DNA of 64,000 nt from Jiulongibacter sediminis (lineage in GTDB: Bacteria > Bacteroidota > Bacteroidia > Cytophagales > Spirosomataceae): positions 372,001 through 436,000 of the forward strand of contig NZ_LGTQ01000005.1 of the NCBI RefSeq assembly GCF_001306455.1, read 5' to 3'. Positions 1-64,000 of this stretch are shown here, piece by piece (position 1 is the stretch's first letter; every line of letters begins with the position of its first letter). The notes under the pieces were generated by a model. It was not told the DNA's origin. It worked only from the letters and a program-made list of their open reading frames with translations, and ran no database searches. The translations under genes and the position numbers were made by a program.

Positions 1-1244
1 GCCCATTGGCTCATTCCACGAGTGTTTGGTAACTGCACCCATTGAATGGCGTCAATGTAAATTCCTAAATACCAGTCATCAACTTCGTCAGGGTGTCTGA
101 AAGTGAGCAAAGCAAAATTCCCGGTGATCATTAATCGCTGAATGTGATGAGCGTAGGCATTTCTCAGAGAGTTTTGAATGCAGTTGCTCAGGCAATTCAT
201 TTTGGTCTTACCCGTCCAATAAAAATCAGGAAGCTTCTCATGATTCTCCAGCTCATTCCTCTGAGCGTATTCGGGCATCTGAGCCCAGTAAACGCCACGC
301 ATGTACTCCCGCCAACCAATCACCTGACGAATAAAACCTTCTACTTGAGAGATGTCAATTTCATCCTGATGTTTCAGATAATATTTCTCAATTCTTTCCA
401 CTACTTCACGGGCTGAAATCAATTTCAGGTTCATGGCAAATGAAAGACCTGAGTGATAAAGCATTGCCTTATCCGTGTGCATGGCATCCTGATAATCTCC
501 GAAATGAATCAAAAGCTTTTCGCAGAAATAATCCAGCTGCTCTAAAGCCTCTTTTCGGCTTACCGGGAAATGAAATTGATCTTTTGGTAGCTGCCCGATG
601 GTTTCAATGCCAGCTTCGTCAATCAGCTTTTTGAGGTGGCTCACCTCCTTTGTGAATAGTATAGGATCAGGTATTAAGGTCTGGTTTTTCCACTTTTTCT
701 GATTGCTTTTGTCAAAATTCCATTTTCCACCAGCTGGTTCATCACCATTCATTAAAACATCATGTTTCTTTCGCATGGCACGATAGAAATTCTCCATCAG
801 GTAAGTCTTTTTTCCTTTAAAAAACTCCTGCAGTTCGTTTCTGGAAGTATAAAAATGCTCGGTATCAAAGACCTCAGACTCAATTTCAATTTCTTCGCAA
901 AACGCCCTAAGTTCTTCATCAAGCCGATATTCATCAGGAAGTAAGTATTCAAATTTCTGAATACTGTTTTCGCCAATGAGATTTTTGAGGTTTTTTGTGA
1001 GACTTTGAGTGTTTTTACGATGATCAAGTTGATAGTATATGACTTTATGGCCATTTTTTTCTAATTGCTCTGCAAAGGACCTCATGGCCAGAAAAAAGCC
1101 AACGATTTTTTGAATATGATGTCTCACATAATCGGTTTCCTGCCGCATCTCAAACATACAATAGGTGACCTGCTCATTGGTTTCCTGAAACCAGGAATGC
1201 TGGCTATTAACTTGATCACCCAGAATTAGTCGTAGTGTTTGCAT
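1..1244 (-). CDS. FeS-type photolyase/cryptochrome, partial (3' end outside window)
   Basis: Deoxyribodipyrimidine photolyase-related flavoprotein of the FeS-BCP/CryB ((6-4) photolyase-like) group, expected to repair UV lesions or sense light using FAD and a [4Fe-4S] cluster. It is read on the minus strand from ATG at 1244 and stays open to base 1, giving about 414 codons; the rest lies outside the window. The N-terminus has the family form [11 protein letters not shown]. Near the edge come a CLSNC pair, which fits two of the cluster ligands, then YAHHIQRLM and NTRGMSQWA, typical of this group. The remaining cluster cysteines should lie beyond base 1. It overlaps the DUF2256 gene by 29 bases and is the last visible gene of the TetR-ABC1-flavin reductase operon. 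Family assignment is firm; repair versus signalling cannot be settled from sequence. Confidence 0.9.
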
Positions 1245-1377
1245 CTTTTGATTTTCTTGCTCCACTGCAGCGTTTGCTACAGTATTTAACCTCATCCCAG
1301 TTTTTCTCCCATTTCTTTCTCCAGGTGAAGGGCCGCTGGCAAACAGGACATATTTTTTCAGGAAGAGGCTTTTTCAT
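1216..1377 (-). CDS. DUF2256 small zinc-binding protein
   Basis: A 53-residue protein of the DUF2256 family, a small C4 zinc-finger-like protein that commonly travels with photolyase/cryptochrome genes. Translated by hand from ATG at 1377, it begins [20 protein letters not shown] and carries two Cys pairs, CPVC (residues 10-13) and CSKRC (33-37), with the family's Trp-rich [15 protein letters not shown] stretch between them. The stop at 1216 lies inside the photolyase start, so the two genes overlap by 29 bases and are probably translationally coupled. It sits 22 bases after the flavin reductase stop. Its biochemical role is unknown; the context suggests help with flavin or FeS loading or with the light response, which is inference. 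Confidence 0.88.
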
Positions 1378-1399
1378 GTCGGTTGGAGTATCCTTCTCC

Positions 1400-2035
1400 T
1401 TAGACCATTTCTGTTACGGGTTGATCAGGTCGGGTATAGTTGAAACGTTTCTTTATCTCGGGTATAGCATAGGCGTCTAGTCCGTTGATAGATGCGACAT
1501 CTCCAACTTCTAAATGGAGAAAGCCGTCATCTTGTAGCATTTCTTCTTTGACATAAATGCCCTGAATCTCTCCGATCATAAGTATGGTTCCGTTGACTTT
1601 TATCGGAATTTCCTCAACATATTTCATCATAATCTGAACAGGACTTTCGGCGACAAAAGGGGCTGGCCAGTCATTACGATATTTAGGGGTCAAGCCTGTT
1701 TTGTCAAATTCAGAAATATCCTCTGCATATTTGGCAGAACAGTGGTGTGCCTCGCTCAAAAAAGATTCAGCGATGTGATTTATAGTGTAATACTTACTCT
1801 TGAGGATATTCTCATAGGTGTGTCTTGGCACGGTAGGCGGCCTGAGAATAAAACCTAATAGAGCCGGGTCGGAACCAAGATGCGTTACAGAAGAAAAAGT
1901 CCCGATATTTTCCACACCTTTTGCTGACAATGTGCCAATCAAATTCGCAGATTTATATCCAGAGCACGAGTTGACCAGGTTTGCCCGAAATAAACGGTCA
2001 AAACCTTTTAGATCTTCTTTACTGATATAATTCAT
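1400..2035 (-). CDS. Flavin reductase-like FMN-binding protein
   Basis: A 211-residue protein of the flavin reductase-like split-barrel family, which binds FMN and reduces flavins with NAD(P)H. The N-terminal half has the usual layout: [25 protein letters not shown], then [19 protein letters not shown], then the YTINH segment near residue 85. It lies 8 bases after the ABC1 kinase gene and just before DUF2256 and the photolyase, so it is one operon with them. A plausible role is supplying reduced flavin or handling flavin redox for the photolyase; this is inferred from the neighbourhood. No signal peptide, so it is cytoplasmic. Confidence 0.85.
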
Positions 2036-2043
2036 ATTCTCCT

Positions 2044-3360
2044 TTAAGCTGGTTCAAGATATTGCTGAAAAGAATTGATCCTCACTTCAGCTTTAAGCTC
2101 ATGTAATAGATTATAGAGTCCGAAGAAAGTACGGTTAATGTATAAGAAATGTTTACTCCCTCTATTTCCATTCATTTTACGGAGCTCAGTACTTTTGGCA
2201 TATTTCTCACCAAGGGCGGCAATGGCAGCGAAGAATGAATCATCTGAGAAGTCAAAAACCTCGGAATTGAAGGGCTTCGAAAACAGACTGAGCATTTCAG
2301 AGAATAGCTTCGTAAAGTATTTGGCTTCTTCAGGGCTGTCATCTGTTCTAATGATTTCCAAGTCTTTCAGTCCTTTCTGTAATTTTTCAGGATCTGAGAT
2401 GTTTTCTGCTTTGGCCAGTTCAAAATACGGTTCATAGAAATCGTCAGGAATTTCTTTCATGCAGCCAAAATCAATGGCAATCAGCTCATTTTCTTCATTG
2501 ATTAAGAAATTACCAGGATGCGGGTCTGCATGTACTTTTCTTAACTCATGGATTTGAAACAAATAAAAATCCCACAAAACCTGTCCTACTTTTCGGGCGG
2601 CTTCGGGGTCTGTATTGGTTTTTGTCCATTCTGATAAGTGGACGCCGTGCATCCAATCCATGGTCAGAATACGATCAGTTGAGAGTTCTTCGTAATACTG
2701 TGGAAACCTCAGATTGGCGATATGACTACAGGCCTGAGCAATCTCCTGGCTTTGTTTAATCTCCAGCTTGTAATCAGTTTCTTCTTTGAGTTTCAACTCC
2801 ACTTCTTTGAAGTACTTTTCACTGTCCGCACCCTGAAGATTAAACATGCGAATGGCGATCGGTTTCACAATTGCCAAGTCAGAAGAAATACTGTCTGCAA
2901 CGCCAGGATACTGAATTTTAACTGCTAAAGTTTTTCCATCTTTCTCAGCTTTATGAACCTGACCAATACTTGCGGCATTTACCGAGTTTTCAGAAAACTT
3001 GTCAAAAAGATCCAAAGGTTCTTTTCCAAAGTATTTTCTAAAAGTTTTTCTCACCAAGGGGGCGGAAAGCGGCGGAACGGAGAATTGTGACAAGGAAAAT
3101 TTCTCAACATAGGCATTTGGAAGAAGGTTTTTCTCCATACTTAGCATTTGAGCTGCTTTCAGTGCACTTCCCTTCAAGCTTTTCAGTCCGTCGTAAATAT
3201 CTTCGGCGTTTGATTCATTCAAAGCTTCTCTGTTGACTTCAGGATTAACCAGCTTTTCTCCGTAGTATTTGAGGTAATTGCCTCCAACTTTCACTCCCGT
3301 TTTGACGAGTTTGGCAGCCCGACTGATTTTGCCGGTAGGTATACTGTCTATGGTGTTCAT
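2044..3360 (-). CDS. ABC1/AarF-family atypical kinase
   Basis: A 438-residue member of the ABC1 (AarF/UbiB/COQ8) atypical kinase family, in other organisms linked to quinone metabolism and membrane stress. Visible motifs in order: a KxGQ-like helix in the variant form KGSALKAAQM (63-72), the Ala-rich loop NAASIGQVHKA (128-138), the ATP-binding lysine in AVKIQYPG (Lys148), HADPHPGN (277-284) and the metal-binding DFG (297-299). The family's usual Gly in KxGQ is Ala here. The start is 3 bases from the TetR gene stop, so both are one transcript. In this photolyase operon it may link the membrane quinone pool to light or oxidative stress, which is inference. Confidence 0.9.
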   Translation of the reverse strand: MNTIDSIPTGKISRAAKLVKTGVKVGGNYLKYYGEKLVNPEVNREALNESNAEDIYDGLKSLKGSALKAAQMLSMEKNLLPNAYVEKFSLSQFSVPPLSAPLVRKTFRKYFGKEPLDLFDKFSENSVNAASIGQVHKAEKDGKTLAVKIQYPGVADSISSDLAIVKPIAIRMFNLQGADSEKYFKEVELKLKEETDYKLEIKQSQEIAQACSHIANLRFPQYYEELSTDRILTMDWMHGVHLSEWTKTNTDPEAARKVGQVLWDFYLFQIHELRKVHADPHPGNFLINEENELIAIDFGCMKEIPDDFYEPYFELAKAENISDPEKLQKGLKDLEIIRTDDSPEEAKYFTKLFSEMLSLFSKPFNSEVFDFSDDSFFAAIAALGEKYAKSTELRKMNGNRGSKHFLYINRTFFGLYNLLHELKAEVRINSFQQYLEPA

Positions 3361-3362
3361 GG

Positions 3363-4001
3363 CTATGCGATGGCTTCTTTGTAAAGAAATTTACCAAGAT
3401 CTAACACAGATTTGATTGGTGTGTTTTCAACCAAATCAAAAGTAGCCATGATAGCCTTTTCAATGAAAATGTCCGTTTTTTCAAAGCCTGCTGACTCATC
3501 ATTGACCCAGAAACGCATCACTACCAAAAGCTGAGCCCAAGCGGCCTCCTGAAAGGTGTTTGACTTAAACTTTTCTAACCGTTTTGCCTCAGACTTTATT
3601 TGCTCAGCAAAAATTTCCTGAGTGTAATTAGAGAAATGCTCCCTCAAACCTTTTAACTGCTCCAGTTTGTTGAACTCTTTTATGTTTTTTGGCAGAGCTG
3701 CTAAAACATAACTTCTGTTAGCCGTGAGAATCTCAAAGAAAGTGTAATAAAAACTCAGAAGTTTCTCTCGTGAATCGTATTGTTGGTACTCTTCATTTTT
3801 CTCCAGGAGTTCGATTGTCTTTTCAAAAAACGTTGTGAATACTTTCTTTTCGACGGCCTTTAGTGACCCATATTCCTGATAAAATTCAGTTTCAGTCAGT
3901 TTATTTTCTTTACAGAACTTATATACGCTCTCAGGCTCGGAGCCATGCTCTAAAACCCACTGCATATAAAGTTCTAAAATTGATTTTTTCGTTTTCGCCA
4001 T
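3363..4001 (-). CDS. TetR-family transcriptional regulator
   Basis: A 212-residue one-component regulator. The first 50 residues form a TetR-type helix-turn-helix domain (ILELYMQWVLEHG, then SVYKFCKENKLTETEFYQEYGSL), followed by a helical ligand domain with the FTTFFEKTIELL and SFYYTFFEIL segments. It is the first gene of the minus-strand operon leading to the photolyase and is followed within 3 bases by the ABC1 kinase. A 9-base inverted repeat about 30 bases upstream of the ATG is a good candidate autoregulatory operator. The ligand is unknown. The family call rests on the overall helix layout and operon position rather than a strict signature. Confidence 0.82.
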   Translation of the reverse strand: MAKTKKSILELYMQWVLEHGSEPESVYKFCKENKLTETEFYQEYGSLKAVEKKVFTTFFEKTIELLEKNEEYQQYDSREKLLSFYYTFFEILTANRSYVLAALPKNIKEFNKLEQLKGLREHFSNYTQEIFAEQIKSEAKRLEKFKSNTFQEAAWAQLLVVMRFWVNDESAGFEKTDIFIEKAIMATFDLVENTPIKSVLDLGKFLYKEAIA

Positions 4002-4031
4002 GATGTTTTCTGTTGATCAAAATAGAAACAA

Positions 4032-4062
4032 TGTCTAACTGTGATTAGTTTAAAGTTAGACA
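4032..4062. promoter_or_regulatory. Candidate TetR operator
   Basis: Perfect 9-base inverted repeat TGTCTAACT (4032-4040) and AGTTAGACA (4054-4062) with a 13-base spacer. A smaller pair, AACT and AGTT, is nested inside around GTGATT. It lies between the DUF885 stop and the TetR start, where an autoregulatory operator is expected. No exact TAnnTTTG element is seen beside it on the minus strand. Confidence 0.5.
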
Positions 4063-4068
4063 AAATTC

Positions 4069-5367
4069 TTACTCATTGATCAACCTCAACGGCAAAACTT
4101 GTTTGCTCAGCAATTCACCGAAGGCTTTCCATCGTCCTTCATTTGTATCTGCTCTGCCGTCGATGTATTGGGCAATCAGGTCTTTGCCGTAGTTGTAGTT
4201 GATGACATAACTGCGGTATTTTCTGGTAAAGGCAATTCTCTGTTTCGCTTTGTCGGGGCTATAGAAGCCATATTTGATGAGGAACTCGATTCCCTCATCG
4301 TCTGTCATATTGCCATTTAAAATGCCTCTGGCAACTTCATTGCCAGCATAATTAAGTTTTGAAACGCTTTCTAAAGCTTTAAAATAGGCGGTAATTCCGG
4401 TGGTATCTAAACCAGCCAATGGTAAAAGAGTCTCCTTACAAAAGGCGATCTTTTCCTCTTCAGGAAAGGCCAGTTGAATACCGTAATTTGCCGACCCTTC
4501 AGCAATAAGCGATTGTGGGCTAAAAAGCGGGTAGAGTGATGTTTCTATGTAGCCTTTTTCGTTATAAAGGTTTTCCTCCAGGAGCATATTATAAACATGG
4601 TGACCGGGGTAGCTTTCATGGCTTCCTACATCAATAACCCGCTCGATGGAAATGGGAAAATCAGTATTGATTTGTATCAGGCTGGTGTAATTTCCTTTGT
4701 ACCAATTGTAACCGCTCCAAGCCTTGTCACCCACATATTCAAGGTTAAAACTTTCATTTTCAGGAATTGGATAATGCAGTTTCGTTTGGTTGCGAGCCTC
4801 AGCAATAGCAGCTCTTAAAACTGTATCCAGTCTGGCGGGCGGAATTACAAACTGCTGACTCAAAGTAGCAAACCGATCTTTCAAACTGCCAGAACCTGGC
4901 AGAGTGTTTTCAAGGTCATTAATTATTTCCTGGAAATGACTCTCTTCAAAATTGGGAGCCGAAACGCCGAATAGCTTTTTTGATTCTTCATCAAAATCTG
5001 AGGTTTCGCCGGCCACGATTCGAATTCTTTCTTCAGCCGCTATAAGTTGAGCCAAAATATAATTTGCTCTTTGAACCTCAATTTCATCTGAGGAGTTTTT
5101 GATAAATTCCTGAAAGCCTGACTGAAGGCCAATTACTTTATGCAAAAGCATTTCTTTCGGAAAAGAATCATACTCTGCCGGTGCTGGCTTCAGGTTGTCA
5201 GGCCCGTAATATGCATCTACAAAATCAGGGTCATATTGACCAATTAGAAGACCGGTTTTGACATATTCTTTGGCTAGTTGTTCGAGAGGGTTGGTTTCTT
5301 CTGGTGTGGTATTGCAAGATTGAAATAGAACAGTGAGGAGAACAAATGAAAGGTATATTTTCTTCAT
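4069..5367 (-). CDS. DUF885-family lipoprotein, putative metallopeptidase
   Basis: A 432-residue exported lipoprotein: an N-terminal hydrophobic signal ends in the lipobox LFQSC with Cys18. The body matches DUF885, a family with gluzincin-like zinc peptidase features: HESYPGHH at 250-257 supplies the two metal His and the catalytic Glu, and SLIAEGSANYG (Glu290) fits the third ligand. Members I know are often longer, 550-600 residues, so this is a short version. Substrate is probably peptides, but that is not shown. A possible minus-strand -7 element (TAGTTTTG, complement of 5436-5443) lies about 70 bases upstream. It is 68 bases upstream of the TetR operon and the two may be separate units. 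Confidence 0.82.
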   Translation of the reverse strand: MKKIYLSFVLLTVLFQSCNTTPEETNPLEQLAKEYVKTGLLIGQYDPDFVDAYYGPDNLKPAPAEYDSFPKEMLLHKVIGLQSGFQEFIKNSSDEIEVQRANYILAQLIAAEERIRIVAGETSDFDEESKKLFGVSAPNFEESHFQEIINDLENTLPGSGSLKDRFATLSQQFVIPPARLDTVLRAAIAEARNQTKLHYPIPENESFNLEYVGDKAWSGYNWYKGNYTSLIQINTDFPISIERVIDVGSHESYPGHHVYNMLLEENLYNEKGYIETSLYPLFSPQSLIAEGSANYGIQLAFPEEEKIAFCKETLLPLAGLDTTGITAYFKALESVSKLNYAGNEVARGILNGNMTDDEGIEFLIKYGFYSPDKAKQRIAFTRKYRSYVINYNYGKDLIAQYIDGRADTNEGRWKAFGELLSKQVLPLRLINE

Positions 5368-5446
5368 GAGAGCTTATTTAAATTATATTGAGGGTGTTTC
5401 CCGAATCAAACTTTTATCTGATTAAATCGCTTCATCAAAACTATTT

Positions 5447-7219
5447 ATGAAATATAGGTATTCTGTTTTAAGTCTTCTTTGTTTTTTCATTGCCATCAGA
5501 TCAGACGCCCAGGAGTTTAGGATAAATTTGGCCGGATACCTTCCTGATGGCAGTAAAAAGGTATTATTTCTTGATTCAGAATTTTCAACAGAAAGACGTT
5601 TTGTTTTGAAATCTGTTGCAGATTCCCGCTTTGAACTTAAGTTGAAAGCATATTCTAAAACCAATTGGAAACCATTTGAACGCACTTTTGAAATACATTT
5701 TGATGAATTTCAAAACGGAGGTGAATACTTTATTCAGGAGTTGAACTCTGGTCTTCAATCTAAGCCCTTCACGATAGGTCTTTTTCCTGATTGGCAGGAA
5801 GATGTCATTGGCTTTATGCAGACTCAGCGTTGTGGTTTCAATCCATATTTTGGGGATTCCTGCCATAAGAGAGATGGGCTTAGTTTTTACGGACTGGTTC
5901 CGGACTCATCGTTAGTGGATGCTGGTGGTGGGTGGCATGATGCCGGTGATCAGTTAAAATATTTGATAACAGGTTCTAATGCCACGGCACGTATGCTTCA
6001 GGCTTGGTTAAAATACCCAAATCAGTTTAAAGATCGGGTCCTTTCTAATGGTTTGAAAGGGGAGAACGGTCTCCCTGATGTCTTGGATGAAGCCCGTTGG
6101 GGACTGGAATGGCTGCTTCGGCTACACCCTCAAAAGGAAGTACTTTATCATCAGGTAGCTGATGACAGGGATCATCACGGTTTCAAAATGCCTCAAAATG
6201 ACAATGCCGATTACGGCTGGGGTGCTAATGGCTACCGACCGGTCTATGCCGCTACGGGTCGGCCGCAAGGTCTGGGGAAATACAAAAGCAAGGCGACAGG
6301 CTACGCCAATTTAGCAGGTAGAACAGCCGCTGCCTTAGCTTTAGGTTTTCAAGCTTTTGAGCAATTTGATGAAACCAGGATTTTTGCAAAACGTTGCCTT
6401 CTGGCAGCTTTGGAGGTTTATCAACTTGGAAAAGAGAACGAAGGATTTCAGCAGGGCAATAGCTATGGGGCACCGTATCGCTATGAAGAAAATACCTGGG
6501 CGGACGACATGGAATGGGCAGCTGCTGAGCTTTATAAGGTAACGAATCAAAAGACTTACCTTAAAGATGCTCGAAAATATGCAGAGGAAATAGGTAATTG
6601 GTCCTGGATGCAAAGAGATACCGCCTCGCATTATGAAATGTACCCTTTTGTGAACATGGGTCATTATGCTTTCTGGCAGACAGGTAATAGGAAAGACAAA
6701 AAAAGAGCAGCCGAATATTACCGTCAAAATCTCAAGAAGGTACAGGAAAGAGCTGCAGGAAATCCATATGGTGTGGGGCATCTTTTTATTTGGTGCTCCA
6801 ATAACCTTTCTGCCGCAGTGGCCACGCAAGCTATTCTTTATGAGGAAATGACAGGTGATACCCAGTTCAGGCAACTTATTTTTAATCAAATCAACTGGAT
6901 TTTTGGATTGAATCCATGGGGGACATCCATGATCACAGGATTGCCGGAAAACGCTGACTGGCCCTTGGATGTTCACATGCCTTTCAGGGTGTTGAACAAA
7001 CAAGTGGTAAAAGGAAGTCTGGTCGATGGCCCGCTTTGGAGTACCATTCACGACGGCATGTTGGGTATTCAGTTGTCTGAAGAAGATGAATACAAAGATT
7101 ATCAGCCGCCTCATATTCGCTATCACGACGACTATGCTGATTATTCGACCAATGAGCCTACTATGGACGGATCAGCAGATTTGATTTTGCTTCTGACTTA
7201 TTTAAATACTGGCCGATGA
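5447..7219 (+). CDS. Glycoside hydrolase family 9 enzyme
   Basis: A 590-residue secreted GH9 enzyme, an inverting beta-glycosidase of the endoglucanase/glucosaminidase type. A signal peptide ends near IRSDAQE (about residue 21). Residues 22-110 form the N-terminal Ig-like domain common in GH9 (FRINLAGYLPDGSKKV), and the rest is the (alpha/alpha)6 barrel. The GGWHDAGD motif at 161-168 holds the catalytic-base Asp pair, and NEPTMDGSADL near the end places the catalytic acid at Glu570. The stop overlaps the start of a polysaccharide deacetylase by 4 bases, so the two are translated together. GH9 covers cellulases and exo-glucosaminidases; the deacetylase partner makes an amino-sugar glycan a reasonable but unproven substrate. 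Confidence 0.92.
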   Translation: MKYRYSVLSLLCFFIAIRSDAQEFRINLAGYLPDGSKKVLFLDSEFSTERRFVLKSVADSRFELKLKAYSKTNWKPFERTFEIHFDEFQNGGEYFIQELNSGLQSKPFTIGLFPDWQEDVIGFMQTQRCGFNPYFGDSCHKRDGLSFYGLVPDSSLVDAGGGWHDAGDQLKYLITGSNATARMLQAWLKYPNQFKDRVLSNGLKGENGLPDVLDEARWGLEWLLRLHPQKEVLYHQVADDRDHHGFKMPQNDNADYGWGANGYRPVYAATGRPQGLGKYKSKATGYANLAGRTAAALALGFQAFEQFDETRIFAKRCLLAALEVYQLGKENEGFQQGNSYGAPYRYEENTWADDMEWAAAELYKVTNQKTYLKDARKYAEEIGNWSWMQRDTASHYEMYPFVNMGHYAFWQTGNRKDKKRAAEYYRQNLKKVQERAAGNPYGVGHLFIWCSNNLSAAVATQAILYEEMTGDTQFRQLIFNQINWIFGLNPWGTSMITGLPENADWPLDVHMPFRVLNKQVVKGSLVDGPLWSTIHDGMLGIQLSEEDEYKDYQPPHIRYHDDYADYSTNEPTMDGSADLILLLTYLNTGR

Positions 7220-7947
7220 GAAGATTGATTTTTATCTTTTTACTGGTTAGCGTAAATGTCTCTGCTCAAGAAAAACTCTACGAAAAGGAGGGGGCATGGT
7301 ATAGGTCAGATACAGCTCAAAAGGCCATCTATTTGATATTTACAGGCCATGATTTTGACGAAGGATTTCCTTTTGTGATGAAAACACTCAACGAAGAAAA
7401 AGTGAAGGCAAGCTTTTTTCTGACCGGTACTTTTGTTCAAAAACATCGAAGGCTGATTAAAGATATTATGGCTGAAGGGCATTTTGTGGGGCCGCATTCA
7501 GACCGGCATTTATTGTACTGCGATTGGGTCAAAAGAGACTCTCTGCTGGTTTCAGGAAAAGAACTAAAACACGATTACTTAAGAAACCTGAAACGACTGA
7601 ACAAATTGGGGATTTTTACCAACTTGTTTATGCCTCCCTATGAATGGTATAACCGGCAAGTAAATGATCTGTTGAAAAAAAGTTTCGGAGTTGAACTGGT
7701 CAATTTCACACCCGGCACTTCTTCCAATGCCGATTATACAACACCAAATGTGGTCAACTACAAAAGTTCACAGGAGATTTATGATCGAATTCTTGACTAT
7801 GAAGCTGAGAGAGGATTGAACGGTTTTCATTTGCTCATTCACCCGGGTATCGACCCAGAAAGAACAGACAAATTGTACCTGCGTCTGCCTGATCTGCTTA
7901 ATGAACTGAAAACCAAAGGTTATCGGTTTGAAAGATTTGATGACTAA
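7216..7947 (+). CDS. Polysaccharide deacetylase (NodB/CE4-like)
   Basis: A 243-residue secreted carbohydrate deacetylase of the NodB-homology fold. A signal peptide ends near VNVSAQ (residue 18). The first motif is TGHDFDEG with Asp46 and Asp48 in place of the classic TFDD, and the metal-binding HxxxH is HSDRH (His94, His98) in GPHSDRH. ASFFLTG and the late LLIHPG (residues about 211-216) complete the usual motif order. Its ATG overlaps the GH9 stop (ATGA), a strong sign of a two-gene operon. It probably removes acetyl groups from N-acetylated sugars, working with the GH9 enzyme in the periplasm. Substrate not determined. Confidence 0.88.
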   Translation: MRRLIFIFLLVSVNVSAQEKLYEKEGAWYRSDTAQKAIYLIFTGHDFDEGFPFVMKTLNEEKVKASFFLTGTFVQKHRRLIKDIMAEGHFVGPHSDRHLLYCDWVKRDSLLVSGKELKHDYLRNLKRLNKLGIFTNLFMPPYEWYNRQVNDLLKKSFGVELVNFTPGTSSNADYTTPNVVNYKSSQEIYDRILDYEAERGLNGFHLLIHPGIDPERTDKLYLRLPDLLNELKTKGYRFERFDD

Positions 7948-7969
7948 TCAAGAAATTAATCCTATGCCT

Positions 7970-8743
7970 TTACAAACGCATAATACCCAACCCCCCGTCA
8001 GGAACAATAATCTGGCCTGTACAGTAAGGTAAGCCACCGGTTGCCAAAGAAGCCACGACTTTACCGATATCAGCAGGCTTGCCCATTCTTTTTTCAAGAA
8101 CAAGGCCGTCTTCGGCCATTTTAGTGTATTTGTCTTTCACTACTGTCGTCATATCTGTTTCTATAACTCCAGGCTGCACTTCGTAAACGGGGATTCCATA
8201 ATCCGCCATTTTTACCGCAAAAGAACTACTCATGATACTCAAACTGGCTTTAGCCATACAGTATTCGATACGTTGAGTAGATGCTGTTCTGGCTGAAATA
8301 GAGGTGATATTGATAATCATAGCCTCAAAATCATCATTTCCTTCTTTTTGTTTAATCAGCTCTTTGGCGGCTTTTTGAGTTAAGAAGAAAGTCCCTTTCT
8401 GATTGATATTCATCATATAGTCGAAGTCTTCTTCCTCAATCTCCAACATGTCTTTCCGGACCTTTGGAGCAACACCGGCATTATTGACCAAAACGTTTAA
8501 ACGACCATGGTCAGCCAATACTTTTTCAATGATCGCAGTTCTGTCTTCAGCTTTAGCTATATTGCCCTGAGCATAAGTAACTTTAGTGCCATGAGATTGC
8601 AGTGAGTTCAAAGCCTCCTGAGCGGATTCTTCATCTCTGACACCATTGATCGTAAGGTCAAAACCTACCTTGGCCAACTCCGTGGCGATTCCAAACCCAA
8701 TTCCTCTGCTTCCGCCCGTTACGAGGGCTACTTTATTTTTCAT
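7970..8743 (-). CDS. Short-chain dehydrogenase/reductase (FabG-like)
   Basis: A 257-residue NAD(P)-dependent SDR with all classical elements: TGGSRGIG cofactor loop (9-16), NNAG (87-90), catalytic Ser in ITSIS (about 148), and YCMAK with Tyr161 and Lys165. It resembles proteins named 3-ketoacyl-ACP reductase, but it lies far from any fatty-acid genes. It is co-directional with, and 155 bases downstream of, an old-yellow-enzyme-like gene and a GH88-like hydrolase, so a role in a sugar or glycoside redox pathway is likelier than fatty acid synthesis. The 155-base gap contains repeat sequence, so joint transcription is possible but not assured. Confidence 0.85.
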   Translation of the reverse strand: MKNKVALVTGGSRGIGFGIATELAKVGFDLTINGVRDEESAQEALNSLQSHGTKVTYAQGNIAKAEDRTAIIEKVLADHGRLNVLVNNAGVAPKVRKDMLEIEEEDFDYMMNINQKGTFFLTQKAAKELIKQKEGNDDFEAMIINITSISARTASTQRIEYCMAKASLSIMSSSFAVKMADYGIPVYEVQPGVIETDMTTVVKDKYTKMAEDGLVLEKRMGKPADIGKVVASLATGGLPYCTGQIIVPDGGLGIMRL

Positions 8744-8898
8744 ATTTTTTTTAAGACAAAAGATTTAAGACGTAAGACAAAAGACTAACTTTCCAGACAC
8801 CATACTGAAAACATCGGTCATCGATCATCCGTCATCCGCCTCCAAAACATCAAACACCTGACTTCCAACTTCAGACCTCTAACCCCAGACCTCCCAAC
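8744..8898. repeat. Intergenic AAGAC-type repeat region
   Basis: Gap between the SDR and OYE genes. Its left part (about 8751-8787) is a run of AAGAC units such as AAGATTTAAGACGTAAGAC, the same kind of sequence found at 13605, 15331, 21336 and 63341. The right part is pyrimidine-rich with repeated CAGACCTC-type and CATCCGTCATCC-type words. No open reading frame or RNA gene is visible. Confidence 0.6.
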
Positions 8899-10344
8899 TC
8901 ACATCGCACTCTTAATCTCCTTCACCTTCTTCGCTTCAGGCATTTCTTTATAGTAGGCATCCAATGGGAAACAACCAGAAATCATGGCGTTTCGAGGTCC
9001 GGTGGTACAATCAGAGAAGGTTCGGCAGATCTTGGTTCTTTTTACCACTTCACCGTTCAACATGTCGGCCGGCATTTCCGGGTAACTCAAAACCATGCGT
9101 CCAAAACCGATCATGTCCGCTTTTTTTTCTTCCAATACCGCCTGAGCCACATTAGGCAGCCATTCCTGAAGGTAGGAGTAGGCCGAGCCAATAATCACCA
9201 TTTCAGGAAATTGCTCTTTGATCTGAGCCGTCACTTTAATCTGACGAGCAACACCAAGGAAAGGATCCTCCGGTGGCAAATAACCATCAGAGGGAGGGAA
9301 GAGGGCAGGTCTGATGATATGAGGGTTATAATAAGGGCTTCCGCCGGTCACACAAATCAATTCGATACCCAGGCTCTGAGCCAGGCTGATGAATTCAAAG
9401 GTTTCATTCAGGTCTTCTGAAAGACCATCTTTTGCTCCACCGAAAGCATAGTTGTATTCTCCGCTGGTTGATGGTTCACCCATGCCTTCTTCGTCCGGCT
9501 TAAACGGCATCCAGTCAAATGCACTCAGGCGAATTCCCATTTGCAATCCGGGAGCGGCCTCTTTGATACCCGCCACGATGTCTCTTAAAAAACGAGTTCT
9601 GTTTTCAAAACTTCCACCGTATTTGCCTGGCCGGTCAAAAGACGAAAGGAATTCATGACCCAGGTACCCATGGCAATGTTTGATATCTACAAAATCAAAA
9701 CCAGCCTTTTGTACCAGTACCGCGGCTTTGATATAGTCCTGAATCAGATTATCGATGTATTCATCAGTCAAAATTGGATAGTCTTCGCCAAGACCCTGTT
9801 TATCATTTAGAACAGGATGGTAATAAAGGATTTTTGGCTCCATTTTATCCTGACGAAAGGGCTTACAGAAACGTCCGGAGTGCGTGAGCTGAAGACCAAC
9901 CATAAAATCATTAGTGTTGCCAAACTGAGCTTCATGTTCAGTGTGAAGCATATCATGAAGCTCCACAAAATCCTGAAAATTGGCCTCATTGATCATGAGC
10001 TGATTGGGATTCGCCCGTCCTTCAGGGTTAACGGCTACCGCTTCGCAGCCGAATAACAACTTGGCTCCACTGATCGCAAAATGCTTCCAGCGTCTTTTGG
10101 TATGTGCACTCGGTTTACCGTCAGTTGTGCCGTCCCAGCCTTCCATTGGCAGGATACATAAGCTGTTTCCTATTTCTGATCCCGATTTGAGCTTGATTTT
10201 TTTAGCAAAAACAGAATCTGGTCCTGATCCCACTTCTGATCGGAAAGGCAATTCGGCACCAATGGATTCTAAATGTTCCAGAAGTTGCTCGTCAGTCTTA
10301 AGTTGGGCTACCCGGGTATATTTTGGTTTATTTTTTTTACTCAT
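8899..10344 (-). CDS. Old yellow enzyme-like NADH:flavin oxidoreductase
   Basis: A 481-residue FMN-dependent oxidoreductase of the OYE family (TIM barrel). Supporting motifs: VGLQLTHSGR (149-158), FDFVDIKHCHGYLGHEFLS (217-235) where His223 and His225 fit the substrate-binding pair, and GFGRMVLSYPE near the C-terminus. The tail has Cys residues in CRTFSDCTTGPRNAMISGC, a spacing reminiscent of, but not matching, the FeS ligands of 2,4-dienoyl-CoA reductase-type proteins. It is longer than simple OYEs (about 360 residues) but lacks their second NAD(P)H domain. The start overlaps the stop of the GH88-like gene by 4 bases, so the two are translationally coupled. Likely substrate unknown; a sugar-derived enone is one possibility. 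Confidence 0.85.
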   Translation of the reverse strand: MSKKNKPKYTRVAQLKTDEQLLEHLESIGAELPFRSEVGSGPDSVFAKKIKLKSGSEIGNSLCILPMEGWDGTTDGKPSAHTKRRWKHFAISGAKLLFGCEAVAVNPEGRANPNQLMINEANFQDFVELHDMLHTEHEAQFGNTNDFMVGLQLTHSGRFCKPFRQDKMEPKILYYHPVLNDKQGLGEDYPILTDEYIDNLIQDYIKAAVLVQKAGFDFVDIKHCHGYLGHEFLSSFDRPGKYGGSFENRTRFLRDIVAGIKEAAPGLQMGIRLSAFDWMPFKPDEEGMGEPSTSGEYNYAFGGAKDGLSEDLNETFEFISLAQSLGIELICVTGGSPYYNPHIIRPALFPPSDGYLPPEDPFLGVARQIKVTAQIKEQFPEMVIIGSAYSYLQEWLPNVAQAVLEEKKADMIGFGRMVLSYPEMPADMLNGEVVKRTKICRTFSDCTTGPRNAMISGCFPLDAYYKEMPEAKKVKEIKSAM

Positions 10345-11714
10345 CGGTTTCGGTATTGGTCAAGGCAGTTATAAAAAGCATAATCAGGTTTGTTTTCGAT
10401 CATCCGACCCACTTGAATGGCCAGTTCACGTATATGGTAGTCGCCCCACATGCTGCTTTCATGGCAGGCGATTTTCTGTCCTTCCGGAATATTGTCCCAG
10501 CCGTTCGGCTGATGATAAATGCTGTGCAGCAAAATACCCTGATGATGATCTTCGGTAGAGAGATAGGGCTCTTGAAGCAGACTTTCCGTGGTGGTCAGTC
10601 CGGCTTTTATATAGTTGTCATCATTCAGATACTTTCCTAAGCGAATCAAACCCTGGGCTGCAATCGCGGCCGCTGTGCTGTCAACGGGCTCAAAATCATT
10701 ATAAGGATCGGCTTTGACCTGGGTATAATCACCCAGCTTGTGGATGTTTGGTGCCCCGGTATCCCAGTAGGTTATGCCATCAAGAGCCGTATTCTCAATG
10801 AAGAAATCACAAGTGGCTTTCGCTCCCTTTTTAAGGATTTCAATCAATTCTTTTTTGGAAATCAAGCCTTCAAATTCACTTTTGGGCAATAGGCTCATTA
10901 ATTCCAATTCCTCGGCAAATCCGCAAATGGCCCAGGCCAAACCGCGTGTCCAGGTGGTAAAGCCGCTGAAACCTTGCTGGGCATTAGGAGCCCTGAAGTT
11001 TCCGTCGTTGGTATTGAAAATGCATTCATGAGCGGTGCGGCCCCAAACATCGTAAGAGTCTCGGCCTTCGCCATAGTATACATTATATTTTGCGGTGGAT
11101 AGTATATGTTTGATGCCTCTTTCCAGCAGGTTGATGCTGACATCATTCTCCCCCTTCAATTTATGACCCATCAGATGGCTAAGCATCAGAATCCTCACCG
11201 AACGAATGGTGTCTACAAACAAAGAATGAGGCCCATTGAAGGAGTAGATGTAACCGCCATCCACCGTTTTTGTCCAGCGGGAGGCCTGCACAGCTCCACT
11301 GTTTTTAATGGCCAGTTCATAGAAGTTTTGCTCCCAGTCGTTCTGCGGAATCAGGCTTTCTTTCATAAAACGTAGAAGGTTTCCGTAGGTGCTGATGTTA
11401 TTAAAACCGTGATCGTGAACCCCAATATGGGTCAGATGCGGAGCCATTTTCTCCAGGGTATTTTTCCGGCCGATGTTGAGAAACTCCTCGTCGCCCGTGG
11501 CCTCAAATTGTAAAAGAGCGGAGCCATATTGAAACCCCTCGGTCCATTCGGTCCATCCCCGTGAGCTGTATTTCCCGTTCACCGTAAAAACCGGTGCTCC
11601 CTTTGAGGAGTCATATTCCTGTTCAATTGATTTGATTTTTTGACCTGACAAGGTCCAGAAGTCCACCAATAGACCTTTTAAGTCTTGCGGAGCAATGTCT
11701 TTTTTGACCTGCAT
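10341..11714 (-). CDS. GH88-like (unsaturated glucuronyl) hydrolase family protein
   Basis: A 457-residue protein with the (alpha/alpha)6-barrel pattern of the GH88/GH105 group, which hydrolyse unsaturated uronyl residues left by lyases. Seen are the repeated helical hairpins typical of the fold, WTEGFQYGSALLQF (57-70), GVHDHGFNNISTYG (98-111), FTTWTRGLAWAICGFAEE and a late CHESSMWGDYHIRE. No signal peptide, so it should act on imported oligosaccharides in the cytoplasm. It heads a minus-strand set with the OYE-like and SDR genes. The family call is by pattern; activity might have drifted from uronic acids, given the redox partners. Confidence 0.72.
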   Translation of the reverse strand: MQVKKDIAPQDLKGLLVDFWTLSGQKIKSIEQEYDSSKGAPVFTVNGKYSSRGWTEWTEGFQYGSALLQFEATGDEEFLNIGRKNTLEKMAPHLTHIGVHDHGFNNISTYGNLLRFMKESLIPQNDWEQNFYELAIKNSGAVQASRWTKTVDGGYIYSFNGPHSLFVDTIRSVRILMLSHLMGHKLKGENDVSINLLERGIKHILSTAKYNVYYGEGRDSYDVWGRTAHECIFNTNDGNFRAPNAQQGFSGFTTWTRGLAWAICGFAEELELMSLLPKSEFEGLISKKELIEILKKGAKATCDFFIENTALDGITYWDTGAPNIHKLGDYTQVKADPYNDFEPVDSTAAAIAAQGLIRLGKYLNDDNYIKAGLTTTESLLQEPYLSTEDHHQGILLHSIYHQPNGWDNIPEGQKIACHESSMWGDYHIRELAIQVGRMIENKPDYAFYNCLDQYRNR

Positions 11715-11733
11715 TTAATTCAATAGAGTTTGG

Positions 11734-11762
11734 TTGAGCTCAATGAACGAAATCAATCGTTC
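11734..11762. promoter_or_regulatory. Paired palindromes upstream of the GH88-like operon
   Basis: Two adjacent symmetric sequences lie 20-48 bases upstream of the GH88-like ATG: the perfect 10-base palindrome TTGAGCTCAA (11734-11743) and the inverted repeat GAACGA-AATCAA-TCGTTC (11745-11762). Their position suits an operator for a sugar-responsive regulator. No regulator gene lies next to them. Confidence 0.4.
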
Positions 11763-11828
11763 GTGATTAAATGCGAAGTAATACAATATTGCCCTAAATG
11801 GTGTCCTTTGCCGTCATTAATTTACCAT

Positions 11829-12338
11829 TTAATCCGGTTTTTTTGCCGCGATGACTTCGATCTCAATGAATTTGTGGGGGTTCACCAAAGTGGCTACTCC
11901 AACGGTGGCCCGAACGGGCTTTGAAGGATTTTCCTCGTTGCCGAAATACTGTTTATAAGCATTATTCCAACCTACAAAATCATATTGACCACTTTGGGTG
12001 TCTGGTGCTACAAAAACGTGCATAGAGAACACATTAGTCAACGAATAGCCACTTTCAGCTAAAGTGGTTTTGATTTTTTCCAGAATATTCAGGGCCTGCG
12101 TTTCAGTATTTCCGTATTTGGCATAATTGCCATCTTCCAATGTCGGATCCAGAGCACCGGCCGTGAAACCGCTGGTATAAAAAACAGCATAGTCAGATGG
12201 CACTGAAGCCGTTGACGAGATAATGGATTTTGGATTCCCTTTTAACTCGAGTTCCTGGGCCTGGCTATGGAATGAGATTGTGAAGGTGTTAACTAATAGA
12301 ATGCTGTATATTTGAATTTTAGCAATATTAAATTTCAT
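11829..12338 (-). CDS. Exported RidA/YjgF-family protein
   Basis: A 169-residue RidA-family protein; this family hydrolyses reactive enamine/imine intermediates made by amino-acid-degrading enzymes. The core starts near residue 38 and shows FYTSGFTAGALDP, the KIKTTLAESGYSLTNVFSMHVFV segment, and PVRATVGVATL with the catalytic Arg143, followed by IEIEVIA with Glu159/Glu161. Unusually it has an N-terminal signal peptide (cleavage near SQAQ, residue 28), so it should act outside the cytoplasm. It diverges from an exported D-amino-acid-oxidase-like gene 114 bases away, whose product would be an imine, exactly a RidA substrate. Function by family is solid; the pairing is inference. Confidence 0.88.
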   Translation of the reverse strand: MKFNIAKIQIYSILLVNTFTISFHSQAQELELKGNPKSIISSTASVPSDYAVFYTSGFTAGALDPTLEDGNYAKYGNTETQALNILEKIKTTLAESGYSLTNVFSMHVFVAPDTQSGQYDFVGWNNAYKQYFGNEENPSKPVRATVGVATLVNPHKFIEIEVIAAKKPD

Positions 12339-12452
12339 CTTTTTTTGATTAATGTTTATGAATAAACTGAATGTTTAAATTTATGCAAAATAAGATTTCT
12401 TGATTACCGACCGCTCCGGATTTCTTTCAAAAAATTTAAACATTGAATTCAA

Positions 12453-13604
12453 ATGAACAGAAGAAATTTCTTTCTGAAAGCGGGTGTGGTCGGAGCTTTG
12501 GCAGCGACCGAGGGTCTTCAAAGTTGTGTGACCGGGCCGAAACTATACGGGGACAAAAGTTTTTATATCAATAGGGGTTTTACCGCCATTCCCAAACTTA
12601 AACTTTCCTCTGACCGCATTATTAAAGAAACTGTGGGGCTCAGGCCTTTCCGAATCTCAGGCCCTCGAATGGAAAAAGAAATGCTTGGCTCTAAAACCAT
12701 CGTTCATAATTATGGTCACGGTGGCAGTGGCTGGTCGCTCTCCTGGGGTACCGGAAATCAGGCTCGCGAACTGGTGAAAACCACTCCATACAAAGAAGTC
12801 GCTCTGCTGGGTTGTGGTACGGTTGGCATCGCTACAGCCACATTATTGCAGGAAAGTGGCTTCAAGGTCACCATTTATACCAAGGATGTACCACCCAATG
12901 TGACCTCTAATCTGGCCACTGGTACATGGTCGCCCTCCTCCAGAGTTTGCGACCGCGAAAGTGCCACGCCTGAGTTTGAAGCACGCTGGCAGGATGCCAC
13001 ACGTTTTTCTTTCAGAAGAATGCAGATGATGCTGGGCATGAATGATATTGTGGCCTGGGGCGATGAATACCAGGTAAGAAAAAATGCCCCTTCAGGCACC
13101 CGACGAGCGGGAGGCTCTGAAGTCTTCCATCTGAAAGGTCTGGCACCGGAATGGCGGGAACTTGGCAAAAAAGATCACCCTTTCAATGCCGATTATGTGA
13201 GACGCCGGAGCAATATGATTTTCAACATTCCGAGTTACCTCAATTTTCACCTGAACAACTTCATGATCCGTGGCGGAAAGGTGGAAATCAAAGAAATCAA
13301 AACCCCGGAAGACATTGATGCTCTGGAGCAAAAGGTAGTGGTTAACTGCATGGGGCTCGGAGCCGGACAGGTGTTCAATGATAAAGAAGTGTTTCCCATC
13401 TCAGGTCAGCTGGCCTGTCTTGTACCACAGACAGAAGTCAATTACAAACTCGCCACCGACGGAGCTTACTTTATCACCCGAAAAGATGGTATCTACCTGG
13501 GCGGCACCGGCAAAGAAAACAGCTGGGATACCAATCCCGACCGGGCCGAAACGGAGAAGTGGGTGAGTATTTTATCGGATTTGATGAAGGAGATGAAGGG
13601 GTAG
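12453..13604 (+). CDS. Exported D-amino-acid-oxidase-like flavoprotein, circularly permuted
   Basis: A 383-residue FAD oxidoreductase of the D-amino-acid oxidase (DAO) type. The N-terminus, RRNFFLK then GLQSC (Cys25), looks like a Tat signal with a lipobox, fitting export of a folded, FAD-loaded protein. The block order is abnormal. In ordinary DAAO the GLRPxR, RLExE and HNYGHGGxGxxLSWG segment is C-terminal; here it is at residues 61-99 (VGLRPFR with Arg64, PRMEKEMLG, HNYGHGGSGWSLSWG), before the Rossmann motif LLGCGTVGIATA (118-129). The protein then ends after the GGT...WDT block (350-360) that normally precedes that segment. All the main conserved blocks are present, so it is probably active. 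It diverges from an exported RidA gene. Confidence 0.85.
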   Translation: MNRRNFFLKAGVVGALAATEGLQSCVTGPKLYGDKSFYINRGFTAIPKLKLSSDRIIKETVGLRPFRISGPRMEKEMLGSKTIVHNYGHGGSGWSLSWGTGNQARELVKTTPYKEVALLGCGTVGIATATLLQESGFKVTIYTKDVPPNVTSNLATGTWSPSSRVCDRESATPEFEARWQDATRFSFRRMQMMLGMNDIVAWGDEYQVRKNAPSGTRRAGGSEVFHLKGLAPEWRELGKKDHPFNADYVRRRSNMIFNIPSYLNFHLNNFMIRGGKVEIKEIKTPEDIDALEQKVVVNCMGLGAGQVFNDKEVFPISGQLACLVPQTEVNYKLATDGAYFITRKDGIYLGGTGKENSWDTNPDRAETEKWVSILSDLMKEMKG

Positions 13605-14020
13605 TTTTAAAGACTCAAGATTTAAGGCGGAAGACTAATATCTTTCGTCTTTTGAATGAATTCTTGCTTCGAATAGCTTTATGGACTTTGAGGAATATGT
13701 TTCAAGGTACTTCGACCTAGTTGTCTTTGGTGCAATAAATTCAATATCGGGCAGAAGACAGAGTGACACCTACCTCGAAGTCTAAAAGACTTCAAGGAGC
13801 AGAGATACTACAAAGGAAGACACAAGATCATTAAAAGTCTTGCGTCATAAATCTTCATCTTAAGTCTTCAAAAAGACTGACGACTCATATTTATATGCTA
13901 AACTTATAAATTTCCAGCTTCGTTGAAGTTTAAGAATCTTCAGGCTACTGGATTAAAGCTTACTTTCAAAACATTTTTCAAGAATAGTTCGTAGTCTTCA
14001 ATCAATCCCTAATTGTTCAT
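13605..14020. repeat. 416-base gap rich in AGACTT hairpins
   Basis: No credible gene. The sequence is dominated by AAGAC/GTCTT words in both orientations, near 13610-13660, 13745-13840 and 13845-13885. Two perfect small hairpins are visible: GAAGTCT-AAA-AGACTTC (13777-13793) and AGTCTT-CAAA-AAGACT (13863-13878). They lie between the convergent ends of the DAAO-like gene and a lipoprotein gene, where transcript ends are expected. The same repeat type recurs in other gaps of the window. Confidence 0.6.
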
Positions 14021-15031
14021 TTACAATATCTTACATGAAAATTGTCTTATGTAAGAAAACTGAGGTTGATTGACGTTGTTATAAAAAATATATTCCAATT
14101 GATTTCCTTTCTGGTCAAAGTATGCTGAAGTCAAAACACTATTTGAACCATTTCTGAAGGAATACGTTTTCCTATGACTCAGCCCCCCGTTGGAGAAATA
14201 TTCAAATTCTTGGTATAACCTGTAATTCTGATCATCGTTTGAAAGATCAGTGCTGGTCAAGAATCCATTGCTATAATTATATGTGTAGTAGTCATTAACT
14301 CCATTTGATTGAAACCGGATCTCCTTAATTTTTAGACCCTCTGAATTATATTCAAAATGACGAAAAGGAGCATCGTTATTCATTATGGAAATAAGCTGAG
14401 TAAGAGAGTCATATTTATACACTAAAATATCGGTAACATTGGTCGGAGGAATGAACCATATTTCTTTTAAGAGATTTTGATTGTCATCATATTCAAGGGT
14501 TCTGCGTTGGGTCAGTTGGTCGTTGGTAAGCATTTCTTTCTTTAAGATATTCCCAGCCTCGTTATACTCATTCCGGGTAGTGCTCTTCTGATTGTTTCTG
14601 ACCAATTCAAGTAAGGTCTGATTTCCCGACTCATCATACTCAGCCAATGAAGACTCAGAAGTGAAGTAATTAATGACCAAACTTCTTCGAACTTGGCCAT
14701 TTTTATGATAGTTATACTCCGTAAGTGACCTATTTCTGCCGTCTTCTACTTCTAAAATTGAATTGAGTTGGTCACCAGAATAGTCTTTGAAATAAACTCT
14801 TTGATAAGTAATACCGTTCTGATAAAAAATTGTTGAATCCAAGTTAAGAAGGTCATCATAAAAGTTAATTTCAGAGCTAGATAAAGTTTCATAATCATAA
14901 AGCTCGGATTTTAGAATTACACACTTTTCCAGTAGCTCCTGCTGAGAGGGCTTGACCTTATCATCAGTTTGACATGAGATTACAAATATTAAGGAAAGTA
15001 AAACGCTTAGTTTTGTTGTGATTGAGGACAT
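14021..15031 (-). CDS. Lipoprotein with YD/YwqK-like repeats
   Basis: A 336-residue predicted lipoprotein: a hydrophobic N-terminus ends in FVISC (Cys20). The body is built of short repeats of the type EYDESGNQTLLELV, EYNEAGNILKKEML and EYDDNQNLLKEIWF, spaced about 20-40 residues, which resemble the YD/RHS-like and YwqK-type beta-strand repeats of many Bacteroidota surface proteins. No catalytic motif is seen. Function unknown; probably a cell-envelope protein. It stands alone between two repeat-containing gaps. Confidence 0.7.
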   Translation of the reverse strand: MSSITTKLSVLLSLIFVISCQTDDKVKPSQQELLEKCVILKSELYDYETLSSSEINFYDDLLNLDSTIFYQNGITYQRVYFKDYSGDQLNSILEVEDGRNRSLTEYNYHKNGQVRRSLVINYFTSESSLAEYDESGNQTLLELVRNNQKSTTRNEYNEAGNILKKEMLTNDQLTQRRTLEYDDNQNLLKEIWFIPPTNVTDILVYKYDSLTQLISIMNNDAPFRHFEYNSEGLKIKEIRFQSNGVNDYYTYNYSNGFLTSTDLSNDDQNYRLYQEFEYFSNGGLSHRKTYSFRNGSNSVLTSAYFDQKGNQLEYIFYNNVNQPQFSYIRQFSCKIL

Positions 15032-15191
15032 ATATTAGAGGGTTATAAGTTGGGATTTATTCTTGGCATTCCAAGAAAGTTTATTTCCTTTTTTTGAGGC
15101 AAAGTTATTTATCATTTTATAGAATTAAGACTACAAAAACTAATCCATTAAAAGGGAAAACTATCGGCTCGCTTACATATTTCAGTCCATA

Positions 15192-15268
15192 TATACCCCC
15201 CAGGAAGTATTCAACCGTCAAATTATCAATGAAATAGACACCTCGACCAGTAGATTGCATTCTGGTTC
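15192..15268 (-). pseudogene. Decayed duplicate of the carB 3' end
   Basis: Within the 361-base gap 15032-15392, the minus strand of 15192-15260 reads MQSTGRGVYFIDNLTVEYFL, matching the end of CarB (MKSTGEGIYFIDNLKDEYFL). By hand about three quarters of 69 aligned bases agree, many differences being at third codon positions, and the similarity extends a few bases further with a one-base indel. There is no reading frame for the rest of CarB, so this is a remnant of a duplicated or displaced carB end lying about 130 bases beyond the intact gene. The remaining gap holds repeat sequence and the carB terminator. Confidence 0.75.
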
Positions 15269-15333
15269 ATAACTTAACAGAGTCTCCGTCATGGACTCAG
15301 CGGACATAAATTAAATTCAATAAAAGGTATAAA

Positions 15334-15367
15334 AAAAGACGCAAGACCAGCCAGTCTTACGTCTTTT
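15334..15367 (-). terminator. carB terminator hairpin
   Basis: Arms AAAAGACGCAAGAC (15334-15347) and GTCTTACGTCTTTT (15354-15367) pair over 14 bases with one mismatch or wobble around a 6-base loop. On the minus strand it follows carB by about 25 bases and ends in a T run. It is built from the same AAGAC words as the dispersed repeat. Confidence 0.7.
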
Positions 15368-15392
15368 ATCTTAAATCTTATGTCTTTCGAGC

Positions 15393-18236
15393 TTAACGAC
15401 TCATATACATATTTCTTTCCTTGTAAACCTTCAGGAAGTACTCATCTTTCAAATTATCGATGAAATAGATGCCTTCACCAGTTGATTTCATCTCTGGTCC
15501 CAGCTCCTTGTTTACATTCGGGAATTTGTGGAAAGAGAACACCGGTATCTTGATGGCGTAGCCTTTCTTTACCGGCTGGAAATTAAAGTCTTTGACTTTT
15601 TTCTCGCCCAGCATCACCTGAGTCGCATAGTTGACATACGGCTCCTGGTAAGCTTTACAGATGAATGGAACAGTACGTGAAGCTCTTGGGTTGGCCTCGA
15701 TCACATATACGATTTCATCTTTAATGGCAAACTGGATATTGATCAAGCCTTTGGTATCCAAGGCTACCGCAATTCGTTTGGTATAGTCTTCAATCTGAGC
15801 CAGAACGTTCTCACTCAAATCAAAGGCCGGAAGAACCGCGTACGAGTCGCCCGAGTGAATACCCGCCGGCTCGATATGCTCCATAATACCAATGATATAG
15901 GCTTCCTCCCCGTCGCAGATGGCATCGGCTTCGGCCTCTACCGCTCCTTCAAGAAAGTGATCGAGTAGAATATTATTATCCGGGATTTCGCTAAGAATTC
16001 GCACGACGTGTTGCTCCAGCTCATCCTCGTTGATCACAATTTTCATGCTTTGGCCACCCAATACGTAGGATGGTCTAACCAAAAGCGGGAATCCAAGTTC
16101 TTTTGAAACCTCAACGGCTTTGTCAGAAGTTCTTACAGTGGTGAATTTCGGGTAAGGAATGCCTAATTCCACCAGTTTCTCTGAGAAACGACCACGATCT
16201 TCAGCCAAATCAAGAGCCTCCCATGAAGTACCGATGATTTTGATGCCGTATTTTGTCAGTTTCTCCGCCATTTTAAGAGCTGTTTGACCTCCCAACTGAA
16301 CAATCACCCCTTCCGGTTTTTCATGCTGAATGATGTCATACACATGCTCCCAGAAAACAGGCTCAAAGTAAAGTTTATCAGAAATATCCGGATCGGTTGA
16401 AACCGTTTCAGGGTTACAGTTGATCATAATGGTTTCGTAGCCACACTCTTTAGCGGCCAAAACACCGTGTACACAAGAGTAGTCGAATTCAATCCCCTGC
16501 CCAATACGGTTTGGACCTGATCCGATGACAAGAATCTTCTTCTTATCAGAAACCTCAGACTCATTATCCGGATTTTCCTGTTTTACGTTAAATGTGCTGT
16601 AGTAATAAGGCGTTTGAGCCTCAAACTCAGCGGCACAAGTATCTACACATTTGTACGCTCTTTTAATACCTAATTCATGTCTTTGAGCAGCCACTTCGCT
16701 TTCCAGACGGTGAACAAGGTGAGCAATCTGACGGTCGGCATAGCCTTTTTGTTTGGCTTCCAGCATCAGATCAGCCGGAATATCCTCCAGCTTATATTTC
16801 ATAATTTCTTTTTCCAGATGAATCAATTCTTCAATCTGGTGAAGGAACCACTTGTCAATTTTCGATAAATTTTGAATCGTATTGAAAGACAATCCGGCCT
16901 TGAAAGCATCGTAGATATGGAACATACGATCCCACGAGGGGTGCTCCAAGCTTTCTTTCAAAGCTGCCTGATCTTTCAGTTCTTTGCCGTCAGCACCCAA
17001 ACCGTTTCTTCCGATTTCAAGCGATTGACAAGCTTTTTGGAGAGCTTCCTGGAAGTTTCTTCCAATACCCATGGCTTCTCCCACGGCTTTCATCTGAAGA
17101 CCAAGCTTTTGGTCAGCACCTTTGAACTTGGCAAAGTTCCATCTCGGTACTTTTACGATCACATAGTCAATCGCCGGCTCAAACATCGCCGAAGTGCTTC
17201 CCGTAATTGGGTTGATCAATTCATCAAGATTATAACCTATCGCCATTTTAGCAGCGATTTTGGCAATCGGGTAACCCGTGGCTTTTGAAGCCAGGGCCGA
17301 TGATCTACTTACACGCGGGTTAATTTCAATACCGATGATGGTGTCATCGTCAGGGCTAAGGGCAAACTGCACATTACATCCACCGGCAAATTGCCCGATT
17401 CCATTCATCATTTTGATGGCCATATCACGCATACGCTGATAAATGGTATCAGGTAGCGTCATAGCCGGTGCAACGGTTATAGAGTCACCAGTGTGAACGC
17501 CCATAGCATCGAAGTTTTCGATGGTACAAATGATCACGATGTTTCCTACGTTGTCTCTAAGGAGCTCAAGCTCATATTCTTTCCAGCCAAGGATAGATTG
17601 CTCTATCAAAACTTCATGAACAGGAGAAGCATGAAGGCCAGCATTCAGGGCTCTGTCAAATTCTTCAGGTGAGTTTACAAAGCCTCCACCATAACCACCC
17701 ATGGTAAATGATGGTCTGATTACGAGTGGGAAACCAATTTCCTGTGCGATTTCTTTTCCTTCTAAGAACGACTTCGCCGTACGTCCTTCGCAAACGCTCA
17801 CCCCGATTTCCTTCATTTTTAATCGGAATTTCTCGCGGTCTTCGGTGGTTTCGATAGCATTAATGTCAACACCAATCATTTTGGTATTGAACTTTTCGAA
17901 GATTCCGGCTTCGTCACATTCTATGGCAAGGTTAAGAGCGGTCTGTCCTCCCATGGTCGGTAAAACAGCATCAATTGGCTTGCCCATGTCCACATGAATC
18001 TGCAGAATTTCCTCAATGTATTTTTTCTCCAGAGGTTTCAGATAAACATAGTCAGCATTCAGCGGGTCGGTCATGATTGTGGCCGGATTTGAATTAATCA
18101 AAGCCACCTCAATTCCTTCTTCTCTTAATGATCTTGCTGCTTGCGAACCGGAGTAGTCAAACTCACATGCTTGCCCGATAATGATCGGTCCCGAACCTAT
18201 AATTAGAACGGACTTTAGATTGGTATTTTTTGGCAT
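15393..18236 (-). CDS. carB: Carbamoyl-phosphate synthase large subunit
   Basis: A 947-residue CarB, which makes carbamoyl phosphate from ammonia (delivered by CarA), bicarbonate and two ATP for pyrimidine and arginine synthesis. It has two ATP-grasp halves, each opening with a related loop: VLIIGSGPIIIGQACEFDYS near the N-terminus and ILVIGSGPNRIGQGIEFDYS near residue 570. Best-known homologues are about 1070 residues and end in an allosteric MGS-like domain binding UMP or ornithine. Here the protein stops after LGPEMKSTGEGIYFIDNL, at the point where that domain would begin, so allosteric control of the usual kind is absent. A decayed copy of this 3' end lies downstream. carA is not in the window. 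Confidence 0.97.
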   Translation of the reverse strand: MPKNTNLKSVLIIGSGPIIIGQACEFDYSGSQAARSLREEGIEVALINSNPATIMTDPLNADYVYLKPLEKKYIEEILQIHVDMGKPIDAVLPTMGGQTALNLAIECDEAGIFEKFNTKMIGVDINAIETTEDREKFRLKMKEIGVSVCEGRTAKSFLEGKEIAQEIGFPLVIRPSFTMGGYGGGFVNSPEEFDRALNAGLHASPVHEVLIEQSILGWKEYELELLRDNVGNIVIICTIENFDAMGVHTGDSITVAPAMTLPDTIYQRMRDMAIKMMNGIGQFAGGCNVQFALSPDDDTIIGIEINPRVSRSSALASKATGYPIAKIAAKMAIGYNLDELINPITGSTSAMFEPAIDYVIVKVPRWNFAKFKGADQKLGLQMKAVGEAMGIGRNFQEALQKACQSLEIGRNGLGADGKELKDQAALKESLEHPSWDRMFHIYDAFKAGLSFNTIQNLSKIDKWFLHQIEELIHLEKEIMKYKLEDIPADLMLEAKQKGYADRQIAHLVHRLESEVAAQRHELGIKRAYKCVDTCAAEFEAQTPYYYSTFNVKQENPDNESEVSDKKKILVIGSGPNRIGQGIEFDYSCVHGVLAAKECGYETIMINCNPETVSTDPDISDKLYFEPVFWEHVYDIIQHEKPEGVIVQLGGQTALKMAEKLTKYGIKIIGTSWEALDLAEDRGRFSEKLVELGIPYPKFTTVRTSDKAVEVSKELGFPLLVRPSYVLGGQSMKIVINEDELEQHVVRILSEIPDNNILLDHFLEGAVEAEADAICDGEEAYIIGIMEHIEPAGIHSGDSYAVLPAFDLSENVLAQIEDYTKRIAVALDTKGLINIQFAIKDEIVYVIEANPRASRTVPFICKAYQEPYVNYATQVMLGEKKVKDFNFQPVKKGYAIKIPVFSFHKFPNVNKELGPEMKSTGEGIYFIDNLKDEYFLKVYKERNMYMSR

Positions 18237-18273
18237 TTCCTAGTGAAGAGGTTTCGATTTGTACATCGAAGAT

Positions 18274-18281
18274 CAAAGGTA
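18274..18281 (-). promoter_or_regulatory. Candidate -7 element of the carB promoter
   Basis: The minus strand reads TACCTTTG here, an exact match to the Bacteroidota -7 consensus TAnnTTTG, about 38 bases upstream of the carB ATG. No clear -33 TTTG is seen at the usual distance, so support is moderate. Confidence 0.4.
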
Positions 18282-18413
18282 ATACACAAAGCTTAAACTG
18301 GCCTCCTATTATCAGGAAATTGACTAAATACTTTTTCCTGCAAGAATATTTCCGATGAAATATAGGATTTATCTTAGACATTGTCTTTTTTTGTCTGAAA
18401 CTCACTTTCGTAT

Positions 18414-18872
18414 ATGCTTTCCATTAAAAAATTACTCCTAACCATTACTTTAGGCTTGGTCATTTTGACTGGCTATTCTCAGGGCGAAATCGCCATTCTT
18501 CCGGTTTACAATCCCTCTCATTTACAATTGAAAATTACGGCGAATAACGAAATTCTTTCCGGCCGGGACTTTCTTACAGGAGAAGATAATTTGCTGAATA
18601 TCAAAGCCTTTTCTGAAGAAGATGGCGAACTTGTACTCACTGAATTGAGAGCAGATCTTGTCAGACACGGAAGAAAAGTTTCTTCTATTACTGCTGGAGA
18701 AAAGATGGATTTAACCAACCTCATGGCCAATGCTCAAAGCGGAGACGTTTTCCGGTTTACTGCTGATAAAGTTTACATTAGAAACAGTGAGGGAAAACTC
18801 GAATTGTATTCGATAGGTAATGTCAATTTTCTCTATACCTATAGATCTTCAAAAGGCTTAGTTCTCAACTAG
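18414..18872 (+). CDS. Secreted protein of unknown function
   Basis: A 152-residue protein with a clear signal peptide (MLSIKKLLLTITLGLVILTGYSQ in form, cleavage near residue 23). The remainder is predicted mostly beta, with SGRDFLTGEDNLLNIKAF, LRADLVRHGRKVSSI and SGDVFRFTADKVYIRNSEG. The last part is faintly reminiscent of the C-terminal repeat domain of GldM-type proteins (a GD-hydrophobic-F segment followed by a short strand and a late Asn), but too weakly for a family claim. It is convergent with the NFACT gene and overlaps its 3' end by 15 bases. Function unknown. Confidence 0.7.
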   Translation: MLSIKKLLLTITLGLVILTGYSQGEIAILPVYNPSHLQLKITANNEILSGRDFLTGEDNLLNIKAFSEEDGELVLTELRADLVRHGRKVSSITAGEKMDLTNLMANAQSGDVFRFTADKVYIRNSEGKLELYSIGNVNFLYTYRSSKGLVLN

Positions 18873-20423
18873 AATCGCGGGATCAATAGGCTCGATGAGT
18901 AAAACGTCCTCTTTCTCAACCATAACGGCACCATCAGGGGTGCCTTTTATTTTCCGGACAAACTTTTTTGGAGTGTAGGCCACTGGCACCATGGTGTCAT
19001 TTCTTTTCTTGGAGAACCAAGCTGCCAGTCCGGCCGCGGTTTCCAAAACTCTTTTTGGTGTTTTTTGACCAGATATTTCTTTAATGACCACATGAGACCC
19101 CGAAACATCTTTGGCGTGTAACCAGGTATCATTTTTATGACTGTATTTGAGGGTTAGCAGGTCGTTGTTCTTCGCGTTTTTCCCAATCCAGATTTTGTAA
19201 CCTTCAATTTCAAAGACTTTGAACAAATCCTCAGCTTTCGGGATTTTTGACTTTTTCTGAGTTATTTCTTCTTTCTTAACATGATTTCTCAGCGATTTCA
19301 ATGAATCCGTTTTTTCAATGGTTTCGATTTGGCTTTTCAGGGTCTCAATTTCCTGTTCTTTTGAATTTAGATTCTTTTCTAAAACCTCAAATTCAATCTT
19401 CTCTTTTTTAGCCTTTCGATAGTACAATTCAGCATTTTTTTGAGCCGAAAGGTCTTTCTTCAATTTGATTTCCAGTGGTTTTCCGGTTTGAAAGTCATTT
19501 AATGTCACCAAAGTGCTTTCCTTCGGAATTTCGTGTAAATAAGCCATGATCAAATGACCGATGGCCTGATTGCCAGGGCCCTCTAAAAGAGTATCGAGCC
19601 TTTGAGAAGTTTTCGATAGATAATTTTCAGCGTTTTTGAGTTCTTTTTGAAGTTTTTTGAGAGCAGACCGCTTCTCATTTTCCAGCTGAGACGTTTTTTG
19701 CTTCTCAACATAAAAACTGTTTGCAGCGTAAAAAGGATCTTTGTACTCATTAATAACCTCACCGAAACGGAGTAATGAAAGGTGAAGCTCATTCCTGAAA
19801 TTAATGATGTAGAACTTGCCAGCTTTTAAAAGCTCATTGATACTTTCGACCAATCCCCAATTCGCTTCAATGTTCTGTTCTTTATTTTGTTCAAAATAGG
19901 CTTTTGGCAACTTGCCCCAGGTAGGAAAAAGTTTTGAGGGGTTACCTTCATGGTTCAAGAACGCCTCTTTCGATTGTTTCAATTCCTTCGCAAAATCAGC
20001 GTATTTTAACTGAAGATCGTCTTTAAGTCTATTGTTGAAGATGGCAAAGGCATCATTGCCATTGAAGGCAATAATATTGGAACGGTTACCATACATTTTC
20101 AAAACCAGTGCTAAGTCATTTTCGAGCTCAATGGCAATGGCACGCTCGTTTTTGAAAACGAAAATTTTTGAAACGTTCAGGTCTATTAACTCTTCAAAAA
20201 GATCAACAGAGTTTTGTTTGGCACGATGGAAAGTCTCTGAGAAATACAGCCCACCAAAAGTGGATTTAACAGAGCATTTGATATAAAAATCACCCTCCTG
20301 ATTTCCAAAACCCAGAATGAGCTCGTCTTTTTCCTGACTAAAACAGGCCAGAAGGGTTTTACCTTTGAGTTTATCGCTCAAAGGCTTTTCCAGCATTTTG
20401 AAGAAATGATAATTGCAGTGCAT
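18858..20423 (-). CDS. NFACT/RqcH-like ribosome quality-control protein
   Basis: A 521-residue protein of the NFACT (RqcH/Fbp) family. In bacteria these bind stalled large ribosomal subunits with tRNA and add Ala tails. An N-terminal NFACT-N domain comes first (MHCNYHFFKMLEKPLSDKL), then a long charged coiled coil at about 240-400, then the NFACT-R/DUF814 domain with YKIWIGKNAKNNDLLTLKYS and DTWLHAKDVSGSHVVIK. It is slightly shorter than Firmicutes RqcH (about 570 residues). The start codon abuts the Ppx/GppA stop, so the two genes form one operon. Confidence 0.88.
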   Translation of the reverse strand: MHCNYHFFKMLEKPLSDKLKGKTLLACFSQEKDELILGFGNQEGDFYIKCSVKSTFGGLYFSETFHRAKQNSVDLFEELIDLNVSKIFVFKNERAIAIELENDLALVLKMYGNRSNIIAFNGNDAFAIFNNRLKDDLQLKYADFAKELKQSKEAFLNHEGNPSKLFPTWGKLPKAYFEQNKEQNIEANWGLVESINELLKAGKFYIINFRNELHLSLLRFGEVINEYKDPFYAANSFYVEKQKTSQLENEKRSALKKLQKELKNAENYLSKTSQRLDTLLEGPGNQAIGHLIMAYLHEIPKESTLVTLNDFQTGKPLEIKLKKDLSAQKNAELYYRKAKKEKIEFEVLEKNLNSKEQEIETLKSQIETIEKTDSLKSLRNHVKKEEITQKKSKIPKAEDLFKVFEIEGYKIWIGKNAKNNDLLTLKYSHKNDTWLHAKDVSGSHVVIKEISGQKTPKRVLETAAGLAAWFSKKRNDTMVPVAYTPKKFVRKIKGTPDGAVMVEKEDVLLIEPIDPAILVEN

Positions 20424-21332
20424 TTATTGAGTAACGGCCAGGATGCCTTCTTTCATGGCATATTTTGAGATTTTGATCTCACGAAGATTGAAATTTTGAA
20501 TCAAATATCGAATCAAACAAGAAGCTACTACTATCATATCTACCCGCAGCTCTACCATGCCGGGAATGGCCATTCGTTCCGCACGGTTTTTGGTCAAAAA
20601 CTGCTCATAGGCTCTAATGAAGGCCTCCAAAGGATAATCAAAACCTACTTTGTTTTCAGGAGTACCCTTTCCGGTGGTCTCAAAATGATACATATTATTC
20701 AATGTATCAAAACTGCCGGAAGAGCCTATGAGAACTTCAGGTGAATATTGATGGCAGGCATTGGCCAAAGGCAATAATTTTTCCCTGAAATAATCATCCA
20801 TTTTACTGACAGAGCTGTTTGGGATAGGATCGGTTGGGAAAAACATATCCATTAGTCGCTGGCCACCAATTTCAAAACTTTGCTTCCAGAGCAGTCCTTT
20901 TGCATTGCAAATGATAAACTCCACACTACCACCACCGATGTCAACAATTACTGAGTTTTTCTCAACCTTTACGGCCTGACTTACACCTTTATAAATCAGC
21001 TCAGCTTCACGGTCGCCGGAGATGACTTCCACTTTAATATTCACTTCTTTTTTGAAAGCTTCAATTACTTCATTCCTGTTGGAGGCACTTCTCAAAGCAG
21101 AGGTTCCAAAGGCAAAAATTCTATACTCTGGTATTGCATATTGATCAATGATATTTCTGAATTCCTTAAGAACATTTATGCCCCTTTGAGTCCCCTCTGG
21201 AGTGATAATGCCCTGCTGAATGCCTCCCATGCCTAGTTTAGCTGCAATAGAAGTTTTGGAGATGGCTTCATTTGAGTCGTTTACAATCAAAAGGTGAAAG
21301 GTATTAGTACCAAGATCAATTATTGCACGCAT
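20424..21332 (-). CDS. Ppx/GppA-family phosphatase
   Basis: A 302-residue member of the Ppx/GppA family (exopolyphosphatase or pppGpp phosphatase) with the actin/hsp70-like fold. Visible are the first phosphate loop RAIIDLGTNTFHLLIV at the N-terminus, VISGDREAELIYKGVS, and the second loop VIVDIGGGSVEFII. It is the short form without the C-terminal HD-like domain of E. coli Ppx. It abuts the NFACT gene with no spacer. Which substrate it prefers cannot be told from sequence. Confidence 0.9.
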   Translation of the reverse strand: MRAIIDLGTNTFHLLIVNDSNEAISKTSIAAKLGMGGIQQGIITPEGTQRGINVLKEFRNIIDQYAIPEYRIFAFGTSALRSASNRNEVIEAFKKEVNIKVEVISGDREAELIYKGVSQAVKVEKNSVIVDIGGGSVEFIICNAKGLLWKQSFEIGGQRLMDMFFPTDPIPNSSVSKMDDYFREKLLPLANACHQYSPEVLIGSSGSFDTLNNMYHFETTGKGTPENKVGFDYPLEAFIRAYEQFLTKNRAERMAIPGMVELRVDMIVVASCLIRYLIQNFNLREIKISKYAMKEGILAVTQ

Positions 21333-21424
21333 TTTTTTTAAAAGATTTAAGACTCAAGACAAAAGACTCCTGAAGTCAAAGATGACGGTTCCTAAGCCTG
21401 TCAAAGGACCAATTTTCCTATTTA
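21333..21424. repeat. AAGAC-type repeat between aminopeptidase and Ppx genes
   Basis: About 21336-21372 reads as tandem AAGAC units (AAGATTTAAGACTCAAGAC), nearly the same as the 8751 copy. It lies directly upstream of the Ppx ATG and downstream of the aminopeptidase stop. No gene is visible. Confidence 0.55.
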
Positions 21425-22723
21425 TCAAATTTTCCCAGATTTAAACAAAGCCTCAATTTCTCCAATTTCCAGCGGGATATCAGAACAGAGGTCTTCATTT
21501 CCATCCTCCGTGATTAGAATATCATTTTCCAATCGAACGCCCAGGCACTCTTCCTCAATATAAATTCCCGGCTCGCAGGTAAGCACCATGCCGGGCTGAA
21601 AAACAGCGTATCGACTACCAACATCATGAACATCTAACCCTAAATGATGTGAAATGCTATGTGGAAAGTATTTGCGGTAAAGAGGGCTTTCCGGCTTTTG
21701 TTTTTCAACATCCTCTTTTTTAAGTAAACCCAATTTGATCAATTCGGCCTCCATTTTTTGAGACGTTTCCTCCCGAAGTTTTTCCATGGTATTTCCGGCT
21801 ACTATCCGCTCTTTGGCAAAGTGAAAGACATTCAGGACTGCCTTATAGACCAGCTTTTGACGTTCTGTGAATTTTCCATTGACGGGCAGGCAGCGGGTGA
21901 TATCGGCGTTATAGTTGGCATATTCGGCCCCAAAATCCATAAGGATGAGGTCGCCATCTTTACAGACTTCATTATTGGTAACATAATGAAGCACGCAAGC
22001 ATTTTTTCCGGACGCCATGATAGGAGGGAAGGCATGCCCGCGGGAGCGATTGATCAAAAACTCATGCGTCAAATGGGCCTCCAGCTCAAATTCATGAATG
22101 TCAGGCGTGATTTTATCGGCTAAACGAAGAAATCCTTTTTTTGTAATCGCTAAAGCTTTTCTCAGTTGGTCAATCTCTTCTTTTTCTTTGATAAGTCTTA
22201 ATTCGCCTAGAATAGGGGCCAATCTGTTGACTTCAAACAGCGGGTACGCCGCCATGACCTTTTGGTTGAATTCTTCACTTTTGGTCCTGAATTCAGTATT
22301 TCTGCCATCGTGTTCGTTGGCGTTCAGATATATCGACTTTGCTTCTGGCAAAGTTCTTTTTAGGTAGCCGTCCAGTTGATGCGACCACAATACCTTTTCG
22401 ATACCACTGATTTCACGAGCCTGTTCTTTACTTAGTTTTTCTCCTTCCCAGATTTTCAGATGGTCGTTCGTTTCTCGAATAAACAAAATCTCCCGGTGGC
22501 TCTCCACCGGATGATTTGGTTGCAGAATTAGATACGTTTCCTCCTGATCAATACCACAGAGATAAAACAAGTCTGAATTTTGTTTGAAACCAAAAACACC
22601 GTCAGCATTGGTTGGGAGCACTTCGTTTGAACAAAGAATGGCTACAGCTCCATCTTTGAGCTGGCTTCCTAACTTTTTCCTGTTTTTAATGAATAATGAG
22701 TTTGGGATAGGTTGGTATCTCAT
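21425..22723 (-). CDS. Xaa-Pro aminopeptidase (aminopeptidase P family)
   Basis: A 432-residue M24B metallopeptidase that removes N-terminal residues preceding proline. An N-terminal creatinase-like domain (residues 1-170) is followed by the pita-bread domain. The five dinuclear-metal ligands are all visible: Asp in LILMDFGAEY and in NADITRCLP, His in SHHLGLDVHDVG, Glu in LTCEPGIYIEEE and Glu in VRLENDILITEDG. No signal peptide, so it is cytoplasmic. It is separated from the DUF1460 gene by 13 bases and follows it on the same strand. Confidence 0.93.
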   Translation of the reverse strand: MRYQPIPNSLFIKNRKKLGSQLKDGAVAILCSNEVLPTNADGVFGFKQNSDLFYLCGIDQEETYLILQPNHPVESHREILFIRETNDHLKIWEGEKLSKEQAREISGIEKVLWSHQLDGYLKRTLPEAKSIYLNANEHDGRNTEFRTKSEEFNQKVMAAYPLFEVNRLAPILGELRLIKEKEEIDQLRKALAITKKGFLRLADKITPDIHEFELEAHLTHEFLINRSRGHAFPPIMASGKNACVLHYVTNNEVCKDGDLILMDFGAEYANYNADITRCLPVNGKFTERQKLVYKAVLNVFHFAKERIVAGNTMEKLREETSQKMEAELIKLGLLKKEDVEKQKPESPLYRKYFPHSISHHLGLDVHDVGSRYAVFQPGMVLTCEPGIYIEEECLGVRLENDILITEDGNEDLCSDIPLEIGEIEALFKSGKI

Positions 22724-22736
22724 AATTTTTCCTGAT

Positions 22737-23549
22737 TTATAGTACTCTCACTACCATCAGGCCGGCATGTTTTGAAATTCTGTTGATATAATTCTTAATC
22801 GTTTCATCCGCAATTACCACTTTCTCTAACTCTGAGGAGGCATGCATAAAGCGGAGTTCCCCATTCTGCCAATAGGCAATACCTTCGTGGTTGACATCCA
22901 AACCTTTAATATTGGAGGTGAAAGCAATAATATCACCCGTTTTTATCTCGCCTTTTACCTGATCCAGGTTTTCAGGTTTGATCTCATAAAAGTCATAATC
23001 CGCCAGGTCAGCCTCCATTACTTTAATTTGCCCTAGTACCGTGTTATTGGTCTTAAAGGCTGAATAGTATTGACGGTGAGTGCTCATAAAATTAATATTC
23101 AGAGGCTTTTTAGTGCCTAATTCCGGGGTAAGATCTTCAACCAACCCCATATCTTCGGCATGTTTGGTCCAGTCGAAAAAGTAATGGATACGCGATGAAT
23201 AGCCATCAACTTCTCCATAGCGGTAACGCAATCTTTGCATCATTTCTCTAAAATCAGCCAAGGTGGGGTTCTCATATTCTGAAATATGAGTGAGGGCTAA
23301 AAGAGTTTCAACATAAGTATAACAATCAAAGCCATCAAGTCGACAAATAAGCTTTTCAGTAGTGCTCTCTAGCGTATGGCCTAAATATGGTTTTCCGAGA
23401 AAACGTTTGCCTATTTCCACCATGCGTTCGCTTCGTGTTTCGCTGGTTAGGTTTGAGGTCAATTCTTTGATGAGTTTATCGTCACCTTCCTGAGCTTTTG
23501 TGAGAAAAGGTACGATTAATATAGCAACGATAATGAGGGCTTTTTTCAT
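22737..23549 (-). CDS. DUF1460-family secreted amidase-like protein
   Basis: A 270-residue secreted protein of the DUF1460 family, related to NlpC/P60 cysteine peptidases and annotated in places as N-acetylmuramoyl-L-alanine amidase-like. A signal peptide ends near LTKAQEG (residue 20). GFDCYTYVETLLAL supplies the putative catalytic Cys, and DVNHEGIAYW the His. It probably acts on peptidoglycan fragments in the periplasm. A minus-strand TATCTTTG element 32-39 bases upstream fits its promoter, and the aminopeptidase P gene follows closely. Confidence 0.85.
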   Translation of the reverse strand: MKKALIIVAILIVPFLTKAQEGDDKLIKELTSNLTSETRSERMVEIGKRFLGKPYLGHTLESTTEKLICRLDGFDCYTYVETLLALTHISEYENPTLADFREMMQRLRYRYGEVDGYSSRIHYFFDWTKHAEDMGLVEDLTPELGTKKPLNINFMSTHRQYYSAFKTNNTVLGQIKVMEADLADYDFYEIKPENLDQVKGEIKTGDIIAFTSNIKGLDVNHEGIAYWQNGELRFMHASSELEKVVIADETIKNYINRISKHAGLMVVRVL

Positions 23550-23580
23550 TTATTTCTTGTTTGGAAAACAGTTATGAAGG

Positions 23581-23588
23581 CAAAGATA
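23581..23588 (-). promoter_or_regulatory. Candidate -7 element for the DUF1460 gene
   Basis: The minus strand reads TATCTTTG (TAnnTTTG), about 32 bases upstream of the ATG at 23549, giving a short leader of roughly 25 bases. Confidence 0.45.
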
Positions 23589-23678
23589 GAAGTTTCTTAT
23601 CCCTGATTATCTTAATGATCTGTGAATATATTTCCACGGCTATTTCGCATTTCCTGTGCTTATTTCCCTGTACTTTTT

Positions 23679-23686
23679 TACTTTTG
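23679..23686 (+). promoter_or_regulatory. Candidate -7 element for the gatCAB/aspS operon
   Basis: TACTTTTG matches TAnnTTTG exactly and lies about 87 bases before the gatC ATG. An in-frame stop just before that ATG supports the chosen start. The -33 region has only a weak CTGTG. The leader of about 80 bases shows no recognised riboswitch or T-box. Confidence 0.4.
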
Positions 23687-23772
23687 TGCCTCATTTGAGG
23701 GGCCTTTGTCTCCAAAACTGAAAATAAGGAATTCTAATGGGGCATCTTAAAGCCCTAAACTGCTAGTTAGCA

Positions 23773-24039
23773 ATGAGTAAAACAATGACGCTGGAGGTGC
23801 TCTCCAGCATTAAAGGTGCGAAGTCGTCAGAGGCGGTAGAGCAGCTTTTTGAGGTAATCAAAAAAGCGAAGGCTACCGTAGAGCATGGACAAGCCAATCA
23901 TTTTACGGCGGTTTCTGTCAGCGATTTACGCCCCGATGAGGTAATCAAAAGCTCAGAATTAGAAAGGGAGATTATCAAAAAGAACTTTCCAAAGCAAAAA
24001 GACGGCTATTTGGTGGTTTCTAAAGTTATTGAGGAATAA
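23773..24039 (+). CDS. gatC: GatC, divergent subunit C of the tRNA amidotransferase
   Basis: An 88-residue protein in the gatC position. GatC wraps around GatA and joins it to GatB in the complex that turns Asp-tRNA(Asn) or Glu-tRNA(Gln) into the amide. The C-terminal half is recognisable: SDLRPDEV (51-58) and KDGYLVVSKVIEE at the end match the usual LRxDEV and DGFFxVPKVIE. The N-terminal half lacks the common LAxLARLxL helix and reads instead MTLEVLSSIKGAKSSEAVEQ, so it is unusually diverged. It is followed by gatA after 2 bases. Identity rests on the C-terminal motifs and the operon. Confidence 0.85.
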   Translation: MSKTMTLEVLSSIKGAKSSEAVEQLFEVIKKAKATVEHGQANHFTAVSVSDLRPDEVIKSSELEREIIKKNFPKQKDGYLVVSKVIEE

Positions 24040-24041
24040 GT

Positions 24042-25448
24042 ATGAGTTCAGATATTCGTCAGCTTCATGATGATTTGGTGCAGGGCAAAATAATTTGCAC
24101 TGCTTTGGTAAAATCAAAAATTGAGGAGCTCAAAAGCAGTAAAGAAAATACAGCCAATTACCTTCTGGAAGACTATGCTTTGCAAAAAGCAGCAGCGGTA
24201 GATGCCAAACTTCAAAAAGGTGAGAAGATAGGTTTACTTGAAGGAATTCCTTTTGGTTTGAAGGATGTTTATCTTCTTCAGGGCCAACCGGCTTCAGCAA
24301 GCTCAGATTTTCTCAAAAATTACATTTCGCCTTATACCGCCACTGCAATTCAAAAGCTTTTGGATGCCGGAGCAATACCGATTGTAAAAGAAAACTGTGA
24401 CAGTTTCGGGCATGGAAGTTCTACTGAAAATACGGTTTTCGGTGCAGCTAAGAATGCCTGGGATAAAAATAAGGTAGCTGGTGGAAGTAGCGGTGGAAGT
24501 GCTGTCAACGTTGCAAAAAAATATACAACATTCTCCATCGGTGGTGATACGGGAGGCTCTATTCGGCAACCTGCCGGATACAATAAGGTGTATGGGCTAA
24601 AACCTACCTACGGTCGTATTTCTCGTTATGGAATTATGGCTTACGCTTCATCAACAGATGTTGTAGGGCCTATCGCGAGGACGATTGAAGATATTCGGAT
24701 TGTCCTCAATACCATTAGCGGTAAAGATTACCATGATCAAACCACCTACGCTTCTGAAGCTGTTTCAGAAGAAAAAGTGAATGATCTGGCCGCTGCGAAG
24801 AAATTAAAAGTAGGGTATTACAGAAGTTTTCTTGAAAGTAAAGCCTTAGATGCCTCCTTCAAGAGCAGTTTTGAGGATTTATTGAAAAAACTCAAGGAGC
24901 TGGGTATTGAAGTGAAACCTCTTGATTTCTTTGAAACGAACACCTTAGTTTCCACTTATTATACTTTGGCTATGGCCGAAACAGCCTCAAACCTTGCCCG
25001 TTTAGATGGTACCAATTATGGTAACCGGGCTGAGGCCGAAAACCTGAAAGAAATCTACGCCCTCACCCGCTCAGAAAATTTCACGGAGGAAACCAAAAGG
25101 AGAATTGTGGGTGGTAATCAAGTGCTTTCTCAAGGGCACTCTGAAGAGATTTATAACAAAGCCAGAGCCGTAAGGGACGAAATTGATGATCGTTTTGCCG
25201 AGGAGTTTGAGGCCGTAGATATCGTGCTTTCTCCGGTCACGCTGGGGCCTGTGCCTAATGTAGGCGAAACTCTGAAAGACCCGTTAGCCATGTATTTGTC
25301 AGATGCTTACACTGTTGGATTTAGTCTTGGTGGTTTACCAACACTTACCGCTCCAACAGGTACAGAAACGGGAATTCAGATTACAGCTGCGAAAAATGGA
25401 GAGGAAAAGGTTCTTCAATTTGCCAACCTCTTAAAAGACCTACAGTAA
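24042..25448 (+). CDS. gatA: GatA, amidase subunit of the tRNA amidotransferase
   Basis: A 468-residue amidase-signature protein that releases ammonia from glutamine for the GatB transamidation site. The Ser-cisSer-Lys triad is complete: Lys74 in GIPFGLKD, Ser149 in AGGSSGGSA, and the nucleophile Ser173 in GGDTGGSIRQPA. It is slightly shorter than the usual 480-490. It begins 2 bases after gatC and ends 3 bases before the gatB/aspS fusion, so the three are one operon and are needed in equal amounts. Confidence 0.96.
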   Translation: MSSDIRQLHDDLVQGKIICTALVKSKIEELKSSKENTANYLLEDYALQKAAAVDAKLQKGEKIGLLEGIPFGLKDVYLLQGQPASASSDFLKNYISPYTATAIQKLLDAGAIPIVKENCDSFGHGSSTENTVFGAAKNAWDKNKVAGGSSGGSAVNVAKKYTTFSIGGDTGGSIRQPAGYNKVYGLKPTYGRISRYGIMAYASSTDVVGPIARTIEDIRIVLNTISGKDYHDQTTYASEAVSEEKVNDLAAAKKLKVGYYRSFLESKALDASFKSSFEDLLKKLKELGIEVKPLDFFETNTLVSTYYTLAMAETASNLARLDGTNYGNRAEAENLKEIYALTRSENFTEETKRRIVGGNQVLSQGHSEEIYNKARAVRDEIDDRFAEEFEAVDIVLSPVTLGPVPNVGETLKDPLAMYLSDAYTVGFSLGGLPTLTAPTGTETGIQITAAKNGEEKVLQFANLLKDLQ

Positions 25449-25451
25449 AAG

Positions 25452-28400
25452 ATGGATATAGAAGTATTATCACAACAATTAGAGGAGGCTGGTCTTGAGC
25501 TCGTTATTGGTTTAGAGACTCATATTCGTCTTAATACCAAAACAAAGCTTTTCTGTTCATGCCCAAATGAGGAGACAGAAGAGCCCAATACCAATATCTG
25601 TTCTGTGTGTACTGGTCAGATGGGTGTTTTGCCGGCTATAAATGCTGAGGCCATCAGAAAGGCCATTTATTTCGGTAAGGCGGTTAATTCCAGTTTTAGC
25701 AATGAAGTAATTTGCTGGGATAGAAAGCATTATGAGTATCCTGATCTTCCGAAAAACTTTCAGCTGACTCAATTTCAGCGGCCCATCATTCCTGATGGCT
25801 CAGTAGAGTGTTACCGTGATAACGGAACGACTTTTAAAGTAGACATTGAGCAGGTTCATATTGAAGAAGATGCGGCTAAGCTTATGCACGAACGTAAACA
25901 AACGCTGGTTGACTTCAATAAAGGTGGAGTTCCACTTATAGAGGTAGTTACAACGCCTTGCATCCGTAATATCAAGGATGCCGCCACATATGCACAATAC
26001 CTTCAAAGAATCGTTCAGAATCTGAATATCTCAGAAGCTAACCTCGAGAAGGGTGAATTCAAGTCTGACGTTTCTGTTTCCTTACGGAAGAAAGGAACAG
26101 AAGACCTGAACCCAAGAACTGAAATCAAAAACCTGAACTCCTTCAAGTTCATGATGGAGGCTTTGGTAGAAGAAGTGGCCAAGCAGTTTAACTATTACAC
26201 GGAGAATGGCAAGTTCAGACCTGATCAAACAACGGTGCTTTTTGACGCGGTATTGAAGCAAACTAAAACCATGCGTAAAAAGGAATTTGCGGCCGACTAT
26301 CGCTATGCTTTAGAGCCGGATATTCCTTTTGTTGATATCCGAAAAGAAATTGAGGAGATCGCAGTTGATCATAGCTTGTTACCTTTTGCTATTGAAAGTA
26401 CATTGATCAATGGTGGCGTTCGACCGCAGGATGCTAAATTTTTTACCTCAGATGCTGACCGCTCAAACTTGTTTTTGGCGATCAATTCGGCGTTGGAAGA
26501 TACGGCTTTCGTTGCTAAAACTTTACTCAATAACCTCAAACCAGAGGATTACGAGAAGATTGAAAAGCCTTCAGCTCTTACCGAAATGTTTGCCGAGTTA
26601 AAAAGTGGAAATATCACAGTTATCTTGTTGCAGGACGCTATCAATGCATACCTGAATGATGCTCAATTTGACTATCAAGCTTATTTTAAAGAGAACAGTA
26701 TTTCTGATTCTTCGATAGATGATAGTGTTCAAAAAGTTATTGAGGAGAATGGAGATATAGCGGAGGAGATTAAGGCGGGGAATCAGGGTAAAGCCGGAAT
26801 TCTTGTTGGTAAAGTGCTTCAAATCATTGGAAAGGGTGCTTCTGGTAAAGTTATTCGTGAGAAAATTTTAGATGCCCTAAATCCTGAAAAGGCTGCTGCT
26901 CAGGAGAAAGCTAAGTCAGAAGGTCAGACTTCTTCAAAGAAAGTGGTGGAAGAAGATGATTCGCGATTCAAAGAAATCGTAGTCAAAGACCTTTATAGAA
27001 CCCACAAAAACAATCAAATTACACAGGAGCTTCTCAATAATGAAATAACTGTAGCAGGTTGGGTGGCAAGTGTCAGAGATCACGGCGATCTGGTCTTCGT
27101 CGATCTCAGAGATAACAGTTATGAGGTTCTTCAAATCAGGTTGGATAGAGCTCATTTTGATAATCTCGATGACCTTTCTCACCTGAAAGCTGAGTCGGTG
27201 ATTATGTGTACAGGTGAAATTATCAAACGAGCTGAAGATGATTTCAATCCTGGCATAAAAACGGGAGAACTGGAATTAGATGCCCGATCGGTAGAGGTTT
27301 TGAATGCCTCTAAGACTTTACCTTTTGAAATCAAGAGGGCAGCAAAAACTGGTGAGAATGTTCGTTTCAAATATAAGTTTCTGGATCATAGAAGTGCAGA
27401 AAACAGAAGAGCTATAATCAATCGACATAAGGTGATTAAGCTGATCAGAGATGTACTGGATTCAGAAGAGTTTATAGAAGTAGAAACTCCGATTTTAACG
27501 GCCGGAACAGACGAAGGAGCCCGTGAGTTTATCGTTCCAAGCCGTAATTTCCCTGGTCAGTTTTATACTTTACCTCAGGCCCCGCAGCAGTTTAAGCAAA
27601 TGCTGATGGTGGGTGGTTTTGAAAAGTATTTCCAGATCGCTCGTTGTTTTCGGGATGAAGATAGTCGAGGAGACAGACAGCCTGAATTTACGCAGCTTGA
27701 TATTGAAATGGCCTTTGTGAGCATGCAGGATATCATTGATGTGAATACCCGCCTTTTCAATGAAGTTGTCACTAAAGTCTACGGAAACAAGTGGAGGCTC
27801 TTCCCTTTTAAAGTGATTTCTTACTATGAGGCCATGGAAAAGTATGGTTGCGACAGACCTGACCTTCGATTCGGTCTCGAAATGCAGGACATCACTGAAA
27901 TTGTAAAAGAAACTGAATTCCAGGTTTTTGCCAAACCAATTGAGGAAGGTGGAATTGTAAAGTGTATCAAAGTAGGAGGTGATCTGCAAAAGAAACGTCT
28001 CTCTAAAGGACAAATTGAGAAATTGACATCAATTGCTCAGGAGCATGGATTGGGCGGGCTTGCCTATATCATTGTTAATGAAGATGAATTGCAGTCACCG
28101 ATCATTAAATTCCTTGGTGAAGACATTTGTGAAAACATTATCAAAGCCACGGAGGCAAAAGTTGGAGACATTGTTTTCTTCTCAGCAGCGGAGTATAGCG
28201 TTGCCAATAAGGCTTTGGATGCAGTAAGGCAGGAGTTAGGTCAGATTCTCAACCTGATTAACCCAAAAGAGCTTCATCCGGCTTGGGTTGTTGACTTCCC
28301 GTTCTTTGAGAAGACTGATGAAGGTAGATGGACTTTTACACACAATCCTTTCTCAATGCCTAAAGTGGAAGATATTGAGAAACATCTCAAAGGAGAGGAT

Positions 28401-28769
28401 GTAGGAAGTATTATTGCCCAGCAATATGACATGGTACTTAATGGCTATGAGATAGGAGGAGGGTCAGTTAGAGCTCATAAAGCAGAAATTCTTGAAGCGA
28501 CCTATAAAAATATGGGTTATGACAAAGAAGAGATGCGGAAAAGTGTAGGACATATGTATGATGCCTTCCACTACGGTGCACCGCCGCATGGTGGTATAGC
28601 ATGGGGTGTGGATAGACTGATGATGATTTTGGAAAAGAAAAACAGCATCAGAGAAGTGATGGCATTCCCGAAAACAGGTTCAGGAGAAGATTTGATGTTT
28701 AACAGCCCAAGTGTGCTGTCTGATAAAAAAATCGCAGAAGCCAATATCAAAAGCACAGCAAAGAAGTAG
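25452..28769 (+). CDS. gatB-aspS: GatB-aspartyl-tRNA synthetase fusion protein
   Basis: One uninterrupted 1105-residue reading frame holding two enzymes. Residues 1 to about 478 are GatB: LELVIGLETHIRLNTKTKLF, zinc Cys pairs at 35/37 and 50/53, DFNKGGVPLIEVVTTP, and a YqeY-like tail ending GKAGILVGKVLQIIGKG. A linker of about 25 charged residues follows. From about 506 comes complete bacterial AspRS: OB anticodon domain (ITVAGWVASVRDHGDL), class II motif 1 (VETPILTAGTDEGAREF), motif 2 (FRDEDSRGDRQPEFTQLD), the GAD insertion (about 800-905) and motif 3 (GIAWGVDRLMMIL). His544 in RDHG is the residue type of non-discriminating AspRS, which also charges tRNA(Asn). The same polypeptide can thus make Asp-tRNA(Asn) and amidate it with GatA/GatC. 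Confidence 0.96.
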   Translation: MDIEVLSQQLEEAGLELVIGLETHIRLNTKTKLFCSCPNEETEEPNTNICSVCTGQMGVLPAINAEAIRKAIYFGKAVNSSFSNEVICWDRKHYEYPDLPKNFQLTQFQRPIIPDGSVECYRDNGTTFKVDIEQVHIEEDAAKLMHERKQTLVDFNKGGVPLIEVVTTPCIRNIKDAATYAQYLQRIVQNLNISEANLEKGEFKSDVSVSLRKKGTEDLNPRTEIKNLNSFKFMMEALVEEVAKQFNYYTENGKFRPDQTTVLFDAVLKQTKTMRKKEFAADYRYALEPDIPFVDIRKEIEEIAVDHSLLPFAIESTLINGGVRPQDAKFFTSDADRSNLFLAINSALEDTAFVAKTLLNNLKPEDYEKIEKPSALTEMFAELKSGNITVILLQDAINAYLNDAQFDYQAYFKENSISDSSIDDSVQKVIEENGDIAEEIKAGNQGKAGILVGKVLQIIGKGASGKVIREKILDALNPEKAAAQEKAKSEGQTSSKKVVEEDDSRFKEIVVKDLYRTHKNNQITQELLNNEITVAGWVASVRDHGDLVFVDLRDNSYEVLQIRLDRAHFDNLDDLSHLKAESVIMCTGEIIKRAEDDFNPGIKTGELELDARSVEVLNASKTLPFEIKRAAKTGENVRFKYKFLDHRSAENRRAIINRHKVIKLIRDVLDSEEFIEVETPILTAGTDEGAREFIVPSRNFPGQFYTLPQAPQQFKQMLMVGGFEKYFQIARCFRDEDSRGDRQPEFTQLDIEMAFVSMQDIIDVNTRLFNEVVTKVYGNKWRLFPFKVISYYEAMEKYGCDRPDLRFGLEMQDITEIVKETEFQVFAKPIEEGGIVKCIKVGGDLQKKRLSKGQIEKLTSIAQEHGLGGLAYIIVNEDELQSPIIKFLGEDICENIIKATEAKVGDIVFFSAAEYSVANKALDAVRQELGQILNLINPKELHPAWVVDFPFFEKTDEGRWTFTHNPFSMPKVEDIEKHLKGEDVGSIIAQQYDMVLNGYEIGGGSVRAHKAEILEATYKNMGYDKEEMRKSVGHMYDAFHYGAPPHGGIAWGVDRLMMILEKKNSIREVMAFPKTGSGEDLMFNSPSVLSDKKIAEANIKSTAKK

Positions 28770-28946
28770 GTCAATAAAGGAAGTATTGAGTTCAGATTTT
28801 AAGAGTTTTCTCTTAGAATCATTCAAAAAATGCATTTTAGCCTAGAGCGAATGCAAAAAATGTTGACTCAATTAATAATTTATTCCTATTTTTACGCAGC
28901 TAAAGATATTATTTGGTTTTTAGTTTGTTGATGAAGTGTAATTGCG

Positions 28947-28982
28947 ACACGCAGTCTCTGATAGGGACTGTGTGTTTTTTTT
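28947..28982 (+). terminator. Hairpin terminator or attenuator before the DUF819 gene
   Basis: Arms ACACGCAGTC (28947-28956) and GACTGTGTGT (28966-28975) pair completely with one G-U wobble, and are followed by a T run (28976-28982). It lies about 180 bases after the gatB-aspS stop and only 30 bases before the DUF819 start. It may end the upstream operon or act as a leader attenuator of the downstream gene. Confidence 0.7.
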
Positions 28983-29011
28983 ATATAGCTTTGGAAAAAC
29001 AAAACTGATGG

Positions 29012-30250
29012 ATGCACGAAGGAGCACTGATTCAAAATGATGCTGTTGTTATTGGACTATTGTTAGTCCTGCTGTATTTCATTTTCCAAACGAATAAGTA
29101 TGGAGGAAAGGCCTGGCAAGGCTTTTACAAGTTTTTCCCACCCATCTTATTGTGCTATTTTATTCCTGGAGCTTTGAATTCGCTAGGTGTCATTTCAGGA
29201 GAAACCTCTCAGGTTTACCCGGTGGTTAGTCGTTACTTTTTGCCTCCATGTCTGCTTCTCTTTACCCTTAGTTTAGATATTCACATGCTGAAAAAGTTAG
29301 GCTTTAAAGCTGTTTTAGTCTTTTTAGCCGGTACTCTTGGTGTGGTTTTAGGTGGTCCTTTGGCCGTACTAATGGTAAAGTTAATTAGCCCGGAAAGCTT
29401 TAACGCTGAAACATGGAAAGGGCTTTCAACAGTTGCCGGAAGCTGGATAGGTGGCGGGGCAAATCAAACAGCATTGAAAGAAGTTTTTCAACCTTCGGCG
29501 GTTCTTTTTTCTCAATCTGTGGCTGTTGATATCCTTGTTGCTGAAAGTTGGTTAGCCGTACTTCTATTAGGCGTGGCTAATAAAGAAAAGTTAAATCGTT
29601 TTTTTGGTGGTGGCACTGATCTCATTGAGGAGATTAAGGAAAAGTTAGCGGGTGAGGCTGAGAAAAAGAGTAGAATACCGGCTTTTGAAGATCTGATGAA
29701 AATTCTGGCGGTGGGCTTTGGAGGAACCGCTATTGCCTATTTGGTATCAGACGCTATTGCACCCTTTATCGAGGCAAATTACCCCGAGCTTTCTCAGTTT
29801 AGTTTAACCTCAGGCTTCTTCTGGGTCGTCGTCATTGTGACTTTGATTGGTATAATTTTATCTCAGACTAAAGTCAGAGAAATTGAACATGTGGGTGCCA
29901 GCAAAATTGCCACGGTATTCCTGTATATTTTGATAGCTTCTATAGGTATGCAGATGGACCTCGTGGCTGTTAGAGATAACCCTTATCTTTTTCTGGTCGG
30001 TTTTATCTGGATTATAATTCATGCACTTTTTGTAGTGGCAGCAGGCAAACTGTTGAAAGTACCTTACTTTTTTGTGGCTGTGGGTTCACAGGCAAATGTT
30101 GGAGGTGCGGCTTCGGCTTCAGTAGTGGCAGCCGCCTATCACCCGGCTCTTATTTCAGTAGGTGTTATCCTCTCGGTTTTGGGTTATGCCGTTGGCACCT
30201 ATGCTGGATTTGCAACCGCTCAATTGCTTCGTATCGCCTCAGGTTATTAA
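29012..30250 (+). CDS. DUF819-family membrane protein, predicted permease
   Basis: A 412-residue integral membrane protein of DUF819, a family with 10-12 membrane helices and weak likeness to secondary transporters. Hydrophobic segments run throughout, broken by a charged loop at about 190-225 (ANKEKLNRFFGGG to EKKSRIPAFEDLM). Typical stretches are GSWIGGGANQTALKEVF and VGSQANVGGAASASVVAAAYHP, in which Gly/Asn/Ala-rich repeats may form the transport site. Substrate unknown. No operon partner; the Wzi-like gene follows after 27 bases. Confidence 0.85.
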   Translation: MHEGALIQNDAVVIGLLLVLLYFIFQTNKYGGKAWQGFYKFFPPILLCYFIPGALNSLGVISGETSQVYPVVSRYFLPPCLLLFTLSLDIHMLKKLGFKAVLVFLAGTLGVVLGGPLAVLMVKLISPESFNAETWKGLSTVAGSWIGGGANQTALKEVFQPSAVLFSQSVAVDILVAESWLAVLLLGVANKEKLNRFFGGGTDLIEEIKEKLAGEAEKKSRIPAFEDLMKILAVGFGGTAIAYLVSDAIAPFIEANYPELSQFSLTSGFFWVVVIVTLIGIILSQTKVREIEHVGASKIATVFLYILIASIGMQMDLVAVRDNPYLFLVGFIWIIIHALFVVAAGKLLKVPYFFVAVGSQANVGGAASASVVAAAYHPALISVGVILSVLGYAVGTYAGFATAQLLRIASGY

Positions 30251-30292
30251 TGGCTTAATAATTGTTATCTTCATAAGGTGTATCTAACACTT

Positions 30293-31777
30293 ATGAGAGG
30301 TTTACAATGCTTACTACTATTTATTCTATCCCTGGTAAAGGGGACGGAAGCCTATGGTCAGCCTGATAGCTCTAAAGTTAGAAACAAGTTTCACTACGGT
30401 TTTGAAATCGGCTCGTTTTTTAGTCTCAATAATAAGATTCCGTTTTGGCAAAAAGCCAATCAGTTTGGAGCTGTTCCTCAAAGTGGTAATTCGCTTTATT
30501 TTCGGCAAATGATTGAATCAAAGACGGATACTTCTGTAGGCTTCTTTCATGCAGATTATTGTTTGGATCTGGCCACGGTCGTTGGAGAAAAGCCTATGAT
30601 TATTATTCCTGAGGCTTTTTTGAAACTGAATTTTGGACCATTTGTAATTTCCGGAGGGCGATTCAAAGAAGTTCTTGGCTTGGTGGATTCAACACTAAGC
30701 AGCGGGTCAATCACATGGTCGGGTAATTCTCTTGGAATTCCTCAGGTGAGAATAGCCATACCAGAATACACCAAGCTATTTGTTCCCTGGCTAGGTTTCA
30801 AAGGTCATTACTCCCATGGCTGGTTTGGTGATCAGGTGTCGGTCAAAGATTACTATTTACACCAAAAAGCTTTGTACGGAAGAATAGGCTCAGATAAATC
30901 AAGACTACGAGTTTATGGTGGATTGCTTCACCATGTTCAATGGGGAGGCGAGCCTAAATATGGTCCAAGTGGCCCGGGAGATGATCGTTTTACAGATGGG
31001 GCTTTTGCTGAAGATTGGTTCACGTATGGTCAGGTTGTTTTCCCTTTCAGAGCATTACGCGAAGATACCACAGGCTATGGGGATTTCGAACTAATGAATC
31101 GTTTTGGAAATCATATTGGTCAGATAGACATCGGAGGAGACATAAACCTCGGGAGTATGAATTTGTTGGTTTACAAACAAAACATTTTTGAAACGGGTCA
31201 AACATTCTCCAGCTTGACCAATATGGATGATGGACTTTATGGAGTTGCAATAAAGTCAAGAAGGGAGGGTACCGTTTTCAAACGTTTAGTTTTGGAGTAT
31301 TTGAGAACCACCAATCAGGGCTCATACCGTTCTGGTTTGCCAAGGTTACTGGGTTTGCCAGATCGTTATTTCGGCACCGAGACCTACTATTTCAATCATA
31401 TGCAATACATTGATGGCTGGGCGTATGAGAGTGAAACTATAGGAACACCACTCCTCGTGCCCCAGGAGGAAATAAGACCTGAAAAACAAAGCTACCCTGA
31501 TGCCGTCTTTTACAATAATAACAGAATCATCGCGGCATATGCAGGCCTCAATGTCAGACTAAACTCCATTGATTTGACAAGTAGAGTTTCTTACAGTCGA
31601 AATTATGGTGCTCTGTTTACGCCAATTCCTCCGGTAGATCAGATGTCAATGGCGGTGCAGGCGGCTATTCCGTTAAAAAATAAAAATGCCTTTTTAAAGG
31701 TCAATATCGGTATAGATCAGGGCGACCTGATTAACGATAATTATGGTGCCCAAATCGCCTATCAAAGATTTTGGTAA
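30293..31777 (+). CDS. Wzi-family outer-membrane beta-barrel protein
   Basis: About 494 residues from ATG at 30293 (MRGLQCLLLF), chosen because it places the signal peptide correctly; an ATG-free extension begins 15 bases earlier. After the signal (ending near YGQPDS) comes a beta-rich sequence with the features of capsule assembly protein Wzi: WQKANQFGAVP near the start, then alternating aromatic strands, GISGGRF-type turns, and a C-terminal Trp. It should be an outer-membrane barrel that binds surface polysaccharide. No capsule genes lie nearby. Confidence 0.78.
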   Translation: MRGLQCLLLFILSLVKGTEAYGQPDSSKVRNKFHYGFEIGSFFSLNNKIPFWQKANQFGAVPQSGNSLYFRQMIESKTDTSVGFFHADYCLDLATVVGEKPMIIIPEAFLKLNFGPFVISGGRFKEVLGLVDSTLSSGSITWSGNSLGIPQVRIAIPEYTKLFVPWLGFKGHYSHGWFGDQVSVKDYYLHQKALYGRIGSDKSRLRVYGGLLHHVQWGGEPKYGPSGPGDDRFTDGAFAEDWFTYGQVVFPFRALREDTTGYGDFELMNRFGNHIGQIDIGGDINLGSMNLLVYKQNIFETGQTFSSLTNMDDGLYGVAIKSRREGTVFKRLVLEYLRTTNQGSYRSGLPRLLGLPDRYFGTETYYFNHMQYIDGWAYESETIGTPLLVPQEEIRPEKQSYPDAVFYNNNRIIAAYAGLNVRLNSIDLTSRVSYSRNYGALFTPIPPVDQMSMAVQAAIPLKNKNAFLKVNIGIDQGDLINDNYGAQIAYQRFW

Positions 31778-31804
31778 GCGTTCTTCTTTTCTCTGCATTT
31801 GTGG

Positions 31805-31812
31805 TATTTTTG
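31805..31812 (+). promoter_or_regulatory. Candidate -7 element for lepA
   Basis: TATTTTTG matches TAnnTTTG, 33 bases before the GTG start of lepA. Confidence 0.45.
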
Positions 31813-31845
31813 CACAGCTTTAAACATTCAAAATTAGACTTCTGA

Positions 31846-33633
31846 GTGAAGAATATTCGTAATTTTTGCATCATTGCACATATAGATCATGGCAAAAGTA
31901 CATTGGCCGACAGGCTGTTAGAGTTTACCGGTACTGTAACCCAGCGTGAGATGCAGGCCCAGCTTCTTGATGATATGGATCTGGAGCGTGAGCGAGGCAT
32001 CACCATAAAGAGCCATGCTATTCAAATGGATTATCTCTTCAATGATGAAAAATATACCCTCAATCTGATTGATACTCCTGGCCACGTAGATTTTAGTTAC
32101 GAGGTTTCTCGCTCAATTGCGGCTTGTGAAGGTGCTCTTTTGATTGTGGATGCTGCTCAAGGGATTGAAGCTCAGACAATAAGTAACTTGTTTTTAGCTC
32201 TTGAGCATAATCTTGAGATTATTCCGGTGATCAATAAAATTGATTTACCCGGGGCTATGATTGAGGAAGTGAAGGATCAGGTGGTGGATTTGATTGGAAT
32301 CGATCCTGACGATATCGTTCTGGCCTCGGCCAAAGAGGGAATAGGTATAACAGATATTCTTGAAGCTATCGTGAATCGTGTTCCGGCTCCAAAAGGTGAC
32401 CCTGAAGCACCACTTCAAGGTTTGATCTTTGACTCTGTATTTAACTCTTATCGCGGTATTGAAGTTATTTTCCGGGTGAAAAATGGCTCAATCCGTAAAG
32501 GAGATAAAGTTAAATTCATGGCTACAGGTAAAGAGTATGAAGCTGATGAAATCGGGAGCTTGAAACTCAAAAAGCAACCGAAAGATGTTATTGAATGCGG
32601 AGATGTTGGATATCTGATTTCTGGTATCAAAGTGGCCAAGGAAGTCAAAGTAGGTGATACCATTACGCATGTTTCAAAATCTTCGCCTCAGATGATCAAA
32701 GGTTTTGAGGAGGTTAAGCCAATGGTATTTGCGGGTATTTATCCTGTAGACACTACTGATTTTGAGGAATTAAGAGAGTGTATGGAGAAACTCCAGCTCA
32801 ATGACGCCTCATTGGTATGGGAGCCTGAAACATCGGCTGCTCTCGGCTTCGGTTTCCGTTGTGGTTTTCTGGGAATGCTTCATATGGAGATAGTTCAGGA
32901 AAGGCTTGAGCGGGAGTTTGACATGACGGTGATAACCACCGTACCATCAGTAAAATTTTTGATAACGAACAAACGTGGCGATGTGATCCCGGTATCTGCA
33001 CCATCAGAAATGCCGGATCCCAACCTGATCCAAAAACTGGAGGAGCCTTTTATCAATGCACAGATCATTACTGCGGCCGAATATGTTGGTCCAATCATTA
33101 CGCTTTGTATGGATAAACGGGGAGTCATTAAAAATCAGGTTTATCTGACCTCAAACAGGGTTGAGCTTACTTTTGATATCCCTTTGGCTGAAGTCGTTTT
33201 TGACTTTTTTGATAAGCTAAAGTCTATTTCCAGAGGTTATGCTTCACTTGATTATAGTTTGTCGGGATACAGAGAATCACACCTTGTTAAACTGGATATT
33301 CTTTTGAACGGAGACCCTGTGGATGCCTTATCGGCGATTGTTCACCGTGATAAAGCCTATGATTGGGGTAAAAAACTTTGTGAGAAACTCAAAGAGTTAC
33401 TACCGAGGCAGCAATTTGAAATTGCGATTCAGGCTGCAATTGGTGCTAAAGTTATTGCTCGTGAAACGGTTCGGGCAATGCGTAAAGACGTTACAGCCAA
33501 ATGTTATGGTGGTGATATCTCCAGAAAACGTAAGCTTTTAGAGAAGCAAAAGAAAGGGAAAAAACGTATGCGTCAGATTGGCTCTGTGGAAGTGCCACAA
33601 GAAGCGTTTATGGCTGTATTGAAAATAAATTAA
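31846..33633 (+). CDS. lepA: Elongation factor 4 (LepA)
   Basis: A 595-residue GTPase that back-translocates or remodels ribosomes under stress. The start is GTG at 31846, giving (M)[22 protein letters not shown] with the P-loop; [12 protein letters not shown] (G3) and NKIDLPGA (G4) follow, then EF-G-like domains and the LepA-specific C-terminal domain ending in [19 protein letters not shown]. Length matches the family. A single gene, with its own promoter candidate. Confidence 0.97.
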
Positions 33634-33722
33634 GGTTTTTTTGACCGCATTCTGCCTGTTTTGGGCATGATGTCTTATTTTTGGAACCTGTTTAAGAAAA
33701 CTTGAAATCCTATAAAATTATT

Positions 33723-35363
33723 ATGGCAGAGGTAATCAGAATGCCCAAAATGAGCGATACGATGGAAGAAGGCGTAATCGCTGCATGGAATGTGAAGGTT
33801 GGAGATAAAATCAGTTCAGGTGATATTCTTGCTGAGGTTGAAACCGATAAGGCCACCATGGACATGGAGTCTTATTATGAAGGAACGCTCCTTTACATTG
33901 GGGTTGAGAAAGGTGATGCCGTGCCGGTGAACTCTATTATCGCTGTAGTAGGAGAAGAAGGAGAAGACTACAAAAGCCTTCTGGACGGTGAAGGAGGAAG
34001 CGGAACTAAAGAAGAAGCTGCACCTGCCAAAGAAGAAGCAGCCGAGGCTGCTCCTGCACAATCATCTGAGAAGATAGACACTTCAGGTATCAAAGCTCAA
34101 TTGGTAAAAATGCCTCTTTTGAGTGATACCATGACAGAGGGTGTTATTCATGCCTGGTTAAAGAAAGTAGGGGATAAGGTGGAAAGTGGCGATATGCTTG
34201 CCGAAATAGAGACCGATAAGGCTACTATGGAGCTTGAAGCGTATGAAGAGGGAACTTTACTTCATATCGGTGTGAAAGAGGGAGAAGCCGTTCCGGTGAA
34301 CTCAGTAATAGCCGTAATTGGTGAAGAAGGGGCTGATTTTGAAACTTTGTTAAAAGCTGAAGCTCAGGCTGATGCTGCTCCTGTCAAGGAAGAGAAAAAA
34401 GAAGCCGCACCTGCTGCTGCTTCCGAAGCAAAGAAAGAAACTCCTTCGGCTGAGAAGAAGGAAGCCGCTCCTGCAAGTTCGTCAAAGTCTGCAGGAGGAA
34501 GAATACTGGCCTCTCCTTTGGCTAAAAAACTAGCTGAAGAAAAAGGAATTGATATTGCTTTAGTTGATGGCTCCGGCGAGGGTGGAAGAATCATCAAAGT
34601 TGACATTGACAATTATGTACCTGCGGCGGCTCCGGCGGCGGCAGCTCCTGGTGCCATGGCAATGCCAACAGGCTCAGAATCTTCTGAGGAGATTAAACTG
34701 ACTCAGATGAGAAAGGCTATCGCCAGAAGTCTTACAGATTCTCAGTCAACGGCTGTGACATTCCAGCTGACCATGGAAATTAACATGGATAAAGCTATGC
34801 AGGCCAGAGCTTCGATGAATGAGATTTCTCCGGTTAAGATCTCTTTCAATGATCTTGTGGTTAAGGCTTGTGGTGTGGCACTACGTCAACATCCGAATGT
34901 TAACTCTTCATGGAGGGATGATCATATTCGCAGAAATAAGCATGTACATATCGGAATGGCTGTAGCCATTGAAGATGGTCTTGTGGTTCCTGTAATTAGA
35001 TTTGCAGATACACTACCACTTTCTACTTTAGCAGCGACAACCAAAGACTTGGGTGGAAAAGCCAAAAGTGGAAAACTTCAACCAGCTGACTGGGAGGGTA
35101 ATACTTTCACCGTAAGTAACCTTGGAATGTTTGGTATTGAGCAGTTTACCTCAATTATCAATAATCCGAAAAACGAATCTTGTATTCTTTCGGTAGGTGG
35201 TATCAAAGAAACTGTGGCTGTGAAAAACGGCGAGTTTTATGCCACGAACATCATGAAAGTCACCATGACTTGTGATCACAGAGTGGTAGATGGTGCCACA
35301 GGTGCGGCTTTCCTGGTAACCTTGAAGCAATTGCTTGAGGATCCGGCCAGAATGTTGGTATAA
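33723..35363 (+). CDS. Dihydrolipoamide acetyltransferase (E2) of a 2-oxoacid dehydrogenase
   Basis: About 546 residues from ATG at 33723 (MAEVIRMPKMSDTMEEG); a TTG 21 bases earlier would add an unlikely peptide. Two N-terminal lipoyl domains carry the lipoyl lysine in VETDKATMDME and IETDKATMELE. They are joined by Ala/Glu/Lys-rich linkers, then an E3-binding domain (ASPLAKKLAEEKGIDI, near residues 265-300), then the acyltransferase core with DHRVVDGATGA. The motif set fits pyruvate dehydrogenase E2, probably PdhC. E1 and E3 genes are not in the window. A strong terminator follows. Confidence 0.92.
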   Translation: MAEVIRMPKMSDTMEEGVIAAWNVKVGDKISSGDILAEVETDKATMDMESYYEGTLLYIGVEKGDAVPVNSIIAVVGEEGEDYKSLLDGEGGSGTKEEAAPAKEEAAEAAPAQSSEKIDTSGIKAQLVKMPLLSDTMTEGVIHAWLKKVGDKVESGDMLAEIETDKATMELEAYEEGTLLHIGVKEGEAVPVNSVIAVIGEEGADFETLLKAEAQADAAPVKEEKKEAAPAAASEAKKETPSAEKKEAAPASSSKSAGGRILASPLAKKLAEEKGIDIALVDGSGEGGRIIKVDIDNYVPAAAPAAAAPGAMAMPTGSESSEEIKLTQMRKAIARSLTDSQSTAVTFQLTMEINMDKAMQARASMNEISPVKISFNDLVVKACGVALRQHPNVNSSWRDDHIRRNKHVHIGMAVAIEDGLVVPVIRFADTLPLSTLAATTKDLGGKAKSGKLQPADWEGNTFTVSNLGMFGIEQFTSIINNPKNESCILSVGGIKETVAVKNGEFYATNIMKVTMTCDHRVVDGATGAAFLVTLKQLLEDPARMLV

Positions 35364-35382
35364 ACCTTCGAAAACAGATATT

Positions 35383-35415
35383 AAAAAGCCCGAATGAGTC
35401 TCATTCGGGCTTTTT
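35383..35415. terminator. Bidirectional terminator between E2 and tex
   Basis: Perfect 15-base arms AAAAAGCCCGAATGA (35383-35397) and TCATTCGGGCTTTTT (35401-35415) with a 3-base loop. A and T runs flank both sides, so it can end transcripts from both convergent genes. Confidence 0.92.
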
Positions 35416-35420
35416 ACTTT

Positions 35421-37538
35421 TTAAACCTCCTTCATACTCAGCCCTATCCTCTTACGGCCGGCATCTACTTCCATCACTTTAATTTTGACTTTTTGATGCA
35501 CTTTTACCACTTCATTTGGGTCTTTGACAAAACGATTAGCCAAATGTGAAATATGTACGAGTCCGTCCTGATGGACTCCGATATCAACGAAACAGCCAAA
35601 TGCAGTAATGTTGGTTACTATACCCGGCAAGACCATTCCCTGATGTAAGTCTTCAATTTTATGAACATTACCAAACTCAAAGGCTTCCAATTCCTCACGC
35701 GGATCTCGGCCAGGCTTTGAAAGTTCTTCCATAATGTCGGTTAGTGTTGGTAAACCAACCTCATGATCAACATAGTTTTGTAGCTTAATTTCTTTTCGCA
35801 ACGATTGGTTTTCAATTAACTTCTCAACGGTAACTCCTTTGTCCTTGGCCATTTTTTTTACCAAACCATATCTTTCGGGATGAACTGCCGTATTATCCAG
35901 TGGATCTTTAGCTCCTCTGATTCGCAGAAAACCTGCAGCCTGCTCAAAAGCCTTGTCGCCGAGTCTGGGTACTTTTAATAAATCTTTTCGGCTGGAGAAT
36001 TTGCCGTTTTTACTTCGGTAATCAACAATGTTTTGAGCAAGTCCCGGTCCAAGGCCTGAAACATAACTTAGAAGGTGTTTTGAGGCGGTATTGAGTTCAA
36101 CTCCTACAGAGTTTACGCAGCTTTCTACAACGGTATCAAGGCTTTCTTTGAGCATTTTTTGGTTGACATCATGCTGATATTGACCAACCCCAATAGACTT
36201 CGGATCTATTTTAACGAGCTCTGCTAAAGGATCTTTGAGTCGACGGCCAATAGAAACAGCTCCACGAACAGTGACATCTTTTTCCGGGAACTCCTCGCGT
36301 GCCACAGCTGATGCAGAATAAATAGAGGCTCCCTGCTCGGAAACCACAAAAATCCCACTTTTGACCTCAGGATTTATACTTTTTATAAACTGTTCGGTTT
36401 CTCTGCTGGCTGTGCCGTTCCCAATGGCCACGGCATCAATCTTATAGTCTTTGACAAGTTTTTTTACAACCTGTTCTGCCTCCATTTTCTTGGTAGTCGG
36501 GTAAATTACGGTATCATACAAAAGGTCTCCAAGTTCGTTAATGACCACTGTCTTACAGCCCGTTCTAAATCCCGGATCAATAGCCAATACTCGTTTTTGT
36601 CCTAAGGGAGCAGCCAGAAGTAGTTGACGCAGGTTGGTTGCGAAAATCTCTATAGCTGCCTCGTCAGCAATGTCCTTACTGATTCCGGCAAATTCATTTT
36701 CAACTGAAGGGCTAAGTAAACGTTTGAAAGAGTCGTCAATGGCCATTTCAACCTGTTCTTTACAAGCGGGCATTCCTTGCAGGTACTGACTGTCAAGTGC
36801 ATTGATAGCCTTTTTGTCCTCTATTTCAATATTAACCTTCAGAAAACCTTCCTGCTCACCACGCCTGATGGCTAACAAGCGATGTGATGGTATTTCTTTA
36901 AGTTTCTGACTGAATTCAAAATAGTCTTTGTATTTCTGCCCTTCAGTTTCTTTTCCTTTTTTGACTTTTGAGTTTAGAATGGATTCACGTTCGTAAATAC
37001 GTCGAATTCTGTTTCTGGATTCCAGATTTTCATTGATCCATTCAGCCATAATATCCCGGGCCCCTTGTAATGCTTCTTCTTCATTGGGTACCTGATCATT
37101 AATATATTGACCTATAATAGGAGAGAGGTCTCTTTCTTTTTGCTCAAAAATTCGCTTTGCTAAAGGCTCCAGGCCTTTTTCAATCGCAATAACCCCTCTG
37201 GTTTTTCTCTTCTGTTTGTAAGGCAGATACAGGTCCTCCAGTTCTTTAAGATGCAGAGCGGCATTGATTTTCTTCTCAAGTTCCGGGGTTAGTTTTCCCT
37301 GTTCCTCAATACTCTTTAAGATGGCTTCCCTTCTTTTATCCGCTTCCTGAAACTTTTCAAAATGCTTTTTGATATCTGCAATCTGAACTTCATCAAGGCC
37401 GCCGGTACGCTCTTTTCGGTATCTGGCAATAAATGGAACAGTAGCACCTTCCTCCAGTAACTTTATAACGCTGGTGGCTGAGGAAGAAGAGACATTTAAT
37501 TCGCCGGTAATATAGCTGAGTTGAGCACTGTTTAGCAT
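35421..37538 (-). CDS. tex: Tex-family RNA-binding transcriptional accessory protein
   Basis: A 705-residue Tex protein, which binds nucleic acids and modulates transcription and ribosome-linked processes. Order of domains: N-terminal helical region (EEGATVPFIARYRKERTGGL), central YqgF/RNase H-like domain (VLAIDPGFRTGCKTVVI), helix-hairpin-helix segment (VSGLGPGLAQNIVDYR and KVPRLGDKAFEQAAGFLRI), and a C-terminal S1 domain (GMVLPGIVTNITAFGCFVDI). Convergent with the E2 gene. Slightly shorter than E. coli YhgF, which is about 770. Confidence 0.95.
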   Translation of the reverse strand: MLNSAQLSYITGELNVSSSSATSVIKLLEEGATVPFIARYRKERTGGLDEVQIADIKKHFEKFQEADKRREAILKSIEEQGKLTPELEKKINAALHLKELEDLYLPYKQKRKTRGVIAIEKGLEPLAKRIFEQKERDLSPIIGQYINDQVPNEEEALQGARDIMAEWINENLESRNRIRRIYERESILNSKVKKGKETEGQKYKDYFEFSQKLKEIPSHRLLAIRRGEQEGFLKVNIEIEDKKAINALDSQYLQGMPACKEQVEMAIDDSFKRLLSPSVENEFAGISKDIADEAAIEIFATNLRQLLLAAPLGQKRVLAIDPGFRTGCKTVVINELGDLLYDTVIYPTTKKMEAEQVVKKLVKDYKIDAVAIGNGTASRETEQFIKSINPEVKSGIFVVSEQGASIYSASAVAREEFPEKDVTVRGAVSIGRRLKDPLAELVKIDPKSIGVGQYQHDVNQKMLKESLDTVVESCVNSVGVELNTASKHLLSYVSGLGPGLAQNIVDYRSKNGKFSSRKDLLKVPRLGDKAFEQAAGFLRIRGAKDPLDNTAVHPERYGLVKKMAKDKGVTVEKLIENQSLRKEIKLQNYVDHEVGLPTLTDIMEELSKPGRDPREELEAFEFGNVHKIEDLHQGMVLPGIVTNITAFGCFVDIGVHQDGLVHISHLANRFVKDPNEVVKVHQKVKIKVMEVDAGRKRIGLSMKEV

Positions 37539-37617
37539 GTTATTTTATTTGTTTAATCCAACCAATATGGTTTGAAAAGCATTAAGTATGTACAGTAGAA
37601 CGACAAATTTGAAGAAT

Positions 37618-38112
37618 ATGAAAGGAAAAATATTGGCTGTTTTCATTTTGTTTTCCACAATCTATGGCATGGCCTGTACAGATCAGCCAGAGCCTCAAAA
37701 TGTGGATGTCCAGATCATCAGCGGAGAGAATTTTGGCTTTTGTGTAGGTCCCTGCTACAGGGCGTTAAATCTTAATACCGGTGACACCTATTTGGAGCTG
37801 GAAGTGCGTTCCAGAGATAGCCGGGGCTCAGATTTGGCCGATACAACGATATACACGGATATGTTCTCTATGGCTGAATTAGAAGCTCTCAAAGAGGCTA
37901 TACCTGATTTAGAGACCTTTTTTGCTCTGGAAGAGGTGTATGGGTGCCCGGATTGTGCTGATGGGGGGTCAGAGTTTATAGAAATAAATGATGGTTTAAA
38001 GACGCATCGCGTAACTTTTGAGTATGGAAGTTCTGTAAAAGAAATTGAGCCTATTATTGAATTATTAAGGCAGAAACGACAAGAGTTAATTGAGAAATAT
38101 GAAGTTTATTAA
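37618..38112 (+). CDS. Small lipoprotein with CPDCADGG motif, copy 1
   Basis: About 164 residues from ATG at 37618; the in-frame ATG at 37588 would push the signal inward. The signal ends in the lipobox YGMAC (Cys20). The mature protein shows GFCVGPCYRALNL, LEEVYGCPDCADGGSEFIEI, then VTFEYGSS and a Lys/Glu-rich C-terminal helix ending RQKRQELIEKY. Four Cys residues in GFCVGPC and GCPDC could form two disulfides or bind a metal. I do not recognise the family. A paralogue follows with a 14-base overlap. Confidence 0.78.
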   Translation: MKGKILAVFILFSTIYGMACTDQPEPQNVDVQIISGENFGFCVGPCYRALNLNTGDTYLELEVRSRDSRGSDLADTTIYTDMFSMAELEALKEAIPDLETFFALEEVYGCPDCADGGSEFIEINDGLKTHRVTFEYGSSVKEIEPIIELLRQKRQELIEKYEVY

Positions 38113-38596
38113 AAGATATATATCCATTATTTTCCTGACGGGATTAGCTCTGTTTTCCTGTGAAAAGAGTATTACCAATCCCGGGAATTTAGTCATTGAA
38201 ACAGGTACTAGTTTTGGAGAGTGTCTGGAAAACTGCTATCAATCTATCATCTTCAATACGTCTTCAACCGATATTGAGTTCGTGGTCAAGGATTATCAAG
38301 CCGCTAACGAAACGGGGATTCAAAGGTTTAACGATTCTTTCACCGAAAAAGAACATCAGGAGATTCTCGACGCCTTTGATTTTGAGGAGTTTTCTTCTTT
38401 GAGTGAAGTCTACGGTTGCCCTGATTGTGCCGATGGAGGAGCTGAATTCATTAAAATAACCGATAGAATGACAACCGGAGAACCATCGCATATGGTGACA
38501 TTTGAATACGGAAAATCTGTGAACGGAATAGAAAAGTTAATTACTTTGCTGCGTAAGAAACGCGAAGAATTATCAAACCAATACATCAATCAGTAG
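38099..38596 (+). CDS. Small lipoprotein with CPDCADGG motif, copy 2
   Basis: About 165 residues from ATG at 38099, preferred to the one at 38090 because it fits the signal peptide ending ALFSC (Cys21). It is clearly a paralogue of the gene just upstream: GECLENCYQSIIFN, LSEVYGCPDCADGGAEFIKI, VTFEYGKSVNGIEKLITLL and a KKREELSNQY tail line up over the whole length. The four Cys residues of the motifs are kept. Its 3' end runs directly into the following flavoprotein gene. Function unknown; probably periplasmic or outer-membrane anchored. Confidence 0.8.
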   Translation: MKFIKRYISIIFLTGLALFSCEKSITNPGNLVIETGTSFGECLENCYQSIIFNTSSTDIEFVVKDYQAANETGIQRFNDSFTEKEHQEILDAFDFEEFSSLSEVYGCPDCADGGAEFIKITDRMTTGEPSHMVTFEYGKSVNGIEKLITLLRKKREELSNQYINQ

Positions 38597-39786
38597 ATCG
38601 TTTTGATTTAGTCGTCATAGGTGGCGGAGCTGCAGGTTTTTTTTCGGCCATCAATACCCCTGAAGGCAGTAAGGTTCTGATTCTTGAAAAGAACAAAAGG
38701 CCGCTTCAAAAGGTAAAAGTCTCCGGTGGCGGAAGATGTAATGTCACGCATTTTTGCTTTGATCCTCAAAAATTAGTTGAAAACTACCCTAGAGGGAGTG
38801 ACTTTCTTTTAGAACCTTTTGGCCGATTTGGACCTCAGCAAACCATTGATTGGTTTAACCAAAGGGGAGTTTCCATCAAAAAAGAAAGTGATGGTAGAAT
38901 GTTTCCTGATACCGATTCTTCTCAGACGATTATAGACTGTTTTCTGAATGAAGCCAGAAGGAAAAAGGTAGAATTAAGACTTCTTTCAAAAGTATTGGAT
39001 TTCGAGAATTCAGATGATGGATGGTTGGTCAGATTAGAGAATGAAGAAATAAGAACTTCAAAACTTTTGATTGCTACAGGAAGTGACAAACACATTTGGG
39101 AAAGACTTAAGGCAATGAGTTTGGATATCATTGAGCCTGTACCTTCCCTCTTTACATTTCATATTGAAGATTCGGCATTACAAGGTCTTACTGGTACTCC
39201 CTTTCCTGAAATAGTGGTTAGAACAAAAGGTCTTCAGTCCCGGGGGCCTGGCTTAATTACTCACTGGGGTATGTCCGGACCAGGAGTTTTAAAACTCTCG
39301 GCATTTGGTGCAAGAGTTTTTTTTGAGAAAGATTATTGTTTTGATATTAATGTTGATTGGTTACCCCGGTTTTCCGAAAGTGACATTATTAACGAGCTAA
39401 AAACTGAGCAAGCTTCTAATCCCAAGAAAAAAGTCAGAAACTTTACTCCATTGGGTCTATCAAAGCGATTTTGGGAATTCATTTGTAATAAAAGTCAGGT
39501 TTCAGAGCATCAAAACTGGTCAGAGACAGGTAAAAAGCATTTCAAAAGAATTACTGAATCACTGAAAAAGATGTCATTCGAGGTAAATGGTAAAAGCACA
39601 TTTAAGGATGAATTTGTAACTGCCGGCGGAATCAGTTTAGAAGAAGTTGACCCAAAAACCTTTCAATCCATCAAGTATTCTGGTTTATACTTTGCGGGCG
39701 AAGTTCTTGATATTGATGCGGTTACAGGCGGTTTTAATTTTCAGGCTGCATGGACCGGAGGGTGGCATGTGGCATCTTCAATTTAG
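38596..39786 (+). CDS. BaiN/HI0933-type flavoprotein, start codon not canonical
   Basis: About 396 residues of an NAD(P)/FAD-dependent flavoprotein of the HI0933/BaiN family, the usual length for the family. The N-terminal FAD fold is DRFDLVVIGGGAAGFFSAI, followed by KVKVSGGGRCNVTHFCF, then YFAGEVLDIDAVTGGFNFQAAW at the end. No ATG, GTG or TTG exists between the upstream in-frame stop (38554-38556) and the conserved DLVVIGGG. The first ATG is at 38899, too late because it would delete the FAD site. The only codons near the expected place are ATT at 38569, ATC at 38572 and ATA at 38581. The coordinate given is where homology starts. It overlaps the end of the second lipoprotein. Confidence 0.82.
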   Translation, partial: DRFDLVVIGGGAAGFFSAINTPEGSKVLILEKNKRPLQKVKVSGGGRCNVTHFCFDPQKLVENYPRGSDFLLEPFGRFGPQQTIDWFNQRGVSIKKESDGRMFPDTDSSQTIIDCFLNEARRKKVELRLLSKVLDFENSDDGWLVRLENEEIRTSKLLIATGSDKHIWERLKAMSLDIIEPVPSLFTFHIEDSALQGLTGTPFPEIVVRTKGLQSRGPGLITHWGMSGPGVLKLSAFGARVFFEKDYCFDINVDWLPRFSESDIINELKTEQASNPKKKVRNFTPLGLSKRFWEFICNKSQVSEHQNWSETGKKHFKRITESLKKMSFEVNGKSTFKDEFVTAGGISLEEVDPKTFQSIKYSGLYFAGEVLDIDAVTGGFNFQAAWTGGWHVASSI

Positions 39787-39836
39787 TGTAAAAACCGCTC
39801 AAGAAGATTTCGCAAATAAATTAGAATCATAACTTT

Positions 39837-39864
39837 TTGCAAAAGTGACTCTTTTATAGCTTTG
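39837..39864 (+). promoter_or_regulatory. Promoter of the integrase gene
   Basis: TTG (39837-39839, within TTTTTG) and TAGCTTTG (39857-39864) are 17 bases apart and match the Bacteroidota -33/-7 consensus well. The expected start of transcription is about 18 bases before the ATG. Confidence 0.6.
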
Positions 39865-39888
39865 CAGTAGCTAATCCAATAAATTGTA

Positions 39889-40749
39889 ATGACCCACCTG
39901 ATAGAGCGTTTCACCGAATATATGAAGTCCGGAAGGTACAATAGCCAGACTGTTGTAGCTTACAGAAATGCCATTTTCGTGTTCTATAACGCGGTGAGAG
40001 ACATGCCTCAGTCTAAAATTACCGATGAATTTATCGGTAATTATCTCAAAGAGTTAACGGAAAAAAAGGATAAGAATGAGGCAATTCAGGCCGGAAAGGC
40101 TTTGAAACTATTCTATGAAGTAATTTTTAACAGAAAGCTTGGTATCAAGTCCACTGGAGAGGCGAAGGAGCAAAAACTGCCGGACATCCTCACCAAAGAA
40201 GAAATCAAAAAAATCTTATATGCCGTCACGAATATTAAGCACAAGGCGGTCTTGTTATTGATTTATAATACTGGGTTAAGAATTAGTGAAGCTATTCACC
40301 TAAAAGTTAATGATCTGGATTTGAACAAAGGAGTCATCAAAATTTGGAACAAAGGGCATAAGGATTACAGAGAACTATCTCTCGCTCCAAATATCATTGA
40401 TTACATCAAAAGGTATTATGTGAAGGAAAAACCAGATGATATTCTTTTCCCCGGAGAAAAAGGTACTCCATACAGTTCAAGGAATGTTCAGTTGTTTTTT
40501 CAATCAGCCCTAAAAAAGGCTGGGCTCTCTGATAAAAACGCAACGGTTCATACCTTACGCCATTCGTATGCAGTCCATGCTTTGGAGGCTGGAATGGACA
40601 TTCACCTGCTTCAATATATTTTAGGTCATAAATTCTTACAAACCACTGCTATTTACAATCAGTTGGCCAATATTGACTTGACGAAGCTTAGAAACCCCAT
40701 TCAGGATATCAACTTGAACGAAGGAGAACTTAATTTTTCTCTTTATTAG
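39889..40749 (+). CDS. Tyrosine recombinase/integrase
   Basis: A 286-residue XerC/XerD-like site-specific recombinase. An N-terminal SAM-like DNA-binding domain (residues 1-85) is followed by the catalytic domain with the full set of residues: Arg131 (TGLRISEA), Lys155 or Lys158 (NKGHK), His221 and Arg224 (HTLRHS), His247 (LGHKF) and Tyr256 (TAIYNQ). The length suits a housekeeping or element integrase. No excisionase, attachment-site repeat or phage gene lies beside it, so it is a lone integrase. Its end overlaps the convergent pdxA gene by 20 bases. Confidence 0.92.
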   Translation: MTHLIERFTEYMKSGRYNSQTVVAYRNAIFVFYNAVRDMPQSKITDEFIGNYLKELTEKKDKNEAIQAGKALKLFYEVIFNRKLGIKSTGEAKEQKLPDILTKEEIKKILYAVTNIKHKAVLLLIYNTGLRISEAIHLKVNDLDLNKGVIKIWNKGHKDYRELSLAPNIIDYIKRYYVKEKPDDILFPGEKGTPYSSRNVQLFFQSALKKAGLSDKNATVHTLRHSYAVHALEAGMDIHLLQYILGHKFLQTTAIYNQLANIDLTKLRNPIQDINLNEGELNFSLY

Positions 40750-41812
40750 CCTTGATGATTTTTTTGATCTCTACCGGAGAGATGGCATTTGAGGTTAGTT
40801 CCTCATTCAATCTACGATTTTTATAGATATCAATGGCTGCGAAAATGGCTTGCATCATAGAGCCGGGGTTGGCTTCATTTTTTCCGGCAAGATCAAAGGC
40901 TGTTCCGTGATCAGGTGAAGTGCGAACACCCGTAAGGCCGGCAGTGTAGTTTACACCAGAGTCAAAAGCTAGCATCTTGAAAGGAGTCAGTCCCTGATCA
41001 TGGTACATAGCGAGTACAGCATCGTATTGTTTCCATTGCTGGGTTGCAAAAAAGCCGTCGGTAGGGAAAGGGCCAAAAAACAGATTACCTTTTGAGCGAT
41101 ATTCATTGACTACAGGTTCTATGATTTCCTCCTCTTCTTTGCCCAACATACCATTTTCACCGGCATGAGGGTTTAGTCCCAAAACGGCTATTTTCGGTTT
41201 TTGAATTCCAAAATCATTGATAAGGCTGGTCTTCATAAGATCCAGCTTCTTACTGATGCTCTTTTTATTGATTTGTTTTTTGACCTGCTCCAGTGGAATA
41301 TGACCGGTAACCACACCTAATCTTAAATCTTCGCTTACCAGAAACATCAAAACATCTTCAACTCCAAAAGCATGGGCCAGAAACTCGGTATGACCTGGAA
41401 AATTAAATTCCTCTCCCTGAGTATTGTCTTTGGAAATCGGGGCAGTTACCAAAGCCTCAATGTAACCACTTTTTAGATCTTCTGTGGCTCTTTTTAAGGC
41501 TTGAAAAGCGAGTTGACCTGCTTCTTTTTTTACCTCACCCAAAGTCAATTCAAAGTTTGGTCCTTCGTAACAATTGACCAGATTAAACTTTTTTCGGTTA
41601 GCCTGTTTGGTGTTGTTAATGGTAAAAAACTGCCAGTCATGAAACCCTAACTCTGATTTGTATTTACTCAGATGTTTTCCTGAACCGTAAATAATAGGGG
41701 TGCATAGTTTCGTTATTTTTTGCTTTTCTAAAGCTTTTAAAATGACCTCTGGTCCTATACCGTTGATGTCTCCTGTTGTTATTCCAATTCTGGGAAGGAA
41801 ATCGCTGTCCAT
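40730..41812 (-). CDS. pdxA: 4-hydroxythreonine-4-phosphate dehydrogenase
   Basis: A 360-residue PdxA that oxidises 4-hydroxythreonine 4-phosphate in the deoxyxylulose-dependent pyridoxal phosphate pathway. Family features: RIGITTGDINGIGPEVI at the N-terminus, VTAPISKD, FPGHTEFLA, GLNPHAGENG, and MYHDQGLTPFKML with metal-binding residues. The divergent neighbour is a 2-hydroxyacid dehydrogenase that shares a palindromic promoter, which could make both part of vitamin B6 synthesis. Confidence 0.96.
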   Translation of the reverse strand: MDSDFLPRIGITTGDINGIGPEVILKALEKQKITKLCTPIIYGSGKHLSKYKSELGFHDWQFFTINNTKQANRKKFNLVNCYEGPNFELTLGEVKKEAGQLAFQALKRATEDLKSGYIEALVTAPISKDNTQGEEFNFPGHTEFLAHAFGVEDVLMFLVSEDLRLGVVTGHIPLEQVKKQINKKSISKKLDLMKTSLINDFGIQKPKIAVLGLNPHAGENGMLGKEEEEIIEPVVNEYRSKGNLFFGPFPTDGFFATQQWKQYDAVLAMYHDQGLTPFKMLAFDSGVNYTAGLTGVRTSPDHGTAFDLAGKNEANPGSMMQAIFAAIDIYKNRRLNEELTSNAISPVEIKKIIKANKEKN

Positions 41813-41835
41813 GGGGCGTATTCTTGGGGTTTCTA

Positions 41836-41852
41836 TAACTTTGCCAAAGTTA
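41836..41852. promoter_or_regulatory. Palindromic bidirectional promoter
   Basis: TAACTTTGCCAAAGTTA is a perfect 8-base inverted repeat around one base. Each arm is an exact TAnnTTTG -7 element, one for each divergent gene (pdxA on minus, hydroxyacid dehydrogenase on plus). The ATGs are 16 bases to the right and 23 bases to the left, giving short leaders for both. Confidence 0.65.
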
Positions 41853-41868
41853 CATAAAACTCCCTGTA

Positions 41869-42807
41869 ATGAAAGTTTTGATTGTTGATGAAATGCACGA
41901 ATCCATTGTGCATATGCCCGAAGAGTTAGGTCTTGAAGTTGACTATTTTCCTAATATTGCTTTTGAGGAAGTACTTGAAAAAGTTGGTGATTATGAAGGG
42001 CTACTTATCAGATCAAAATTTACAATCGACAAGCATTTTTTATCGCATGCGGGTAAACTTCGCTTTATTGGAAGAGCAGGTGCAGGGCTTGATCTCATTG
42101 ATCTGGAGGCTTGCAAATCAGCTGGTGTGGATGTTTTTGGAGCCAATGAAGCCAATAAGGTGGCTGTGGCTGAGCACTTGATAGGGATGCTTTTGAGCTT
42201 ACTTCACAAGATCAATATCGCTAGCAGGGAGGTAAAAAGCAGTCAATGGAACCGGGAAAAGAACAGGGGAGAAGAGCTTTTTGGTAAAACCGTGGGCATC
42301 ATCGGTTTTGGAAATAACGGACAGGCTACGGCTGAACGCCTTTCTGCTTTTGGCTGTAAAATTCTTGCCTATGATAAATATAAATATGGCTTTGGAAATC
42401 ATTTGATTCAGGAAGTTTCCTTAAAGAAAATTCAGGAAGAGGCAGAAGTTGTCAGTCTTCACATTCCGTTGACGAAAGACACTCTTAAAATGATCAATAC
42501 TGACTTTTTCAATGCCTTCAAAAAGGATATCTACTTCTGTAATATTGCTCGTGGTGAAATAGTGGTTCTTTCTGATCTGGCCGATGCCCTGAAGTCAGGA
42601 AGGGTTCGCGGGGCTTGCCTTGATGTTCTGGAAAATGAAAAACTCAAAACTCTATCTCCCTCTGAAAAAGAGACTTTTAACTATTTATGCTCCCTTGATA
42701 ATGTGGTACTTACACCCCATGTGGCAGGCTGGTCAAATGAATCGTACGTTAAAATAAATCAGGTTTTAAGGGATAAAATCAGGATGTGGTTGGAGCAGAA
42801 TGTTTAA
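41869..42807 (+). CDS. D-2-hydroxyacid dehydrogenase (SerA/PdxB-like)
   Basis: A 312-residue NAD-dependent D-2-hydroxyacid dehydrogenase with the two-domain fold. GIIGFGNNGQATAERL is the cofactor motif; NIARGEIVVL holds the catalytic Arg, ENEKLK the Glu, and LTPHVAGW the His. Length equals the core of 3-phosphoglycerate dehydrogenase without the ACT regulatory domain. Its divergence from pdxA suggests it may act as the erythronate-4-phosphate dehydrogenase of the B6 pathway, but serine synthesis is equally possible. Confidence 0.88.
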   Translation: MKVLIVDEMHESIVHMPEELGLEVDYFPNIAFEEVLEKVGDYEGLLIRSKFTIDKHFLSHAGKLRFIGRAGAGLDLIDLEACKSAGVDVFGANEANKVAVAEHLIGMLLSLLHKINIASREVKSSQWNREKNRGEELFGKTVGIIGFGNNGQATAERLSAFGCKILAYDKYKYGFGNHLIQEVSLKKIQEEAEVVSLHIPLTKDTLKMINTDFFNAFKKDIYFCNIARGEIVVLSDLADALKSGRVRGACLDVLENEKLKTLSPSEKETFNYLCSLDNVVLTPHVAGWSNESYVKINQVLRDKIRMWLEQNV

Positions 42808-42832
42808 ATTGAAGCCACAAACCTGATCCGAC

Positions 42833-44659
42833 ATGAAATTCACACTACTAGTAATAAGTTTAAAAGCTCTAATGAGCAGCCCTTCTGATTCTATTCCTTC
42901 TTCTCATGTCTTTTCAAGAAGCTTGGGGGAAAAAAAGACAAACAACGCCCCGGTGCCTCTGAGTACGGATATTCAGGTAGCTTATTTTAGTGCTTTTGAA
43001 AACAATTCTGTGCGAGTTGTTTTCGATGACGTCCGTCAAACGTTTTATGCCAATACTTTTGGTGGAGACATTTACCGAATCAGACTCGTTAACGGTGTTC
43101 CTCAATATCGGGAACTACTGGTTCCGACATCCAGTCATTTAATTAATAGAATGCAGGGTTTGCTCTACTTTGACTCAGCTATTTATATGGTTGGCAATGA
43201 GGCCGATGATGTTAATAAAAGGGGGAGAGGAAGGGTGATTAAAATAGCCATAAACCCAGATGGGAGTACGGGAGCTCATACCTATCTTATGGGTACTGAA
43301 TACTACGCATCCTCTACAACTTTATTTGATCATGCTTTTAGTGCCATTTGTTTGAATAAGACAGAAGATAGTCTGTTTATCGCCAGTGGATCACGGACAG
43401 ATCATGGAGAGATAAAGGACGTCGGTGGTTTATATCCAGGTTTGAGAGAAGAACCTTTGACAACTAAGATTTTTAGAATTCCCATTAACGCTTCCGGACT
43501 TTATTTCCAGAATAATGAGACCTGGTTACAGAACTCAGGTTATGTTTTTTGTGAAGGCGTACGTAACGAATTTGATTTAGCTCTTAATTCAAAAGGAGAA
43601 CTTTTCGGAGTCGAGAACATGGGCGATAGAGATGATCCGGAGGAATTAAATCTTTTGAAAGAAGGAAGTCATTATGGCTTTCCCTGGCGTATGGGAGGGA
43701 ATAACACGCCTCAGCAGTTTGTTGGATATGATCCAAGTCAGGACTTATTACTACCAGATGATCTGGCCTTTCCCGGAATCTTCCATAATGATCCGACTTT
43801 TCCGGCTCCGCCATCTGGTGTAACTTTCGTTGAACCGATTAAAAATATTGGGCCACATGCCAACTGGGTGAAAAATGCCACTACTGGAGTTTTTGAGCAA
43901 AGCAGCACTATTACGACTTTCACTGGTCACCGGTCTCCATTAGGTTTCAATCTCGATAAAGATAGTACCCTGGCCTATCCGTATAATGCGTCTGGTTTTG
44001 TACTGGCATATTCATCGGGTGGGGGTAGTCTTGGCTACCTTGATTCGGTTGATGAAGGTGCAGACCTGTGTCAGGTGAAATTCAATACCAATTTAAGCGG
44101 CAATTATGAGGTTTCTGTGACCAGACTAGCGGCTGGTTTTGATCGACCAACAGATGCGGTTATGGTCGGGTCGGATATGTTTGTTATTCAGGAAAACGGA
44201 AATATGTATAAAGTTACTTTTCCTGCTTTGCAAAACCCGATAGCTTCTTTTACCAATTCAGTTGATGATGGTTGCAAATTGAAAGTGCATTTTACAAATA
44301 CGTCCCAAAATGGTCATGAAACAATACTTTGGGATTTTGGAGATGGGCAGTTTTCGACAGAAAACAATCCCGTGCACCAATTTAATATAGCGGGCGATAA
44401 GACCGTGACGCTCGCTGTTACAAATCCAAAAGGAACTGACACGATTCACATGACGGTAACCATTCCAGAAACCTTAAGTTTAGCCGGAAATACGATTACT
44501 CCTATAGTTTCCGGTGTTTCTAAGATTGAAACAAGTCAAACGCTATCTACTCCCGCTCAGCAAAGTTTATTTGCCGGGCAAAGTATTACCATGGAGTCTG
44601 GTTTTGAAGCTCAGTCAGGAACGGTGTTCAAATCCGAAATAGCTCAGGGGTGTCAATAA
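42833..44659 (+). CDS. Secreted beta-propeller protein with PKD and coathanger domains
   Basis: A 608-residue exported protein. After a short, weak signal (residues 1-16) comes a six-bladed propeller resembling the PQQ-dependent sugar dehydrogenase/sorbosone dehydrogenase fold, with DALA-type segments such as [33 protein letters not shown] domain (about 465-545) shows [20 protein letters not shown]. The last 60 residues ([18 protein letters not shown]) are of the coathanger-stack type often found at the end of secreted Bacteroidota proteins. It may oxidise a sugar, but PQQ ligands were not checked. Its end overlaps the end of metH by 7 bases. Confidence 0.82.
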
Positions 44660-47600
44660 TTCAACACCGGCGATAACCATTTTTCAGCTTCCTCGATGCT
44701 GACGCCTTTCCGTTTACAGTAATCTTCAATTTGGTCTTTACTGATCTTACCCAAGCCAAAATACTTGCTATCAGGGTAAGCATAATACAAGCCACTAACT
44801 GCTGAAACAGGCAACATGGCCAGACTTTCGGTTAGCTTAATGCCAATGGCATTTTCCGCATCAAGAAGCTTGAATAACTCACTTTTCAACGTATGATCAG
44901 GGCAGGCGGGGTAACCTGGTGCCGGTCTGATACCCTGATATTTCTCTTTGATAAGTTCTTCGTTATCAAGATTTTCATCATCAGCATAAGCCCAGTACTC
45001 TTTTCTGACTTTGCTATGCAATAGCTCTGTGAAAGCTTCAGCAAAACGATCAGCAAGGGCTTTTACCATGATGCTATTATAATCGTCATGTTCAGCTTCG
45101 TATTTTTTGGCTATTTCATCCGATCCGAAGATTCCTACGGCAAATCCACCTAAATAATCTGTTTTCCCTGAAGAAACCGGTGCCGTAAAATCTGCTAAAG
45201 AAATATTGGGAAGGTTTGAGCCTTTTTTGCCTTGCTGACGAAGGTGATGAAATTGACCAATAACTTTGTCAGTTTTCGGGATATATATCTTATGGTCATG
45301 GGCAAGGGATGAACAGCTCGTGCTGTGCCCCTCATCATTCACTTCAAAATCGTAAACCAGTTGAGTATCTTTGTCGTCAACATTGGAGGGCCAGAAACCA
45401 ATGACCGCCTTGGCGGTAAACCATTTCTCGCTGATGATTTTTTTCAACATCGCTTGAGCATCTGCAAACAGTTTTTGTGCTTCTTTGCCTACAACTTCAT
45501 CCTCAAGAATACGCGGATATTTTCCGTGCAAATCCCAAGATTGGAAAAACGGAGTCCAGTCTATAAATTCTGATACTTCTTTGAGGGAATACTGCTCAAA
45601 GACCTTTGTTCCCAGAAATTTAGGTTTTGTAATCGATTCATTCTGCCAGTCAATTTGAGTCTTATTCGCTCTGGCCTCTTCAATACTTATATAAGTTTTT
45701 GTCGTCTGGCGACTGTTATAATCCTCTCTGAATTTCTCGTATTCAGCTTTTTTGTCCGTAATGTATTTTTGGCTTTGCTCTTTACTAAGCAACGAACTGG
45801 CAACAGGAACAGATTTTGAAGCATCCAATACATGAACTACTGGTCCACTATAATAAGGATCGATTTTAACCGCTGTATGTACTCTGGAGGTTGTAGCTCC
45901 GCCGATCAATAAAGGAATTTTCATTCTTCTTTTTTCCATTTCTTTGGCCACATAGACCATTTCATCAAGCGATGGAGTGATCAAGCCACTCAAGCCAATC
46001 ATGTCAACCTCTTGCTTGACCGCCTCATCGAGGATTTTCTCGGCCGGCACCATCACACCCAGATCTATAATTTCAAAATTATTACAGGCTAAAACTACTC
46101 CTACAATGTTTTTACCGATATCGTGAACGTCTCCTTTGACGGTAGCCAGTAAAATTTTACCGTTGTTCTTCGCGGTATTTCCAGTTTTTAGTTTTTCTGC
46201 TTCAAGGTAAGGTAGAAGGTAAGCTACAGCTTTTTTCATCACTCTCGCAGACTTTACTACCTGAGGGAGAAACATTTTTCCGCTACCAAAAAGATCACCA
46301 ACCACATTCATACCGTCCATTAAAGGACCTTCAATAACATGTAATGGCTCCGGATATTTTTGACGGGCTTCCTCTACATCTTCATCAATAAACTCAACGA
46401 TACCTTTTACCAAAGCATGTTCAATTCTTTTTTCAACCGAATGGCCACGCCATTCCTGAACAGCTTTTTCAGTAGCTCCGCCCTGATCTTTAATGCCCTC
46501 TGCAAAGTCCAGAAGTCTTTCTGTGGCATCGTCTCTACGATTGAGAAGAACATCTTCAACCAATTCGAGCAAATCTTTTGGAATATCATCGTAAACCTCG
46601 AGCATAGATGGGTTTACAATTCCCATGTCCATACCAGCTTTTCTTCCGTGATAAAGAAATGCGGTATGAATAGCTTCTCTTACCTTATTATTACCTCTGA
46701 ATGAGAAGGAGACATTACTCACCCCGCCGCTGACATGAGCGTGAGGAAGATTTTCCCGAACCCATTTTGTAGCTTCAAAAAAGGAAATTGCATTGATTTT
46801 GTGCTCCTCAATTCCGGTAGCTACCGGGAAAATGTTAAGGTCAAAAATGATGTCTTCAGGTGGGAAATTGACCTTATTTACCAAAATGTCGTAAGACTTT
46901 TTGGCTATTTCTATACGGCGTTGGGTATTATCAGCCTGACCGTCTTCGTCAAAGGCCATTACAATTACAGCGGCCCCGAATTTTTTAATAATATTGGCTT
47001 GACGGATAAACTCTTCTTCCCCGGCCTTTAAGGAAATGGAATTGACAATTCCTTTTCCCTGAACACATTTCAACCCTTCTTCAATAATCTCCCATTTAGA
47101 AGAATCTACCATAACAGGAATACGGCTGATATCAGGTTCCGAAGCCATCAAGTTGAGGAAGGTTTTCATGCTCTCTATGCCATCAAGCATACCTTCATCC
47201 ATGTTGACATCGATGACATTGGCTCCACCTTCTACCTGATCTAAAGCAACAGATAAGGCTTCTTCAAATTGCTCATTTTTGATCAATCTCAGGAATTTTT
47301 TGGAACCGGTAACATTGGTTCTTTCACCCACATTTACAAAACCAAGTTCTTTGGTTAACGTTAATGGCTCCAAACCAGACAAACGAAGTAGTTGCTCAGG
47401 TTGAGATTTTACCCTCGGTTTATATTCAGCGGCAATACGAGCAAATTCAGCAATATGAGCTGGAGTAGTACCACAACAGCCTCCCAGAATATTGACATAG
47501 TCTTCTTCCAGAAATTCTCTGATTTGCTCGCCCATGTACTCTGGCGATTCGTCGTACTGTCCCATTTCGTTAGGCAGACCAGCGTTTGGATAAACACTGA

Positions 47601-48408
47601 CATAGCAGCTGGCAATCCGTGACATTTCTGCCAAATAGGGCTTCATTGCCCTGGCTCCCAGAGCACAGTTAAGGCCGATGGACAAAAGATTGCCATGCTT
47701 CAAAGAATTATAAAAAGCCTCTGTGGTTTGTCCTGTTAACGTTCTTCCTGATTGATCGGTGATAGTACCAGATACCATCACAGGTATGTCAAAATCAGGG
47801 TTTTCTTTTCTTTTTTCTTCAATGATTAGTTGAGCAGCATATAAGGAAGCTTTACTGTTCAAGGTATCTGTTGAAGTTTCCATGATAAGGATATCAGCTC
47901 CACCATCAATCAAGGCCTCGGCCTGTTCTTTAAATGCGTCTACCAGCTGATCAAACGTAATGGCCCTATAACCTGGATTATTTACATCAGGTGAAAGGGA
48001 AGCCAGTTTTGTTGTTGGTCCCATAGAACCACCAACAAAACGAGGTTTATCTGGATTTTTTGCTGTGTATTCATCTGCAGCTTTTCTTGCCAAAACAGCA
48101 CTTTCATAATTGATTTCTTTGACAAGATGCTCCATTTTATAGTCTTCCATTGAGACCCAATTGGCACTAAAAGTGTTGGTCTCAATGATATCAGCACCTG
48201 CTTCAAGGTATTCTTTGTGAATAGCAAGAATAACATCAGGTCTGGTTAACGACAGTAAATCATTATTTCCTTTCACATCATGCGGGAAATCTTTGAAACG
48301 CTCACCGCGATAATCTTCGTCAGTAAGTTGATATCGCTGGATCATGGTACCCATGGCACCATCCAGAATTAAAATTCTTTTTTCCAGTTCTTGTTTGATA
48401 TCGGGCAT
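44653..48408 (-). CDS. metH: Cobalamin-dependent methionine synthase
   Basis: About 1251 residues ([20 protein letters not shown]). I use the ATG at 48408 since a -7 element overlaps the upstream in-frame ATG at 48438. Domains in order: homocysteine-binding barrel with GLNCALGA and [11 protein letters not shown] zinc Cys residues, pterin-binding barrel ([16 protein letters not shown]), cap and B12-binding domains ([17 protein letters not shown] with the cobalt-ligand His), and the AdoMet activation domain ([20 protein letters not shown]). It methylates homocysteine using methyl-THF. No cobalamin riboswitch is evident in the short leader. Diverges from an Lrp regulator. Confidence 0.97.
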
Positions 48409-48435
48409 ACTTTTGGCTTCGTTTATAATGCGTGG

Positions 48436-48443
48436 CAAAGATA
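48436..48443 (-). promoter_or_regulatory. Candidate -7 element for metH
   Basis: Minus strand TATCTTTG (TAnnTTTG), about 28 bases before the ATG at 48408. It overlaps the alternative ATG at 48438 and so argues against that start. A second identical element lies at 48538-48545. Confidence 0.45.
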
Positions 48444-48550
48444 AGATAAAAGATAAAAAACGAAGTATTATTAAAAGAGAACAGATAAATTATCTACCAA
48501 ATATTGGTTTTGCTGTGTGAATTATCTAAAATTGAAGCAAAGATAGTGTT

Positions 48551-49018
48551 ATGCCAAAGTTCGACGAAACCGACCGATTGATTCTGAAATATCTTCAGGA
48601 GGATGCCAAATTAACAACTAAGGAGTTAGCCGGCCGCCTGAACCTTTCTCCCACTCCTGTTTATGAGCGGGTAAAACGACTTGAGAGTGAGGGCGTTATC
48701 AAAAAGTATGTGGCTGTAATAGACAGAGAAAAGGTAGGGAAAGACCTCATGGTGCTTTGCAATATCCGTCTCAAAGAGCACGAGCAAAAAGCGGGAGCCA
48801 AGTTCGTCAAAGAAATTACAGAATTGCCTGAGGTGGCTGAATGCCTCAATATTTCAGGCGATTATGACTTCCTCATCAAAGTCGTGGTTTCAGACATGCG
48901 TGAATATCAAAGTTTCATCATGAATAAACTCGCCTCGCTGGAGAATATCGGCAGCACCCAAAGCATTTTTGTGATGGGAGAGATTAAGAATGAGAATATG
49001 TATTTGCCGGAACTTTAA
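48551..49018 (+). CDS. Lrp/AsnC-family transcriptional regulator
   Basis: A 155-residue Lrp/AsnC regulator. The N-terminal helix-turn-helix is LKYLQEDAKLTTKELAGRLN with SPTPVYERVKRLE, and the C-terminal RAM domain includes LNISGDYDFLIKVVV, the usual ligand-binding region. The gene diverges from metH, from which it is separated by 142 bases, so it may respond to an amino acid and control methionine synthesis; the target is inferred. Ends 5 bases before the convergent ybeY. Confidence 0.92.
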   Translation: MPKFDETDRLILKYLQEDAKLTTKELAGRLNLSPTPVYERVKRLESEGVIKKYVAVIDREKVGKDLMVLCNIRLKEHEQKAGAKFVKEITELPEVAECLNISGDYDFLIKVVVSDMREYQSFIMNKLASLENIGSTQSIFVMGEIKNENMYLPEL

Positions 49019-49023
49019 TCAGG

Positions 49024-49437
49024 TTAAAATAAAGCCAGGCTCTTTTCCTCCATCTCCCGCATCCGTTTTTCGTCCTTTTCTGTTTTATCTTTATACCCAC
49101 ATAGATGAAGCAGGCCATGAGCCAAAACACGTCTTAATTCTGTATCAAAAGGAGAATTATAGGTCTCTGCGTTTTCACGAACACGTTCAATGCTGATGAA
49201 AATATCGCCTTCAATGATTTCTTCTTCCTCAGAATTATCAAAGGTGATGATATCTGTGTAGTTGTCATGATTGAGGTACTCCATATTGATTTCATAAAGA
49301 CCTTCATCGGTCATAAAGATATAATTGAGTTCCTCAATTTTGAACCCCTCATTCTGAGCAACAGTTTCAAGCCATTTCTCAATTTTTGATGGGTTATCCA
49401 GTTCAAAATCAATGTCTTCTGCGTGGAATTCTATCAT
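49024..49437 (-). CDS. ybeY: Endoribonuclease YbeY
   Basis: A 137-residue YbeY involved in 16S rRNA 3'-end maturation and ribosome quality control. The metal motif is HGLLHLCGYKDKT: the first two His of the HxxxHxxxxxH set are present, but the third position is Asp in KDK, a change I associate with Bacteroidota YbeY. Its ATG overlaps the DUF1028 stop by 4 bases, so translation is coupled. Confidence 0.93.
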   Translation of the reverse strand: MIEFHAEDIDFELDNPSKIEKWLETVAQNEGFKIEELNYIFMTDEGLYEINMEYLNHDNYTDIITFDNSEEEEIIEGDIFISIERVRENAETYNSPFDTELRRVLAHGLLHLCGYKDKTEKDEKRMREMEEKSLALF

Positions 49438-50411
49438 TTTGTTAATTGATTAAAAGCTTCGTCTGAAACATTGAGCAAATTAACTTTTGGGAGTCTTTTA
49501 GTTAGTTCTCTCCAGTTTTCATCTTTTTGATAGACTTCTTTCAGCATTTTGTCTGCCTTTTCAATATCACCATTATTCGCAAGGGTAATAGCCGTCCAAT
49601 ATTGCATTTCTAAGTTGTCAGGGAACATCTGCATAGCAGCATTATAGGCTTTCATAGCATTCTCCATCTCACCGGTTTCCACGTACAAATCTCCCGCATT
49701 CATATACTCGTAAGCCCGTTGAACGTTGAGAAGTCTGGCTATTTCAACAATTGGATTTTCATGATCATCTACCCTTAAATCAACGATATAATCATCGTTC
49801 CATGGCTCACCGGTGCTTTCAACTTTGACTACCCGAATAGCGGCCGATTGTTTTCCACGAATATCACCTCCTTCGTTCTGAGCAGCCTGTAAGGCAAGTA
49901 AAATCCGCTCGGCTAATGACTGACCTTTAGAGGCTTCAAAGGCTTTTGACATAGCCTCAGGTACCGTTTTGTTGAGCATCATATTGGCCTGAACCGAATA
50001 ATTCTCTCCGGTAATATGCCCTGCATAATCCACGCAATTGGTTCCGGTATGTGTGGCCACATTGCCATAAATGTCAATCATGCCTACCTGTCTTACCTCA
50101 CGCCCCTCGTCCGCCGTAAGAAGCGTATTCAAGGTTTCAACTGCAGAAAGTCCGTTTTCCATCATTAAAAGGCCTTTTGGGCCGAACGACTTATTGACAA
50201 ATGACTGGGTAGCCACAACACCGGCCCCTGATTTTGCCCATGCCACTACGTTTCCGACACTAAACCAATGACTTTGCACCCCAACACCCATTTCGCCTGT
50301 TGCTGTGTCAATTGCTACAATAGAAAACGTATGAGCAAGTCCATCTTCTTTTTTGAAAAACTGTGCCTTTGTGAGCAAAGGAAGCAAAAAGAGTAGAATG
50401 ATTTGTTTCAT
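49434..50411 (-). CDS. DUF1028-family secreted protein with TPR tail
   Basis: A 325-residue exported protein (signal ends near LLTKAQFF). Residues 25-240 are DUF1028, an Ntn-hydrolase-like family: HTFSIVAIDTATGEMGVGVQ and GAGVVATQSFVNKSFGPKGL, with GMIDIYGNVATHTG. The C-terminal 80 residues carry TPR-like helices (GDLYVETGEMENAMKAYNAA). Some related members act as amidases or peptidoglycan-interacting proteins; function here is uncertain. It overlaps ybeY and follows the PAP2-like gene after 6 bases. Confidence 0.85.
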   Translation of the reverse strand: MKQIILLFLLPLLTKAQFFKKEDGLAHTFSIVAIDTATGEMGVGVQSHWFSVGNVVAWAKSGAGVVATQSFVNKSFGPKGLLMMENGLSAVETLNTLLTADEGREVRQVGMIDIYGNVATHTGTNCVDYAGHITGENYSVQANMMLNKTVPEAMSKAFEASKGQSLAERILLALQAAQNEGGDIRGKQSAAIRVVKVESTGEPWNDDYIVDLRVDDHENPIVEIARLLNVQRAYEYMNAGDLYVETGEMENAMKAYNAAMQMFPDNLEMQYWTAITLANNGDIEKADKMLKEVYQKDENWRELTKRLPKVNLLNVSDEAFNQLTK

Positions 50412-50417
50412 AATTGA

Positions 50418-51002
50418 TTAGACAATGAAGTGAAAAACAAAACCTGAAAATAAGCCTAAAAGTGTTCCAACCACAATTTCAGGGAAAGTATGTCTGCCCA
50501 GCTGAACTCTGCTGTAAGCTATTGCCATAGCAAAAAACAGCATGCTAAACGCATAGGTATTTTCAACGCTGACCAGCAAAATGGCAATAAAAAAAGAAAC
50601 GGTGGTATGCATTGAAACTTTGAGTTTCTGGTTTATGATAAAACCACCAATGGTCAAAACCATACTGGCCCATACCCCTGATTTGACCATCCAGGAATAA
50701 TCCTGAAAATAGAGGTATCCCACCAGAATTAGCTGTAAAACAATGATGACCGGGTAAAGTGAATTACGCTTTTTACGTTCAGAGACATCGAAATTATGAT
50801 AATCTCCTTTTTTCATTTTGTACAGGATGTACAATACGACTGGCACAACGAAAACACCGAGGGCGGTCAAAGTCAGCTCAATTGCTTTTTCTTTACCGAA
50901 TTCTTTAAAATTGACCAGAATAACAAAAACACTGACCAACAAAACCGGGTGACCCACAGTTGAAACAATGTTGGACAGTGTTCTAAGAATTTTGGGAGGC
51001 AA
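50418..51002 (-). CDS. PAP2-like membrane phosphatase family protein
   Basis: A 194-residue membrane protein with about six hydrophobic segments. The last third shows KVSMHTTVSFFIAIL and SRVQLGRHTFPEIVVGTLLG, which fit the second and third signatures of PAP2-type lipid phosphatases (His in SMHT, and RxxxGRHxxxE). The first signature KxxxxxxRP is replaced by SERKKRNSLYP, so activity is not certain. First gene of the PAP2-DUF1028-ybeY operon. Confidence 0.72.
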   Translation of the reverse strand: MPPKILRTLSNIVSTVGHPVLLVSVFVILVNFKEFGKEKAIELTLTALGVFVVPVVLYILYKMKKGDYHNFDVSERKKRNSLYPVIIVLQLILVGYLYFQDYSWMVKSGVWASMVLTIGGFIINQKLKVSMHTTVSFFIAILLVSVENTYAFSMLFFAMAIAYSRVQLGRHTFPEIVVGTLLGLFSGFVFHFIV

Positions 51003-51043
51003 AGGCTTTTCTGTTTACGGCCCGAAGATAAACCTAAATCTGC

Positions 51044-51556
51044 TTAATGAGGCAATTTGTGACGGAATCTGCCATAAACCCACACTCCAGCTATTGCGGA
51101 AATAAGGGTGAACACAGTGGTAACGAAACCTGCACCAATTTGAGCATAAATAGGGCCCGGGCATGCTCCGGTAAGAGCCCAGCCAAAACCAAATAGCAGG
51201 CCTCCGAAGATTTGCCCCTTTGAGAACTCTTTAGGTCTTATACTAATCTGTTCACCGTTTAGTGCTTTGACTTTGAATTTCTTCAAAAGCCATACGGAAA
51301 TAATGCCTGTAAGCACTGCAGAACCAATAACGCCATACATATGGAAGCTCTGAAACCTGAACATTTCCTGAATTCTAAACCAGGAAATGACTTCGCTTTT
51401 GATAAGTACTATACCAAATAAGAGCCCACCAATGATGTATTTAAAATTCTCTATAAAACGCTCAAATCTGGAATATTCATGAGGTAACTTATTACCAGGG
51501 ATGTGTTCTTTTTCCCATTTTGAGGTTTCCTGAACAGTAATATCTGAGTGCTGCAT
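51044..51556 (-). CDS. YeeE/YedE-type sulfur transporter, half 2
   Basis: A 170-residue membrane protein of the YeeE/YedE family, which imports thiosulfate or other reduced sulfur. The motif GFGWALTGACPGPIYAQIGAG includes the conserved Cys. It is about half of a full-size YeeE and is paired with the next gene (2 bases apart), so the two probably form one transporter. Four or so membrane helices. An N-terminal cytosolic segment of about 35 residues precedes the first. Confidence 0.9.
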   Translation of the reverse strand: MQHSDITVQETSKWEKEHIPGNKLPHEYSRFERFIENFKYIIGGLLFGIVLIKSEVISWFRIQEMFRFQSFHMYGVIGSAVLTGIISVWLLKKFKVKALNGEQISIRPKEFSKGQIFGGLLFGFGWALTGACPGPIYAQIGAGFVTTVFTLISAIAGVWVYGRFRHKLPH

Positions 51557-51558
51557 GA

Positions 51559-52125
51559 TTAAAACAGTTTAAAGATGAATGGGAAGAAAAGATGGGTCAT
51601 CATAAAGCCACCGATCATGAAACAAACGGTTGCTACCAAAGATGGCCACTGGAGATTTGACAAACCCATAATGGCGTGGCCCGAGGTACATCCACCGGCA
51701 TATCGGGTACCGAAGCCAACTAAAAAGCCTCCTAAAATGATAAAGAAGAAGCCTTTCAGTGAGAATAACTCGCTTAGGGTGAAAATGTCAGAAGGTAATA
51801 GCCCATTAAAATTATTAACCCCGAGGGCTTTAAGCTCAGCGATGGTTTGAGGATTAAGGTCTACATCGGCACCGTTACTTAAAAAGTTAACAGCCACAAA
51901 AGCCCCAATAATAATTCCGGAAGCAAAAAAGAATATCCATTGCTCTTTTTTCCAGTCATATTGAAAAAACGGAACCTTACCCGGAATCACGGCGGCACAG
52001 AAATGCCGCATGCTGTTCGATATACCGAAGGTTTTGTTTCCCAGGATGAGTAGAAGTGGAATGGTGAGCCCAATAACCGGCCCTGCAACATACCAGGGCC
52101 ATGGTTTTAAAATATTCTCTAACAT
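51559..52125 (-). CDS. YeeE/YedE-type sulfur transporter, half 1
   Basis: A 188-residue membrane protein, the other half of the pair. It carries the signature GFGTRYAGGCTSGHAIMGLSN with a conserved Cys and His used for sulfur relay in this family. It precedes the second half on the same strand by 2 bases. A 7-base inverted repeat just upstream (52144-52166) could regulate the pair. Confidence 0.9.
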   Translation of the reverse strand: MLENILKPWPWYVAGPVIGLTIPLLLILGNKTFGISNSMRHFCAAVIPGKVPFFQYDWKKEQWIFFFASGIIIGAFVAVNFLSNGADVDLNPQTIAELKALGVNNFNGLLPSDIFTLSELFSLKGFFFIILGGFLVGFGTRYAGGCTSGHAIMGLSNLQWPSLVATVCFMIGGFMMTHLFFPFIFKLF

Positions 52126-52143
52126 ATCAGTGGTTTTAAATAG

Positions 52144-52166
52144 TACTCTAGTGGTTTAGTAGAGTA
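52144..52166. promoter_or_regulatory. Inverted repeat upstream of the YeeE/YedE pair
   Basis: TACTCTA (52144-52150) and TAGAGTA (52160-52166), perfect 7-base arms with a 9-base spacer. It lies 19 bases before the first transporter ATG and in the divergent gap to a lipoprotein gene, so it may control either. Confidence 0.4.
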
Positions 52167-52260
52167 AACTAAAGCCCGTTAAATAAAGTTCAAAAACTAT
52201 TTTCAAGCCTTTTAAACTAAATTCAGTTTTAGAGAGTCTTGATATGTATACAGCTAGATT

Positions 52261-52644
52261 ATGAGAGTCGGGATATTAGCGCTTTTGGTTCTTTTTGCCT
52301 TTGGATGTAAGGGTGATGATGTGGACCCTGATTTTGGTACAGGAGATGTCAGGATCAGGATATGGAATGACACGGAGTATGTTATGAATGATATTTTCGT
52401 GGATACCGGTGGCGGAGAGAATGATTATGGTGAGCTTTCTTCTTTCGATAAGTCTGTATATATGCGATACAACTCGGCTTACCGATATGCTTTTGTGTCA
52501 TTCAAGATCAAAGGTAAGGCATACACTATACAACCCATTGACTATGTAGGGGAGGAGCCTCTGGCTAAGGGGAAGTATACCTACAGGCTTTCAGTGGATA
52601 ACCTGAATTCCACTTATGCCATTCTCGAATTTATTGAAGATTAA
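52261..52644 (+). CDS. Small lipoprotein of unknown function
   Basis: A 127-residue lipoprotein (lipobox FAFGC, Cys16). The remainder is predicted to be one small beta domain with VRIRIWNDTEYVMNDIFVDT, a Gly/Tyr turn, and TYRLSVDNLNSTYAILEF at the end. I do not recognise the family. It stands between the transporter pair and the MBL-rhodanese gene, on the opposite strand to both. Confidence 0.7.
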   Translation: MRVGILALLVLFAFGCKGDDVDPDFGTGDVRIRIWNDTEYVMNDIFVDTGGGENDYGELSSFDKSVYMRYNSAYRYAFVSFKIKGKAYTIQPIDYVGEEPLAKGKYTYRLSVDNLNSTYAILEFIED

Positions 52645-52678
52645 GACCATTTCGGAAGACTTTTAAATGAAGTCATAA

Positions 52679-52708
52679 AAAAACGAGCTTGAAACCAAGC
52701 TCGTTTTT
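52679..52708. terminator. Convergent terminator
   Basis: AACGAGCTTG-AAAC-CAAGCTCGTT with A and T runs on the two sides (about 52679-52708). It serves the lipoprotein gene (plus) and the MBL-rhodanese gene (minus), which converge here. Confidence 0.88.
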
Positions 52709-52735
52709 AATATACAGGATTAGAGAAAAAAAGGT

Positions 52736-54148
52736 CTAAAGCATTGTTTTGGGTTCGACATACTGCGTGAGGTCAAATTTATTAGTGCCTTTAAGGGCTG
52801 CGAAACCTCCGTTAATGTTGACTACCTCGTCAAAGCCTCTTGATTTCAGAATGGATGCCATAATCATCGATCTGTACCCTCCGGCACAATGCAGGTAATA
52901 TTTCTTATTGTTTTTAAGTTCAGCCATATGCTGATTGATAAAATCAAGAGGGAAGTTCTCAATACCAATAATGTGCTCTGAGTCGTATTCACTCTTTCTT
53001 CTGATGTCAAGTACATCAAGGTTTTCATTCGAATAGAAAAGCTTGGCAAAGTCATTTGCATCAATTGTTTCGATGGAATCTATGTCTTTGCCTGACTTTT
53101 TCCAGCTATCAATTCCGCCATCAAGGAATCCAATGGTGTGATCATATCCAACTCTTGATAATCTGGTTACGGCCTCTTCCTCGGTACCCGGTTCAGCAAT
53201 CAAAAGAATTTTTTGCTGCAAATCAGGAATCAAAGTGCCTACCCAGGTGGCAAAAGTACCATCAAGGCCAATATTGATAGAGTTTGGAATAAAGCCAGTC
53301 GCGAATTTATCCGGGTCTCTTAGGTCAAGCATTAGTGCTTCTGTTTCTTCAGCAGCAGCCTCAAAAGCTTCGGGACTCAGGGCTTGTAAGCCTCTTTCAA
53401 GTACTTCATCAATACTTTGATACCCCATCTTGTTCATCACCGCATTTTTTGGGAAATATTGTGGCGGAGCAACCAGTCCGTCAAGTACGCTTTCTACAAA
53501 TTCCTCCTTTGTATTGGCTTGAAGGGCATAGTTAAATTTACGCTGGTTGCCTAGAGTGTCTGTGGTCTCTTTGCTCATGTTTTTACCACAGGCAGAACCG
53601 GCTCCATGGCCCGGATAAATTATTACACTATCCGGCAGTGGAAGAATCTTGTTCTGAAGGCTGTCATATAAATGTCCAGCAAGGTCTTCCTGAGAGAGGT
53701 CAGATTTCACCGCCAGGTCAGGGCGACCTACATCACCAATAAAAAGGGCATCTCCTGTAAAAACTCCATTTTCAACCCCATTTTCATCAATCAGTAAGAA
53801 TGATGTTGATTCCATAGTGTGGCCAGGAGTGTGCAGGACTTTGATTTTAACATTTCCTAATGTGAGAATTTCGCCATCTTCTGCAATATGAGCGGCATAT
53901 CCCGGTTCCGCAGTAGGACCAAAGACAATAGTGGCTCCTGTTTTGTTTGAAAGATCAATATGGCCGGAAACGAAATCAGCGTGGAAGTGCGTCTCTAGCA
54001 CATACTTTATTTTGGCATTGTCTTTTTTTGCTCTCTCGATATATGGAGCAGACTCTCTAAGTGGGTCGATAATTGCTGCCTCACCATCTGATTCGATATA
54101 GTAAGCGGCTTCGGCTAAACAGCCGGTGTAAATTTGTTCTACTTTCAT
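52736..54148 (-). CDS. MBL-fold/rhodanese protein, probable persulfide dioxygenase
   Basis: A 470-residue protein. The N-terminal metallo-beta-lactamase fold has THFHADFVSGH (53-63), GHTMEST and GDALFIGDVGRPDL, the pattern of ETHE1-like persulfide dioxygenases. Two rhodanese domains follow. The first (about 255-350) lacks the active Cys; the second (about 365-460) has it at Cys421 in HCAGGYRSM. It should oxidise glutathione or related persulfides to sulfite in the cytoplasm. Together with the YeeE/YedE pair and the Crp/Fnr regulator it makes a sulfur-handling module. Confidence 0.9.
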   Translation of the reverse strand: MKVEQIYTGCLAEAAYYIESDGEAAIIDPLRESAPYIERAKKDNAKIKYVLETHFHADFVSGHIDLSNKTGATIVFGPTAEPGYAAHIAEDGEILTLGNVKIKVLHTPGHTMESTSFLLIDENGVENGVFTGDALFIGDVGRPDLAVKSDLSQEDLAGHLYDSLQNKILPLPDSVIIYPGHGAGSACGKNMSKETTDTLGNQRKFNYALQANTKEEFVESVLDGLVAPPQYFPKNAVMNKMGYQSIDEVLERGLQALSPEAFEAAAEETEALMLDLRDPDKFATGFIPNSINIGLDGTFATWVGTLIPDLQQKILLIAEPGTEEEAVTRLSRVGYDHTIGFLDGGIDSWKKSGKDIDSIETIDANDFAKLFYSNENLDVLDIRRKSEYDSEHIIGIENFPLDFINQHMAELKNNKKYYLHCAGGYRSMIMASILKSRGFDEVVNINGGFAALKGTNKFDLTQYVEPKTML

Positions 54149-54241
54149 TTTTGAAATAGGTTTTTAGTTATAAAACAATCATTTCAAAGCTCTTCAGCGA
54201 GCTTGTAGAACAAATTTGGCGATTACCCCCGATGCATTAAA

Positions 54242-54255
54242 GTGACATCAGTTAC
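54242..54255. promoter_or_regulatory. Candidate Crp/Fnr-type site
   Basis: GTGAC-ATCA-GTTAC is an imperfect dyad with one mismatch, resembling Fnr-like sites of 5-4-5 spacing. It lies 94 bases upstream of the MBL-rhodanese ATG and 25 bases after the regulator gene's stop. Confidence 0.35.
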
Positions 54256-54279
54256 ATAATCAGGGTAAAATGAGGAAGG

Positions 54280-54918
54280 TCATAAAAGTTGAACTTTGTT
54301 ACGTGAAAGTTTAACTTTTCCGATTTTTTCGAGTTGCTTTAGCAAACGGGAAACCACTTCTCTTGAGGTTGCCAGCTCATTGGCTAACTCTTCATGAGTG
54401 GCGTACAAAATGTGTGAACCTCCTGTGAGCTCAATTTTCTTTTTGATGAGGCTCAATAGTCTTTGATCAAGCTTATTAAAGGCGATGCAATCGATGGTTT
54501 CAAGCATGTCCTCAAAACGTTTCTGATAGGTATTAAATACGAATTGTTTCCAGCTGGGGTACTGGCAGATCCAGTCATCCACTTTTTCGTAGGGTAGCGA
54601 AATGAGTTTTACATCTTCTTCCACCTGAGCAATAATTTCACTGGTTCGGTCTTGTACACAGCAGGTTAAAGACATAGCACAGCTGTCCATGGCTGAGATA
54701 TAGTAAAGCAAAACCTCTTTGCCATCTTTATCCTGACGCATGATTTTTACAGAACCTTCTAATATGATTGGGGCAAAACGAATGTAACCACCCGGTCGCA
54801 TTAAATAGCCCCCGGCTTTCATTTCCATGTAATTGCCTACCTCTTGCATTTCTTCAAGAAGCCCTTGTTCAAATAGACCGCTGAAGCGTTCCTGGTAAAA
54901 TTCTATATCTAACTGCAT
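54280..54918 (-). CDS. Crp/Fnr-family regulator with Cys-rich sensor domain
   Basis: A 212-residue Crp/Fnr regulator: a cyclic-nucleotide-like beta-barrel (1-115), a dimer helix, and a helix-turn-helix (ATHEELANELATSREVVSRL). The sensor part has Cys80, Cys86 and Cys87 in SCAMSLTCC. It lacks the N-terminal FeS Cys cluster of Fnr. Cys pairs suit a redox or persulfide switch, and the neighbours are persulfide and sulfur-transport genes. It precedes the MBL-rhodanese gene by 131 bases on the same strand. Confidence 0.9.
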   Translation of the reverse strand: MQLDIEFYQERFSGLFEQGLLEEMQEVGNYMEMKAGGYLMRPGGYIRFAPIILEGSVKIMRQDKDGKEVLLYYISAMDSCAMSLTCCVQDRTSEIIAQVEEDVKLISLPYEKVDDWICQYPSWKQFVFNTYQKRFEDMLETIDCIAFNKLDQRLLSLIKKKIELTGGSHILYATHEELANELATSREVVSRLLKQLEKIGKVKLSRNKVQLL

Positions 54919-54981
54919 GTATTATCTTATTCTACTCAATTTACAATAATAGTGATTTGATCAATCTATTAACAACAGGGC

Positions 54982-55014
54982 AAAAAAAAAGCTCCCGTTC
55001 TCAGAACAGGAGCT
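54982..55014 (-). terminator. Terminator of the VWA lipoprotein gene
   Basis: AGCTCCCGTTCT and AGAACAGGAGCT form a hairpin (54990-55014) with one mismatch, and the A run at 54982-54990 gives the minus-strand transcript its T tract, about 20-50 bases after the stop. Confidence 0.8.
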
Positions 55015-55033
55015 AGAATAAATATCCTTTTGA

Positions 55034-56044
55034 TTACCTAATTGTTTGTATCTCAAATTTAAGTTTCGCCGGGGTGTTTCTTGGAATAACCTGTTGGTTT
55101 CTGAGGTATTCTAAGCTATAAACATTTGAAATAACTTTTGAGAATTTCTCAAAAACGCCCTTTGCCTGAGCAATAGTTTTAGGGAAACTGGCTGAGCCAC
55201 CGTTACCAGAAAGTTTTGTCAGGATGGACTGATCTACACCACCATCACCATCTAAACCAATAGCAAAGCTACTTATCGTGTAGTCTTTATTCGATTTGAT
55301 TCGGTTCAGGAGGTAGTCAACGTTCACGTTTGGAGAAGAATTATTATCGGAACCATCGGTGAACACAAACAGAACCTTACTTTGAGAATCAGAATCCTGA
55401 AGCATGTCAATACCAAGGTCTACAGCATCGTACAAGGTGGTGAATTTACCTTGAGTAAGACCATTAACATAGGTTTTCAGATCCTCGCGATTGGTAGTTA
55501 AGGGATGACTTCTTACATCATCTGCAAAGTCAACAACTCCCATTTGAACTACAGATCTGTCATCAAAAACCTTATCAATGAAATCGTTGGCATATTGTTT
55601 AATCGTGCTGAAGTCTTCGCCCAATGATTCAGAACGGTCAAGAACTAAAACAACCGAAATGTCTTCAGACTGGGTAAAGTCCATGGTAAACTCAATATCT
55701 TTTTTCCACGCTCCATCTCTAAGCTCGTAAGCGGTGATGTTTTCGATATTATAGTTGTTTTGATTCTGATCAATAATTCTGAAGTTATCAATCTCTACGG
55801 TTGTAAAAGAGCTTCCCTCAGCACGTCCTTCAAAGGTCTTGCTGAAGTCAATTTTGATTTCTCTTGATGTATTGATTTCATCAAACCTTATTTCCGGGTT
55901 TCGACCGGTGGTATTCCAAAAGTCCAGATAAATTTCAAAATCACCTCCCGGTTGTGGATCATTTCCACCTCCACAAGACACTGCAACAAAAGTAACTGCT
56001 AAAAGAAAAGCCCGCAGAATGGCGGAATTCTTGAAGAAATTCAT
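55034..56044 (-). CDS. VWA-domain lipoprotein
   Basis: A 336-residue lipoprotein (lipobox VAVSC, Cys24). Residues 130-310 form a von Willebrand A domain with an intact metal site: DRSES (136-140), then TTLYDAVDLGIDML and FTDGSDNNSS. VWA domains bind ligands or matrix through the Mg-dependent MIDAS site. A beta domain (30-125) precedes it. A minus-strand TATATTTG lies at 56133-56140 as a possible promoter. Cell-envelope adhesion is a reasonable guess. Confidence 0.87.
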   Translation of the reverse strand: MNFFKNSAILRAFLLAVTFVAVSCGGGNDPQPGGDFEIYLDFWNTTGRNPEIRFDEINTSREIKIDFSKTFEGRAEGSSFTTVEIDNFRIIDQNQNNYNIENITAYELRDGAWKKDIEFTMDFTQSEDISVVLVLDRSESLGEDFSTIKQYANDFIDKVFDDRSVVQMGVVDFADDVRSHPLTTNREDLKTYVNGLTQGKFTTLYDAVDLGIDMLQDSDSQSKVLFVFTDGSDNNSSPNVNVDYLLNRIKSNKDYTISSFAIGLDGDGGVDQSILTKLSGNGGSASFPKTIAQAKGVFEKFSKVISNVYSLEYLRNQQVIPRNTPAKLKFEIQTIR

Positions 56045-56145
56045 GGTAAAAATGTTTTAGTTAAGCACGTTTTTGTAACGATCAATCTCTGCAAACAGTA
56101 TCTGTCTCCTTAGATTTTCTCGTAATTTGCAACAAATATAAACAG

Positions 56146-56739
56146 ATGGAGGTAGGAATCATAATTTTGGCAGCCGGAGAATCGAAAAGAATGGGAATTC
56201 CTAAACAATTACTCGACGTAAATGGTAAATCATTACTACTAAATGTAATTGACTCAGCCTTAGATACTTCGTGCTATCCGGTTACGGTGGTAGTAGGTGC
56301 ACATAAAAAGGCAATCGTTCCGGTTTTGAAAGACTTACCTATCAATATTGTAGATAATCCAAGGTGGGAATCGGGCATGGCCGGTTCGATCAAAATGGGT
56401 ATGGTGGGTAGTTACTTATTGTCCAAAACTATAGAAGCAGTGATTATCACAACATCAGATATGCCCGAGGTTAGTTCATCTGTTTTAAAAACTTTGATTG
56501 AGAAAGCCAGAGCAACTAACGCTAATATCATAACGAGTAAGTATAACGATGCCATTGGCGTGCCTGCGTTAATCAAAAGGCCGTTTTTTGAGGAATTACT
56601 CAATCTTGAAGGTGATCAGGGAGCAAGGCAAATTTTCAAGAAGTATAAAAATGAACTGGTTTCTATTGATTTTAATGGCGGAGCCATTGACCTTGACACC
56701 AAAGAAGACTACTATAACTACGTTAATTCTCAAAACTAG
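56146..56739 (+). CDS. MobA-like nucleotidyltransferase
   Basis: A 197-residue NTP-transferase of the MobA/MocA type. The N-terminal GIIILAAGESKRMGIPKQLL binds the nucleotide, and TTSDMPEV holds the catalytic Asp. The closest type is the molybdenum cofactor cytidylyltransferase MocA, but no other cofactor gene is nearby, so the acceptor is uncertain. The acyltransferase gene begins at the next base after its stop. Confidence 0.85.
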   Translation: MEVGIIILAAGESKRMGIPKQLLDVNGKSLLLNVIDSALDTSCYPVTVVVGAHKKAIVPVLKDLPINIVDNPRWESGMAGSIKMGMVGSYLLSKTIEAVIITTSDMPEVSSSVLKTLIEKARATNANIITSKYNDAIGVPALIKRPFFEELLNLEGDQGARQIFKKYKNELVSIDFNGGAIDLDTKEDYYNYVNSQN

Positions 56740-57645
56740 ATGAAGGCTATCGCCTACTACCTTTCCTTACCTTTTATCTATTTCTTTTCATATCTGCCAT
56801 TTCCGGTATTATATGTTTTATCTGATATTCTGGTTTTTCCCCTTCTCTATTATGTGACCGGTTACAGAAGAAAAGTTGTCTTTACTAACCTCCAAAACTC
56901 TTTTCCTGATAAATCAGAGAAAGAGTTAAGAGAAATTGAAAAGAAGTTCTACCGATACCTGGCAGACCTTTTTATGGAAACGGTCAAATTCTTTACCATA
57001 AGCGAATCTGAACTTAAAAGGAGGTATGTTTTCAGAAATCCTGAAATAGCCGATCAATGGTATGAAGAAGGGAGAAATATAGTGTACACACTGGGCCATT
57101 ACGGCAATTATGAGTGGATGGCTCTGGCCCTTGATTTTGCGATAAAGCACAGAGGTAAAGGGCCTTTCAGAGAAATGAGTAATCCTTATTTTAATCAGCT
57201 TTTTTGGCGTTCCAGAGCTCGTTTTGGTACAGAGCTTTATCCAACCTATAAAACCATGGAGGCGATCAGAAAACCTTCTGAGGAGCCCTATCTCGTTGCA
57301 CTCGCTAATGATCAGTCGGCTCCACCTGACAAGTCATATTGGACTACTTTTCTGAATCAGGATACTTCCTTTTTTGTAGGTACAGAGAAAATTGCCAGGA
57401 CTTTTAATATGCCCGTTCTTTTTGCGGCTATCAGCAGAATTAAGCGGGGATATTACGAAATCAATTTTAAGGTAATAACTCACACTCCCCAAGAGGAGCC
57501 CGAGGGAGATATCATGGAAAAACATGCCCGGTTACTAGAGAATCAAATTCTCAATCAGCCGGAGTATTGGCTTTGGAGCCACAGAAGATGGAAACATAAA
57601 AAACCCGAGGGTCTTGATAAAGGTTTTAGTTTTAAGAAAAGATAA
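56740..57645 (+). CDS. LpxL/HtrB-like lipid acyltransferase
   Basis: A 301-residue inner-membrane acyltransferase like LpxL/HtrB, which adds secondary acyl chains to lipid A or related lipids. An N-terminal membrane anchor (residues 5-40) is followed by the catalytic HxxxxE motif (His120, Glu125 in GHYGNYEWM) and ANDQSAPPDKSYW. The start abuts the nucleotidyltransferase gene with no gap. Lipid A is the probable acceptor, but aminolipids are possible in Bacteroidota. Confidence 0.88.
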   Translation: MKAIAYYLSLPFIYFFSYLPFPVLYVLSDILVFPLLYYVTGYRRKVVFTNLQNSFPDKSEKELREIEKKFYRYLADLFMETVKFFTISESELKRRYVFRNPEIADQWYEEGRNIVYTLGHYGNYEWMALALDFAIKHRGKGPFREMSNPYFNQLFWRSRARFGTELYPTYKTMEAIRKPSEEPYLVALANDQSAPPDKSYWTTFLNQDTSFFVGTEKIARTFNMPVLFAAISRIKRGYYEINFKVITHTPQEEPEGDIMEKHARLLENQILNQPEYWLWSHRRWKHKKPEGLDKGFSFKKR

Positions 57646-57652
57646 TGACGAC

Positions 57653-58279
57653 TTAAAGATCATCTAAGTCGCCTAGTCCTTCTCTTACTACTTCCGGGTA
57701 ATCATCGAGAAAAGACACCACCGTGGAAGGTGTAATTCCACTCCAACCTCCATCAATAATGAGGTCAGCTTTATGTGTATTTTGGTCAATGATTATTTCA
57801 ATATCATTCGGATATTCAAGAATATCATCAACGTCATCTTTGACCGAAGTAGTGATAATTGGGTTACCTAAGGCATTGACTATAGCCTGGGGGATTGGAT
57901 GATCTGGTACTCTTATTCCAATATTTTTTCGATTGGATTGGAGCAACTTTGGTAATTTGTTCGTGGCCGGAAGAATGAACGTAAATGGCCCGGGGAATGC
58001 CTTTTTCATTACTTTAAAGGCTTTATCACTTACCCTAGCGTAATCGGCAATATCGCTCAAATCACTACATACAATAGAGAAATTGTTTTTCTGAGCTTTC
58101 ATTCCTTTTAGCTGACTTAATTTTTCGACAGCCCGGTTTTGATAAATATCACAGCCCATGGCATAAACGGTATCCGTCGGGTAAATGATGATTCCACCAT
58201 CTTTTAATAATCTAACGATCTGATCAATTTTTGAGGGATCAGGATCCGACTCATATATTCTTAAAACCTCTGCGGCCAT
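57653..58279 (-). CDS. Threonylcarbamoyl-AMP synthase-like protein (Sua5/YciO/YrdC)
   Basis: A 208-residue YrdC-domain protein. YrdC/TsaC makes threonylcarbamoyl-AMP for t6A37 in tRNA. Seen are GGIIIYPTDTVYAMGCD (about 30-46), KAFPGPFTFILPAT, and the IGIRVPDHP segment. The length is close to E. coli YciO and TsaC, with no Sua5 C-terminal domain, so it could be either a TsaC or a YciO paralogue. It lies 3 bases from the M20 gene, the last of a three-gene minus-strand run. Confidence 0.85.
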   Translation of the reverse strand: MAAEVLRIYESDPDPSKIDQIVRLLKDGGIIIYPTDTVYAMGCDIYQNRAVEKLSQLKGMKAQKNNFSIVCSDLSDIADYARVSDKAFKVMKKAFPGPFTFILPATNKLPKLLQSNRKNIGIRVPDHPIPQAIVNALGNPIITTSVKDDVDDILEYPNDIEIIIDQNTHKADLIIDGGWSGITPSTVVSFLDDYPEVVREGLGDLDDL

Positions 58280-58282
58280 TTT

Positions 58283-59593
58283 CTATTTGTTTTGATAATC
58301 AAGAACCAGAAAGCAAAATGCCTTAATTCCAAGCCCAAAACCACTCTCATCAAGTCTGAAGTCAGGTGTATGGTGTGCCGGAGCTTCTTCAGGCTTCATT
58401 GAAGGGGCCATTCCCCCAAGAAAAAAGAACAACCCTGGTACCTCTCTTGCAAAATAGGAGAAATCTTCCGCTCCCATAACCACTGATTTTTCAACGACAT
58501 TCTGGTCACCTGCAGCTTCTTTTAAACTTGGCAACATTTGAGTTGTTAAAGCCGGGTCATTTTCTGTGACCGGGTAGCCGGGTTCTATCAGAACTTCGGC
58601 AGTGGCTCCCGCACTTTTTGCTATGTTTTCAGCGATTTCTTTGATTCTTCGGTGAACCAGTTCTCTTTGTGCTACTCCCAGTGTTCTGATGGTTCCCACC
58701 AATTTTACCTCTTCAGGAATGATATTATGTCGGTTTCCACCATGAATAGAACCTACGCTCACAACAGCTGGTTGATCAATTAATTTGACATTTCGGCTTA
58801 CTATGGTATTCAGCCCCATAACGATCTGAGAAGCTGTTGAAACAGGATCAACACCCGACCATGGATAAGCTCCATGCGTTTGTTTTCCTTTTACGGTAAT
58901 GTAGAATTGATCAACTCCGGCCATTGTTGGGCCGGGTCGGTAATGAATTTGCCCGGCCGGTGTTTGCGAATTGATATGCAAACCGAAAGCGACATCTACC
59001 TTTGGATTTTCCAGGACACCCTCTGCAACCATCAGGTCAGCTCCAAATCGGATACCTTCTCCAAAAACGCCTTCCTCGGCAGGCTGGAAGATAAACTTGA
59101 CCGTACCTTTAAGTTCATTTTTATGTTTGGCCAGAATTTCAGCTGTTCCCATGAGAATGGCCATGTGGCTGTCATGACCACAAGCGTGCATCACACCGGT
59201 CTCAGAGCCATTGTATATGGTTTTTACCTCCGATTTAAAAGGCAAATCAACTCTTTCAATCACCGGTAAAGCATCCATATCTGCCCTCAAGGCAATCACG
59301 GGCCCCTCTTTTGCTCCTTTCAGAAGACCAACTACCCCGGTTTTGGCAACGCCTTCCGTAACCTCTATCCCCAAAGATTTAAGATGCCTGGCAATAATGC
59401 CAGCTGTTCTGACTTCCTGATTGCCCAGTTCCGGGTGTTCATGGAAATCTCTTCGCCATTGAATAACTTTTGACTCAATTTCGGCAACTTCATTTTCTAT
59501 TTCAGACTTCAGCTTCCCCTGACTCATAACATTTTGAAAGGCCAAAAGAGTAAGTACGAGAGCTGAAATCAATGATTTTCTGTTTCTTTTCAT
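58283..59593 (-). CDS. M20-family secreted amidohydrolase
   Basis: A 436-residue exported M20 (IAA-amino acid hydrolase-like) metalloenzyme that cleaves N-acyl amino acids. A signal peptide ends near QNVMSQG (residue 26). Metal and catalytic residues: GVMHACGHDSHMA, PAEEGVFGEG, FGLHINS and MGAEDFSYFAREVPG. The start overlaps the end of the GDPD gene by 4 bases. The full set of motifs means it is probably active. Confidence 0.9.
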   Translation of the reverse strand: MKRNRKSLISALVLTLLAFQNVMSQGKLKSEIENEVAEIESKVIQWRRDFHEHPELGNQEVRTAGIIARHLKSLGIEVTEGVAKTGVVGLLKGAKEGPVIALRADMDALPVIERVDLPFKSEVKTIYNGSETGVMHACGHDSHMAILMGTAEILAKHKNELKGTVKFIFQPAEEGVFGEGIRFGADLMVAEGVLENPKVDVAFGLHINSQTPAGQIHYRPGPTMAGVDQFYITVKGKQTHGAYPWSGVDPVSTASQIVMGLNTIVSRNVKLIDQPAVVSVGSIHGGNRHNIIPEEVKLVGTIRTLGVAQRELVHRRIKEIAENIAKSAGATAEVLIEPGYPVTENDPALTTQMLPSLKEAAGDQNVVEKSVVMGAEDFSYFAREVPGLFFFLGGMAPSMKPEEAPAHHTPDFRLDESGFGLGIKAFCFLVLDYQNK

Positions 59594-60459
59594 TGCTTTG
59601 CAATATACTTATTAAGTGTTAATTGAGCCTCTATAGGTCTGTCTGTGGCAAAAATTTGTACGCCGTTTTTATACCAATTAATGTAAGGCTCATTGTTTTT
59701 AGATTCAGCCAAAGCATCTAATTTACCCAAGGTACCTAGTATGGTAGGAATTCTTTTTCTTTTAAGAAGTTTCAAAAGTTTTCGGTCCGGGTTTTGTGTC
59801 CCTGTAAAAGCGGCAATTCGGTTTGCAGAAATACCAGTGCTGATAAATTATCGGTATTCGTCCATTGAGCGAATTCCTACTGAAATGACGGCTTTTTTTG
59901 ACAAGTTATTGATAGTCAAAACCTCACTCCAGGAGTAGGTAGTTAGAAGGCAGTTTCCAAAAGAATCCAAAGTTTCTATTTCTTCGATGATCTTTTGATG
60001 GGGAATATTTCTTTTGATATCCACGGTAAGCGGGGTTTCTTGATTTGCCCATTGCAGTACTTCATTGAAAGTCGGGATCTTGTAGCTGGTTATATTCCCG
60101 AAATTGTCTTTAAGGAAGAAAACGGATAGTTCTTTATAAGTTTTTTCACTCACCAAGCCAGAACCGGTTGATGTTCTTTCCAATGATTCATCATGCATTA
60201 AAACGAGGACACTATCTTTGGTCATTCTGACGTCACACTCAATCATAGCTTTTGGCAAAACCTCATGATAATGTTTGAAAGACTCAAGACTGTTCTCCGG
60301 CCATCCCTCTTCAAAACCACCACCTCTGTGAATTGATATTTGAACATCTTTGAGGAAACTATTGTCGTAATTAGTGTATTGTTCGGGCTGTTGCAGCTGG
60401 CTTGTTTTGCACGAAAAAAAGAAGCAGACTAGCAGCAACGGGCGGATTAAAAATCTCAT
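59590..60459 (-). pseudogene. GDPD-family lipoprotein gene broken by one stop codon
   Basis: Glycerophosphodiester phosphodiesterase, which splits glycerophosphodiesters to glycerol 3-phosphate and an alcohol. From ATG at 60459 (MRFLIRPLLLVCFFFSC) the lipobox Cys is followed by HRGGGFEEGWPENSLESF, IECDVRMTKDS and LMHDESLERTSTGSG, then an in-frame TAA at 59848-59850 after SMDEYR. The same frame continues without a break to 59590: FISTGISANRIAAFTGTQNP, then ILGTLGKLDALA. One base change (CAA to TAA) would explain it. The 4-base overlap with the M20 gene is intact, so the break is recent or the stop is read through. Confidence 0.85.
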
Positions 60460-60493
60460 ATTCACTTCAATAAACAGGCTTTGCTTTAAGTTT

Positions 60494-63340
60494 ATGCAAT
60501 TTATGTTTCGTGTAAAATTTGTCACCAAATTACTTCTTTGTGGCCTTATTCTTATCTCGGTTAAGTTGTTTTCTCAGGAGAGTGTTGAAGTCCTGAACCC
60601 TCCGGGACAAAACTGGCAGAAAATAGAGAATGAAAAATCCACCATTATTTATCCGGAAGGGATTGAACATCAGGCCAAAAGGGTGGCAAGTATTGTTGAT
60701 GATATTGCCAAAAAGCAAAACTCCAGTATTGGTTCAAAAGTGATCAATGTGCCCATTATCTTGCATACGCAAAGCATGGAAGCCAATGGTTTTGTAGCTA
60801 CAGCCCCCTTCAGATCTGAATTTTATCCTCTTGGAATAGCCGATTGGAATATTACCGGAACAAATAACTGGACTGATCTGCTGGCTATTCATGAGTATCG
60901 GCATGTTTTACAATCGAGTAATACGCTGGTTGGAATAACGAAATTGGGTAGAATTCTTACCGGTCAATTTGGTTGGGGAACCATGAGACTTTTGACGTCG
61001 CCTAATTGGTTTGCCGAAGGTGATGCAGTAGTTTCTGAGACTGTTTTTACTGATCTGGGTCGAGGTCGCCTTCCCTCATTTACGTTTGAACAAAGAGCTC
61101 TGCAACAGGCTGATAAAAAGGTTAGTTATGTTAAAGCCAGACATGGTTCGTATAAAACTCAAATGCCAAGCCATTATCCATTTGGCTATCAAATGGCCCT
61201 TTATGCCCGTAAAGAGTTTGGTAATGATATCTGGTCAAAAGTGGTGAGAGACGCCAACCAGTTCGACCGCATTTTCTACCCTTTCAGCGGAGCTTTGAAA
61301 AAAAATACGGGACTGCGGCCGAAGCAACTTTACCGGAAAGCTTATGATGAGCTGAACTCAAACTATTCCGAATTGCTTTCAAGTCGGGAGTTTTCAAAAT
61401 TAATAAATCTCACTGAGCCTCAAAAAACGGTTACAGAGTATTCTTATCCTCATATCTTCAAAGGGCGAATCATTGCAAGAAAAAGTTCCTACAAACAAAC
61501 AGCTCATCTGGTCTCCATCCATGAAGGTAAGGAGAAAAAGTTGACCGATATCGGACACAATTCTAATGCCTATGTTTCCTATACCGGTTCCAAGGCGGCC
61601 TGGGTTGAAATAAAACAAGATCCCTATTATCAAAACAAGGACTTTCAACGCCTCATTATATATGATTTTGAAAAAGATGAAAAGACAATTCATCTTGATG
61701 GCAAAAGATTATTCTATGCTGCTTTAAGTCCAGAAGCCGATAAAATCTTCACTATCGAATTTGATATGCAAATGCGGTATTCTCTTAATTTGTATGACAG
61801 AGAGAGGGAAGACAAGTTGAGTGAGTTTCTTTTACCTGAAGGATATGAGGTCGCCTATCCTCTTTTTGACAGCATGGATGATAATGTTGTCTATCTCGCG
61901 TTAAAATCAAAAGGTAAAGAAAAGTTTGTGGCTTACCGAACTGATTCAAAAACTTTTAGTAACCTGACCGAAGAGTATGCTCATGTCATGATAGAGCCCT
62001 CTCAATCCGACACTCATCTTTTTTTTAGAGCTAGTTTTGATGGAATTGACAATATTTATGCTGTGCCAAAAGATGGGAGTAAAAGGATCTCAAAGGTGAC
62101 CTCAGCCAAAATTGGAGCTGGTTTTCCCTTTGTGAATGGGCAAGAATTAATCTTCTCTGATTATCATGTTAAAGGAAATAATCTGGCCAAGACACCATTG
62201 AGCCTTCAACCGTATCAACCGCATTCTCCCAAATCCATGGAAATTTATTCGGCAGTTAATGGTCTGCCCGAAAATGATTTGATTCTGAATCATTTGCCTG
62301 ATAAAAACTATCAACCTGAGAAATACAATTCGATCATCGGTGGATGGCGATTTCATTCCTGGGGTATTTTGCCAGCCTTCAGTCAGGCCGAAGGACAAGG
62401 TTTTCCAGGTTTAAGTCAGGCTGAAGGATTTGTGCGAATGGATAATTTGCTCAGTACACAGGCTCTAAATCTAAATACCACCTATTTTTTAAACGAAGGA
62501 GAAACCGAATATGGCTTCGATTACTCTCTGGCAGCATTTTTCCCGGTTATTCAGGTGGGGTATAATTTCAGAGACCGAAGTGTGCCTGCTCCAAGGGGCA
62601 ATCGATTGCTGGAATTCAAAGAACAGGAAGCCCATGCAGGAATCAGAATTCCATTAGAAACAGTAAAGAATAACTTTACCTACAGTACAAACCTTGGAGC
62701 CTTTTGGAAAGGAATTCAACCGTTTCAACAGACAGGGCCTGATTCTTATCTGAATGATCCTTTTGGCCTGTACGAACTGAACGGCTCTTTCTCAGTTCTC
62801 AGAAGAAGAGCATACCAAAACCTTCAATCACGTTTTGGAGCCTCTGTAAGTGGGACATTCAGTCAGTCTTTGCAGCAGGGAATGGCGGGCCTGTACAGGT
62901 TTGGAGGTACAGTTTATTTGCCAGGTGTTAGTCTGAACCATGGCGTCAGAATCACAGCGGCCACACACTTTGAAAGTCTCGAAAACACCTACCAGTTTCC
63001 GGATAATTTTAGCTCAGCCCGAGGATTCGCCGTAGGTGGATTAGAACAGGTAAATCGACTGGCTTTTAACTATCAATTGCCACTATTATATCCTGATTTG
63101 GGCATTCCCGGAATAACTTATATCCGTCGACTTAGGGCAAATCTTTTTTATGATGTCGCTGAAATAAGAAACTCCACGGCGAAGACTAACATTGCTTCTG
63201 TGGGGATGGAGTTGTTGGCAGATCAGGTAGCACTGAATATTTTACCCATACCAGTCGGTGTCCGTCTTGGCTATCGTTTAAAGAATGATCTCATTAGTTA
63301 TGACTCGCCATTTTTCATCAATCTGATGATAGGAGAGTAA
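60494..63340 (+). CDS. Metalloprotease-like/propeller/outer-membrane barrel protein
   Basis: About 948 residues from ATG at 60494, chosen because its signal peptide (LLLCGLILISVKLFSQE) fits; the longer frame from 60374 overlaps the divergent GDPD gene. Residues 25-200 are a gluzincin-like domain with HEYRH (133-137) and NWFAEGDA giving the third ligand Glu175, an HExxH-x37-E arrangement. A WD40/TolB-like propeller follows (about 290-580), then a C-terminal beta-rich region ending LISYDSPFFINLMIGE, which looks like an outer-membrane barrel. Three-part architecture is by pattern; the substrate is unknown. Divergent from the broken GDPD gene by about 34 bases. Confidence 0.78.
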   Translation: MQFMFRVKFVTKLLLCGLILISVKLFSQESVEVLNPPGQNWQKIENEKSTIIYPEGIEHQAKRVASIVDDIAKKQNSSIGSKVINVPIILHTQSMEANGFVATAPFRSEFYPLGIADWNITGTNNWTDLLAIHEYRHVLQSSNTLVGITKLGRILTGQFGWGTMRLLTSPNWFAEGDAVVSETVFTDLGRGRLPSFTFEQRALQQADKKVSYVKARHGSYKTQMPSHYPFGYQMALYARKEFGNDIWSKVVRDANQFDRIFYPFSGALKKNTGLRPKQLYRKAYDELNSNYSELLSSREFSKLINLTEPQKTVTEYSYPHIFKGRIIARKSSYKQTAHLVSIHEGKEKKLTDIGHNSNAYVSYTGSKAAWVEIKQDPYYQNKDFQRLIIYDFEKDEKTIHLDGKRLFYAALSPEADKIFTIEFDMQMRYSLNLYDREREDKLSEFLLPEGYEVAYPLFDSMDDNVVYLALKSKGKEKFVAYRTDSKTFSNLTEEYAHVMIEPSQSDTHLFFRASFDGIDNIYAVPKDGSKRISKVTSAKIGAGFPFVNGQELIFSDYHVKGNNLAKTPLSLQPYQPHSPKSMEIYSAVNGLPENDLILNHLPDKNYQPEKYNSIIGGWRFHSWGILPAFSQAEGQGFPGLSQAEGFVRMDNLLSTQALNLNTTYFLNEGETEYGFDYSLAAFFPVIQVGYNFRDRSVPAPRGNRLLEFKEQEAHAGIRIPLETVKNNFTYSTNLGAFWKGIQPFQQTGPDSYLNDPFGLYELNGSFSVLRRRAYQNLQSRFGASVSGTFSQSLQQGMAGLYRFGGTVYLPGVSLNHGVRITAATHFESLENTYQFPDNFSSARGFAVGGLEQVNRLAFNYQLPLLYPDLGIPGITYIRRLRANLFYDVAEIRNSTAKTNIASVGMELLADQVALNILPIPVGVRLGYRLKNDLISYDSPFFINLMIGE

Positions 63341-63465
63341 AAAGTTGAATAGTCTGAAAGTTAAAGAGTTTAGAGGTCAAAGAGTTTGAAAGTTGACCAA
63401 CAGATAATAAACCAACTTAAAGACTTTATACTTCCAGACTTATAGACTTCCTAAATTTCAGACTT
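63341..63465. repeat. AGACTT-rich gap before leuS
   Basis: A 125-base gap of repeated GTCTGAAAGTT, AGTTTGAAAGTTGACC and CCAGACTTATAGACTTCC type words, related to the other intergenic repeats. It lies between the convergent ends of the protease gene and leuS. No gene. Confidence 0.5.
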
Positions 63466-64000
63466 CTACACCACCACGTTCACAATTCTCTTCGGCACCA
63501 CGATGATTTTTCGAAGGGGCTTTCCATCCATCCATTTGATGACTTCGGCGTTGGCCAGAACTTCTTTCTCGATTTCTTCCTTTGTTGCTTCCGCCGGGAA
63601 TTGCAACTGTACTCTCACTTTTCCACCAATCTGAATAGGGTAGGTGATACTGTCTTCTTTCAGATAATCAGCATTAAACTCAGGGAATGCAGCTTCAGTA
63701 ACACTTTTGTCATTACCTAGTTGATGCCAAAGCTCTTCAGAAATGTGCGGAGCATAAGGCGAAAGTATGATCATCAACGCCTCAAGAATGGCTTTTTTAT
63801 GACATTTCAGGTCGGAAAGCTCATTCACGCAAATCATAAACGTACTTACCGAAGTATTGAAAGAGAAATTCTCAATGTCTTCACCAACTTTTTTGATGGC
63901 CTTGTGAAGGGCTTTCAACTCTTCTTTCGTCGGTTCAACTTCGGTTACCAAAGAGTTTTGATCCTGATCAAAGAACAGTCTCCAAAGTTTCTTCAGGAAG
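63466..64000 (-). CDS. leuS: Leucyl-tRNA synthetase, C-terminal part
   Basis: About 178 C-terminal residues of class I LeuRS, which runs off the right edge (frame open to base 64000). Seen: FLKKLWRLFFDQDQNSL at the edge, the anticodon-binding helix STFMICVNELSDL, LMIILSPYAPHISEELWHQLG, and the C-terminal domain YPIQIGGKVRVQLQFP ending KIIVVPKRIVNVVV. The catalytic part, including HIGH and KMSKS, lies outside the window. The ATG-like start inside the window (63951) is not real. Confidence 0.95.
   Translation of the reverse strand, partial: FLKKLWRLFFDQDQNSLVTEVEPTKEELKALHKAIKKVGEDIENFSFNTSVSTFMICVNELSDLKCHKKAILEALMIILSPYAPHISEELWHQLGNDKSVTEAAFPEFNADYLKEDSITYPIQIGGKVRVQLQFPAEATKEEIEKEVLANAEVIKWMDGKPLRKIIVVPKRIVNVVV

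Follow-up and report, generated by a model that had tools for sequence, protein, structure and literature searches.

The protein encoded by the permuted DAO-family gene of the window (the whole stretch of Jiulongibacter sediminis DNA that was analysed, 64,000 nucleotides in length; Table 1) is almost certainly a circularly permuted member of the D-amino-acid oxidase (DAAO) family. DAAO (EC 1.4.3.3; structures 1kif and 7ct4) is among the most studied flavoenzymes. The features common to DAAO and this protein, below called the window protein, are the Rossmann FAD domain, the GxRPxR motif with the equivalent of Arg283, a Tyr at the Tyr228 position, the HNYGHGG loop, the LGGT...W block and the predicted fold of the body (with about 20% identity to pig DAAO 1kif over the aligned body), whereas about 60 C-terminal residues have been moved to the N-terminus and a Tat-type leader has been added.

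Table 1 Features of the permuted gene and its divergent neighbour (positions in the window)
Feature	Position	Strand	Remarks
Permuted DAO-family flavoprotein (window protein)	12453..13604	+	383 aa ORF, Jiulongibacter sediminis
Tat-type leader (by motif), MNRRNFFLKAG..., with R3R4 and LQSC end	12453..12527	+	Cys25 is a possible lipidation site
Transposed block, residues 55-110, GLRPFR and HNYGHGGSGWSLSWG	12615..12782	+	Equivalent of the DAAO C-terminus
FAD Rossmann motif GCGTVG, residues 120-125	12810..12827	+	Translation and A2 alignment
Body, residues 114-380	12792..13592	+	Equivalent of DAAO residues 1-269, VIA-align
Rid-family (PF01042) gene with signal-like N-terminus, predicted imine hydrolase	11829..12338	-	Pfam 5.6e-14
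Divergent intergenic region between Rid and oxidase genes, 114 bp	12339..12452		Gene coordinates

Permuted order and predicted fold

A sequence-only reading of the gene had placed the block that closes known DAAO chains ahead of the Rossmann motif, and the translation bears this out directly: GLRPFR (residues 62-67), RMEKE (72-76) and HNYGHGGSGWSLSWG (85-99), the last containing the HNYGHGGxG flavin loop (85-93, as in the A2 alignment of 69 permuted proteins), all precede GCGTVG. The RLExE-type motif expected within the block is present with the actual letters RMEKE, and the FAD motif does follow the block, but at residues 120-125 and not at 118. Its glycines (G120, G122 and G125) are invariant in all 69 rows of A2, and the GxGxxG motif is thus internal instead of N-terminal. 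The chain closes, as had been read, after the LGGT...WDT block (349-360), with 23 more residues that include a predicted helix (364-380); this end corresponds to about residue 269 of DAAO.

Searches against solved structures returned the two parts of the protein in swapped order. When compared with PDB chains using phmmer, residues 55-110 of the window protein matched residues 319-374 of Rasamsonia DAAO (7ct4), and residues 115-364 matched residues 25-291 of the same chain. With the family profile, the two parts were scored separately in human D-aspartate oxidase (DASPO, EC 1.4.3.1, 6rkf; i-E 8.7e-28 and 6.6e-11), which is the best structural and profile match of the window protein and, unlike it, has the conventional order; the swapped two-piece order was seen in all five printed alignments of this profile (6rkf, 7ct4, 1c0i, 8hy5 and 5zj9). 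Judged from the sequences, chance is excluded as the cause of the permuted motif order, and since the order of the Rossmann motif and the GHGG block is reversed, the protein was placed in a permuted branch and not with conventional DAAO.

The surrounding 3.8 kb (positions 11701-15500) were scanned in six frames, i.e. 138 segments longer than 15 aa, with a C-terminal-block profile made from 28 conventional homologues. The sole match was the window protein itself (residues 56-108, E 2.7e-17), with no other copy of the C-terminal block, and no recognisable trace of one, in this region. A duplicate or second block, which would have spoken against the sequence-only reading, was sought and not found there; as the block is present once nearby, the protein is genuinely permuted and the block not duplicated, and both a duplicated block and a split remnant were ruled out. 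A conventional-order paralogue was likewise sought in the genome of J. sediminis, and no second match was obtained at E values up to 0.001. It might still be argued that the order is only apparent, produced by misassembly, by duplication of the block or by a neighbouring gene with a frameshift, but besides the single occurrence of the block, permuted genes are single open frames in all of the best 80 of at least 568 named-genome loci, which come from many assemblies, and the permuted loci of further genomes are open single frames as well. These observations refute the artefact, to which a negligible probability was assigned.

An AF2 model of the window protein, built with 69 family sequences, had a mean pLDDT of 88.4 and a pTM of 0.85. 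Averaged over blocks of 10 residues, pLDDT was 96 to 99 for residues 51-140, and it fell below 50 in segments 13-43 and 216-221. In this model the transposed block forms three strands (56-67, 72-78 and 81-87) and a helix (90-108), which leads through a six-residue loop into the strand 115-119. The top Foldseek match was 6rkf (E 5.9e-16), and VIA-align superposed model residues 112-379 on 6rkf 2-263 (Z 21.4, rmsd 2.5, 250 residues) and residues 114-380 on pig DAAO 1kif 1-269 (Z 20.7, rmsd 2.5 A, 248 residues). The structure prediction called for by the earlier reading thus indicates that the body would fold like DAAO and DASPO. These in-order alignments span model residues 110-380 and leave model residues 50-110 and DAAO residues 270-340 unmatched, which is what an in-order alignment of a permutant is expected to give. 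The position of block 55-110 at the DAAO C-terminus is therefore assigned at the sequence level, with its fold predicted; modelled alone (69 residues), the block gave a poor model (pLDDT 79.0, pTM 0.50). Taken together, the swapped PDB matches, the conservation across phyla described below and the confident predicted fold of the body uphold the circular permutation proposed earlier.

Domain searches placed the window protein in the DAO family (PF01266, 1.2e-22, 81.4 bits against a cut-off of 27.9), the best stretch covering residues 116-378 only and reaching no further than profile position 297 of 353. Of the NCBIfam models, the 25 listed (of 34) all scored below their cut-offs. The top match among those listed was the glycine oxidase ThiO (TIGR02352), which belongs to the same superfamily, but the window protein, scoring 44 against a cut-off of 250.8 bits, is not a member; in solved glycine oxidases the body of the window protein matches the start of the chain, as in the conventional order. 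The D-amino-acid and D-arginine dehydrogenases DadA and DauA have the DAO-family fold in common with it, while their models match its sequence weakly, far under the cut-off. A DAO-domain score does not by itself expose the permutation in annotation, and the 13 plasmid matches described below are annotated merely as 'FAD-dependent oxidoreductase' or have no table entry.

Spread and origin of the permuted form

Homologues with the same order, which the sequence-only reading had suggested looking for, were readily found. All 80 named-genome loci that were kept, the best 80 of at least 568 relatives, are permuted; because relatives were ranked by similarity to a permuted query, this set leans towards the permuted form and is no census of both orders, and the remaining 488 of 568, which lie outside the order count, may hold conventional proteins. 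The kept loci, many of which are metagenome bins, belong to the Bacteroidota, Pseudomonadota, Acidobacteriota, Gemmatimonadota and Verrucomicrobiota. Matches were also present in 10 of 39 near genomes and in 35 of 296 genomes drawn from the phylum (the J. sediminis genome being included in both counts); in the phylum draw, loci were made from 30 places and matches in G228, G264 and G322 were left out. Among the loci so collected, L001-L012 are all permuted and L013-L040 (n=28) all conventional, and L041 is a remote permuted member from another family; of 99 genomes of its order, one holds a near-copy (a short match in G347 was left out of this count). Finally, 13 plasmid records contained a match, of which six were opened: four carry the permuted form (Kozakia, Rhizobium, Bradyrhizobium and Nonomuraea) and two the conventional one (Nocardia and Streptomyces). 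The Nonomuraea record (11.8 Mb, filed as a plasmid) adds the Actinomycetota as a sixth phylum, and the permuted form is thus present in at least six phyla.

The origin of this form was addressed with three unrooted trees of the shared body. In each of them one branch split permuted from conventional proteins: 87 vs 28 rows in tree 1 (support 100/97; rows L003, L004, L006-L009 and L097 omitted), 70 vs 28 rows in tree 2 (100/98; without L041 and 17 further rows) and 40 vs 25 rows in tree 3, a hand-picked set of 65 rows that includes the plasmid forms (97/90). Such a one-branch split is what a single origin predicts and, in trees that are unrooted, is consistent with the permuted form behaving as one clade. 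The conventional order was taken as ancestral on the basis of the order of the aligned solved DAAO and DASPO chains and of the Pfam model. A permutation arising more than once, with L041 or the leader-less rhizobial group independent, is quite unlikely. The branch of L041 is 4 to 5 changes per site long, which makes its placement unsure, and this protein matches permuted and conventional proteins about equally (best scores of 70.4 and 66.5 bits, respectively); on the other side, a single branch carries the split in each of the three trees, with 96 to 100% of the bootstrap replicates recovering it, and the block joins the Rossmann strand at an identical place.

Several loci carry additional copies. 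Two neighbouring same-strand permuted genes lie on one contig of a bin labelled Thalassovita (L065:2507-3649 and 3836-4975), and since the encoded proteins fall among those of Bacteroidota in the tree of 87 vs 28 rows, the label of the bin is doubtful. Genome G016 holds a close permuted copy and a second, more distant one (L011, 36% identity to the window protein). Among the conventional proteins, L026-L027, L031-L032 and L034-L039 constitute a second DAAO-like group, with open frames 375-422 residues long, that lacks the GxRPxR pattern as searched and forms a separate long branch in the tree of 87 vs 28 rows.

Leader and Rid partner

The window protein is predicted to be exported, its leader (MNRRNFFLKAGVVGALAATEGLQSC in the translation) being of Tat type by motif. 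The twin Arg proposed earlier for this protein is confirmed as R3R4. Such a pair, with a hydrophobic stretch after it, is found ahead of the block in 92 of the 94 permuted ORFs, whereas shuffling the same stretches gave a mean of 4.1. This count involves no choice of start codon and considers leaders 55-105 residues before the YGHG motif; the 94 ORFs are not independent, as several of L001-L012 represent the same organisms as named loci. In the named genomes alone, 80 of 81 permuted ORFs bear the leader. The two failures, L007 and L108, both have a short stretch before the block. Picking start codons in favour of the twin Arg, a biased procedure, gave 90 of 94, with that of L084 spurious. Of the 69 rows of the A2 alignment, 67 have RR and 60 have Cys25. 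A Cys stands 10-33 residues past the twin Arg in 83 of the 92 leader-bearing ORFs, and 77 of 94 pass a strict lipobox pattern. In the window protein, for which a lipobox had been claimed, Cys25 is there, but LQSC is imperfect and fails the strict pattern. The genome encodes TatC (9.1e-66), whereas the Pfam TAT_signal model (PF10518) scores the window protein at 6.8 bits, under the cut-off of 22.7, for which reason the export is called Tat-type by motif only.

For 26 of the 28 conventional homologues, no more than 16 residues separate the start of the open frame from the matched Rossmann region, which leaves no room for a leader in these proteins; the frames of L022 and L032 extend further upstream. 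The leader counts and the presence of TatC lend sequence-level support to export of the window protein, which the earlier reading had contrasted with cytosolic or peroxisomal DAAO. The leader is absent, however, from the permuted proteins of Rhizobium, Bradyrhizobium and Nonomuraea (three plasmid forms), so export marks the main group and not the permutation as such.

The neighbouring divergent gene of the RidA/YjgF/UK114 family (PF01042, 52.6 bits against a cut-off of 27.3) is one of five PF01042 matches in the whole genome. Gene neighbourhoods, with genes called as longest ORFs by a simple gene caller, were analysed for 75 of 81 loci (L110, L111, L112, L114, L120 and L121 were dropped because the central gene was not recovered). 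A Rid match lies near the permuted gene in 13 of these 75 loci, one per locus and that of the window included, at offset -1 on the opposite strand in 12 and at +2 in one. Among the 288 genes no more than two positions away from the permuted gene there are 13 Rid matches, and among the 538 more distant genes of these contigs there are none. Ten of the 13 loci come from the wider Bacteroidota group of J. sediminis and are non-independent; the others are two from Verrucomicrobiota (L087 and L101) and one from Adhaeribacter (L066). Rid was absent near the permuted gene in the other 62 of the 75 loci, and the available flanks of 12 Dyadobacter loci gave no match. The two verrucomicrobial Rid genes (L087:1436-2776 and L101:253-1524, both on the minus strand), divergent from the permuted gene, encode long chains with a signal-like N-terminus and what look like three Rid-type repeats each; the number of stretches matched by Pfam is 1 and 3, respectively.

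The Arg of the KPxR motif is present in 10 of 10 aligned Rid partners and, from the RidA motif, is presumably catalytic. Rid proteins with the conserved Arg are described as hydrolysing imines that arise from an amino acid oxidase, and Rid genes as clustering with genes for FAD amine oxidases (PMC4433059); the main text of that paper does not contain the terms 'periplasm' or 'signal peptide', and the partner gene of the window has a signal-like N-terminus. Iminoarginine, the product of D-arginine dehydrogenase (DauA), is reported to be a substrate of Rid2 and Rid3, and not of RidA/Rid1 (PMC5619798). From this chemistry and the genomic context, we infer a coupling of the permuted enzyme to Rid.

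Function of the permuted enzyme

In DAAO, Arg283 of the GxRPxR motif binds the substrate carboxylate. In the family profile, this residue (human numbering) aligns with R64 of the window protein, and Arg is found there in 69 of 69 rows of A2. Y339, within 'GAYFITR', aligns in the same profile with human and pig DAAO Tyr228, which makes it the equivalent of this Tyr. The Tyr228 position is occupied in A2 by Tyr (41), Ser (13), Asn (8), His (6) and Leu (1) (n=69); such variety beside a fixed Arg64 points to subgroups with different substrates, and substrates probably differ within the permuted clade. Tyr331, eight residues before Y339 in the window protein, is invariant in all 69 aligned permuted proteins.

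The best explanation overall, with a probability of about 0.65, is that the protein would be an exported FAD-dependent DAAO-like amino-acid oxidase or dehydrogenase that passes its imino acid to Rid, the label 'D-amino-acid oxidase' being an activity suggested by sequence. At the sequence level, and with the fold predicted, a DAAO chain has been re-cut before its last beta-strand/helix unit, so that this unit, with the carboxylate-binding Arg and the GHGG flavin loop, is now made first and leads through a short loop into Rossmann strand 1. In the main group, the new N-terminus bears the Tat-type leader, and the enzyme, already folded and with FAD bound, probably leaves the cytoplasm by this route, in many cases to be anchored by a lipid. 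The reaction it probably carries out is oxidation of an amino acid at the alpha-amine, with Arg64 holding the carboxylate; the likeliest substrate is a D-amino acid, and the product would be an imino acid. Electrons would pass to O2 or to the respiratory chain. In the lineage of J. sediminis, the putatively exported Rid protein from the divergent gene may then hydrolyse the imine to a keto acid and ammonia.

Part of this scheme would change if the enzyme were instead a permuted respiratory amino-acid dehydrogenase, tethered to the membrane and with a quinone or c-type cytochrome instead of O2 as its electron acceptor, which implies no periplasmic H2O2. The predicted export and possible lipidation agree with such an enzyme, and L-amino acid deaminases and D-arginine dehydrogenase are among the structural matches. 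On a Kozakia plasmid (L135:4001-5661), moreover, a gene for a c-type cytochrome (PF13442, PF00034) with a signal-like N-terminus begins 5 bp downstream of the permuted gene, which suggests a dehydrogenase in the Kozakia lineage. The nearest matches in fold and sequence are nevertheless true oxidases (DAAO and DASPO), and genes for CxxCH proteins are rare around the permuted gene (5 of the 288 genes no more than two positions away vs 3 of 538 further out), with none this close to the permuted gene of the window. Such a respiratory dehydrogenase was judged improbable, though by no means negligible. As a general rule, a cytochrome partnership was rejected, the near and far counts being too weak. 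The Kozakia cluster also holds a serine hydrolase and a TonB-dependent receptor.

About equally improbable is that DAAO-like chemistry was kept while the substrate is another carboxylate-bearing amine (N-substituted, an L-amino acid or peptide-derived). The varied Tyr228 position beside the fixed Arg64 and the extra invariant Tyr331 would fit this, as would the aminotransferase-family neighbours of the permuted gene in Adhaeribacter and the Catalimonadaceae. The window protein itself, however, retains both the Arg283-like and the Tyr228-like residue, and hydrolases of families that include D-aminopeptidases adjoin other members. Three Dyella loci have a PF00144-type serine hydrolase gene downstream of the permuted one (called by Pfam in one locus and by similarity in the other two). 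Genes of this type also adjoin L041 and occur in the Kozakia cluster, with a further one five genes off in L049, and a PF03576 peptidase gene is located upstream of the permuted gene of L117. Families of the PF00144 and PF03576 types can act on D-residues and include D-aminopeptidases, but also contain unrelated esterases.

The occurrence of the permuted clade in at least six phyla indicates that the DAAO fold tolerates re-cutting beside the active site. The clade offers a natural test of DAAO folding and FAD binding, and enzymes with termini unlike the known ones. If enzyme and Rid are both exported, amino-acid oxidation and imine hydrolysis would take place in the periplasm, where cell-wall D-amino acids appear. 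A tentative and more far-reaching picture, less probable than not, is that one ancient permutation gave rise to a large bacterial DAAO branch, mostly of tethered Tat-exported oxidases or dehydrogenases, in several lineages of which an exported Rid clears the imines, i.e. a periplasmic deamination pathway with an imine safety valve. No description of a natural DAAO permutant was found in the open-licence literature searched. In CIRPIN (PMC12667903), a circularly permuted partner is reported for 137,020 domains of a cluster set of predicted structures; its main text nowhere contains the words 'oxidase', 'FAD' or 'D-amino', and its bulk list could contain a permuted DAAO family.

Other gene rows deserve mention. 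In Adhaeribacter (L066:8202-13560), class V and class I aminotransferase genes, Rid and a flavin amine-oxidase family gene lie beside the permuted gene, and both aminotransferase-type proteins as well as the amine-oxidase-type protein bear twin-Arg leaders, the leaders in this locus being twin-Arg or signal-like; this row may represent an exported amino-acid pathway. On the Rhizobium (L131) and Bradyrhizobium (L132) plasmids, the leader-less permuted gene occurs in an identical three-gene order, flanked by a gene for an FAD-binding oxidoreductase and one for a thiamine-diphosphate enzyme.
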